39,382 nt of DNA from an uncultured Lachnospiraceae bacterium. Lineage in GTDB: Bacteria; Bacillota; Clostridia; Lachnospirales; Lachnospiraceae. Location of the stretch: NCBI GenBank assembly GCA_947175175.1, contig CAMWLV010000014.1:1-39382 (forward strand). The letters are read 5' to 3'. The position numbers and the translations under genes were made by a program. The notes under the pieces are model-generated. The model was not told the DNA's origin. It made no database searches and was given only the letters and a program-made list of their open reading frames with translations. Below are positions 1-39,382 of the stretch, one piece after another (positions within the stretch are counted from its first letter, which is position 1; each line of letters starts with the position of its first letter).

Positions 1-1451
1 TCTACACCCCACTTCTCGCATGCGGCCTTTTCTTCCTCGTTGTACTCTGCGATTACAGAAGTCTTGCTTGTCGTTGTGTAAGTGCTTCCTGTCGAATCGA
101 GGATTCCATCGCCATAAGTTGGGAATGGATAGTTGTGGAAACCAACACCTGTGTCCTTTGAATAATCCTTATCGTTCTGGGATCTCTCAATCTCTTCATC
201 TGTACGATAACGATGTCCGCTCTCGTCAACGAAGTAATTCACACCCTCAATGCCCCACTTATTCAATACCTGTCCTTCATCAGAGCAGAGGAAATCTATA
301 AACTTGATCGCCTTAACCGGATCTGCGCAAGTAGAAGAAATACCCACACCTGTTCCTGTCGTAAGACCCTGATACATCAGAACCGGACACTTTGTATCCT
401 TATCCATTGTCACAGGCACTCCGCAGTATGTAGCACCATATTTGCCGTCTGATTTCAGAACCTTCTCACCATCCTGATAGTTCCAATCCTTGTCAAAGAG
501 ACATACGACACGGCCTGAAGCAATCTTTGCAATATAGTCATCGTTTGTCTGTGTCGCAAATTCGGAATCAAGAATACCTTCATTATACATACGGCACATC
601 CAGCGGAAATACTCTCTCTCCTTCTCAGAGCGGAATTTGTATATCGCCTGATTGTTATCATCTATAAGCCACTGACCATTATCCGGTGCACCATCTGCGA
701 TCGCACCTGCAGGGTTGCCCAAAGTGATCAGCCAATGCCAGTCTGATGTGGACAATGAGATACCAATCCTGTCCAGTCCATCCTCTGTCGTAGGACTTGC
801 TGCAATATAATCTTTGATCATTGCCTCCAGCTCATCCAGAGTCTCTGGAAGCGCATAATCCTTTGCCTTCAATGCATCCCACTGAATCTGTGCAGGACCA
901 CAGTCCTTAAACTTCTCGCCGCCTACCGCATATGCGGACAGCTGATAGATTGCGGGGTCATCTGCTGATTCTCTCAGCTTATCAAACTCATCACCATACA
1001 TCTTCTTGATATTCGGTCCATACTCTTCGATCAGATCAGATATATCCATCATTGCACCCGCCTCAATCAGACCGTTCACTGAACCTTTTGCAAAAATGAT
1101 ATCTGGATACTTCTGCTCCGCGATCATCAGGGCAACCGCCTCACTCTCATCGTTGCCGCCGATCGGATAAGATGTCTTCAGCTTTACACCAGTTTTCTCA
1201 GTGATTGCCAGTGCTACCGGGTCTGTCCATGGATCATCCTGCGTAGCATCTGCGCTGAAGAATGTCAGTTCGATCACTTCCTGATTCTCATTTGCTGTAC
1301 TTCCGCTCTCACTGCCAGATGTTCCTGTCCCACTATTAGCTGACTGCTGTGTGCTTGTAGACGAACTGTCGCCTTTTCCTCCGCAGCCGCTCAGACTGCT
1401 TGCTGCCATCACTGTACACAATAGCAATGCGCAAATCTTTCTTTTTTTCAT
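1..1451 (-). CDS. ABC sugar-binding lipoprotein (LplA-like), 3' end missing
   Basis: Extracellular solute-binding protein of a CUT1 carbohydrate ABC transporter, tethered outside the membrane, that delivers oligosaccharide to the two permeases encoded just upstream in the operon. The ATG at 1451 follows an AAGGGAG ribosome site. The N-terminus is a lipoprotein signal (MKKRKICALLL, then lipobox LSGC with the lipidated Cys near residue 23), followed by a Ser/Thr/Gly-rich linker and a mature domain of the LplA type (for example TSYPIGGNDESEAVALMIAE and YPDIIFAKGS). About 483 codons lie in the window and the frame is still open at base 1, so the C-terminus is missing. The 87-base gap to the upstream permease holds a small ACACG/CGTGT hairpin (1510-1523), which could help set a different expression level for the binding protein. 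The substrate cannot be read from sequence; LplA-like proteins often serve plant or host glycan oligosaccharides. Confidence 0.9.
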   Translation of the reverse strand, partial: MKKRKICALLLCTVMAASSLSGCGGKGDSSSTSTQQSANSGTGTSGSESGSTANENQEVIELTFFSADATQDDPWTDPVALAITEKTGVKLKTSYPIGGNDESEAVALMIAEQKYPDIIFAKGSVNGLIEAGAMMDISDLIEEYGPNIKKMYGDEFDKLRESADDPAIYQLSAYAVGGEKFKDCGPAQIQWDALKAKDYALPETLDELEAMIKDYIAASPTTEDGLDRIGISLSTSDWHWLITLGNPAGAIADGAPDNGQWLIDDNNQAIYKFRSEKEREYFRWMCRMYNEGILDSEFATQTNDDYIAKIASGRVVCLFDKDWNYQDGEKVLKSDGKYGATYCGVPVTMDKDTKCPVLMYQGLTTGTGVGISSTCADPVKAIKFIDFLCSDEGQVLNKWGIEGVNYFVDESGHRYRTDEEIERSQNDKDYSKDTGVGFHNYPFPTYGDGILDSTGSTYTTTSKTSVIAEYNEEEKAACEKWGV

Positions 1452-1538
1452 ATATTTCTTCTCCCTTCTTTTTAGGAACACTTCTGTCCCCAGTATTTAT
1501 ATCTTGCATACACGCAAACGTGTGTTGTACAAGCTAAC

Positions 1539-2417
1539 TCAATCCTTTACCGCACCAACGGTCATACCGCCTACAAAATATTTCTGTAAGAACGGATATA
1601 CAATAATGATTGGCACAGTTGCCACAATCGTAATCGCCATACGAACAGAAAGCGGTGATACGGCATTTTTCATCTGATCTGCTGCATGTGGGTCGATCTT
1701 AATCGTCGCAGTCTCCATGATTTCATACAATACATACTGCAGTGTCGGCAGTTCTTTTGCATAGAGATAAGTATCCATGAAGGAGTTCCACTGCCCTACT
1801 GCCACAAACAATGCCACTGTCGCCAGAACCGGCTTGCACAGAGGCAGGATGATCCTTGCCCAGATGATAAAATCATTCGCGCCGTCCACACGTGCCGCTT
1901 CCTGCAATGCGATCGGAAGGCCTTCTACAAAAGAACGCACAAGGATGACATTGTATACCCAGATCAGACCAGGGAGAATGTACACAAGGAAATTGTTACC
2001 CAGTCCCAGGGTTCTCATCAGCAGCAGATACTCTGGAATCAAACCACCGCTGACATACATCGTAACGACAAATAACAGCGTAAACACTTTATTGAAATAA
2101 AAATCCTTCCTGCTCAGCACATAAGCCAGCATTGCTGTACATATGACACCTACCCCCGCACCGACTAGCGTTTTTATGATAGAAAGCATCAACGGCGATA
2201 TCAAATCATTCTCCTCAAATATGTATACATAATTGCTAAGCGTAAACTGTCTTGGAATGACAAAATTAATATTGCGCATCGTGTCGATTGGGTCATTAAA
2301 GGATATTGCAAGCACATTCAAAAACGGATATAAAGTGATAATCATCAGAAAAATGAATATAACCAGCAGCACCCAGTCCAGAATATTCTCACGGCTCTTA
2401 ATCTTTGTACTATTCAC
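1539..2417 (-). CDS. ABC sugar transporter permease, CarB/LplC/YtcP type
   Basis: Second membrane subunit of a CUT1 sugar importer, 292 residues with about six transmembrane helices (first at roughly residues 14-38). The cytoplasmic EAA loop that docks the ATPase is clear at about residues 173-191 (EAARVDGAND...ILP). The start is GTG at 2417, supported by an AAGGAGG ribosome site at 2426-2432 eight bases upstream. That site overlaps the stop codon of the upstream permease, so the two are probably translationally coupled. No ATP-binding subunit is encoded in the operon here, which is usual for this family because a shared MsmX-type ATPase is recruited. Confidence 0.92.
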   Translation of the reverse strand: MNSTKIKSRENILDWVLLVIFIFLMIITLYPFLNVLAISFNDPIDTMRNINFVIPRQFTLSNYVYIFEENDLISPLMLSIIKTLVGAGVGVICTAMLAYVLSRKDFYFNKVFTLLFVVTMYVSGGLIPEYLLLMRTLGLGNNFLVYILPGLIWVYNVILVRSFVEGLPIALQEAARVDGANDFIIWARIILPLCKPVLATVALFVAVGQWNSFMDTYLYAKELPTLQYVLYEIMETATIKIDPHAADQMKNAVSPLSVRMAITIVATVPIIIVYPFLQKYFVGGMTVGAVKD

Positions 2418-2430
2418 AATCCTCGCCTCC

Positions 2431-3366
2431 TTATATCAGTTTGCTCTCGCCTAAAAGGCTGGCAACTTTATTTGCAATCAGCAGCAGTGCAATTCCTACC
2501 AGGGACTGGAACATACCAATCGCAGTACCAACACCATAATTACTGTTTCCGATACCTCTCAGATAAGAGAACCATGAAAGAACCATCGCGTGATCTTGTA
2601 CAATACCGTTACTCAAAAGCATCTGGCGCTCCATACCTACATTCAGGGTACTTCCGATACTCATGATCAGCAATACCACGATCGTCGGCTTGATGCCTGG
2701 CAGCGTGATATGCCATATCCTTTTCAGTCTTCCTGCACCGTCCACCTTCGCTGCCTCATAGAGCCCGGAATCGATACCCGCCATGGCTGACAGATATACG
2801 ATGGCATCCCAGCCCATCTCCTTCCATATATTGATAAAACACACAACAACCCAGAACACGGGTGAATTTGTACTCATCAGCTTCAATTTCGTGTTAAGCA
2901 GGGTATCCAGCATACCGCCGTCATTAAGCACCATCTTTGCGATACTTGCGATAACCACCCATGACACGAAATGCGGCAGATATGAGATCGTCTGCGTTAC
3001 TTTCTTGAACTTTATAAACCGGATCTCATTCAGCATCAACGCAAAGATAATCGCAAATACTGTCCCCAGCAAAATTCCCAAAATACTGGTTCCTATCGTA
3101 TTGATCAAAGTCTGCTTGAACAATCTGTCCGTAAATGCCTTCGTAAAGTTGTCAAAACCAATAAATTCACGTTCCCAGATCGGCACAGCAAAAGTCTTTG
3201 GCCTGACATCCTGAAACGCCATCGTCCATCCCCACAATGGTATGTACTTAAAAATTATCAGCCAGATCACAAAAGGCACTGACATTAACAGCAGATAGCG
3301 CTGTTTATACATGAGCTGCCAGCTAAACTTCTCTTTTACAGCTTTTTGTTTCCCTTTGGCTTTCAT
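2431..3366 (-). CDS. ABC sugar transporter permease, LplB type
   Basis: First membrane subunit of the same CUT1 importer, about 311 residues. A basic N-terminus (MKAKGKQKAVKEKF) leads to six predicted helices and an EAA loop at about residues 204-222 (YEAAKVDGAGRLKRIW). Two ATGs are in frame. The one at 3366 lies eight bases from AAGGAGG (3375-3381), while the one at 3372 lies only two or three bases away, so 3366 is preferred. It is the first gene of the permease-permease-binding protein operon and follows a 180-base AT-rich region that separates it from the sensor-kinase gene. A neighbouring YesM-type kinase is a common arrangement for LplABC-like systems, which suggests, but does not show, that the kinase senses the transported sugar. 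Confidence 0.92.
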   Translation of the reverse strand: MKAKGKQKAVKEKFSWQLMYKQRYLLLMSVPFVIWLIIFKYIPLWGWTMAFQDVRPKTFAVPIWEREFIGFDNFTKAFTDRLFKQTLINTIGTSILGILLGTVFAIIFALMLNEIRFIKFKKVTQTISYLPHFVSWVVIASIAKMVLNDGGMLDTLLNTKLKLMSTNSPVFWVVVCFINIWKEMGWDAIVYLSAMAGIDSGLYEAAKVDGAGRLKRIWHITLPGIKPTIVVLLIMSIGSTLNVGMERQMLLSNGIVQDHAMVLSWFSYLRGIGNSNYGVGTAIGMFQSLVGIALLLIANKVASLLGESKLI

Positions 3367-3399
3367 TTGCATTACCTCCTTAAACCTTTCTTGTTTTTT

Positions 3400-3475
3400 A
3401 TTATATACTAGTTAAAATGATTAAAATACTAGAAAAATTAATCATATTATACATCACTTTTTTTATGCATTTTTC
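3400..3475 (-). promoter_or_regulatory. Candidate promoter region of the sugar ABC operon
   Basis: AT-rich leader. On the minus strand TATAAT occurs at 3446-3451 and again at 3400-3405. Neither has a good -35 box at 16-18 bases (TGAAAA-like at best), which is what an activator-dependent or repressor-controlled promoter often looks like. Between them lies CTAGT...ACTAG (3408-3432) enclosing two TTAAAAT repeats, a possible operator. Transcription start is inferred only. Confidence 0.3.
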
Positions 3476-3503
3476 ATTTTTACTGTAAAATGTAGAGGCA
3501 AAC

Positions 3504-3534
3504 AAAAAAATGCTGTAAAAATACAGCATTTTTT
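3504..3534 (-). terminator. Rho-independent terminator after the sensor kinase
   Basis: A perfect stem AAAAATGCTGTA/TACAGCATTTTT with an AAAA loop, ending in a run of T on either strand, sits 16 bases beyond the stop codon of the YesM-type kinase. It separates the scpA-to-kinase transcript from the sugar transporter operon. Confidence 0.85.
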
Positions 3535-3549
3535 CATCATAATGACATT

Positions 3550-5379
3550 TTAAAGTTTATGATATACTTTTTCTGGCAGAAACAATGTTATGGCTGTTCC
3601 CCTGTCGCGTTCCGAATCAATCGTCATACCATACTCATCCCCATAGCACAGCTTCACTCTCTGATTGATATTGTATAACCCGATGCGCTCCCTTTTCCCA
3701 GGATTCTTTGCGACAATGTCCGCGCGCAGGCGATCCAGTGTCTCCAGATTCATGCCGCAGCCATTGTCGGACACTGTGATACATATTTTGCCGCTGTCTG
3801 CAGGGCGCGCAATCCGAACGATCACCAAACCTCCTGTCTCTTTCTCCTCCAGTCCGTGCAGAATCGCATTTTCCACAACAGGCTGCAGCAGAAGCGGTAA
3901 AGTGATACATTTGCACACATCAATGCCGTCATCAACCGCAAACGCATAATCAAATTTCTCACCAAACCGAAGCTTTTGTATTTTCATATAGATTTCAATA
4001 TGGTTTAACTCATTTTGAAGTGACGTAAATGCTGTACCACTATTTTCCAGCACATAGCGCATAGACTTACCCAGAAGCTTAATAGCAGTCGCTGCTTCCC
4101 TATCCCCCGCGGTATACGCTTTCATCCGTATCGATTCCAAGGTATTGTACAAAAAGTGGGGATTGATCTGGCTCGCAAGCATCTTGAATTCCATCTTCTG
4201 CTGTTCATTTGCCAGTATCTGTTCGTTTAGTATCGCCTTATACATCAGCGCATCCTTCTCCTTGATCCTTTGCACCATGACTTGCAGGTCCGAAAAAACC
4301 TCTGAAAGCTCATCATCACCACAGACATTCTCCTGAAAATCATAGTCCTCATTGCTCGCCTGATGCATTACACGCCGAAGTGCAGACATGCGCCCTGCAA
4401 GGTGTTTGGAAAAGAACCCTATCAGAATACCGGGAACCAGTATTGCCAGCAGGATGATGATCAGACAGATTCCAATAATCCCCTGTATGTTTTCATAATA
4501 TTTATCATTGACTGTGCAGATATAGATCCTGGAATCGGAATGGTACAGAGAAAGCGTGGATACACATACATAACATGTGCTGTTTTGAAATTTTCCCTTT
4601 CCGATATACTGAAAATAATTCTCGTCGTAATCAATGTCGATCAGCTGCGGTTTTCCATAGTTCGCTCTGTCAGATGCATAAAATACAACACCCTCATCAA
4701 CTGATGCAGTGCTTCGGTATTCTGCACTGTCAATACGCATTTTCAGGTAATTATCACTGATGCGGATCACCAGCACAGCATTATAGTCGGAATTGACGAG
4801 CGGAATCCGCCTGATCAGACACAATCCCCAATACCGATTGCCGTACTCATCAACGGTTTCCTTTTCCTTCCAGAAAACACTTGCCTGTGATACTGCTTTC
4901 TGATACCAGTCTGTCTCTGCAGTCACTTCATCTACACCATGGTACTGTTTATACTCATAGATATCAGGATTATCACAATAGATGTCAATCCGTTCGATCT
5001 CCGTATAGTGGTTCACATAGCTGTCAGCGGTAGGCAAACATGAGTTTACCGCTTCCACAAAAATCTCCTCAGAAGGAAATCTTCCCTTCAGGACAGATAC
5101 CACTTCCTCGTTGAAAGAGAGTTCTTCCGAAATGTTATAAGCCTGAGTTGTGATCTCAAAAAGTACTGTTCTCACCCGGAGATTATCTGACTCGAGCAAA
5201 TCCCTCTGATACCTCGCCAACAGCTTGTAAGTATTGCTCACCAGAAATATACCGATCAACAGCATCGGTAGAAAAACGGCCAGCATATAAACTATATACA
5301 GCTGTCTGCGTATGCTCGATTTCCACTGAAACCGAAGTGGAACACGCCCTGTCTGTGCCTGGCTTACATTAACATCCAT
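3550..5379 (-). CDS. YesM-type sensor histidine kinase
   Basis: Membrane sensor kinase, about 609 residues. Order: first helix at about residues 27-47; extracellular Cache-like sensor region at about 50-290; second helix at about 301-324; HAMP; His_kinase domain with phospho-acceptor His408 in QINPHFLYNTLES; HATPase with N box QPVVENAILHG (Asn504), DNGCGM (538-543) and a GLYNINQR G2 region. This is the LytS/YesM architecture. The start at ATG 5379 has an AGGGAG ribosome site and overlaps the receiver gene by 11 bases; longer in-frame starts at 5397 and 5445 run deeper into the receiver gene and look less likely. Kinases of this family normally partner an AraC-type YesN regulator. None is present, and the only receiver nearby has no output domain. 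Confidence 0.93.
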   Translation of the reverse strand: MDVNVSQAQTGRVPLRFQWKSSIRRQLYIVYMLAVFLPMLLIGIFLVSNTYKLLARYQRDLLESDNLRVRTVLFEITTQAYNISEELSFNEEVVSVLKGRFPSEEIFVEAVNSCLPTADSYVNHYTEIERIDIYCDNPDIYEYKQYHGVDEVTAETDWYQKAVSQASVFWKEKETVDEYGNRYWGLCLIRRIPLVNSDYNAVLVIRISDNYLKMRIDSAEYRSTASVDEGVVFYASDRANYGKPQLIDIDYDENYFQYIGKGKFQNSTCYVCVSTLSLYHSDSRIYICTVNDKYYENIQGIIGICLIIILLAILVPGILIGFFSKHLAGRMSALRRVMHQASNEDYDFQENVCGDDELSEVFSDLQVMVQRIKEKDALMYKAILNEQILANEQQKMEFKMLASQINPHFLYNTLESIRMKAYTAGDREAATAIKLLGKSMRYVLENSGTAFTSLQNELNHIEIYMKIQKLRFGEKFDYAFAVDDGIDVCKCITLPLLLQPVVENAILHGLEEKETGGLVIVRIARPADSGKICITVSDNGCGMNLETLDRLRADIVAKNPGKRERIGLYNINQRVKLCYGDEYGMTIDSERDRGTAITLFLPEKVYHKL

Positions 5380-5773
5380 ACCTCTCCCTATAAGCATATA
5401 ACTCGATAATATTCTGCACACGCCGCCTGATAATCTTAGGCTCAAATGGCTTAATTACGATATCTGCCACCTTGTATTCATATGCCTTATTACTTGTCTC
5501 CTCCGAGTCATCATCCGTGACGATCACCACTGGAAGTCTATCCAGGAGTTCTTTTTTCTTCATATATTCGAGCACACCAAAACCACTGATCACGGGCATA
5601 ATAATATCCAGCAGTACCACCGCCAGATTCCGCGCATCTTTCTCCATGATATCAATCGCCATCTGCCCGCCAGATGCCTCGACAATCTCATATTCCTCCC
5701 TGAATATATCCCCCAGCATATACCGGTTGATTCCCTTATCATCCACCACAAGTATTTTATTTTTTGTCTTCAC
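5369..5773 (-). CDS. Single-domain response regulator (receiver only)
   Basis: A 134-residue CheY-like receiver with nothing appended. The acid pair is Asp11-Asp12 (KILVVDD), the phospho-acceptor is Asp56 (VVLLDIIMP), the switch residue is Thr86 (VIVTDDD) and Lys108 lies in IVIKPFE, so all phosphorylation residues are present. The start is GTG at 5773; a later ATG would delete the acid pair. The ribosome site is weak (GGGG about ten bases upstream), so translation may depend on coupling with the TetR-HPt gene 45 bases upstream. Single-domain receivers commonly shuttle phosphate between kinases and HPt proteins. Placed between an HPt-bearing regulator and a kinase, that is the likely role here. 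Confidence 0.92.
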   Translation of the reverse strand: MKTKNKILVVDDKGINRYMLGDIFREEYEIVEASGGQMAIDIMEKDARNLAVVLLDIIMPVISGFGVLEYMKKKELLDRLPVVIVTDDDSEETSNKAYEYKVADIVIKPFEPKIIRRRVQNIIELYAYRERYGC

Positions 5774-5818
5774 CCTTTGTAAACCCCGTTCCCATTTTAC
5801 ACAAAAAATTGAATAACA

Positions 5819-6766
5819 CTACAGCAATACAGTCACCATCCTGCAGGCTTCCACAACATCTTCGTACGCTTCTGCCGCACCGTCAAGCCCACCAGGACGC
5901 AGAATTTCCACCAACACACTAAGCCTGCTGCGCACTTCGCCAAGCCCCAGGTTTGCAGCCATCCCTTTCAGCCCATGTGCGTATTCAAAGGCATTTTTCG
6001 TATTTCCTGATTGAATCGCTTCCCCCAAAGCATCAAAATCAGGATCCTCAAAAAATTCAACCAGAAAATTCCTGTAGGCATCTTTGTTTCCCTTCATGCG
6101 TTCCAGTGCCTTGTCCACATCGACTCCCCGCTCCTTGAGCCTGTCCCACAATGAATCGTTTCCCTTTCCTGAACAGATTCCATTATAGATGATTCTGTTA
6201 TGTGTCGCCAATAGCGATTTTGCCTTTTCCATGTCAATATTCTCATTCGTACATACCATCTGCACGAATCCCAAAAAAGAAGCCGATAAAAAGAAAGCTG
6301 TTTCCCTTGCATTTGCGATATTCGTTTCCCCCCGCGCCATCGCATTCTTTAGATATTCCTCTATCCGCAGGATAAATGGGTTGACATCAATTTCCATATT
6401 CCCATGATACATGATCTGCATATAGATTGCCTCCGTCTCAAAGGAATACAGCTTTTCCAATAACCTTTTTGTAATCCTGTCCAAATTCGTAAACAAGTCC
6501 GCATCTTTTGAGTACACTTCATCCATTGCAATGAGAAAAGGCTTTGCCTGTAATGCCGCTATTGCTTCTGCCAAAGCATTCTTATCCCCAAAACGCTGGT
6601 AAATAGCCGAGTTCGAACAGCCGCTTTCCTTTGCCACCCTGCGGATCGTGAGATTGTCGTACCCCTCCCGGTCAATAATGGCAATCGCAGTGTCAAGAAT
6701 CTTCCTCGCTACAGTGTCGTCAATCAGCATCTCCCTGTTTTGTAATTCTTCTTCCCCATACACCAT
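5819..6766 (-). CDS. TetR-family regulator fused to an HPt phosphotransfer domain
   Basis: A 315-residue protein with two recognisable parts in one uninterrupted frame. Residues 18-65 are a TetR helix-turn-helix (ILDTAIAIIDREG, then LTIRRVAKESGCSNSAIYQR and FGDKNALAEAI). Residues about 70-195 form a helical TetR ligand/dimer-like region. Residues about 205-315 are a histidine phosphotransfer domain: GVDVDKALERMKGN, then EYAHGLKGMAANLGL, in which His264 is the expected phosphorylated residue, then a C-terminal helical hairpin. The start ATG at 6766 has GGGGGA about five bases upstream and lies 18 bases after the scpB stop. I know of TetR proteins and of HPt proteins, but not of this fusion as a described class. 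Inference: phosphorylation of His264 by the adjacent receiver tunes DNA binding. A sensing-only HPt cannot be excluded. Confidence 0.88.
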   Translation of the reverse strand: MVYGEEELQNREMLIDDTVARKILDTAIAIIDREGYDNLTIRRVAKESGCSNSAIYQRFGDKNALAEAIAALQAKPFLIAMDEVYSKDADLFTNLDRITKRLLEKLYSFETEAIYMQIMYHGNMEIDVNPFILRIEEYLKNAMARGETNIANARETAFFLSASFLGFVQMVCTNENIDMEKAKSLLATHNRIIYNGICSGKGNDSLWDRLKERGVDVDKALERMKGNKDAYRNFLVEFFEDPDFDALGEAIQSGNTKNAFEYAHGLKGMAANLGLGEVRSRLSVLVEILRPGGLDGAAEAYEDVVEACRMVTVLL

Positions 6767-6784
6767 AAATTCCCCCAGTCATAT

Positions 6785-7366
6785 CTAAATCTCCACGTTT
6801 AATTCCGTTTTTTGTCCAACTTCCTCCTCTGCCTGCTTTCTAAAATCCTCCATTTGCTCCGGATTCAGCACTGGAAGATCCCCTAGCGACTTCACCCCAA
6901 AAGTCCTAAGAAACTCCTCTGTCGTGCCAAATAACAACGGACGCCCTGGCGCGTCAAGCCGCCCAAGCTCCTGAACCAGATTCAATTCCAGTAATTTGTT
7001 CACTGCATGGTCACAGCTCACCCCTCGTATCTTCTCGACCTCAAGCCTTGTCACCGGCTGCTTGTAAGCGATAATCGAAAGTGTTTCCAGCAGTGTATCT
7101 GTCAGGACATATTTCCGCGGAGCCTTCGCCACCTTGATCAGATATTCGTACAACCCCGGCTTCGTACATAGCTGCACAGAATCTTCCAGCTCCGCGATAT
7201 AGATCCCTCTCTCCGCTTTCTTATATTTACTGTTCATCTTGGCAATCACTTCGCGTATTTCCTTTTCCGGCATCTCCAACACATGCTCCAGACTGGAAAC
7301 CGCAACGGAATCCCCCATCGCAAAGAGCACCGCCTCGATCACTGCCATTACCTTCTTTTCTTCCAT
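6785..7366 (-). CDS. scpB: Segregation and condensation protein B
   Basis: Kleisin-associated subunit of the bacterial SMC condensin; its winged-helix domains bind ScpA and help SMC organise and segregate the chromosome. The product is about 193 residues, the normal ScpB size. Typical segments are EAVLFAMGDSVAVSSLEHVL at the N-terminus, TDTLLETLSIIAYKQPVTRLE in the middle (adjacent pieces of the conserved second winged helix) and GRPLLFGTTEEFLRTFG near the C-terminus. The start at 7366 (MEEKKVMAVIEA) has GAGGGTG nine bases upstream and leaves 22 bases after the scpA stop; the open frame extends further upstream but into scpA. Confidence 0.95.
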   Translation of the reverse strand: MEEKKVMAVIEAVLFAMGDSVAVSSLEHVLEMPEKEIREVIAKMNSKYKKAERGIYIAELEDSVQLCTKPGLYEYLIKVAKAPRKYVLTDTLLETLSIIAYKQPVTRLEVEKIRGVSCDHAVNKLLELNLVQELGRLDAPGRPLLFGTTEEFLRTFGVKSLGDLPVLNPEQMEDFRKQAEEEVGQKTELNVEI

Positions 7367-7388
7367 TATAATATGCACCCTCAAAATA

Positions 7389-8138
7389 TCACGCCGCAAA
7401 GCTTGATGTAATAATGATATCCGCGAAAGTATCCTCCTGTTCAATCGAGATAATCCCCTGCTTCATCATCTCGAGCACCGCCATAAAAGTGACAATCACC
7501 TCCATCTTGCTCCCCTGCTTCTCCAGAAGATTCCTGAAACTGAATCGCCTGTGGTTTTTTACATATTCTTCTATGTAGACCTGTTTCTCCTCCAGGTTAA
7601 TCTCATCTTTTTCAATCTTGCCAAACTGGCTTCTGATCGGATCAATCTTCTCCTCCTGACGCCGCATGACCGCTTTGAAAATCTCATGAAGTTTTGCAAG
7701 GGTAACATCCCCCGCAAGCTCCTCATAATTTATGGGATACTGATAATCCGCAACTTCCTTGGGAAGCATGGGCTTTTTGTACCAGCTCTTTGCCGCATCA
7801 ACCTGCTTGTCCCGCAGCTCAAATGCCATATACTTGTACATTTTATACTCCAGAAGTTTCTGCACAAGTTCTGCCCTGGGATCTTCCTCTTCCCCCTCGT
7901 CATTGACTGTTTTGGGCAGAAGCATCCTGCACTTGATATCGAGCAGCGTCGCCGCCATCACGAGAAATTCACTCATGACATTCATGTCCTCTGTCTGCAT
8001 CTTCCTGATATAATCAAGATACTGTTCTGTTATGACCACGATCGGTATATCGTAGATGTCAATCTTGTTTTTCTCAATCAAATAAAGCAGCAGATCCAAC
8101 GGTCCCTCAAATACTGTCAGCCGCACAGACAATCCCAT
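7389..8138 (-). CDS. scpA: Segregation and condensation protein A (kleisin)
   Basis: Kleisin bridge of the SMC-ScpAB complex, 249 residues. The N-terminus carries the ScpA hallmark FEGPLDLLLYLIEKNKIDIYDIPI split here as FEGPLDLLLYLIE and KIDIYDIPI. A conserved helical segment follows (MNVMSEFLVMAATLLDIKCR) and a C-terminal winged helix ends in the IISIEQEDTFADI region. The start ATG at 8138 has GGGGG seven bases upstream. A good promoter lies 42-70 bases upstream. It heads the operon that continues into scpB and then, unusually, into the TetR-HPt, receiver and kinase genes. Confidence 0.95.
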   Translation of the reverse strand: MGLSVRLTVFEGPLDLLLYLIEKNKIDIYDIPIVVITEQYLDYIRKMQTEDMNVMSEFLVMAATLLDIKCRMLLPKTVNDEGEEEDPRAELVQKLLEYKMYKYMAFELRDKQVDAAKSWYKKPMLPKEVADYQYPINYEELAGDVTLAKLHEIFKAVMRRQEEKIDPIRSQFGKIEKDEINLEEKQVYIEEYVKNHRRFSFRNLLEKQGSKMEVIVTFMAVLEMMKQGIISIEQEDTFADIIITSSFAA

Positions 8139-8179
8139 ACAAAAACCCCCAAATTCTTTGTATCCATTTCATCAGATAT

Positions 8180-8208
8180 ATTTTACAAAGAATTCAGGGA
8201 AAATGCAA
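8180..8208 (-). promoter_or_regulatory. Promoter of scpA operon
   Basis: On the minus strand TTGCAT (8203-8208), a 17-base spacer, then TAAAAT (8180-8185). It lies between the metallophosphoesterase stop and the scpA start. It probably drives scpA-scpB and the three signalling genes behind them, since no terminator is visible before 3534. Confidence 0.6.
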
Positions 8209-8224
8209 TGCGAACTGTTGTTTG

Positions 8225-9094
8225 CTAAGATTTAGCAGGTTTTAACACCACTTCATAGAGCTCCGCCGGATTAAAAAACCGAAGCGGTATCGTGTGGGAG
8301 CCCATTCCCCGCCCCAGAAGCATAACCGCCTCACCGCTTCGAAAGATACCGCCGTCGTACTTCGGAAATATTTTGTAGGACGGGGCAATGACACCGCCCA
8401 GAAACGGCAGGCGCATGATACCGCCATGCACATGGCCTGACAGCACCAGCTGCGCCCCCCATCTGGCATAATCCTCAAAATAATCCGGATTGTGCGCAAT
8501 CAATAGATTGCATTTGTTTTTGTCATATTCCGGAAGTGTCTCCTGCAGATAGTTGTCTCTCATTTTCTCTATCTTGAAATGGGCGAAATACTCAAGGTCA
8601 AGATCAAGTCCTGTCACCCTGATATTGAATTCCGGCAGATCTGCGGATTCATTTTGCAATACTTTCACATTTTTGCCGGAAACCGCCCGCATCAATGTGT
8701 CAAATTTACCGCCAAAACGGTCTGGCTCCTGCCGCATCTTTGACTCATGATTTCCCAGACCATAGTAAATCTTATAATTCTGGCTGAGTGTATTGACCAG
8801 CTCTATTCCCGGTGTCATATCCTCACTGACCTGTGATGTGACAAGGTCGCCTGCCAATATGATAAAATCCGGATTCATTTTTCGAACGGACGCAATCAAT
8901 TTATCATTTTCAGTGCCGTACACCTTATTGTGCAGGTCCGATATCAATACAAACCTGCATTCTTTTGATAAGTTAGGAAGCGCAAACTCCTCCCGCACTG
9001 TCACAAACCGGTTTCCATCTATGATTCCAACCGCCAGAAATGCAGCGCCCAATATCACGGTGATCAGTACGACCGATCCATATATATTTTGCAT
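8225..9094 (-). CDS. Membrane-anchored calcineurin-like metallophosphoesterase
   Basis: YkuE/YaeI-like phosphoesterase of about 289 residues. An N-terminal hydrophobic segment (YGSVVLITVILGAAFLAVGI) anchors it, then come the metal-binding blocks in the expected order: ISDLHNK, AGDLVTS, GLGNHE, AHNPD and SGHVHGG. The catalytic domain should face outward; relatives act on phosphate esters or lipids of the cell envelope, but the substrate is not known here. Start: ATG 9094 has GGAG about 12 bases upstream. A GTG at 9130 is in frame but has no ribosome site, so 9094 is preferred with moderate confidence. It follows the D,D-carboxypeptidase gene closely and is probably co-transcribed with it. Confidence 0.9.
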   Translation of the reverse strand: MQNIYGSVVLITVILGAAFLAVGIIDGNRFVTVREEFALPNLSKECRFVLISDLHNKVYGTENDKLIASVRKMNPDFIILAGDLVTSQVSEDMTPGIELVNTLSQNYKIYYGLGNHESKMRQEPDRFGGKFDTLMRAVSGKNVKVLQNESADLPEFNIRVTGLDLDLEYFAHFKIEKMRDNYLQETLPEYDKNKCNLLIAHNPDYFEDYARWGAQLVLSGHVHGGIMRLPFLGGVIAPSYKIFPKYDGGIFRSGEAVMLLGRGMGSHTIPLRFFNPAELYEVVLKPAKS

Positions 9095-9139
9095 ATTCTT
9101 TGTTTTCTCCTGCTTTAGTGAGTCTTTCACTCACGATTT

Positions 9140-10342
9140 CTATACTAAATATTTACTCAGCACCCTTCTCAGATAGTCAATGAAAACCGCTTTCTCCACT
9201 GGCTCAGAGGCAATGATCGGCATTCTGCCAAGTTCCCTGCCATCAAGGCTGTAACTGATATATCCGACCTCTGCTCCCTTCTCTACGGGCGCCACCACAG
9301 CATCTACATATTGATACCGCTTCTCGATCTGATTAAAATCAGCGCCTGTGACGTCAAGATACCGGAATGCGCCTTTCGGTTCCACCGCGAGCCGGTCCGC
9401 CCTGCCCCTCGCTACTGGTAAGTCGCCCAATGCCTGTTTATTCTCATCCACATACAATCTGGTCACTGCAAAACCGTATTCCAGCAGAATCTGTGCCTCC
9501 GAAAATCGCACCTTCGGATCTGGCGCACCCATAATGACAGCGATCAGGTCAATGTTATTCTTGCTTGCCGTGGCGCTGAAACAATATTTTGCCACGCTTG
9601 TCGAACCTGTTTTCAATCCTGTCGTCCACTGATACTGCTTTAGCAGCTTGTTGGTGCTCGCCAGTGTGAAAGTCTCGCTGCCCCGGCTGGTCACATGGGT
9701 GATATCTTCCATCCATATCTGGGTGTAATTATAGACTTGCGGATACCTGGTAATCAGTTCTCTCGACATGATTGCCACATCTCTTGCAGTCGTATGATGT
9801 GCACTGTCTGAGCTCAGTCCACAGCAGTCAATAAAATGTGTGTTTACCATGCCGAGCTGAGCCGCCTTCTCGTTCATCATATTGACAAACTCCGCCTCGC
9901 TCCCCGCGACATACTCTGCGAGTGCCACTGACGCGTCGTTGCCGCTTGCCACTGTGATACACTTGATCAGCGTATCCACAGTCTGTACCTCTCCCTCATC
10001 CAGATAGACTTGCGAGCCGCCCATTGACTTGGCATAGGCACTCGTGAGCACCTCATCCTCCGGCTTGATCCTGCCCTTTTCGAGAGCCTCGAATGTGAGG
10101 AGCAATGTCATAATCTTTGTAATACTTGCCGGGCTCCGCATCTCATCGGGATTTTTTTCAAACAGAATCGTGCCTGTTGACGCCTCCATCAAGATCGCTG
10201 ATGGTGACGACAGACTGACGGCTGTAGAATTTATGGTAGTATTTTGTGCTGTTTCCTCTGCAAAAGCTGTGTTTTGTGCCAAAACGGCAATGAGCATCAC
10301 CGCCGCTGCGATTCTATATATTTTTTTTCTGACAGATTTCAT
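9140..10342 (-). CDS. dacF: D-alanyl-D-alanine carboxypeptidase (PBP5/DacF family)
   Basis: Low-molecular-weight penicillin-binding protein that trims the terminal D-Ala from peptidoglycan stem peptides outside the membrane. It has 400 residues: signal peptide with cleavage after about residue 28 (NTAFA/EE); SxxK at Ser73-Lys76 (ASITK); SGN at 133-135; KTG at 244-246 (GLKTGSTSV); then a beta-rich PBP5_C domain from about residue 295. The tail FIDYLRRVLSKYLV is an amphipathic helix that should attach to the membrane. The start ATG 10342 has GAGGT about eight bases upstream. The symbol dacF is assigned by family only; several paralogues normally exist. Confidence 0.92.
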   Translation of the reverse strand: MKSVRKKIYRIAAAVMLIAVLAQNTAFAEETAQNTTINSTAVSLSSPSAILMEASTGTILFEKNPDEMRSPASITKIMTLLLTFEALEKGRIKPEDEVLTSAYAKSMGGSQVYLDEGEVQTVDTLIKCITVASGNDASVALAEYVAGSEAEFVNMMNEKAAQLGMVNTHFIDCCGLSSDSAHHTTARDVAIMSRELITRYPQVYNYTQIWMEDITHVTSRGSETFTLASTNKLLKQYQWTTGLKTGSTSVAKYCFSATASKNNIDLIAVIMGAPDPKVRFSEAQILLEYGFAVTRLYVDENKQALGDLPVARGRADRLAVEPKGAFRYLDVTGADFNQIEKRYQYVDAVVAPVEKGAEVGYISYSLDGRELGRMPIIASEPVEKAVFIDYLRRVLSKYLV

Positions 10343-10437
10343 AAAGCAGACCTCATACCTTACTTATATGAAATCTATGCCGGACTGCCATGTTATATGA
10401 CTCTTTATTAGACACTGCTGCATTCTGATGACACAAC

Positions 10438-10463
10438 AAGCAGGGAGAATGCTTTCCCTGCTT
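10438..10463 (-). terminator. Hairpin after the PF06541 membrane protein gene
   Basis: Perfect nine-base stem AAGCAGGGA/TCCCTGCTT with an eight-base loop, 19 bases past the stop codon at 10482. The trailing minus-strand sequence TTGTTGTGT is only partly T-rich, so termination may be incomplete. Confidence 0.55.
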
Positions 10464-10481
10464 GATTCAAAACTTCCACAA

Positions 10482-11108
10482 TTACCTTCCTGTCAGTCGA
10501 TGATAAAAATCAACGATCTCTTCTTTCTTTTCATACAGACCTTCTCTTGTCTCCTCATCAAGCTTCACCGACATCGCAAAATGATAACCAAAATCGATCA
10601 TGCCCATTGCAAAGACCAGTATAATAGTCCTAATACCCCACATTACAGGATATCTATCCACAAAACTAATGACTTTCTCGAACAGAAATGTGATAATGAT
10701 CACTGCATACAGCCCCCACGCCAGTGTACTTTCCAGACAGATCATGCCTTTATAATTGCAGAACTTGTCATTATAGTCCCACCACACTTCGCCGAAAAGC
10801 TTCATCATAAGCTTTGCCACCAGAAACTCAAACACTGTCGCAAGCAGCGCACCGACTATGTACAATGCCACAATATTATGTGCAAACGGATGCAGGATAA
10901 TGTATCCCAGTGTCGCCCCGACACCATAGATCGGGCAGAACGGTCCTGTCATAAATCCCCTGTTTGTCAGTTTCTTATTACAAAGTGAAATGTATATCGA
11001 CTCGACCATCCAGCCAATAACGCTAAACAGGAAGAAGCATGCCACAAGATGATACAAATCATATCCTGCCAGTTGATACCTGCTCATCCATATAGATATT
11101 TTCTCCAA
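10482..11108 (-). CDS. PF06541-type integral membrane protein (putative ABC-transporter type IV)
   Basis: About 208 residues with around five membrane helices. The family hallmarks are FSVIGWMVESIY near the N-terminus, the conserved loop NRGFMTGPFCPIYGVGA and a WWDYNDKFCNYKGMICLEST segment. Function is not established for the family despite its Pfam name. The tail is a charged helix (EETREGLYEKKEEIVDFY). Start: GTG at 11117 has its GAGGA directly against the start codon. TTG at 11108 lies eight bases after GAGGAG, so 11108 is preferred; ATG 11087 is the third option. It lies just behind the rpsU terminator and may be read by leakage from the rpsU promoter. Confidence 0.8.
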   Translation of the reverse strand: MEKISIWMSRYQLAGYDLYHLVACFFLFSVIGWMVESIYISLCNKKLTNRGFMTGPFCPIYGVGATLGYIILHPFAHNIVALYIVGALLATVFEFLVAKLMMKLFGEVWWDYNDKFCNYKGMICLESTLAWGLYAVIIITFLFEKVISFVDRYPVMWGIRTIILVFAMGMIDFGYHFAMSVKLDEETREGLYEKKEEIVDFYHRLTGR

Positions 11109-11130
11109 ATCCCTCACTCCTCATATACGT

Positions 11131-11160
11131 AAAAATCCTTGGCATAAACACAGCCAAGGA
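11131..11160 (-). terminator. Rho-independent terminator of rpsU
   Basis: Eight-base perfect stem TCCTTGGC/GCCAAGGA with a nine-base loop (11136-11160), followed on the minus strand by TTTTT (11131-11135). It starts 22 bases after the rpsU stop codon. Confidence 0.85.
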
Positions 11161-11181
11161 CTTTGATTCAATTAATATAAA

Positions 11182-11358
11182 TTAATTATATTTGCGCTTT
11201 CTAGCTGCTTCAGACTTTTTCTTACGTTTTACGCTTGGCTTTTCATAATGCTCTCTTTTACGGATTTCCTGCTGAATTCCGGCTTTAGCGCAACTTCTTT
11301 TAAATCTGCGTAAAGCGCTATCCAAAGTCTCGTTTTCTTTAACGATTACATTTGACAT
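11182..11358 (-). CDS. rpsU: 30S ribosomal protein S21
   Basis: A 58-residue basic protein, the standard bS21 length: [20 protein letters not shown], then [20 protein letters not shown] and a Lys/Arg-rich tail ending RKRKYN. It binds the 30S platform near the anti-Shine-Dalgarno end of 16S rRNA and promotes initiation. The start is ATG 11358 with AGGTG eight bases upstream and further GGAGGGAGG purine-rich sequence beyond it. It has its own strong promoter and terminator, so it appears to be a single-gene unit. Confidence 0.97.
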
Positions 11359-11434
11359 GCTATCACACCTAACCTCCCTCCAGCCTCTATTATTGTGTGC
11401 CAGACTGTTCGGGTATACTTAATTGCACATTTTG

Positions 11435-11462
11435 ATTATAACACAAATCAGGCATACGTCAA
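11435..11462 (-). promoter_or_regulatory. Promoter of rpsU
   Basis: Minus-strand TTGACG (11457-11462), 16-base spacer, TATAAT (11435-11440), about 75 bases upstream of the rpsU start. This is a strong vegetative-type promoter match. Confidence 0.75.
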
Positions 11463-11480
11463 TAGTTTTTTTAATATTAT

Positions 11481-12290
11481 TTATTTTTTATTCAGATCAT
11501 AATAAAATATGTACTGCTGCAGGATTCCACTGTTCTTCCCATATCGCTCAAAAGGAAACCCATCCGGATACTGCGCCGCCATTACTTTATTGATATGCGT
11601 ATCTCTCGGAAACGCATCCGTCTGGTGCAGCGCAAACAGGCAGACACAGTCGGCAACCTTCACGCCGACACCATATAATCTCAAAAGCTCCCTCTTTGCC
11701 GCATCGTAATCCATCGAGCGAAGTTTCTCCAGATCAACCTCACCATGGTATATGCTGTTCGCAGTTTGACAGATATACTTGCTCCGATATCCTAATCCAC
11801 AGGCATACAAATCTTCCAGAGAAGCACCCGCTAACGACTCAGGTGTCGGAAATTCAAAATATTCCATGCCATTTACAGATGTCCTTTTCTCACCATATTT
11901 CTCACACAAGATCCCGATGCACTTGCGTATTCTCTTGATATTGTTCTGTTGGGAAACAATAAAGGAAATGATCATTTCCCACAAATCCTGATTGAGGATT
12001 CTGATTCCCTTTCCATACTCTGCTGCTGACACCAAATACATATCATCCCTGTCGATACTGGCTATAATCCCGGCATAGTCTGTTTCCAGGTCGAAGTAAT
12101 CTTTCCATACATGAGCGTACTCTTCCTGTGCACAGTCAAATGTAATGCAATCCCCATCCTGTGCTGCCTCAAGATATTTGCCAAAGGCGACAAGACGATA
12201 CCGATTGTCACCGCATTTTTCCATCCTGAAACACTGACCGGACTCACAGATCTTGGACAGGGAAAAATTATGATTCTCTATTGTTACCAT
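11481..12290 (-). CDS. OGG1-like 8-oxoguanine DNA glycosylase/AP lyase
   Basis: Base-excision repair enzyme that removes 8-oxoguanine and nicks the abasic site. It has 269 residues: an N-terminal OGG_N domain (FSLSKICESGQCFRME) and an HhH-GPD domain with IISFIVSQQNNIKRI, the helix-hairpin-helix LYGVGVKVADC, catalytic Lys211 in GVKVADC and catalytic Asp230 in FPRDTHI, matching the OGG1 order. It starts six bases after the yebC stop; a separate ribosome site is weak, so translational coupling is likely. Its presence in a presumed anaerobe suggests a need to deal with oxygen exposure. Confidence 0.9.
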   Translation of the reverse strand: MVTIENHNFSLSKICESGQCFRMEKCGDNRYRLVAFGKYLEAAQDGDCITFDCAQEEYAHVWKDYFDLETDYAGIIASIDRDDMYLVSAAEYGKGIRILNQDLWEMIISFIVSQQNNIKRIRKCIGILCEKYGEKRTSVNGMEYFEFPTPESLAGASLEDLYACGLGYRSKYICQTANSIYHGEVDLEKLRSMDYDAAKRELLRLYGVGVKVADCVCLFALHQTDAFPRDTHINKVMAAQYPDGFPFERYGKNSGILQQYIFYYDLNKK

Positions 12291-12296
12291 CGGTTC

Positions 12297-13025
12297 TTAT
12301 TCATCCCAATTGTGATATACTGCCTGCACATCATCATCCTCATCGAGCATGTCAAGTGTCTTGTTCAGATTCTTGACCGCATTCTCATCAGTGAGCGTGA
12401 CATAGTTCTGCGGTATCATTGTGACCTCAGCACTCGCCATCTCAATCTGATTCTCCTGCAGTGCCTTGTACACTGCGTCAAAGTCATCCGGCGCAGTCAG
12501 AATCTCAAAGCTGTCTTCCTCCTCCGAGAAATCCTCTGCCCCTGCGTCGAGTGCCACCATCATAAGATCGTCCGCGCTCATCTCACACTCTTCCTTGTCA
12601 ATGATGATCTGTCCTTTTTCGTCAAACATGAAAGAGACACATCCCTGCGTGCCGATACTTCCATTGCCCTTTGTAAATGCACTTCTGACATTTGCCGCCG
12701 TCCTGTTCTTGTTGTCTGTCAATGCCTCAACAATAATTGCAATACCACTTGGACCATAGCCCTCATATGTAACATGCTCATAATTTACTGAGTTGCCGTC
12801 CCCTGCTGCTTTCTTGATACCGCGGTCAATTGTGTCGTTCGGCATGTTGTTTGCCTTCGCCTTTGCAATCACCTGTGCAAGTTTGAAATTATTTGCCGGA
12901 TCGGGACCGCCTTCCTTCACTGCCACTGCAATCTCACGTCCGATGATCGTAAAGATTTTTCCCTTTGCCGCATCGTTCTTTTCCTTCTTGTGCTTAATGT
13001 TCGCAAATTTTGAATGTCCTGACAT
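12297..13025 (-). CDS. YebC/PmpR-family translation/transcription regulator
   Basis: 242 residues with the unmistakable N-terminus MSGHSKFANIKHKKEKNDAA and the three-domain YebC fold (ANNMPNDTIDRGIKKAAG; YEGYGPSGIAIIVEALTDN; NKNLDMLDEDDD-like C-terminus). Members were described as DNA-binding regulators (PmpR), and some have been reported to help ribosomes through proline-rich stretches; which applies here is unknown. The start ATG 13025 has AAGGAG nine bases upstream. It lies 28 bases after the CBS protein and 6 before the glycosylase gene, in one operon. Confidence 0.95.
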   Translation of the reverse strand: MSGHSKFANIKHKKEKNDAAKGKIFTIIGREIAVAVKEGGPDPANNFKLAQVIAKAKANNMPNDTIDRGIKKAAGDGNSVNYEHVTYEGYGPSGIAIIVEALTDNKNRTAANVRSAFTKGNGSIGTQGCVSFMFDEKGQIIIDKEECEMSADDLMMVALDAGAEDFSEEEDSFEILTAPDDFDAVYKALQENQIEMASAEVTMIPQNYVTLTDENAVKNLNKTLDMLDEDDDVQAVYHNWDE

Positions 13026-13053
13026 TTTCTATTTCTCCTTTATCCCTATCTTT

Positions 13054-14439
13054 CTATTTATCTTCAGAAGAGCCTTCCTCCTGCCATGATCCTGGCCGCT
13101 CCTCTTGTTCCAGCTTTCTCACCAATACTGATTGTATCACATTTTTCTCCACTTTTACAATCTTAAATGTATATCCGTCGATCTCCACCTCGGAATTTTC
13201 ATCCTCGTCCGGTATCCGGTCGAGCCTGGATATGAGATATCCGTTGAGTGTCTCGAACTCCGTCTCACCAAAGGAAATACCAAAACGCTCCTCCAGATCT
13301 TCCAGTTTCGTCATTCCCTCAATGACATACTCATTCTCGCCTTTCTCCTCAATATGATTCTCTTCCGGATCGTATTCGTCCATGATATTTCCTACGATTT
13401 CCTCCAGAATGTCCTCCATGGTCACAAGCCCTGACGTCTGCCCATACTCGTCCATTACAATCACCATCTGGTTCTTCTCAGACTGCATGCTTCGGAACAG
13501 ATCATCTATATTCTTGGTCTCAGGGATAAACACAGCCTCCCGGACAAGCCCCTCCACCGTACCAATCGGCTGATTGAGTCCCTCGTCGGAAGTATGTATC
13601 CTCATGGCATCTTTGAGATACAGAACGCCTGTTACATGGTCAAGGTTCTCCTCATAGACCGGATACCTGCTGTTGCTCTCCCTAAGCATAATGCCAAGTG
13701 CCTCCTTAAACGGTGTGGTGCTGTCCAGTGCCATGATATTGTTTCGGTGTGTCATGATGTCACTTGCTTTCTTGTCGCCAAACTCAAAAATGTTTGTGAT
13801 CATCTCCACCTCTCCTGCTTCAAGAACGCCTAATTCGTGTCCTTCATTGACCATCGAGATGATCTCCTCTTCCGTGACATCTGCCTGCTCGTCCGTATTT
13901 CTCAAACCGCAGATCCACAGCAGACCGTTTGCAGAAACTGCAACAATTTTCGTCAATGGATAAAGCGCTGTCCGCAAGAATTGTATCTGACGTATAAAAC
14001 AGTATGCCCATGCATCCGGATATTTCTGCGCTATCTTTTTCGGCAGCAGGATTCCGAATGTCAGCAGCACATACATGAGCAGAAATGCGGCAAGAATCAA
14101 TGCTGCCCAGCCCAGCACCACATCATTCACATCTTGCAGAAAAGATAACTTCGCAAGTCTCATCTTAAACGAGACTGACCATCTTGGCAGAAAAAAATAT
14201 CCCATCACCAACTCGATCAGCGTTGTAATCATCTGAATGGAATTGACATATATGGTAGCACGCTCAATGATACGGCTCAGCAAAATCGATTTTTTGTCCT
14301 TCTCCTCCTCTGCCCTACGCTCTATCTCCTTCTCATTCATGAGGTTTATTGCTTTGTTAAAACCGACGAGAACCGCCTCAATAAAGAGCAGAACCAAAAA
14401 CAATATCATACTACAGGCCGAAGCCCCTCCATCGTCCAT
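13054..14439 (-). CDS. CNNM/CBS-domain membrane protein (CorC/HlyC family)
   Basis: 461 residues. An N-terminal CNNM (DUF21) membrane domain of about four helices spans residues 10-190 (MILFLVLLFIEAVLVGFNKA at its start). A CBS pair follows at about 215-340 (SDIMTHRNNIMALDSTTPFK; DDLFRSMQSEKNQMVIVMDE), then a CorC_HlyC domain at about 360-440 (NEYVIEGMTKLEDLEERFG). Such proteins are linked to magnesium efflux; older annotations say hemolysin. The start ATG 14439 has AAGGAG about 11 bases upstream. First gene of the operon with yebC and ogg; a strong promoter lies 130-155 bases upstream. Confidence 0.93.
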   Translation of the reverse strand: MDDGGASACSMILFLVLLFIEAVLVGFNKAINLMNEKEIERRAEEEKDKKSILLSRIIERATIYVNSIQMITTLIELVMGYFFLPRWSVSFKMRLAKLSFLQDVNDVVLGWAALILAAFLLMYVLLTFGILLPKKIAQKYPDAWAYCFIRQIQFLRTALYPLTKIVAVSANGLLWICGLRNTDEQADVTEEEIISMVNEGHELGVLEAGEVEMITNIFEFGDKKASDIMTHRNNIMALDSTTPFKEALGIMLRESNSRYPVYEENLDHVTGVLYLKDAMRIHTSDEGLNQPIGTVEGLVREAVFIPETKNIDDLFRSMQSEKNQMVIVMDEYGQTSGLVTMEDILEEIVGNIMDEYDPEENHIEEKGENEYVIEGMTKLEDLEERFGISFGETEFETLNGYLISRLDRIPDEDENSEVEIDGYTFKIVKVEKNVIQSVLVRKLEQEERPGSWQEEGSSEDK

Positions 14440-14567
14440 CTCTTACTACTCTCCTTTATATTTTTATACCCCCTGCGTGCTCCGGCACACATACCAACCA
14501 ATATTTCACCTTACACTTGTGCGCATAAAATGAGGCGTAACCTACTGTTGGCAAGCTACACCTCTCT

Positions 14568-14596
14568 AATATATCATCTATATTCCCAAACGTCAA
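14568..14596 (-). promoter_or_regulatory. Promoter of the CBS protein-yebC-ogg operon
   Basis: Minus-strand TTGACG (14591-14596), 17-base spacer, TATATT (14568-14573). The implied leader is about 120 bases; I see no recognised riboswitch or attenuator in it. Confidence 0.65.
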
Positions 14597-14632
14597 TATC
14601 CAAGGAACAGTTCCTTTCCTTACAAGCAAGCC

Positions 14633-14974
14633 TTATGTATCAAGCTCAAGACTGATTTGCAAGGCTCTGTTGACTCTCTGCATAATCGGGGAGTCCAGAT
14701 GACACACCTTATCCTTCAGACGTTTTTTATCGATTGTTCTTAACTGCTCCAATAGTATCACAGAGTCCTTCACCATATCGTAATTTCCTGCGTTTAGTGC
14801 AATATGCGTCGGCAGGTTCGCCTTGTTCATCTTGGAAGTGATCGCCGCGCAGATCACTGTCGGACTGTGCTTATTTCCCACATCATTCTGAATGATCAGC
14901 ACCGGTCTGACGCCTCCCTGCTCTGAGCCCACAACCGGTCTTAAATCCGCATAATAAATATCTCCTCTTTTCAT
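14633..14974 (-). CDS. mazF: MazF/NdoA-type mRNA interferase
   Basis: Sequence-specific endoribonuclease of the EndoA/PemK family, 113 residues. Hallmarks: [20 protein letters not shown] at the start, [24 protein letters not shown], and a C-terminal [13 protein letters not shown] helix. The ATG at 14974 lies nine bases after AGGAG, while the upstream ATG at 14980 is only three bases away, so 14974 is preferred. It lies 94 bases after alr, the conserved Firmicute position, but the space where a MazE/CopG-type antitoxin is often encoded is too short for one and contains none. Confidence 0.94.
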
Positions 14975-15068
14975 AGTCATACACTCCTGTCAAATAAATC
15001 AATCCTGCATGCTACTATTTTTTCCATCAGAGAAAATTTTATACAATTATGATGCAGATTTTCAAAAC

Positions 15069-16229
15069 TTATTCATAAATCAGTGTGTCGTCCATCTTAT
15101 AGATTCTCGGTATTCGTTTTCCGATATCACAGGCAAGTTCATAATTAAACCTGCCTGAGAGTGTGCCCAATTCTTCCATCGTAATGCATGCAGTACCATC
15201 TCTTCCGATCAGCGTCACCTGATCTCCCACGCGCACCGGCGAATTGATATCCGTGATATCAATCATAAACTGATCCATACATACACGTCCAAGTATTGGC
15301 GCCCTCTGCCCTTTTATGAGAACGTGTCCGTGATTGGAAAGGCTTCTCGGGTATCCGTCGCCATATCCAATGCAGACCGTCGCAACCTTTGTGTCCCTTG
15401 TCGTCGTATAAGTACCTCCATAACTGATCTCCTGCCCTTGCGGAACCGTCTTGACATACACCACTCTTGATTTTAAGGAAAGCATCGGCCTAAGCTGTAT
15501 CGTTCCATCTGCCCGCACCTCTTCAGACGGCCATAATCCATATAAGATAATTCCCGCCCTCACCGCGTCCATATTTGCTTCTGGTATCCCGGCGATCCCT
15601 GCACTGTTTGAGCAGTGTTTCATCGGAATCCTGACTGCCAGCTCACGCTCGATCTTGTCTACATAGTCCTTGAAAAGTGTCATCTGATGATATGTCTTTG
15701 TCCTGTCAGCCTCGTCCGCTGTCGCAAAATGCGTAAATATGCCTTCAACCTCCAGCCCGGGAAGCTCTAAAATCCGCTTAATCAGTGCCACTCCTTCCTC
15801 ATCAGGGCGGATACCGATTCTTGTCATACCTGTATCGATTTTAAGGTGAATCTTGCAATTTTTTCCAGATATCACAGCAATATCCGACAGCTCCTTTGCC
15901 ACCTCATACGTAAAGACAGTGGAGCGTATCCCATCCTCGATCATCTGTTCATAGCTGTATGGAAATGTATATCCCAGTGCCAGGATCGGTTTCTGTATCC
16001 TGTCCTCCCGCAGTGAAAACGCTTCCTCCGCCGTGGCGACTGCATAGCCCCACACCTGTTCCTCCTTTTCGAGCACCCGCGCGATATGGCTGGCGCCATG
16101 TCCATAACCGTCTGTCTTGATCACTGCTATGATCTTTGTTCCTGTGTCGATGTTTCCCTTTATACTCTCTATATTAAACTGCAGTGCATCAAGGTCGATC
16201 TCCGCCCATGCTCTGTCATAATGTTTCAT
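15069..16229 (-). CDS. alr: Alanine racemase
   Basis: PLP-dependent interconversion of L- and D-alanine for peptidoglycan precursors. 386 residues, a standard length. The PLP lysine is Lys38 in AVIKTDGYGHG; the opposite-face catalytic tyrosine is in EISYGGTYTT; a conserved GRVCMDQFMID block lies in the C-terminal beta domain. The start ATG 16229 has GGGAG nine bases upstream. It lies 49 bases behind nnrD and upstream of mazF, likely one transcript. Confidence 0.96.
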   Translation of the reverse strand: MKHYDRAWAEIDLDALQFNIESIKGNIDTGTKIIAVIKTDGYGHGASHIARVLEKEEQVWGYAVATAEEAFSLREDRIQKPILALGYTFPYSYEQMIEDGIRSTVFTYEVAKELSDIAVISGKNCKIHLKIDTGMTRIGIRPDEEGVALIKRILELPGLEVEGIFTHFATADEADRTKTYHQMTLFKDYVDKIERELAVRIPMKHCSNSAGIAGIPEANMDAVRAGIILYGLWPSEEVRADGTIQLRPMLSLKSRVVYVKTVPQGQEISYGGTYTTTRDTKVATVCIGYGDGYPRSLSNHGHVLIKGQRAPILGRVCMDQFMIDITDINSPVRVGDQVTLIGRDGTACITMEELGTLSGRFNYELACDIGKRIPRIYKMDDTLIYE

Positions 16230-16278
16230 ATTGTTTCTCCCTCTTTTTCTGTTCCTGACAGGGGCATAAAGGAAATAT

Positions 16279-17811
16279 TCAATGCTCTATATCCCCAAGC
16301 GCCTTGATAATATCCTGTGCCATAATATAATATGCAGACGTTTTCTCCCTTGCGATGTCCCCTGCAAGACCATGTGCATAGGTTCCCATCACTGCTGCCT
16401 CGAAACCGCTATATCCCTGCGCCAGGAGACCCGCTATGATTCCTGTCAGCACATCTCCCGAACCGGCTGTCGCCATCCCGTCATTTCCACTGGCATTCAG
16501 ATAGGTCAGTTTTCCCCTTTTAGACACAAGTGTCCTGGCGTCCTTGCAGACGAGAGACACATCATATTTCTTGGTAAATGCCTTGCAGCCGGCAATCATA
16601 TCCTTCTTGATCTCTGCAACCGGACACTGCATCAGTCTGGAAAATTCCCCGAGATGCGGCGTAAATATGACATCACTGTCATTTTTCCTGTATCCATAGG
16701 AAAAAAGCTTTAAGAGCCCTGCATTTTGTGACAAAAGATTCAGTGCATCCGCATCAATGACCATCGGCTTATCACATTGATTCAACAATACTTCCAAAAT
16801 CACCATTGCCTTTTCCGACATAGAGATTCCGGGTCCGACAGCCACGATATCCGCCCATTCAAGTCCGGATAACAGTGTCTTTGACTCCTCTTGTGTGATT
16901 GCCGGCTTTGTATCATCGTCATAAGTATCCACAATCGCCTCCGGGAGCTTTTTCAGCAAACTATCCCGATTCTGCACTGCCGTAAAAATCCGCACCATGC
17001 CAGCGCCTGTTCGATAGGCACTCAGTGCGGACAGAAAACATGCACCGCCCATATTCCTGCTTCCGGCAATCAACAGCACCTTTCCAAACGTTCCCTTGTT
17101 GCCTGACGGACTTCTTTCCGGAAAACGCAGGTCTTTCTTCCGATCTGTGAAAGTGACAACTCCTGACCTCTTATTCGCTGTCACCGCCTTGGGTATGCCG
17201 ATTGGCACACAGACCACCTCGCCCGCACACGAAGAGCCTGGATACAGCATCAAACCAAGCTTTCTGTATGCAAAAGTGACAGTGATGTCAGCTTTTACGG
17301 CACACCCCATGATACTTCCGTCATCTGTATGAACCCCCGATGGGATATCCACTGCCACAACCTTCGCCTTTGAAGCATTAACTGCCTCGACTGCCTTGCG
17401 GTATTTTCCCTCGACATTTCGTGTGATACCAATACCAAATATTGCATCCACAATCACATCATACAGCGCATGCTCCACGCCATAATGAATCGGAAGATTT
17501 AATTTTTTAGCAGTTTCAAGCTGGGCCGCTGCCTCAGGAGACAGCTTTGACGGCTCCCCGACCATATTGACCTCGGCGCGTATCCCCTGTTCCTGAAGGA
17601 TTCGTGCTATGGCAATCCCGTCCCCGCCATTATTGCCGCTTCCTGCCATAACGCCTACATAGATATCCGAGCCAAATCTGTCAAGGATCACCCTGACTGT
17701 CTGCAGCGCGGCGCGCTCCATCAATACAAGCGATCCGATGCCATACTCCTCAATCGCCGCCTTGTCACTGGCTTTCATTTCCGCTGATGTCAGCACATAT
17801 TCCATAAGCAT
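16279..17811 (-). CDS. nnrD: Bifunctional NAD(P)HX epimerase/dehydratase
   Basis: Repairs hydrated NADH and NADPH. It has 510 residues in two fused domains: an N-terminal YjeF_N epimerase (about residues 1-215; AGSGNNGGDGIAIARIL) and a C-terminal ribokinase-like ADP/ATP-dependent dehydratase (about 225-510; AGSRNMGGACFLSALSAYRT, VGPGISMSEKAM, and the signature NDGMATAGSGDVLTGIIAGL). The preferred start is ATG 17811, six bases from AGGAAAGG; ATG 17805 is also possible. The open frame extends further upstream through a terminator, which is not credible coding. It is probably the first gene of nnrD-alr-mazF, with a TATACT -10-like box at 17841-17846 but no clear -35. Confidence 0.93.
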   Translation of the reverse strand: MLMEYVLTSAEMKASDKAAIEEYGIGSLVLMERAALQTVRVILDRFGSDIYVGVMAGSGNNGGDGIAIARILQEQGIRAEVNMVGEPSKLSPEAAAQLETAKKLNLPIHYGVEHALYDVIVDAIFGIGITRNVEGKYRKAVEAVNASKAKVVAVDIPSGVHTDDGSIMGCAVKADITVTFAYRKLGLMLYPGSSCAGEVVCVPIGIPKAVTANKRSGVVTFTDRKKDLRFPERSPSGNKGTFGKVLLIAGSRNMGGACFLSALSAYRTGAGMVRIFTAVQNRDSLLKKLPEAIVDTYDDDTKPAITQEESKTLLSGLEWADIVAVGPGISMSEKAMVILEVLLNQCDKPMVIDADALNLLSQNAGLLKLFSYGYRKNDSDVIFTPHLGEFSRLMQCPVAEIKKDMIAGCKAFTKKYDVSLVCKDARTLVSKRGKLTYLNASGNDGMATAGSGDVLTGIIAGLLAQGYSGFEAAVMGTYAHGLAGDIAREKTSAYYIMAQDIIKALGDIEH

Positions 17812-17860
17812 TACCAGCCTTTCCTCACTAATTTTTTTTAGTATACCACAATCACTTATG

Positions 17861-17900
17861 AAAAAAAACTCCAAAACAGTTATTCCTGTTTGGGAGTTTT
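17861..17900 (-). terminator. Terminator overlapping the end of the coiled-coil gene
   Basis: A 15-base stem (17865-17879 with 17886-17900; one mismatch) followed on the minus strand by eight U. The stop codon of the coiled-coil protein (17880-17882) lies in the loop, so the last codons form half of the stem. It ends the rex transcript just before nnrD. Confidence 0.85.
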
Positions 17901-18530
17901 TTCGTCAATTAAATCGTTTTCTTTATTCAGCACACTTTGCGGATTATACTTCATATCAAACATATCAATTATATCAGGTCCAAAGATCGAGTGCATATAA
18001 TTATACATCTCGTCATTCCAGATCTCCTTCTGCTGCTTCAGGATAATCTTTCTCTTGAGCTGTACCTTAAAATCAGACACCCACTGGTTGATCTCCTCAA
18101 TTTCCTCTACATTCTGCCGCAGCCTGCTGTAGCACACCCGCATCGAAGCCAGCATCAGCGCAAAATTCGCCTCGTCGATCTGTTTGGGAATCTCCATCAG
18201 CTCATCGTTGTAGTCCTCCATCTTCTGGTTAGACTCCTCAATCATGCGCTTGTTCTCCGACATCTTCTTTTCCTTCGCCGAGCTGTCGGGAAGCTCCATG
18301 ATGGACACGATCTCCTTCATGAGCTTCTTCTTGAATGCGGAAAGGCTCTTGATCTCTGTGTTGAGCTTTCCCTGCCTCTTCAAAATCTCGTTGAGATTGT
18401 CCTCGAGTCTCTGAATCTCCTCATTTGGTTCTGTCTGTGTAAAGAGTCTGTGCCACTGGTTATCCAGCGTCAAAACCGGTATCTTTTTACCTATTAATGC
18501 CTCGCGAAAGACCTCGTCCCCCTGCTCCAT
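17880..18530 (-). CDS. Conserved-looking coiled-coil protein of unknown function
   Basis: Not recognised as a named family. It has about 216 residues, with no signal peptide or membrane helix. The central region (about residues 38-180) is rich in Glu, Lys, Leu and Ile with heptad spacing (EEIQRLEDNLNEILKRQGKL; RMIEESNQKMEDYNDEL), so a long antiparallel coiled coil is expected. The C-terminus (SIFGPDIIDMFDMKYNP) is more globular. Start: ATG 18530 lies eight bases after GGGGG; ATGs at 18536 and 18545 are too close to or upstream of it. It follows rex by 71 bases and shares its terminator, so redox-dependent expression is plausible. Confidence 0.8.
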   Translation of the reverse strand: MEQGDEVFREALIGKKIPVLTLDNQWHRLFTQTEPNEEIQRLEDNLNEILKRQGKLNTEIKSLSAFKKKLMKEIVSIMELPDSSAKEKKMSENKRMIEESNQKMEDYNDELMEIPKQIDEANFALMLASMRVCYSRLRQNVEEIEEINQWVSDFKVQLKRKIILKQQKEIWNDEMYNYMHSIFGPDIIDMFDMKYNPQSVLNKENDLIDEKTPKQE

Positions 18531-18601
18531 ATTCATAACCCCCATTTAATAGGACTGTTGTGTAACCATTTCTTACCTTCATAGTTATACATCGTCACTT
18601 T

Positions 18602-19228
18602 TTATTGATTCGCGATTCCGTATGATAGCTTCATAAGACTGTCGGAGAGATGTACATTCTCGACCACAATCCTTTCCGGCACATTGAGATCCACATGTGC
18701 AAAATTCCAGATCGCCCTGATATCGCATTTTACAAGCAGCTCAGCCGTTTTTACCGCGCCCTCCTTCGGTATGGTGAGCACTGCGATATCAATATCATTT
18801 TCACTGACAAACCGCTCGATATTCTCCACCGGCTGTACGGCAATCCCGCGAAGCTCTTTTCCATACAACACGGGATTCTTGTCAAATATGCCTTTTACGA
18901 TAAACCCCCTGCGCTTGAAGTTCATATAGTTTGCAAGCGCCTGCCCGAGATTGCCGGCCCCCACAATAATCAGGTTATATGATTTGTCCAGTCCGAGTAT
19001 CTTCGCAATCTCATTGTACAGATATTCCACATTGTAGCCATATCCCTGCTGTCCAAAACCACCAAAATTATTAAAATCCTGCCGGATCTGTGATGCAGTG
19101 ACTTTCATCAATTTACTCAAATCCTGAGATGATATCCTCTCGATGCCACTATCCTTCAAATCCCCCAGATATCTGTAATATCTGGGAAGCCTCGCGACAA
19201 CAGCCTGTGATATATTCTTATCATCCAC
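18602..19228 (-). CDS. rex: Redox-sensing transcriptional repressor Rex
   Basis: Senses the NADH/NAD+ ratio and represses fermentation and respiration genes. It has 208 residues: an N-terminal winged helix (KNISQAVVARLPRYYRYL; ISSQDLSKLMKVTASQIRQD; FGGFGQQGYGY) and a Rossmann domain with GAGNLGQA at residues 90-97. The start is GTG 19228, nine bases after GGAGG, giving the usual Rex N-terminus; the in-frame ATG at 19282 would add residues not seen in Rex. It has a near-perfect promoter and is divergent from the ABC-F gene. Confidence 0.96.
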   Translation of the reverse strand: MDDKNISQAVVARLPRYYRYLGDLKDSGIERISSQDLSKLMKVTASQIRQDFNNFGGFGQQGYGYNVEYLYNEIAKILGLDKSYNLIIVGAGNLGQALANYMNFKRRGFIVKGIFDKNPVLYGKELRGIAVQPVENIERFVSENDIDIAVLTIPKEGAVKTAELLVKCDIRAIWNFAHVDLNVPERIVVENVHLSDSLMKLSYGIANQ

Positions 19229-19314
19229 GATTCCTAACCTCCATATGTCCACTACCTTCAGCCATGCACCATTCATATGCAATATGCTAAAAAAATAGCA
19301 AAATATATAGAAAT

Positions 19315-19343
19315 AGTATACAATGTTGTCAAATGATTGTCAA
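19315..19343 (-). promoter_or_regulatory. Promoter of rex with tandem TTGTCAA repeats
   Basis: Minus-strand TTGACA (19338-19343), exactly 17 bases, TATACT (19315-19320). On the plus strand TTGTCAA occurs at 19326-19332 and 19337-19343, 11 bases apart, so one copy covers the -35 box and the other lies in the spacer: a possible regulator site. Confidence 0.8.
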
Positions 19344-19367
19344 TTCTTTTTGCAATTATGATTCCGA

Positions 19368-19396
19368 TTGATTTTATTTTGATTCTCTTTTATAAT
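19368..19396 (+). promoter_or_regulatory. Promoter of the ABC-F/exonuclease operon
   Basis: TTGATT (19368-19373), 17-base spacer, TATAAT (19391-19396). The start codon lies only about 36 bases downstream, so there is no room for the long attenuator leader seen upstream of antibiotic-resistance ABC-F genes. Confidence 0.7.
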
Positions 19397-19432
19397 AGGT
19401 AAATAGATTCCATACCTAAGGAGGAAATTTCC

Positions 19433-21352
19433 ATGATTTTATCATGCAATAACATAGACAAAACTTTTGTCGACAACCATGTCATCAAAAATGCCTCTTT
19501 TCATATAGAAGACTATGAAAAGGCTGCGATTGTCGGCATCAACGGCGCGGGCAAAACCACACTGCTTAAAATCATCACAGGTAAACTCCCTGCAGATGCA
19601 GGCAGTGTGACCTTCGCAAAGGACAAGAGCTTCGGCTATCTGGCACAGCATCAGGCGGTGGACAGCGAAAACACGATCTTCGACGAACTGCTCACCGTCA
19701 AACAGGAAGTTCTTGACCTTGAGTCAGCGATTCGCCAAACGGAAGCTGATATGAAAAACGCCTCTGGCAGCAAACTCGACCTCCTGCTCAAAAAATACGC
19801 AAACATGACACACCGCTTCGAGGACATCAACGGCTACGCCTGCAAAAGCGAAATCACTGGTATCCTAAAAGGACTCGGCTTTCAGGAAAACGAGTTTGAC
19901 AAGAAAGTCGCAGCACTCTCCGGCGGTCAGAAGACGCGCGTGGCTCTCGGAAAGCTGCTCCTGCAAAAGCCTGACCTCATCATGCTCGACGAGCCCACCA
20001 ACCACCTTGACCTCAACTCCATCGCATGGCTTGAGACATACCTTCTGAATTACAAGGGCGCTGTCATCATCGTCTCGCATGATCGGTATTTCCTGGATAA
20101 AATCGCCACGAAAATCATCGAGATCGACAACGGCGTGGTATCCTCCTTCAACGGAAACTACTCGGATTATGCCATTCAAAAAGAACATCTGCGCACCGAG
20201 CAGATGAACGCTTACCTGAACCAGCAGCGTGAGATCAAGCACCAGGAGGAAGTCATTGACAAGTTAAGACAGTTTAACCGTGAAAAATCCATCCGCCGCG
20301 CCGAGAGCCGCGAGAAGATGCTGGACAAGATTGAACGTCTCGAGAAGCCTGTCGAAGTCAGGGCTGACATGAAACTGACACTCACCCCTTATAAGACCAG
20401 CGGCAATGATGTCATGCAGATCGAAGGGCTTTCCAAGAGATTTGACAGCCATCAGCTGTTTGAAAATGTATCTTTTGAAATCAAGCGCGGCGAACATGTC
20501 GCCATCATCGGGGACAACGGAACAGGCAAGACCACTCTCCTGAAAATCATCAACGAGCTTGTTCCCATGGACAGCGGCACGATCAAACTCGGGGCAAACG
20601 TGGAAATCGGGTACTATGACCAGGAGCATCATGTACTTCATATGGATAAGACATTATTTGAAGAGATCAGCGACGATTACCCATACCTGACCAACACGGA
20701 AATCCGAAACACACTGGCAGCATTTTTATTCACGGGCGAAGATGTCTTTAAGAAAATCAGTGCACTGAGCGGCGGCGAACGCGGACGTGTATCCCTCGCA
20801 AAGCTGATGCTGTCCGAGGCGAATTTCCTGATTCTCGACGAGCCGACAAACCACCTTGACATCACTTCAAAGGAAATCCTCGAGACAGCGCTGAATGCCT
20901 ATGAGGGCACAGTTCTTTATGTCTCACATGACCGATATTTCATCAACAAAACGGCAAGCCGCATCCTTGAGCTCACGCACCAGGAATTTGTCAACTATAT
21001 CGGGAATTATGACTATTATCTTGAAAAGAAGGAAATCCTGACACCCGTGTCAGAAACCGGTTCCGGCACAAATGCGGAGGAACCCTCTGCACAGAAACTT
21101 GACTGGAAACAGCAGAAGGAAAACCAGGCACTGTTGCGCAAACGAGAAAATGACCTGAAAAAATGTGAGGAAAAAATCGAAGCACTCGAAACAAAAAGCG
21201 CCGCACTCGACGAAGAGATGGCAAAGCCCGAAATTGCCACAAACCCGGCAAAGCTTCAAGATATCGCCAAGGAAAAAGAAGAAATTGAAGCAGAACTCGA
21301 GACACTCTATGCAAAATGGGAAGAATTATCGGAAGGAGACATTTCAATATGA
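19433..21352 (+). CDS. ABC-F family ATPase (YdiF/Uup-like), ribosome-associated
   Basis: Soluble tandem ABC ATPase of 639 residues without membrane domains. First cassette: Walker A GINGAGKTT (35-43), signature ALSGGQKTRVALG, Walker B LIMLDEPTNHLD. Inter-domain P-site tRNA-interaction motif: a charged helix pair at about residues 255-305 (QREIKHQEEVIDKLRQFNRE). Second cassette: GDNGTGKTT, LSGGERGRVSL, LILDEPTNHLD. The C-terminal 80 residues form a coiled coil (LLRKRENDLKKCEEKIEALE), as in YdiF/Uup. ABC-F proteins bind the ribosomal E site and rescue stalled complexes. The start ATG 19433 has AAGGAGG eight bases upstream. Its TGA overlaps the ATG of the next gene. Confidence 0.93.
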   Translation: MILSCNNIDKTFVDNHVIKNASFHIEDYEKAAIVGINGAGKTTLLKIITGKLPADAGSVTFAKDKSFGYLAQHQAVDSENTIFDELLTVKQEVLDLESAIRQTEADMKNASGSKLDLLLKKYANMTHRFEDINGYACKSEITGILKGLGFQENEFDKKVAALSGGQKTRVALGKLLLQKPDLIMLDEPTNHLDLNSIAWLETYLLNYKGAVIIVSHDRYFLDKIATKIIEIDNGVVSSFNGNYSDYAIQKEHLRTEQMNAYLNQQREIKHQEEVIDKLRQFNREKSIRRAESREKMLDKIERLEKPVEVRADMKLTLTPYKTSGNDVMQIEGLSKRFDSHQLFENVSFEIKRGEHVAIIGDNGTGKTTLLKIINELVPMDSGTIKLGANVEIGYYDQEHHVLHMDKTLFEEISDDYPYLTNTEIRNTLAAFLFTGEDVFKKISALSGGERGRVSLAKLMLSEANFLILDEPTNHLDITSKEILETALNAYEGTVLYVSHDRYFINKTASRILELTHQEFVNYIGNYDYYLEKKEILTPVSETGSGTNAEEPSAQKLDWKQQKENQALLRKRENDLKKCEEKIEALETKSAALDEEMAKPEIATNPAKLQDIAKEKEEIEAELETLYAKWEELSEGDISI

Positions 21353-22389
21353 AAAAATTTTTAATAATCGACGGTTCATCGATGCTCAGCACATCATACT
21401 ACGGCAATCTGCCCAAATCTGTACTTTACGCAAAGACGGACGAAGAGAAAGAAAAGCACTACTCCGAAATACTGCGCACCTCCAGGGGAGAGTACACAAA
21501 TGCCCTTTTCACCATGCTTCGAACCCTGATTTCCCTCTACAAAAAGGCGAAACCAGATTATGCTGCAGTCGCTTTTGATGTATCCCGAGATACGTTCCGC
21601 CGCACTGTCCTTGGCGCAGACTCCTACAAGGCGAACAGAAAGGAAGCACCGGACCCGTTAAGGGAACAGTTCATTGCCATGGAAAACCTGTTACAGAAGA
21701 TAGGCTGTCAGGTGCTTATGGACAAGGACTATGAGGCAGACGATTTCGCCGCCTCCCTCGTCAGAAAGTTCGAGTCTCCGGAACTTGAGACCTATCTCCT
21801 TACCAAAGACCACGATTATTTCCAACTGGTGAGCGATTACACCAGACTATGGCGCGTCACTGACAAGGAAAAGGTAAAGGACATGCAGCAGCGGTACGGT
21901 CTCTATGCTGGCAAAAACGGATATACATCCCTTCCGGCGGGAATCTTTGAATATACCTCCGATACCGTCTATTCCGAGGAGGGCGTGTATCCTGAAAATA
22001 TTGTCACACTGCTCTCGATCACCGGCGATCCCGGAGACGGCATTCCCGGCTGCAAGGGTGTATCCTCGGCTGCTGCCCCTCTTGTGAACGAATACGGCTC
22101 CCTTGATGCAATCTATGCGGCAATTGAGGACTGTGAGGGAAACAAGAAAAAAGAAAAGGCACTGTCCGACTTCTGGAAAAGTAGCCTTGGCATCGGGCGA
22201 AGCCCGTTAAATGCATTAAAAGAAAATAAGGAGACTGTTTATCTGAGCTACCAGCTTGCCAAGATGAAGGACGATATTCCCATCACACAGTCCCTGGAGG
22301 ATTTTGTACTCAATATTGACAAAGCCGCCTTGAAGGAAGAACTCAGGCACTATGAAATGCTTAGTCTGATCGCGGAATTGAAATTGTAA
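21349..22389 (+). CDS. Stand-alone 5'-3' exonuclease/flap endonuclease (PolA N-domain family)
   Basis: 346 residues with the fold of the 5' nuclease domain of DNA polymerase I but no polymerase part. Metal ligands: Asp8 (LIIDGSS), Asp77 (AVAFDVSRD), Glu129/Asp131/Asp132 (DYEADDFA), Asp154/Asp156 (LTKDHDYFQL) and Asp227/Asp230. The H3TH-proximal motif reads ITGDPGDGIPG instead of the common GDSSDNIPG. Compared with PolA it has a charged insert at about residues 28-48 and extra sequence at about 182-215 (RYGLYAGKNGYTSLPAG). It shares ATGA with the ABC-F stop codon and has GGAAGGAGA upstream, so it is translationally coupled. Confidence 0.88.
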   Translation: MKKFLIIDGSSMLSTSYYGNLPKSVLYAKTDEEKEKHYSEILRTSRGEYTNALFTMLRTLISLYKKAKPDYAAVAFDVSRDTFRRTVLGADSYKANRKEAPDPLREQFIAMENLLQKIGCQVLMDKDYEADDFAASLVRKFESPELETYLLTKDHDYFQLVSDYTRLWRVTDKEKVKDMQQRYGLYAGKNGYTSLPAGIFEYTSDTVYSEEGVYPENIVTLLSITGDPGDGIPGCKGVSSAAAPLVNEYGSLDAIYAAIEDCEGNKKKEKALSDFWKSSLGIGRSPLNALKENKETVYLSYQLAKMKDDIPITQSLEDFVLNIDKAALKEELRHYEMLSLIAELKL

Positions 22390-22406
22390 TCGTACAGAAC
22401 GATATC

Positions 22407-22442
22407 AGGCGCGTGAAGTCAAATGTTTGGTTTCACACGCCT
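22407..22442. other. Hairpin between convergent genes
   Basis: An 11-base stem, AGGCGCGTGAA with TTCACACGCCT (one mismatch), and a 14-base loop, lying 18 bases after the exonuclease stop and 17 bases from the small protein's stop. No U-run follows on either strand, so it may be a transcript-end or blocking structure rather than a classical terminator. Confidence 0.5.
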
Positions 22443-22458
22443 ACAGCCTAAAATCGCC

Positions 22459-22641
22459 TTATTCTTTTATGATATCTAGTTCTGTAATGTTAATTCCAGA
22501 AGATGTTAAGATAACTTTTAACTCAATATACCGCCTCTTCATCTTTTTGTATGCTCCCGAATCTTTATCGCATTCCAGCATATAGTCCTGCAGCCTCGAA
22601 AACTCCTCAACTGATATTTTTAGCATTTCTTTTTCAGTCAT
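22459..22641 (-). CDS. Small protein, paralogue A of an unrecognised 60-residue family
   Basis: 60 residues, cytoplasmic, no signal peptide, helical and charged. The C-terminal half (RRYIELKVILTSSGINITE, then LDIIKE) closely matches two other small proteins encoded at 27501-27692 and 27725-27913. Shared features: FSRLQ in the N-terminal helix, an RYIE(L/I)KV helix, a (T/S)S.G(I/V)N turn and a terminal (E/D)(L/I)D.IKE. That conservation across separate loci shows this is a real gene. It has its own promoter. Function unknown; the length and helix-turn-helix-like spacing would suit a small binding or assembly protein, which is inference. Confidence 0.75.
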   Translation of the reverse strand: MTEKEMLKISVEEFSRLQDYMLECDKDSGAYKKMKRRYIELKVILTSSGINITELDIIKE

Positions 22642-22694
22642 ATCATCACCATCTTTCTACGAATCTGTTCTGAATAGTAACTTACCACATTTTT

Positions 22695-22723
22695 ATCATA
22701 ACAAATTCATCCAACAGTGTAAA
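22695..22723 (-). promoter_or_regulatory. Promoter of small protein A
   Basis: Minus-strand TTTACA (22718-22723), 17 bases, TATGAT (22695-22700) preceded by TG (extended -10). The blocks AGACTTTACA and TGTTATGAT, 14 bases apart, are identical in the promoter at 27963-27991. Confidence 0.7.
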
Positions 22724-22737
22724 GTCTGTTCAGCAAA

Positions 22738-23943
22738 TTATAATGCATCAAAGGTCTCCCTGATCGCCTTGATAAAATCCAGACTATTTAAAATCACTGG
22801 ATTTTCACAAGTCGATATCAGTGAAAGGCTTTTTGTCATTTTCCCGTCCTCAACAGTCTTAATACATGCCTTGTCCAGTTTGTCCGCCAAATCCTGAAGT
22901 TCCTGTATCCCATCCAATTCACCGCGCTTGCGCAGTGCGCCTGTCCATGCAAAAATAGTCGCAATGGAGTTAGTGGATGTCTCCTCTCCTTTCAAATGCT
23001 TATAGTAATGACGCTGTACTGTCCCATGTGCTGCCTCATACTCATAAACGCCGCTTGGTGACACCAGTACTGAAGTCATCATGGACAAATCTCCGTATGC
23101 TGTCGCCACCATATCAGACATCACGTCACCGTCATAGTTTTTGCACGCCCATATAAAGCCGCCTTCAGAACGAATCACACGTGCAACCGCATCATCAATC
23201 AGTGTATAAAAATACTCAATTCCCAGTTTTTCAAATTGTTCTTTATATTCTGCATCATAAATCTCCTGAAAAATGTCCTTAAACGTATGATCATATTTCT
23301 TAGAGATGGTATCCTTTGTAGCAAACCACAAATCCTGCTTTGTATCAATCGCATAACCAAAGCACGCCCTCGCAAAACTGGAGATGGATTCCCTGGTATT
23401 ATGTATACCCTGGATAATCCCTGCTCCCTTAAAATCGTGAATCAGCTCCCTTGTCTCCGTTCCGTCCTCTGCGGTAAAGACCAGTTCCGCCTTCCCTTTT
23501 CCCGGAACCTTGATTTCCGTATTTTTGTATACATCACCATATGCATGACGTGCAATCGTGATCGGTTTCGTCCAATTCTTTACATACGGAACAATCCCCT
23601 TGATTAAAATAGGCGCCCGGAATACTGTTCCATCTAAAATTGCCCTGATCGTTCCATTTGGGCTCTTCCACATTTCTTTCAGATCATACTCTGTCATTCT
23701 CGCAGCATTCGGCGTGATCGTCGCGCACTTGACTGCCACACCATACTTTTTGGTAGCTTCGGCAGAATCCACTGTCACCTGGTCGTTTGTCTCATTGCGG
23801 TGTTCCAGACCAAGATCATAATACTCAGACTTTAAATCTATGTATGGAAGAATCAGCTCGTCCTTGATCATCTTCCAGAGGATTCGTGTCATCTCATCCC
23901 CATCCATCTCCACCAGCGGTGTTGTCATCTGAATTTTTGCCAT
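22738..23943 (-). CDS. icd: NADP-dependent isocitrate dehydrogenase (type II, homodimeric)
   Basis: Converts isocitrate and NADP+ to 2-oxoglutarate, CO2 and NADPH. It has 401 residues and resembles the eukaryote-like IDH subfamily: [70 protein letters not shown] and [17 protein letters not shown]. The start ATG 23943 has AGGAGGAG upstream. It is the last gene of a Re-citrate synthase-GntR-IDH set; aconitase is not in the window. Two stem-loops in front of it could alter its expression relative to the upstream genes. Confidence 0.95.
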
Positions 23944-23979
23944 AATTGTCTCCTCCTGTTTTTAATTCATTGCTATCAC

Positions 23980-24063
23980 GAAGAACGCCGCCCTTCAGCG
24001 TTCTTCCAAACACTTAGCAAGTCTTAGGCTGTGTCCTTTACAGCCTTAGAGTTGCTTAGTGTT
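23980..24063 (-). repeat. Two tandem stem-loops between gntR and icd
   Basis: First on the transcript: a 24-base stem (24040-24063 with 24009-24032) with three isolated mismatches and a seven-base loop, overlapping the gntR stop codon. Two bases later comes a perfect nine-base stem GAAGAACGC/GCGTTCTTC (23980-24006). Neither is followed by a U-run. They probably act as RNA processing or stability elements, or as a partial terminator. Confidence 0.75.
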
Positions 24064-24736
24064 TTATGCTCAAACCACATTTTACCATATTTCTATACGC
24101 ATTACAAATATGTTCGTCGGCAAGTTTCTCCGCGAGCTGGGCATTCCCATCACGTATCGCCTCCATAATGCTCTTGTGCTCCGCCACAGCCGCTGCACTC
24201 CTCTCATGGTTCGAGAGTGTCTGCTGCCTCTGTTTCTGTACATATTGATGAAAATCTTTTAAAAGATGAATCAGCATCTTGCTCTCACACGCCTCATACA
24301 AATTCATATGGAAACGGTTGTCCAGCTCGATCAGCTGATCATAGTGCTCTTTTTGCAAGTGAAATTCACTCAGGAGAATAATCTCCTCGAGCTCCTCAAT
24401 TTTCTCCTTGGTGATTTTCTTCGTTGCCCATCTCGCACACAAGCCTTCCAGAAGAGAGCGGATTTCATAGATATCAGCCACATCTGACACAGAAATCCCA
24501 GTGACATAAGCTCCTTTGTTTGGCACAATCCGAATCAATCCTTCTAATTCAAGCTGCCGGAAAGCCTCCCTCACCGGGGTTCTGCTCACGCCAAGCTCCT
24601 CCGCGATCGTCGCTTCCTTAAGCTCATCGTTTTCCTGATATTTACCGTTCAGAATATCCTCCCTGAGCTTCTGGAAAACCCTGCCTCGTAACGAATACTT
24701 GTCCGATGCCTCATGATTTACATCATACTCGCCCAT
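24056..24736 (-). CDS. GntR-family regulator, FadR/FCD subfamily
   Basis: 226 residues. The N-terminal winged helix spans about residues 15-80 (LREDILNGKYQENDELKEAT; EELGVSRTPVREAFRQLELE; GLIRIVPNKGAYVTG). The C-terminal FCD ligand-binding domain (about 90-215) carries the usual metal-site pattern: Asp/His in ELDNRFHMNLYEA, and two later His in AVAEHKSIMEAI and ADEHICNAY. It lies nine bases after the citrate synthase gene and upstream of icd, so it is a natural local regulator responding to a small carboxylate; the ligand is inference. A TTGTAT/ATACAA palindrome over the operon promoter fits a GntR operator. Confidence 0.93.
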   Translation of the reverse strand: MGEYDVNHEASDKYSLRGRVFQKLREDILNGKYQENDELKEATIAEELGVSRTPVREAFRQLELEGLIRIVPNKGAYVTGISVSDVADIYEIRSLLEGLCARWATKKITKEKIEELEEIILLSEFHLQKEHYDQLIELDNRFHMNLYEACESKMLIHLLKDFHQYVQKQRQQTLSNHERSAAAVAEHKSIMEAIRDGNAQLAEKLADEHICNAYRNMVKCGLSIKH

Positions 24737-24745
24737 CTTCCGCCA

Positions 24746-26164
24746 TCAATCCTTTCCTATGGTCACGCCAAGCGTCTTACAGCCTTCCCCGATGACCGAA
24801 AGCAGTTCATCATCTGTGAGCACCGTGACCCTGCCGCTCTCGTACTCCGCGTCCACCCATGCCTTCACATATGCCACAAGCTCCGAAGACTTACTGATCT
24901 TTTCGTCATCCTTTAGCTTGTAGTAGGTATTGATCCAGTGCGCAATTCCCGCAAGCCCTGACGTGTTAGACACTGCGCATAATACTGGTCTGTTGAGGAA
25001 TTTCTCTGTGTCAAAAATATTGTAAATCTCCTCATTCTTGAGCAATCCGTCCGCATGGATACCCGCCCTCGTGACATTGAAATTCTTGCCTACAAAAGGA
25101 GTCCTCTCCGGAATGTGATATCCAATCTCCTTCTCATAATACTCCGCAAGTTCTGTGATCACTGTCGTATCCATACCATTCAGCGTACCTTTCAGCTGTG
25201 CATACTCAAAGATCATTGCTTCAAGCGGTGTATTTCCCGTGCGCTCGCCGATGCCAAAAAGCGATGTGTTGACACCAGAACATCCGTACAGCCATGCCGT
25301 TGTCGAGTTTGTGACTGCCTTGTAAAAATCATTGTGCCCATGCCATTCAATCCACTCATGGGGAACACCGGCATGCGTGTGAAGTGCATAGATAATGCCC
25401 TGCACGCTTCTTGGAATAACAGCCCCCGCATAATTCACACCATATCCCATGGTATCACAGGCACGCACCACGATCGGAAGCTTGTACTGTTCTGACAGCT
25501 TCATAAGCTCCTGACAGAACGGTACGACATAGCCGTAAATATCAGCCCTCGTAATATCCTCCAGATGGCACCGAACGCTGATACCCTCCTCGAGACAATC
25601 CCGCACAACAGACAGATAGTGCTCCATCGCCTGACGCCTTGTCATCTTAAGTTTCATAAAAATATGGTAATCGGAACAGCTGACGAGAATACCCGTCTGC
25701 TTCATGCCAATTTCCTTTACCAGCTTAAAATCTTCCTTGCTCGCTCGAATCCACGAAGTCACCTCCGGAAACTGATAACCGCGCTCCATGCATTTATACA
25801 CCGCATCCCTGTCCTTCTGGCTGTACAGGAAGAACTCGCTCTGCCGAATCATGCCGTTGGGACCGCCGAGTCTGTGCAGATAGTCAAAAATTGTCACAAT
25901 CTGCTCTGTACTGTATGGTGCCCTTGACTGCTGTCCATCCCTGAAAGTCGTATCTGTAATCCAGATCTCCTTTGGCATATTGTGAGGCACAACCCTGTCA
26001 TTAAACGGAATCTTTGGTATCTCATCATAAGGGAACATATTGCGGAATGCATTGGGCTTTTCCACATCCTGAAGCTGATACATATGCTCCTCGATCTGCA
26101 AAAGATTATTGTGCTCATTCATCGTAACTGGCCGGTTTTCAAAATACTCACTGTTGTTTGCCAT
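24746..26164 (-). CDS. Re-citrate synthase (homocitrate/isopropylmalate synthase-like)
   Basis: 472-residue DRE-TIM metallolyase. The active-site start is TDTTFRDGQQSR (residues 70-81; most relatives have RDGEQ). Metal and substrate motifs include VRCHLEDITRADIYG and EWHGHNDFYKAVTN. The N-terminal 65 residues and overall length resemble the Re-citrate synthase described from Clostridium kluyveri more than leucine-pathway isopropylmalate synthase, and there is no C-terminal LeuA dimer regulatory domain. Its operon with isocitrate dehydrogenase supports citrate formation from oxaloacetate and acetyl-CoA for glutamate synthesis. Homocitrate synthase is the main alternative. The start ATG 26164 has CGGAGGAG upstream. 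Confidence 0.8.
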   Translation of the reverse strand: MANNSEYFENRPVTMNEHNNLLQIEEHMYQLQDVEKPNAFRNMFPYDEIPKIPFNDRVVPHNMPKEIWITDTTFRDGQQSRAPYSTEQIVTIFDYLHRLGGPNGMIRQSEFFLYSQKDRDAVYKCMERGYQFPEVTSWIRASKEDFKLVKEIGMKQTGILVSCSDYHIFMKLKMTRRQAMEHYLSVVRDCLEEGISVRCHLEDITRADIYGYVVPFCQELMKLSEQYKLPIVVRACDTMGYGVNYAGAVIPRSVQGIIYALHTHAGVPHEWIEWHGHNDFYKAVTNSTTAWLYGCSGVNTSLFGIGERTGNTPLEAMIFEYAQLKGTLNGMDTTVITELAEYYEKEIGYHIPERTPFVGKNFNVTRAGIHADGLLKNEEIYNIFDTEKFLNRPVLCAVSNTSGLAGIAHWINTYYKLKDDEKISKSSELVAYVKAWVDAEYESGRVTVLTDDELLSVIGEGCKTLGVTIGKD

Positions 26165-26191
26165 ATTCTTTCTCCTCCGTTTTGATCTTCT

Positions 26192-26246
26192 CTGTTCAGA
26201 GCCTGGAAATCGGAGTACCAGAAGCTGTCATATGGCTCTGAACAGA
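26192..26246 (-). promoter_or_regulatory. Stem-loop in the citrate synthase leader
   Basis: A perfect 12-base stem CTGTTCAGAGCC/GGCTCTGAACAG encloses 31 bases, which can form a smaller CTGG/CCAG hairpin. It lies between the transcription start (about 26264) and the ribosome site (about 26172-26178). It matches no riboswitch class I recognise and has no U-run; a protein-binding or mRNA-stabilising leader is possible. Confidence 0.6.
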
Positions 26247-26270
26247 TATCGATTTTGTATCTGTGTATTA

Positions 26271-26299
26271 TTGTATGCAAATATACAAACCTTGTCAAT
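26271..26299 (-). promoter_or_regulatory. Citrate synthase operon promoter with overlapping GntR-like operator
   Basis: Minus-strand TTGACA (26294-26299), 17 bases, TACAAT (26271-26276). The palindrome TTGTAT-N6-ATACAA (26272-26289) covers the -10 box and most of the spacer. Inverted TTGTAT-type half sites are typical of FadR/FCD GntR operators, so autorepression by the second gene of the operon is likely. Confidence 0.7.
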
Positions 26300-26329
26300 A
26301 CGAAATATGATAAAAAGATATATCCCTGT

Positions 26330-27271
26330 CTAATACAATAGCTCCGCCTGCGCAAAGAGTCTGTCAATCTGAAGCATCCCTGCGCCCTGCACACTCCAGC
26401 TCTGTCCAAGGTCTGCTGCCGAACCCAGTAACAGCCGCCGGAGCTCCTTGTTCGTAAGCTGTGGGTACTTCTGCAGGCACAGTGCACAGGCTCCACTCAC
26501 AATCGGCGCCGACATTGATGTTCCGCTCTTGGCAATGTACGGCTTCGTACTATAACGGTAATGACATGACATAATATCTGTCCCTGGCGCCACTATATCC
26601 GGCTTTTTCAAGGGATTGAGCATATTTGTAATGGTGGTATCCTTTCCCGGCCCCCTGCTCGAGTATTCGTTGCAGAGCCTCCCGCCATTTCCCTTATAAT
26701 TACCATCATGACACCCGACACAGACACAGCTGCCACATTCTCCAATTGGCGATAACGTCATGGGATTGGGACCCTTGTTTCCCGCGGCTGCTACAATCAT
26801 GATATTTTTATCCCACAGATTCCATATATGCTTGCGAAACTGTTCCCAGTCCTTCGGGTCAATCCCATCCTCCGATTCCATCTCAATCGATATGTTGAGA
26901 ATCCTGATCGGATATTTATTGATTAGTTCCGATATCCATATTAATCCATTCGTAAGGTTTTTCAGGCTTCCACCGCCTTTTTTGTCCAACACCTTGCCGC
27001 AGATCAAAGTACATTCCGGAGCAATTCCACGGTATCTGCCCCTGGACATCATACCACTCCCACCCAGAATCCCGGACACGTGCGTCCCATGTCCGTTATC
27101 ATCATAATACATTCTCTTATCCGACACAAAATCCTTAAAAGCTGCTATTCTCCCCCTCAAATCTGGATGTGCTGCCACTCCGCTGTCCAAGACCGCCACA
27201 CAGACCCCCCTGCCTGTGTAGGGCGCTGCCTCCCTGTGATCACAGCCGATCATTCTGCGTACTCTGTTCAT
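26330..27271 (-). CDS. Subtilisin-like serine peptidase (S8), probably intracellular
   Basis: 313 residues with a complete triad: Asp29 (CVAVLDSG), His61 (NGHGTHVSG), Ser252 (SGTSMSAP), plus oxyanion Asn164 (AAAGNKGP). There is no signal peptide and no long I9 propeptide: the catalytic Asp lies only 29 residues from the start, as in intracellular subtilisins of Bacillus. The preferred start, ATG 27271 (MNRVRRMIG), is six bases after GAGGGA; ATGs at 27277 and 27292 fit the ribosome site less well. About 208 bases upstream contain no gene and no clear promoter. Confidence 0.9.
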   Translation of the reverse strand: MNRVRRMIGCDHREAAPYTGRGVCVAVLDSGVAAHPDLRGRIAAFKDFVSDKRMYYDDNGHGTHVSGILGGSGMMSRGRYRGIAPECTLICGKVLDKKGGGSLKNLTNGLIWISELINKYPIRILNISIEMESEDGIDPKDWEQFRKHIWNLWDKNIMIVAAAGNKGPNPMTLSPIGECGSCVCVGCHDGNYKGNGGRLCNEYSSRGPGKDTTITNMLNPLKKPDIVAPGTDIMSCHYRYSTKPYIAKSGTSMSAPIVSGACALCLQKYPQLTNKELRRLLLGSAADLGQSWSVQGAGMLQIDRLFAQAELLY

Positions 27272-27458
27272 TTTCATTCCCTCTGTAATCATCCATCAAC
27301 CAAGCTTAGGATCTGTCACGAAATAACCTTTCATTTTGACTTGTTTATTCCTCTGCAACCTGTATCACTTATTTTCCCACAGCTTCCTATAATGCACTAA
27401 CGGACAATTACGTTGTATCTTCACATTAATATATGATGGAACTACTCTAAAGTACACA

Positions 27459-27489
27459 AAAAAGACTCCTCGTTTTGAGAAGCCTTTTT
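27459..27489 (-). terminator. Terminator of the small-protein pair
   Basis: A 13-base stem (27477-27489 with 27459-27471) that pairs fully as RNA with two G-U pairs, loop of five, followed by U on the minus strand. It lies 11 bases past the stop of small protein B. Confidence 0.8.
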
Positions 27490-27500
27490 AGAAAAATCTG

Positions 27501-27692
27501 TTATTCTTTGATCTCATCAATATCCGTGAGATTTACACCCAAGGAAGTTAAAACTGCTTTCAAAGATTGATAATCCCTTTTTAATCCCTCATATGTTTCT
27601 GTAGCATTTTCCTTTCGGGCATTTTTCATATGAGCCTGTACTTTTTGAAAATCATGTACGGTTCTTTCAACAATCTCTGCACTATTTGGCAT
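27501..27692 (-). CDS. Small protein, paralogue B
   Basis: 63 residues starting MPNSAEIVERTVHDFQKVQ and ending in VLTSLGVNLTDIDEIKE. It is the most divergent of three paralogues in the window; the C-terminal turn and IKE end are kept, but SRLQ has become QKVQ. The start ATG 27692 lies eight bases after AGGAAAGGAAG; an ATG at 27725 is in frame but overlaps the neighbour's stop codon. It lies 32 bases behind paralogue C and shares its promoter and terminator. Function unknown. Confidence 0.75.
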   Translation of the reverse strand: MPNSAEIVERTVHDFQKVQAHMKNARKENATETYEGLKRDYQSLKAVLTSLGVNLTDIDEIKE

Positions 27693-27724
27693 ACAATCGC
27701 TTCCTTTCCTAAAATGATCAAACA

Positions 27725-27913
27725 TTATTCCTTAATTTTATCTAACTCCGCCAGATTGACGCCAAGACTTGACAGCGTTACTTTTATTTCGATATATCTG
27801 TCATGCATTGAATTGTATGTTACTGGGTCCTTATCCTTAACTGAAATCATCCAATTTTGTAATCGTGAGAACTCACTTACATAATCTTTTATGATATCCG
27901 CACCACTTGGCAT
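27725..27913 (-). CDS. Small protein, paralogue C
   Basis: 62 residues starting MPSGADIIKDYVSEFSRLQ and ending VTLSSLGVNLAELDKIKE. It is close to paralogue A in the FSRLQ and RYIEIKV helices, and to B in the MP.(S/G)A.I N-terminus, which links all three. The start ATG 27913 has GGTGG about five bases upstream; longer in-frame starts at 27943-27967 overlap the promoter. First gene of a two-gene unit with paralogue B. Predicted soluble and helical; function unknown. Confidence 0.78.
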   Translation of the reverse strand: MPSGADIIKDYVSEFSRLQNWMISVKDKDPVTYNSMHDRYIEIKVTLSSLGVNLAELDKIKE

Positions 27914-27962
27914 ACAACCACCCACTTTCTTTTCAGATAACATTTCTTTCTCTGCTATACCC

Positions 27963-27991
27963 ATCATAACAGATTTTTCGAAACATGTAAA
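27963..27991 (-). promoter_or_regulatory. Promoter of the small-protein pair
   Basis: Minus-strand TTTACA (27986-27991), 17 bases, TATGAT (27963-27968) with extended -10 TG. It begins three bases after the permease stop codon and copies the promoter of small protein A in both core blocks. Confidence 0.72.
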
Positions 27992-27994
27992 GTC

Positions 27995-29374
27995 TTATTC
28001 ATTTCGAATCGCCGCGAGCGGACTCAGCCGCATCGCCCGAAGCGACGGGATAAATCCAGCGATCATACCGATTACAATCGCAAACACAACCGCAAGCGGG
28101 CTCAGCCATAATGGAATCCTGCAGATCGCACCTGTGATTCCCATATTTTCCCCCATACCGCTGGAAGTCATCAGTCCATTGATGACTAGGCTTAGCGCAT
28201 AACTGAAACCAACGCCGATCACGCCGCCGATAAAGCCGATGAAGCCCGCTTCCATCAGGAACAATCCCTGTATATTACGGATATCACAGCCAAGCACCTT
28301 CATAACACCGATTTCCTTCGTGCGTTCATAGATGGACATCATCATCGTATTGGTGATACTGATTGCCGCTACCAGCATGGCAACCGCACCGATCGCACCG
28401 AGCACTGCCTGTACTGTGTTCATGGCGTCCATCTCCTGCTGGATCCACTCTGCCGAATTGTAGGCTTCATATCCCATCTCCCTTATCATATCGGTCAGCT
28501 CCACTACATTTGCCATATCATCCACCTGCACGATGACCTGTGAATAAAACAGCTCATTATACGGTTTGCCATTTTTCCTGGTAGGCTGTCCCGGGATAGG
28601 ATTCTTCCTGAAAACACGCTTTAATTCAGCTTTCAGCGCATCAATATCGCAGAGCACAGCCGAACTATAATTATTGTTCCACTCTCCGACCTCTCCTTCC
28701 ATCAAACCACAGGCTTCTATAATATACTTTTTAGGCTGCCTGGCAGGAGTCCCTTCACCAGAACTGCCATTCTGAGACTCCCAATATGCGTTCCTGTCAA
28801 ATATGATAAAAATCGGATCATTCATCAGATCCACATTTGGTACTTCATTTTTATCCCAAAAAGGATATTCATACGTTTTCTCTACATAAAAGTACATCAG
28901 AACATTATTTCCATAGAAAAACTTAAGCTCTGAATCCGAATCAGGCAGTTTACCCTGTGCAATAGGAAGATTTAACGTTTGGAATTCCGCCTGTGTAATG
29001 CCATATATGTCAAGATCACTTGCATATCTTCCCACCTTTGCAATCGCAGAAACACTCAATCTGGGATATACATCACTAACATGCTCCATGGACAACAGCT
29101 GCTGTACAAACGCATCATCCAGTCTCTTTTCATCCGTCTGTCCACTGCTGCTGCTTGACATATAATAGCCGCCGCCAGAGTGAATCTGGATCTGTGTCAT
29201 GGAGGTGTAATTGGAATAGCTGTCCAGCATGGACTGTTTGAGCCCGTTACCCAGCGCAACCATGACCACAATGGAAGTAATACCGATGACCACTCCCAGC
29301 ACTGTAAGCACGGTACGGAGCTTTCGCTTCCACAGATTGGAGATACTCATACGCAATAAATCAAAAAATTTCAT
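27995..29374 (-). CDS. MacB/FtsX-type ABC exporter permease
   Basis: 459 residues. The first helix follows the amphipathic start (LLRMSISNLWKRKLRTVLTV, then LGVVIGITSIVVMVAL). A large extracellular MacB_PCD region (about residues 45-335) follows, then three helices of the FtsX domain (about 340-450), including TNTMMMSIYERTKEIGVMK and a final GFIPSLRAMRLSPLAAIRNE. Its ATG overlaps the stop of the upstream COG1361-like gene (TAATG), so translation is coupled. With the ATPase at 31120-31908 it forms a mechanotransmission-type exporter; the periplasmic-adaptor role of Gram-negative MacA may be taken by the COG1361-like partner, which is inference. Confidence 0.92.
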   Translation of the reverse strand: MKFFDLLRMSISNLWKRKLRTVLTVLGVVIGITSIVVMVALGNGLKQSMLDSYSNYTSMTQIQIHSGGGYYMSSSSSGQTDEKRLDDAFVQQLLSMEHVSDVYPRLSVSAIAKVGRYASDLDIYGITQAEFQTLNLPIAQGKLPDSDSELKFFYGNNVLMYFYVEKTYEYPFWDKNEVPNVDLMNDPIFIIFDRNAYWESQNGSSGEGTPARQPKKYIIEACGLMEGEVGEWNNNYSSAVLCDIDALKAELKRVFRKNPIPGQPTRKNGKPYNELFYSQVIVQVDDMANVVELTDMIREMGYEAYNSAEWIQQEMDAMNTVQAVLGAIGAVAMLVAAISITNTMMMSIYERTKEIGVMKVLGCDIRNIQGLFLMEAGFIGFIGGVIGVGFSYALSLVINGLMTSSGMGENMGITGAICRIPLWLSPLAVVFAIVIGMIAGFIPSLRAMRLSPLAAIRNE

Positions 29375-31095
29375 TATACATCATCCCCATCCAGCAAATC
29401 CATATCTTCTTTATGCTTCTTTGCCTTCCTCTTCTTAGATATAATAACAACAATAATTACAGCCACTACAACAACCGCCGCTATAATCCCGATGATCGCA
29501 ATCAGCGGAATTCCCTTTTGGTCAGTCTCATCCTCCATCGGTTCCATGGGAAAATCGTCCATCATTCCATCATCAAATGTCATTTCATATACATAGAGAT
29601 TCAAATCTTTCTCATACCGGGACTCATTTCCTGCCTCGTCCTCATAAGTAACCACTGCCTTCACGATTCCTTCACCCATATCCGGCGCAATCCCCGTCAG
29701 CATGGAGTCAACATTCCCTGTATTTCCCGGCGCTATATTGCCAAGATAAGTGATGCCGCTGTCAACCGTCTCACTCTCATAAGTCACTTTCACATTGAAC
29801 AATGTCGTCTTACCAGTATTAAAGATACTGAACATGACATTGGACTGCTCACCAACTGCGATCGACTCTGGCATGATCTCCGCAGAGCCAGTGTCAAGCT
29901 TCGCCTCCTGCTTGATTGGTATGGATACATGTGCAACATCGGATAAATTCACCTGCTCCTCTGTATCATACTTCATATTTACTGTAAGCACATATGGTTT
30001 CTGGGAGAGGTCTGACTTCGCTTCCATCTCTATACTCATATCATAAGTTTCACCCGGCGCAATTCTGTCCTTGTATACAGAGCTGGATCCCGATGTCGGC
30101 AAAAAGGCCGCATAAGTGGCATCTGCATCTTTTCCTTCTACCGTCGCTTCCATATTAAAAAGCACGTTCTCGACCGCAGTTTCCCTGGAAGTATTCTTGA
30201 CACTCACTGTCAGACTAAAGGTTGAACCTGCAAAGACTTCTTCTGGATCTGTTCTGTATCCTGTTACAATAATACGCGGATTTGCCGCCTTCTTATCCTC
30301 ATCCTCTTCATCGTCAGGATATTTGATCAGCGTTTTCTCAGGATTAGCACCCTTGACATTGATATAGGTTGTGATATCTGTCTCCACCAGCGTGCTATTC
30401 TCATAATATGTCACATGAAAAGGTAATGGATAACAGCCTGTGAGCACATCGGTTCTGACATTGAAAAGCCATCCGATGTCCATACGCTTATTATATGCAT
30501 CCACCGTGTCGTCTGCCGCCTGTATCATCTGTATTATCTGTGCGTCATATGCCTGGTTAATATCAAAAGGCCACTTTGTCTTATCATTCGACACTGTCGG
30601 CGTCACCACGACATCCGTGACGTCCTCCTTGCCAAGATTGATCAACGACAATACGACAAAAGCCTGCTCCCCATAGTTTGCACTTGTGATCGGAACCTCG
30701 TTGGAGAGCATCAGAAACTTCTGTGTACTAGAAAAACTCTCCTTCTCCTCCTTTGCAATCTCGTCCAGATATCCTTCGACCTCAGCCTCGTAACCTGTCA
30801 GCTCGGACATCATAAAATCCGCGTTCTGCATATAACTCATGGCACTGTTATATATCCTGTCCATGCGCTTGATCTGATCCTCTGTCAGCTTGTATCGTAT
30901 CTTCAAATCAGAATAATGATGGTTCAACTGGGCTCTAATATGATCTTTCCATTCTTTCGATACATACTGGTCGCTGGGATTGCCATATGATGAATTGTTA
31001 TCTGAATCCTCTTCGTCCGCCGATACCAACAGAGTATTCCCGCATAACATTACCGTCATCAGCAGCAAAAACAGCACCTTCTTCAATTTTTTCAT
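29374..31095 (-). CDS. Secreted, membrane-anchored COG1361-like protein of an ABC exporter operon
   Basis: 573 residues: signal peptide (LKKVLFLLLMTVMLCGNTLL, cleavage near VSADE); a helical N-terminal region to about residue 130; tandem Ig-like/CARDB-type beta domains (about 145-260, 290-405, 415-515), each beginning with a stretch such as VVLSLINLGKEDVTDVVV or SLTVSVKNTSRETAVENVLF; then a C-terminal helix (IPLIAIIGIIAAVVVVAVII) and a basic tail. The domains face outward. Such proteins occur with MacB-like transporters in Clostridia and archaea and were annotated as S-layer-like. The start ATG 31095 has GGAGGAAG upstream; it lies 24 bases behind the ATPase gene. Confidence 0.82.
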   Translation of the reverse strand: MKKLKKVLFLLLMTVMLCGNTLLVSADEEDSDNNSSYGNPSDQYVSKEWKDHIRAQLNHHYSDLKIRYKLTEDQIKRMDRIYNSAMSYMQNADFMMSELTGYEAEVEGYLDEIAKEEKESFSSTQKFLMLSNEVPITSANYGEQAFVVLSLINLGKEDVTDVVVTPTVSNDKTKWPFDINQAYDAQIIQMIQAADDTVDAYNKRMDIGWLFNVRTDVLTGCYPLPFHVTYYENSTLVETDITTYINVKGANPEKTLIKYPDDEEDEDKKAANPRIIVTGYRTDPEEVFAGSTFSLTVSVKNTSRETAVENVLFNMEATVEGKDADATYAAFLPTSGSSSVYKDRIAPGETYDMSIEMEAKSDLSQKPYVLTVNMKYDTEEQVNLSDVAHVSIPIKQEAKLDTGSAEIMPESIAVGEQSNVMFSIFNTGKTTLFNVKVTYESETVDSGITYLGNIAPGNTGNVDSMLTGIAPDMGEGIVKAVVTYEDEAGNESRYEKDLNLYVYEMTFDDGMMDDFPMEPMEDETDQKGIPLIAIIGIIAAVVVVAVIIVVIISKKRKAKKHKEDMDLLDGDDV

Positions 31096-31119
31096 AGTCT
31101 TCCTCCATTCCTGAGTGTT

Positions 31120-31908
31120 TTACTCCCCTTTTTCCACTATCTTTTCCTTGTCTTCGCCGACACTTTTCTCTTCTGATGCATTCGTGCCCCCTGTGTTGTC
31201 CACCATGTCCACGATCTTGCCATCCACAATCCGAATGATCTTGTCCGCAAAGCTTGCCAATGTATTGTCATGTGTTACCATGATCAGTGTCCGATTCTGC
31301 TCCCGCACAACCTTCTGCATCAGATTCATGATCTCCCTCGATGTGTTGGAGTCAAGATTTCCTGTCGGTTCATCTGCAAAGATAATCTCTGGATTGACCA
31401 CCAGCGCCCTCGCTACACCGACGCGCTGCTGCTGTCCTCCTGACATCTGATTTGGTCTGTGATCCCAATATTTGTCAAGTCCTACCATATGTACCATCTT
31501 CTTTGCCCGCTTTGTGCGCTCCCTCCTGGACACACCCTGAAAGGTCAGAGGAAGTGCAACATTTTCCACAGCGTTCATCGTTCCCATCAAATTAAACGAT
31601 TGAAAAATAAATCCAATATGTTCTCTCCGGAACCGCACAAGCTGGTTCTCATTTTTTGTTTCCATGTGCTCACCGATGATGACAATCTCTCCTTTGGTTG
31701 GTTTCTCCAGACCTGCAAGCATATTTAGAAGTGTTGATTTTCCGGAACCGGAAGTCCCCACAATTGCGCAGAACTCACCCCGGTTGATACTGAAACTCAC
31801 CCCATTCAGGGCACGAACCCTGTTCTCACCGATGCGGTATACTTTATATAAATCTTTCACAATAATGACTGGTTTGGATTTTTCCTTTTGTTTCGATATT
31901 TCTGACAT
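31120..31908 (-). CDS. MacB/LolD-type ABC transporter ATPase
   Basis: 262 residues. Walker A is GTSGSGKST (51-59), then a Q loop in FIFQSFNLMGTM, signature QMSGGQQQRVGVARA, Walker B IIFADEPTGNLDS and a switch His in MVTHDNTLAS. A C-terminal acidic/Lys tail (about 35 residues) extends beyond the usual LolD length. The start ATG 31908 has AGGGGGA upstream. First gene of the ATPase-COG1361-permease operon, with a promoter at 31999-32027 and a palindrome just downstream of it. Confidence 0.93.
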   Translation of the reverse strand: MSEISKQKEKSKPVIIVKDLYKVYRIGENRVRALNGVSFSINRGEFCAIVGTSGSGKSTLLNMLAGLEKPTKGEIVIIGEHMETKNENQLVRFRREHIGFIFQSFNLMGTMNAVENVALPLTFQGVSRRERTKRAKKMVHMVGLDKYWDHRPNQMSGGQQQRVGVARALVVNPEIIFADEPTGNLDSNTSREIMNLMQKVVREQNRTLIMVTHDNTLASFADKIIRIVDGKIVDMVDNTGGTNASEEKSVGEDKEKIVEKGE

Positions 31909-31953
31909 TTCATCCCCCTATATTGTCTGCTTTTATATCCCCCTCTGACCTTA

Positions 31954-31980
31954 AACTGTATCACTTGAACTAATACAGTT
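31954..31980. promoter_or_regulatory. Palindrome in the exporter operon leader, possible operator
   Basis: Perfect inverted repeat AACTGTAT-N11-ATACAGTT, about 10-40 bases downstream of the predicted transcription start, where a bound repressor would block elongation. It could instead form an RNA hairpin. No cognate regulator is encoded beside it. Confidence 0.5.
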
Positions 31981-31998
31981 CTTGCATTTTCCATTGAA

Positions 31999-32027
31999 AT
32001 CATAGCATACATGATACAAAGTTGCAA
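31999..32027 (-). promoter_or_regulatory. Promoter of the MacB-like exporter operon
   Basis: Minus-strand TTGCAA (32022-32027), 17 bases, TATGAT (31999-32004), directly after the terminator that ends the surface-protein operon. Confidence 0.6.
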
Positions 32028-32038
32028 CCCATATATGT

Positions 32039-32071
32039 AAAAAGAGAGGATAAGATTACTTAATCTTATCC
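32039..32071 (-). terminator. Terminator of the surface-protein operon
   Basis: Perfect ten-base stem GGATAAGATT/AATCTTATCC with a four-base loop (32048-32071), then TCTC and TTTTT on the minus strand, 45 bases past the SH3 protein's stop. Confidence 0.8.
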
Positions 32072-32115
32072 TTCATTTTTACTTATTTTAAGTTTGTTCC
32101 TATTTTACTGCTGCC

Positions 32116-33057
32116 TTAGTATTGGTAATCCACATACTCGGTATCCTTGCGGAGTTTGCCATGGACGACACTCTTTCTGTATTCGCTTGTATCATCGCCC
32201 TGATACTTAATACCTTTTCTGAGGTCTGCCATGACAGCTCTCTGGTTATCGGTCAGGGAATTGGGAATCTCTGTCTCCACGATCATCATATCTGCAACCT
32301 GTGTAACAGGCGCATAGGCAAACTCACTGAACTCTGTATAATATGTATTCATCATCACAAACTCGCCTGTATCCACATCAGACGGATAAATGTCAACTGC
32401 CTTGTCATACCCTGACTTAAACTGGAAAATTGCAAGCTGCCCATTTAACTCAACATTGCTGTTAAATAGATACTGCACTGTCCTGGCACCAGAACTATCG
32501 ACTGATGAAGTCTTTGTCACATTGAGATCAATGTCTCTTTTTACCTTATCTTCATAAAGCATCTTAAACGACACACCCAATTCATCATCAATCTTGGTAT
32601 ACAGAATGACCTTTTTGCCCACATAACTGTTGTATATATCCTTCTTGATCACCTTCTGTTTATTTAATGTCAGATACACAAACTCATACCCCAGCTCTGC
32701 CGCTGTCCTCTGCGCATCTGCAATCTGTTTATCTTCCTTGTTCTTGATCCCAATTGCCCCCGCAGAAGTGAGAGAATCCATCTTGACGTAACAGATCACT
32801 CCAATATCAATTCGATACCATCCGTTGGAGTATTCACCGATCACTTTCACCGGAAGGTTGGCGCCGAGTGTTGTAAGGACTGTTGACGTATACGTAGGCT
32901 CTGTGTACACCACACAGTTGTCTTTCGTGTAGTACACATCCTGCATCGCCGTATAGGTTGGACCTTTGGCATAAACCGCCATATCTGTACTTACAGGTGT
33001 AAATAATACTGCTGCAGCCATCAGTACTGCTGCTGTCTTCTTAAAACCCTTTCGCAT
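32116..33057 (-). CDS. Secreted SH3-domain protein
   Basis: 313 residues: signal peptide (KTAAVLMAAAVLFTPVSTDM, cleavage near VYAKG); a bacterial SH3 domain at about residues 38-97 (CVVYTEPTYTSTVLTTLGAN, then VKVIGEYSNGWYRIDIG and CYVKMDSL), which typically binds cell-wall peptides; then a longer domain (about 110-313) that I do not recognise, containing AELGYEFVYLTLNKQKV and VDIYPSDVDTGEFVMMN. There is no membrane anchor, so it should be released or wall-bound. The start ATG 33057 has AGGGGGA upstream. Last gene of the LRR operon, 17 bases after the preceding stop. Confidence 0.85.
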   Translation of the reverse strand: MRKGFKKTAAVLMAAAVLFTPVSTDMAVYAKGPTYTAMQDVYYTKDNCVVYTEPTYTSTVLTTLGANLPVKVIGEYSNGWYRIDIGVICYVKMDSLTSAGAIGIKNKEDKQIADAQRTAAELGYEFVYLTLNKQKVIKKDIYNSYVGKKVILYTKIDDELGVSFKMLYEDKVKRDIDLNVTKTSSVDSSGARTVQYLFNSNVELNGQLAIFQFKSGYDKAVDIYPSDVDTGEFVMMNTYYTEFSEFAYAPVTQVADMMIVETEIPNSLTDNQRAVMADLRKGIKYQGDDTSEYRKSVVHGKLRKDTEYVDYQY

Positions 33058-33074
33058 CTCATATCCCCCTGTCC

Positions 33075-34463
33075 TTAATAATTCTCGATCGTTATCTTGT
33101 CAGGGAACGAATTCTTCTGATAAGAACATTTTGAATTGATCGTTACCTCTGTAAATGTTGCACCTGTAAACGCAGAGGAACCAATACTGAGTGTGTTTTT
33201 CGGTATGGTTACACTCGCAAGTGCTGTGCAGCCTGAAAATGCACTATCACCAATACTGATCACTGATTTAGGAAATGTCACTTCTGTAATGCCCGTGCAG
33301 CCTGAAAACGCTGATTCTGGAATCGCCTCAATCCCTGATTTGATCTCAAGTAACTCAATACCAGTACAACCATGAAAAGCATTTTCCCTCATGGTCTGCA
33401 TCGTACTAGGAAGCCTTACAGTCGTTATCGCGGTACAGCCCTCAAAAGCACTATCGCCGATAAATTCCAGATCATTTGGCCATTTTGTCAACGCCATCGC
33501 TGCACAGCCGGTAAATGCTTCTTTCTCCACCCTTTTTAATGAGGACGGAAGCTTTGTCAGCTCCATCTTTGCACAGTTGTTAAATGCCTGCTCACCGATT
33601 GTCTCGATATCATTTGTCAGCTTGACTGTCCGCAGGTCTGTACATTCGTTAAATGCCTTTTTGCCAATCTGTGTCACACCATCAGGAATGGTAATCCGCG
33701 TAAGCTTTGAGCAACTGTCAAATACTCCCTCTCCCATCTCAGTCAATTGATCTGGCAGAGTGACATCCACCAGATATTCACTGCTCTTAAACACATTTTT
33801 CCCCAGTTTTACAACGGTATTCGGAAGCGATATCCGCACAAGCGTCTTGGAGCTTGCAAATGCCGAATCCAATATCTCCGTGACCGGCTGACCATCTATC
33901 GTATCAGGAACGTCAAGTGTCGCCGCACTGCCAACGTATTTCTTGATCACAGCATGATCCGGATATAATGTATACTCATACTCGCTGCTCTTCTTCTCCT
34001 CCGGTTTTACTGCTTCCGCACTTGACTCATCCTCATCTGATTCCTCCTCAGCCGGATTTTCCAGGAAATAGTCATGGCTGCCGTTCCTGTTCCCATCCAC
34101 AGAGCCATTCGTCTTTGGATTGCCGCCTGATGTAGTTGTCGTTGACGTAGAACTTGTTGTTGGTCTCTGCGTCTCCTCTGCCTCTCTTGAAGCAGCCGCT
34201 GACGATTCATCCTCGAACACCTGCATCGCCTGAGAATAATTCGTCTGAGAGTCCTCGATCAATGACTGTATCTCGGACGGGAACTCACCGTCTTCCGCCA
34301 GCAGCCCTTCCCATGTTTCCGTTTCCGGCTCAATTTCCGAGACAACCTCTGTCGAAGTTTCCGGTTCTGCACCGATCACTCCTATCTTATTCAGATACAT
34401 TCCCAGAAGGAGCGCAAATGCAACCGTGCATCCGCCTACCATTCCCCAAAAAAGTTTTTCCAT
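33075..34463 (-). CDS. Membrane-anchored BspA-like LRR_5 protein
   Basis: 462 residues. An N-terminal helix (LFWGMVGGCTVAFALLLGMY) acts as signal-anchor. A long acidic and Ser/Thr-rich linker follows (about residues 33-165; TTSSTSTTTTSGGNPKT is a sample). At about 175-455 lie roughly ten LRR_5 repeats of about 23 residues with the pattern LP..V..IG..AF.GC..L (for example EIPESAF-like, VISIGDSAFSGCTALASVTI). BspA-type repeats mediate adhesion in other bacteria; the binding partner here is unknown. The start ATG 34463 has CGGAG upstream. It lies 20 bases behind the next LRR gene in the same operon. Confidence 0.9.
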   Translation of the reverse strand: MEKLFWGMVGGCTVAFALLLGMYLNKIGVIGAEPETSTEVVSEIEPETETWEGLLAEDGEFPSEIQSLIEDSQTNYSQAMQVFEDESSAAASREAEETQRPTTSSTSTTTTSGGNPKTNGSVDGNRNGSHDYFLENPAEEESDEDESSAEAVKPEEKKSSEYEYTLYPDHAVIKKYVGSAATLDVPDTIDGQPVTEILDSAFASSKTLVRISLPNTVVKLGKNVFKSSEYLVDVTLPDQLTEMGEGVFDSCSKLTRITIPDGVTQIGKKAFNECTDLRTVKLTNDIETIGEQAFNNCAKMELTKLPSSLKRVEKEAFTGCAAMALTKWPNDLEFIGDSAFEGCTAITTVRLPSTMQTMRENAFHGCTGIELLEIKSGIEAIPESAFSGCTGITEVTFPKSVISIGDSAFSGCTALASVTIPKNTLSIGSSAFTGATFTEVTINSKCSYQKNSFPDKITIENY

Positions 34464-34483
34464 TCTGTCATCTCCGGTCTAAA

Positions 34484-36388
34484 TTATTTCTTAAAATCGT
34501 CCTCTGATATCTGCGTACCATAAAATGCACCACGGACAACTGTCTTCAATCCTTCACAGCCTGTCAAACCGGTCAGGGAGCTGCAATTGCGAAACGCCTC
34601 TGCACAGATCTTATCCACAGAGGCCGGAACCGCCACATCAAGTATCTCCGTGTGTCCCTTAAATGCCCCCGCCCCAATCTGCTTCACGCGGTCAGGAATC
34701 TCCACATGTTCCTCATTTCCTCTGTATGCCAGCAGAATACCATCGCCGACAATCAGGAAATCACCGTCAGCATCACTGTTTTTCCAGTTGTTCAGCCATG
34801 CCGTTCCCTCAAACGCCTTTGTACCAATCGTTGAAACAGTATCTGGTATTGTCACATCTGTGAGACTTGCACAGGACATAAACGCACCATACTCAATCTC
34901 CGTAACATAATCCGGAATAACGATTGACTTCAAGCCGCTCTCTGAAAATGCCAGCCGTCCTATCTTCTTAATATTTTCACTGATATCATACTCTGTCAAA
35001 TCTTTCTGCTTATAAAATTTCCGCTGTGCAATGCTGTCATCGTTTACAGTACTGCTATTCTCAACATTGACTGTGATCGAAGTATGTTCTTCTCCCGCAG
35101 CACCTGACTGCGTCAGATTCTGATTGTCAGAAGCCTCATCAACAACCTCCGCATTCACACTGTTGGGGATCCCATACACCTGTCCCCTGTGGTTATCCAT
35201 CAATACAACTGCCCTGCCCGCCACGATCACGGTCTTTCCTATGACATCATCATTCTCCGGAACATCAAGCGGATGAATATAGCCCTCCGCACTCTGGAAA
35301 CCAGAAGGATTCTGTGTTGTCTGTTGTACATCTCCTGTGTTGTTTGTATTGGTATCTGTCGTCTGCTGATCTCCTGTAGTTGTGGTAGTCGTTGTTGTGG
35401 TTGTTGTAGTTGTGCTGCCATCTCCTACATTTGGCTTTTCCTCGAGTCCTGCATTACTGTCCATAAAGTCAGTCGGATACTCCGCCTCATAGATGACAGG
35501 AATATTATTGTTATTGCCAAAAGTGTCTGCTGTGCTGGATCTGCTTGTATAAATCTTCATATCAGGACTTCCCGCAAATGCTTTTCGGTCAATGTTCACC
35601 ACCGATGCCGGTATTGCTACCTGTTTTAGATTTGCATTATTTGCGATTGCCCTTTCCCCGATACCAGTCGTCGGATTCTGTATCACAACATTCTCAACGC
35701 TTCCCATACTTGACATGGCCTGCCTGGGAATCCCAGCAACTTTGTCAGAAACCATCACATTTTTTGTATTCTGCAGGTTCCAGAAAGCATAAGTATCGAT
35801 GCTCTCTACTGTATCCGGCATCACATAATTATCGCCTTCGCGTGCTGGAAGCACCTGGTACAGCATCGTCATATTTCCATTGTATATTGCGCCATTATAA
35901 TATGTAAGATATTCGTTGTACTGGTCAATCGTGACTGTCGCAAGGCTGTTGCAGTTTGCAAACACACCCGAGCCCCACGAACTGACATTCTCTCCTATCT
36001 CAACAGAAGTGAGTTCCGTACAGCCTTCAAATGCCCCAGGACCTACTTTTTCTACGCTGTCTGGAAGAATCACACGAGTAAGCGCTGTACAGTTTTTAAA
36101 TGCATTATAGGATATCTGGGTGACGGAATCAGGAATCGTAAGACTTGTCAATGTCTCGTTCCCTGAAAATGCCTCGTCACCGATTGTTGTGATCGTATCT
36201 GGGATACTGACATAAGTGTCAGTTCCCAGATACTTTGTCAATGTCGTTCCATTGATGCGGAATCTGTCATCCTCCGCGGCTGTCACACCGCCGCCGATTC
36301 CCCGGGCAACAGTCACAAGCGCAAGGATTCCCAGTACTGCCAAACTTGCAATCGCTATGGTAAATCTTACCATGTGTATTCTTTTCAT
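34484..36388 (-). CDS. Membrane-anchored BspA-like protein with two LRR_5 blocks
   Basis: 634 residues. The start is ATG 36388 (MKRIHMVRF), seven bases after AAGGAG; the open frame continues upstream but into the previous gene. A signal-anchor helix (about residues 8-30) precedes a first LRR_5 block (about 60-300; TTIGDEAFSGNETLTSLTIP). A Thr/Asn/Gln-rich linker includes 12 consecutive Thr (codons near 35378-35413), and a second LRR_5 block (about 465-630; VTEIEYGAFMSCASLTDVTI) ends the protein. The Thr run is made of varied codons on the minus strand, suggesting selection for the residue and not simple slippage. Likely surface-exposed adhesin or scaffold. Confidence 0.9.
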   Translation of the reverse strand: MKRIHMVRFTIAIASLAVLGILALVTVARGIGGGVTAAEDDRFRINGTTLTKYLGTDTYVSIPDTITTIGDEAFSGNETLTSLTIPDSVTQISYNAFKNCTALTRVILPDSVEKVGPGAFEGCTELTSVEIGENVSSWGSGVFANCNSLATVTIDQYNEYLTYYNGAIYNGNMTMLYQVLPAREGDNYVMPDTVESIDTYAFWNLQNTKNVMVSDKVAGIPRQAMSSMGSVENVVIQNPTTGIGERAIANNANLKQVAIPASVVNIDRKAFAGSPDMKIYTSRSSTADTFGNNNNIPVIYEAEYPTDFMDSNAGLEEKPNVGDGSTTTTTTTTTTTTTGDQQTTDTNTNNTGDVQQTTQNPSGFQSAEGYIHPLDVPENDDVIGKTVIVAGRAVVLMDNHRGQVYGIPNSVNAEVVDEASDNQNLTQSGAAGEEHTSITVNVENSSTVNDDSIAQRKFYKQKDLTEYDISENIKKIGRLAFSESGLKSIVIPDYVTEIEYGAFMSCASLTDVTIPDTVSTIGTKAFEGTAWLNNWKNSDADGDFLIVGDGILLAYRGNEEHVEIPDRVKQIGAGAFKGHTEILDVAVPASVDKICAEAFRNCSSLTGLTGCEGLKTVVRGAFYGTQISEDDFKK

Positions 36389-36416
36389 ATTGGTCTCCTT
36401 TTTGACTTGTTCTAAT

Positions 36417-39382
36417 TTATGCTGCCCTGTATTTTTTGCGTTTCCGTCCGTCACTCAGAACAAACAGTAAAACTGATACGCATGCCATACCGATTGCTGC
36501 AAACCACTTTGGATGAATCGGATCGCCTGTCGCCGGTGTGGAATCAAGCATCTGACCTGCAATCAGGTTGTTGGTATCCACATAGATTACATACGGTGAG
36601 AAATGAGGCGGTACAAATGAAATACATGCAATACCGTCAATTGTTGTAAATCTCGGTGTGAGCTGCTGTAAAACACCATTGTCTGCCGCTGCCACACGTG
36701 CATTTCCACCATACTGAATCAGTACGTCAGGAATCGGCATTGTCACTGTGATATTTAACCCATGTGTATCTGTGATCTTGTTCTGACCAGTTGAGTCATA
36801 GAGTGAAATATCCATTGGCAGGTATGCAAGACCGTTCAATGAACCATATGTATTTATGAGCGCCTGCTCCACTGCCGCTGTTGCCTCCGCTGACTCTGTG
36901 ATCCTGACTATAAAGTTATCTGTAGAACCACTCACTGCCAGAGAAGCTACATCTGTGTTGGAGATACCATTTTTCGTAATGTAAATTCTGTTACCGTTGT
37001 TATTGCTTGTAGTGCTGCTTGTTCCATTTGCAGGATTATTGACTGTACCTGTCGTTCCTGTTGTATTTGTCGAACTGCCGGGTCTGTTGGTTACCGTACT
37101 AGTGCTCGTATTTGTACCTGGCCTTCTTGATGTATTATCATCATCGTCATCGTCATCACTTGTTCTTACTCTGTAATTTGCTGTGACTGTAACATCTGTC
37201 GCCGGCATTACGAACGAAGTCGATACAGCATTTGCATTGGCAAATCCAAGACCGGAATTGCTGGTCGTCCATCTGGAGAATACCCTGTTGGATGACTCTG
37301 GAGCATTTGCAGCAATATTGACTGTCTCACCTGCCGCATACTCGCCGCTTCCGGAACCGTAGTTTACGGTTACTTTGTATTTTGTCGCGTTGTTATTGTT
37401 GTTACCATCTCCTGTATTACCACCCTGATTATTGCCGCCTGAATAATTTGCTGTCACTGTCACATTAGATGCCGGCATCACAAAGGTTGTCGAAGTATTA
37501 TTCGGGTTGGCAAGACTTACGCTTGCTGTCGTCGTTGTCCAGTTCGTGAAGGTCTGACCTGTCGGCGCTGTGTTTGCTGTGATGGTGACTGTCACACCTG
37601 GACGATAGTTTCCACCACCGGTTCCGTTATTAACTGTTACTGTGTAGGTGCCGTCCGGATTCGGAGTGTCAGTGCTGCCACCGATTGCGGAGTTGGCTGT
37701 AACTGTAACATCTGCATTTGGCATGGTGAACGTAGTCGTAAAGATCGAAGGACTCGTAATCAATGACGTATAAGTGCCTGGAGTAATCGTCCATACCTTA
37801 AAGTTTGCCTCATCATTTGCAATAACCGTTACTGTTGTCTCACCTTTGAGTGTCATCGGGAAATTTGATGTAATCACACCATTCACTAATGCCTTTCCGT
37901 TTTCAACGGTCAATCTGTAATCTTTTCCATCAGACACAACAGATGATGGATCTTCTTTGAAAATTGGATAAATGTCTCTATCTTCTGTTACATTGGAATA
38001 TGTAGCTGCCCCTGTAAGCGGTTTCCCATTTTCATCTGTAACCTTCGGACAAATCCAATAATCAAACGTATATCCTGTTTTTTTCGGTTCTCTGGGTGGA
38101 TTACTCAATGTCGCACTCGTCTCACCATCCCTAACATCAACAACCTCACTGCTAATTATACTAAAGTTATCATCATAAAACCGAAGGACATACGATTTGC
38201 CCAATTCTGACCACACTACATTGTTCTCGCCAAATTTTTCCTGCAGTTTTAAGAATGAATCATATGTAGTACTCCGATCACCATCTTCATCAAGCATGAT
38301 ACCCTTTATGGTCACACCCTTTACTGAAGGATTCATATCTGATTCATCCATCTGGAAGACTTTCTGGGAAATCTGGCAATCCTTATTAGGAACAACAAGT
38401 GTGAAGTTTTTGAGGTTTACACCTCCAAGAGCAAAATCACCTACAAGCTTCGTTTTCTCAGGAAGGTCAACCTCCATCAACTCGCTGCATCCATTAAATG
38501 TTCCATTCGCAATATCTCTTATATTGGTTTTGCTTAAGTCTACCTGAACAACCTCTTCATTGTTCGCAAATGCATAATCTGCAACATCCGTAACCTGGGC
38601 AAGCAATGGATTTGAGTCAGCAGTAATCTTATTAGAGCCATAGTTTCCGTCTGCGGCATCCCTTCCACGACCTTCTAGTCCCTGCACAATCTTATAGCCG
38701 CCACTGCCGTTTACTGGTGCCTTATCATAGAGAATCATATTCTCAAACTCATACTTTGTGCTGTCGCTAGTGTGAATCTGATATAAACTCTTACAGTCTC
38801 TAAAAGGCTGCACACCAATCTCATTCAATGCCCTTCCGATTGTAAGTTCTTTTATGTTCTCATTACTGTCAAGTGCATAATTCTGAAGATTCTCGACCGT
38901 TGGCATGTTGATGCTCGTCAAGTAGTCATTCCCTCGGTTATTATTTTCCGTGTACGTATGACCTCTATATGACCCCCATATAAATTTAGTGTCATCCTGC
39001 GAAGTAAACCCATATGTTTGTGCCCCAGTCTCAATTTCTGATTCATCAAAGAAACCACTAAACAGACCAGGTACTGTTTTAATCTCATCTGTACCTAAAC
39101 CTTCATATGTTGAATATAACTTTCTTACATCCTTTTCAGCATTGCCATTGAATGGATTTAATTCCCTATCCAACGTATCAGGTTTATAACCTATTACCTT
39201 ATCACCACTTGTTACCTCAACATATATCCTGTTAAAATACCCGAAATCATTTGAATTATTATCATTTGTGAAATATCCCCTGGAATCTATATTCTGTATA
39301 CCAGCTGGAAGCTCCATATTGAGAACCTGCTCAACAACTCTTCCTTCCATATCACCCATCGTGTCCTGATAATTTTTATTAT
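36417..39382 (-). CDS. Large BspA-like surface protein with InlB-type repeats and LPXTG-like signal, 5' end missing
   Basis: At least 988 codons; the frame is open through base 39382, so the N-terminus lies outside the window and the first ATG visible (39359) is probably internal. Order: LRR_5-like segments (first third; ALNEIGVQPFRDCKSLYQIH); an InlB B-repeat/Flg_new module (GYTFDYWICPKVTDE); three related Ig-like repeat domains each ending near F(V/T)MP..(N/D)VTVTAN; a D7 run and Thr/Asn/Ser linker; a beta-rich domain; then TPATGD, a hydrophobic helix (WFAAIGMACVSVLLFVL) and RKRKKYR. That tail fits a sortase signal, so it is probably wall-anchored. 28 bases separate it from the next LRR gene. 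Confidence 0.88.
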   Translation of the reverse strand, partial: NKNYQDTMGDMEGRVVEQVLNMELPAGIQNIDSRGYFTNDNNSNDFGYFNRIYVEVTSGDKVIGYKPDTLDRELNPFNGNAEKDVRKLYSTYEGLGTDEIKTVPGLFSGFFDESEIETGAQTYGFTSQDDTKFIWGSYRGHTYTENNNRGNDYLTSINMPTVENLQNYALDSNENIKELTIGRALNEIGVQPFRDCKSLYQIHTSDSTKYEFENMILYDKAPVNGSGGYKIVQGLEGRGRDAADGNYGSNKITADSNPLLAQVTDVADYAFANNEEVVQVDLSKTNIRDIANGTFNGCSELMEVDLPEKTKLVGDFALGGVNLKNFTLVVPNKDCQISQKVFQMDESDMNPSVKGVTIKGIMLDEDGDRSTTYDSFLKLQEKFGENNVVWSELGKSYVLRFYDDNFSIISSEVVDVRDGETSATLSNPPREPKKTGYTFDYWICPKVTDENGKPLTGAATYSNVTEDRDIYPIFKEDPSSVVSDGKDYRLTVENGKALVNGVITSNFPMTLKGETTVTVIANDEANFKVWTITPGTYTSLITSPSIFTTTFTMPNADVTVTANSAIGGSTDTPNPDGTYTVTVNNGTGGGNYRPGVTVTITANTAPTGQTFTNWTTTTASVSLANPNNTSTTFVMPASNVTVTANYSGGNNQGGNTGDGNNNNNATKYKVTVNYGSGSGEYAAGETVNIAANAPESSNRVFSRWTTSNSGLGFANANAVSTSFVMPATDVTVTANYRVRTSDDDDDDDNTSRRPGTNTSTSTVTNRPGSSTNTTGTTGTVNNPANGTSSTTSNNNGNRIYITKNGISNTDVASLAVSGSTDNFIVRITESAEATAAVEQALINTYGSLNGLAYLPMDISLYDSTGQNKITDTHGLNITVTMPIPDVLIQYGGNARVAAADNGVLQQLTPRFTTIDGIACISFVPPHFSPYVIYVDTNNLIAGQMLDSTPATGDPIHPKWFAAIGMACVSVLLFVLSDGRKRKKYRAA

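Follow-up and report, generated by a model that had tools for sequence, protein, structure and literature searches.

The stretch of DNA analysed here (39,382 nucleotides from an uncultured Lachnospiraceae bacterium; hereafter the window) encodes a TetR repressor and a histidine phosphotransfer (HPt) domain as one real single protein. We regard as established the fusion, its conservation, its co-occurrence with a receiver (REC), sites of operator-like sequence that are shared, a conserved RNA gene and an intact CsrA. We infer that the RNA is transcribed, that the protein binds DNA and takes part in phosphotransfer, that phosphotransfer changes DNA binding and in which direction it does so, and that CsrA is the target of the RNA. 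On balance we incline slightly towards the reading that the protein would be a TetR repressor coupled to a phosphorelay and directed at a CsrB-like RNA, with REC as its partner.

The fused protein and its distribution

The gene (P0001; 5819..6766, minus strand) reads as 315 amino acids in one frame. The first-pass annotation had described a TetR helix-turn-helix and a C-terminal HPt domain in this frame and had suggested a profile search; both models match above their Pfam cut-offs. TetR_N (PF00440) covers residues 23-69 (6560..6700, minus strand; E 1.7e-12, 47.4 bits against a cut-off of 24), and Hpt (PF01627) covers residues 243-302 (E 2.6e-6). Pfam and the structure model together place the HPt domain at residues 205-315 (5822..6154, minus strand), with His264 (codon 5975..5977, minus strand) as the predicted phosphoacceptor. 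The TetR C-terminal (dimer/ligand) domain, about residues 71-200 (6167..6556, minus strand), is all-helical and has the TetR fold. Structure prediction, also suggested there, gives confident folds for both parts. The whole-protein model has a pLDDT of 80.2 and, among the best 1000 Foldseek chains, aligns over residues 15-200 with complete TetR structures; modelled on its own, the HPt part reaches 93.9, and 21 of its 22 best structure matches (again among the best 1000 chains) are named HPt proteins, the other one having no informative title. The 11 distinct PDB sequences found by sequence were all aligned through the TetR part.

An assembly or sequencing artefact joining two genes might be suspected in a draft genome of 249 contigs. 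We consider this refuted, and its probability negligible, because the whole fused frame is present in 11 further genomes at 48-79% identity and with no internal stop; the local sequence error that the annotation had named as a danger is thereby excluded.

The genus was sampled with 38 genomes, among them the window's own (G000). The genome survey that had been proposed found the same fusion in 14 of the 38, and a REC ortholog in those 14. Two copies (G017 and G001) are cut by contig ends, the G017 contig beginning within the gene. The fusion lies 3' of scpA-scpB in the window and in the 12 fusion loci with a readable scpB. His264, Lys267 and Gly268, which form the HxxKG motif, are invariant in all 14 fusions.

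Five genomes (G061, G022, G015, G060, G021) carry an HPt-only gene in the slot of the fusion, with neither TetR nor REC; the proteins are 57-62% identical to the HPt part of the fusion, and the His264 motif is intact in all three of them that were aligned. In the 19 remaining genomes, the 16 scpB regions inspected have other genes in the slot, often one that we take to be uridine-kinase-like; scpB was not matched in G008, G014 or G030. In a tree of 34 genomes rooted at the midpoint (ScpA, ScpB, a phosphoesterase-like protein and DacF), fusions occupy deep clades and surround the nested HPt-only clade (bootstrap 78), and for this reason a joint loss of TetR and REC in the HPt-only clade appears favoured. 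Parsimony requires four changes for TetR, three for the HPt slot and five for the RNA described below (with G011 and G033 scored as lacking it); the root state of TetR is ambiguous under this criterion. A family-wide scan of 396 other genomes, one of them of the same genus, returned no fusion at E 1e-14, and in 24 of them a match to the HPt part only; the scan took at most five candidates per genome, and a TetR-HPt fusion of independent origin would escape it.

The receiver and a proposed phosphorelay

REC (5369..5773, minus strand; PF00072, E 1.1e-18; Asp56 codon at 5606-5608) is a separate single-domain protein of 134 amino acids and the predicted phosphotransfer partner of the fusion, so that receiver and DNA-binding output do not share one protein, unlike in a classical response regulator. 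Its ortholog (at least 66% identity) is present in 14/14 fusion genomes and in 0/24 others (Fisher p 1e-10, uncorrected for kinship); the second-ranking receiver has 51% identity and is part of a frame of 368 amino acids. In G001, REC stands at the start of another contig than the fusion. Residues D11, D12, D56 and T86 are invariant in the 13 aligned orthologs and K108 in 12/12; the G017 sequence was omitted from the alignment, its frame being broken by a frameshift or an error. The tie of the fusion to the adjacent receiver, anticipated by the annotation, is thus borne out by co-occurrence and by phosphoacceptor residues kept on both sides. As to the omitted sequence itself (L055, G017:C1:848-1251), which comes from a close relative, its 5' part appears frameshifted.

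This conservation bears on a reading without phosphotransfer through the adjacent REC, in which REC would dock as an anti-repressor or the HPt domain would serve some other receiver, for instance a REC-HD-GYP protein. Stand-alone HPt genes indeed lie directly 5' of REC-HD-GYP genes at two other loci of the same genome, L058:8718-10218 (G000:C54) and L147:7599-9108 (G000:C152), so that the lineage habitually pairs HPt with REC where no DNA-binding domain is involved. A docking surface, however, would need none of the residues His264, Lys267 and Gly268, nor Asp56, Thr86 and Lys108 of REC, all of which are invariant, and we hold this reading to be improbable. The two loci also suggest that the HPt-then-REC gene order is a local habit of the lineage, since stand-alone HPt genes precede REC-HD-GYP genes there, and that the added TetR is the new part. 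The Hpt match is above the cut-off in C54 and below it in C152; the genome has ten Hpt-like matches in total, six over the cut-off, and its hybrid kinases with C-terminal HPt domains include one above and two below.

A second rival holds that the HPt domain is merely tethered: a ligand-driven TetR would repress the RNA, and the HPt domain would be a phosphocarrier in its own right, profiting from co-expression or from being brought to DNA, its phosphorylation having no effect on binding. It is in keeping with the five genomes that retain HPt without TetR, with a modelled TetR C-terminal domain that is complete and could bind a ligand, and with the linker (residues 196-205), where conservation is lowest among the five blocks compared. 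Against it, the fusion and REC always occur or are missing together (14/14 against 0/24), which would be unexpected were the TetR part independent of the relay; furthermore, among the 14 orthologs the TetR C-terminal domain is more variable than the HPt domain, with 14/125 positions invariant against 46/110 in residues 206-315 (27/53 in the helix-turn-helix, residues 18-70). We judge the tethered HPt domain to be unlikely, if more credible than docking.

For the preferred reading, in which the relay does act on the repressor, we propose the following. The complete TetR protein would bind palindromic operators resembling RGAACRWYGTTCY through its helix-turn-helix; the fused HPt domain would exchange phosphoryl groups at His264 with Asp56 of REC; and one of the cell's hybrid histidine kinases would feed the REC-HPt pair. 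Either the phosphorylation state or the HPt-REC complex may alter the geometry of the dimer and hence DNA binding.

The histidine kinase adjoining REC (window 3550-5445), which has a His_kinase domain, was considered as a dedicated partner and rejected as a conserved part. The same kinase still lies 3' of HPt in G015 and G060, which are without TetR and REC, and no match to it follows REC in the stretches fetched from G002, G029 and G020. Kinase genes ending in a receiver adjoin the RNA copy in G011 (L254:10167-11981, G011:C16; HisKA, HATPase_c and Response_reg by Pfam) and in G008 (L213:1856-3148, G008:C148; called by eye). We treat these as candidate phosphodonors and only as a lead, because no hybrid kinase adjoins the RNA at the ten other loci compared.

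A further single-domain receiver, 49% identical to REC, is found in G029:C70 (L155:4339-4761); a lone copy of the RNA element lies near L155 3129, about 1.2 kb from it.

Operator-like palindromes and a candidate small RNA

The operator sequence was derived from the promoter of the fusion gene itself. Four deep-branching genomes (G020, G023, G001 and G029) have, in the gap 5' of that gene, a TTGACA/(A/C)ATAAT promoter followed by AGAACATTGTTAC-like palindromes at the start point, with further AGAACATTGTTAC-like copies close by, so that an operator-like palindrome resembling RGAACRWYGTTCY lies just 3' of that promoter. The window's fusion gene lacks a separate promoter, being 18 bp from scpB, and no operator was seen near the gene in the window's clade. 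The exact pair pattern also retrieved an intergenic place beside serA in G034, G020 and G014. As a genome-wide signal the operator pair was rejected: it occurs at 10 places in the 38 genomes against 16 for a reversed-pattern control, that is, with no enrichment. The operators were judged by position, conservation and synteny because the raw pattern count does not exceed the control.

The serA-side loci were reached by synteny through a neighbouring gene of 94 amino acids, except that G034, G020 and G014 were reached through the motif itself and are not counted as independent. What lies 3' of the operator-like sites is an unannotated candidate small RNA whose promoter is conserved and whose presumed transcript measures about 160-340 nt, as a rule ending in a terminator-like hairpin (two G029 copies have no clear end).

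A sequence profile of this RNA (R1) finds it in 19 of the 38 genomes. It matches in 12 of the 14 fusion genomes, or 13 of 14 with a divergent G011 copy found by hand, in all five HPt-only genomes, in G008 and G014, which are too incomplete to be assigned, and in none of the 17 other genomes without a fusion or HPt gene. With G008, G014 and the G011 copy left out, the distribution is 17/19 against 0/17 (Fisher p 2e-8). Since R1 missed the G011 copy, absence elsewhere holds at the sensitivity of the profile; an RNA promoter beside the 94-aa gene was likewise sought in 13 of the 17 unmatched genomes and found in none of them, G004 showing one repeat-like match there. Among the fusion genomes, G033 (71% complete) gave no RNA match. 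The window itself holds no copy, and the window's genome has one at G000:C63:2395-2665 (E 4.9e-35). More than one match was obtained in G020, G023, G029, G001, G014 and G008, as neighbouring pieces in G008 and partly so in G014.

The RNAs share repeated GUGUAAAAGG(G)A elements. Hairpins with G-rich loops exceed shuffled sequences in 16 of 23 RNAs (p 0.015 or less) and do not in the other 7; in G020, G014 and the second G020 copy one such hairpin is the terminator. GGA triplets by themselves show no more than a mild enrichment (p 0.05 or less in 6 of 13 RNAs). For seven sequences RNAalifold predicts 43 pairs, and a conserved secondary structure is lightly supported because only 5 of these changed on both sides. 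Six RNA loci submitted to Rfam matched no family above the gathering score, only below it. A frame of 28 amino acids was noticed by eye in the G034 RNA, the one copy in which short frames were read.

Sites at the RNA promoter were scored with a matrix trained only on the fusion-gene sites of G020, G023, G001 and G029; G001 thus supplied training sites, from its other locus. The top sites in G013, G002, G005, G007 and G001 score 14.8-16.3 bits, the 95th percentile of shuffles being 8.5-9.7. A second site about 21 bp further on reaches at least 7.3 bits in 6 of the 7 fusion genomes tested and is missing in 5/5 HPt-only genomes. In the latter, the promoter site is full in G061 (14.8 bits), weak in G022 (8.0 bits, p 0.10) and at 2.7 bits in G015, G060 and G021; by these scores, the operators look eroded where TetR was lost. 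Upstream sites of at least 11.3 bits occur at -89 to -120 in 10/10 further RNA loci and lie outside the search profile; where a locus was located through R1, independence from that profile holds for the upstream sites only, and L222, having no promoter match, was left out of this count. The serA-side RNA lacks the start-point site in G001 and the upstream site in G034.

The RNA might instead be under another TetR with a like operator, the fusion having other targets. Palindromes of the similar form GAAC..GTTC adjoin a different TetR-like gene at L162 (G007:C4), L163 (G018:C226) and L164 (G025:C2), and because of them a second TetR could bind; in addition, the RNA and strong sites are present in G008 and G014, in which no fusion was found. 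These two genomes are, however, incomplete (66% and 78%) and give no scpB match either, G018 and G025 gave no match for the RNA, the operator comes from the fusion's own promoter, and the sites decay in the HPt-only clade. We find this explanation very improbable; the fusion itself probably controls a family of small regulatory RNAs. Its main target would be one or more copies of the stand-alone RNA, whose operators usually lie 90-120 bp 5' of the -35 box, at the start point and some 20 bp beyond it; deep-branching species would in addition have the repressor act on its own promoter. One finding is contrary to this mechanism: in the HPt-only genomes the RNA and HPt persist where TetR and REC are missing.

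In the window, the best matrix match (3579-3591, 15.0 bits) falls in the 3' end of the kinase gene and is not significant by shuffling, which gives 0.34 expected matches of at least 14 bits.

CsrA and known systems

CsrA is encoded in 35 of the 38 genomes, including G000; it was not found in G015 and G021, both with the RNA. In G000, csrA follows the FliW gene and its product keeps, by position, Leu4 and Arg44, which a review (PMC7652899) highlights in the CsrA-RNA structure. The review also reports RUACARGGAUGU as the SELEX consensus of CsrA and, for Bacillus subtilis, lists the flagellin leader among the targets of CsrA (PMC7652899). The motif AAAAGGA occurs in the leaders of 11 of 13 flagellin-like genes near csrA, the 13 genes coming from nine of the ten genomes read and no chance level being attached to the count; one of the genes (G000) is identified as flagellin by Pfam and the others by their N-terminus. 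In the G000 leader it lies within GUAAAAGGAUUUAC, where by eye a hairpin with an AGGA loop is possible. The leader of REC carries the element UUGUGUAAAAUGGGA (5790..5804, minus strand), an exact match to the element of the RNA repeats, shuffling predicting 0.62 matches with up to two mismatches; six genomes of the window's clade have it at this place and, by the same pattern, G007 does not.

Because the RNA repeats resemble elements of the flagellin leaders and of the REC leader, the RNA likely sequesters CsrA in the manner of CsrB. In the proposed circuit, the RNA with its GUGUAAAAGG(G)A repeats and G-loop hairpins would most likely bind CsrA away from its targets, freeing the mRNA of flagellin and perhaps that of REC. 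Genomes lacking the RNA can have CsrA and the flagellin element as well; the link is only suggestive because CsrA is not tied to the distribution of the RNA and G032, one of the genomes lacking it, carries the flagellin element.

TetR proteins are otherwise ligand-driven one-component regulators. The fusion agrees with them in TetR_N, in the full TetR fold, in palindromic operator-like sites at the start point and in apparent self-control in deep-branching species; it differs by its C-terminal HPt domain and its tie to a receiver gene. With the HPt phosphocarriers (HptB, Ypd1 and the HPt domains of ArcB and BarA) it shares the HPt fold and the HxxKG motif, and its HPt-then-REC order recurs at the two loci of the same genome mentioned above, but here the HPt domain is fused behind a DNA-binding repressor. 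In PRD-type regulators a histidine is phosphorylated by the sugar PTS; these too are transcription factors under phosphohistidine control, whereas a His-Asp relay, not the PTS, is implied here. The DNA-binding end of a relay is normally on the receiver, fused to a DNA-binding domain. We advance, tentatively and with somewhat less than even confidence, that the fusion may be a new class of transcription factor, in which this end would lie on the HPt side and phosphate passed from REC to the TetR-fused HPt domain would switch a repressor of redundant CsrA-titrating RNAs.

The logic would be that of the Gac/Rsm (BarA-UvrY/Csr) circuit of Gammaproteobacteria, in which, according to PMC7652899, a relay sets small RNAs with GGA-bearing repeats that would titrate CsrA. 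It differs in that a TetR-HPt repressor takes the place of the UvrY/GacA response regulator and in that the RNA loci searched reached no Rfam family. The host also has FliW, whose presence is described as anti-correlated with BarA-UvrY genes (PMC7652899).

The annotation's remark that no such class is described agrees with our literature search, which covered few subscription journals and named no TetR-HPt protein; none is described in the available parts of PMC3018481 and PMC12471899. The same search named no CsrA-titrating RNA of Lachnospiraceae. In what is available of PMC3720852, CsrA is placed at a motility locus of motile Eubacterium and Roseburia without mention of small RNAs, and how CsrA is set in these gut bacteria is left open; according to PMC4894983, many CsrA-bearing bacteria are without homologues of the antagonizing RNAs.

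If correct, the proposal would describe a new way of wiring a signal relay to gene control: the joining of an HPt domain to a one-component repressor would demonstrate that a phosphorelay can take regulators of the ligand type into its service. A target is named as well, a candidate new RNA family in gut Lachnospiraceae, and the presence of this RNA beside FliW makes the setting of CsrA in motile gut bacteria directly testable. Bacillota would then have a Gac/Rsm-like circuit, alongside FliW, that arose independently of its gammaproteobacterial counterpart.

We also note the number of CsrA matches per genome, which is 4-8 in G028, G019, G016 and G026 (no RNA match) against 1-3 in the other genomes with CsrA.
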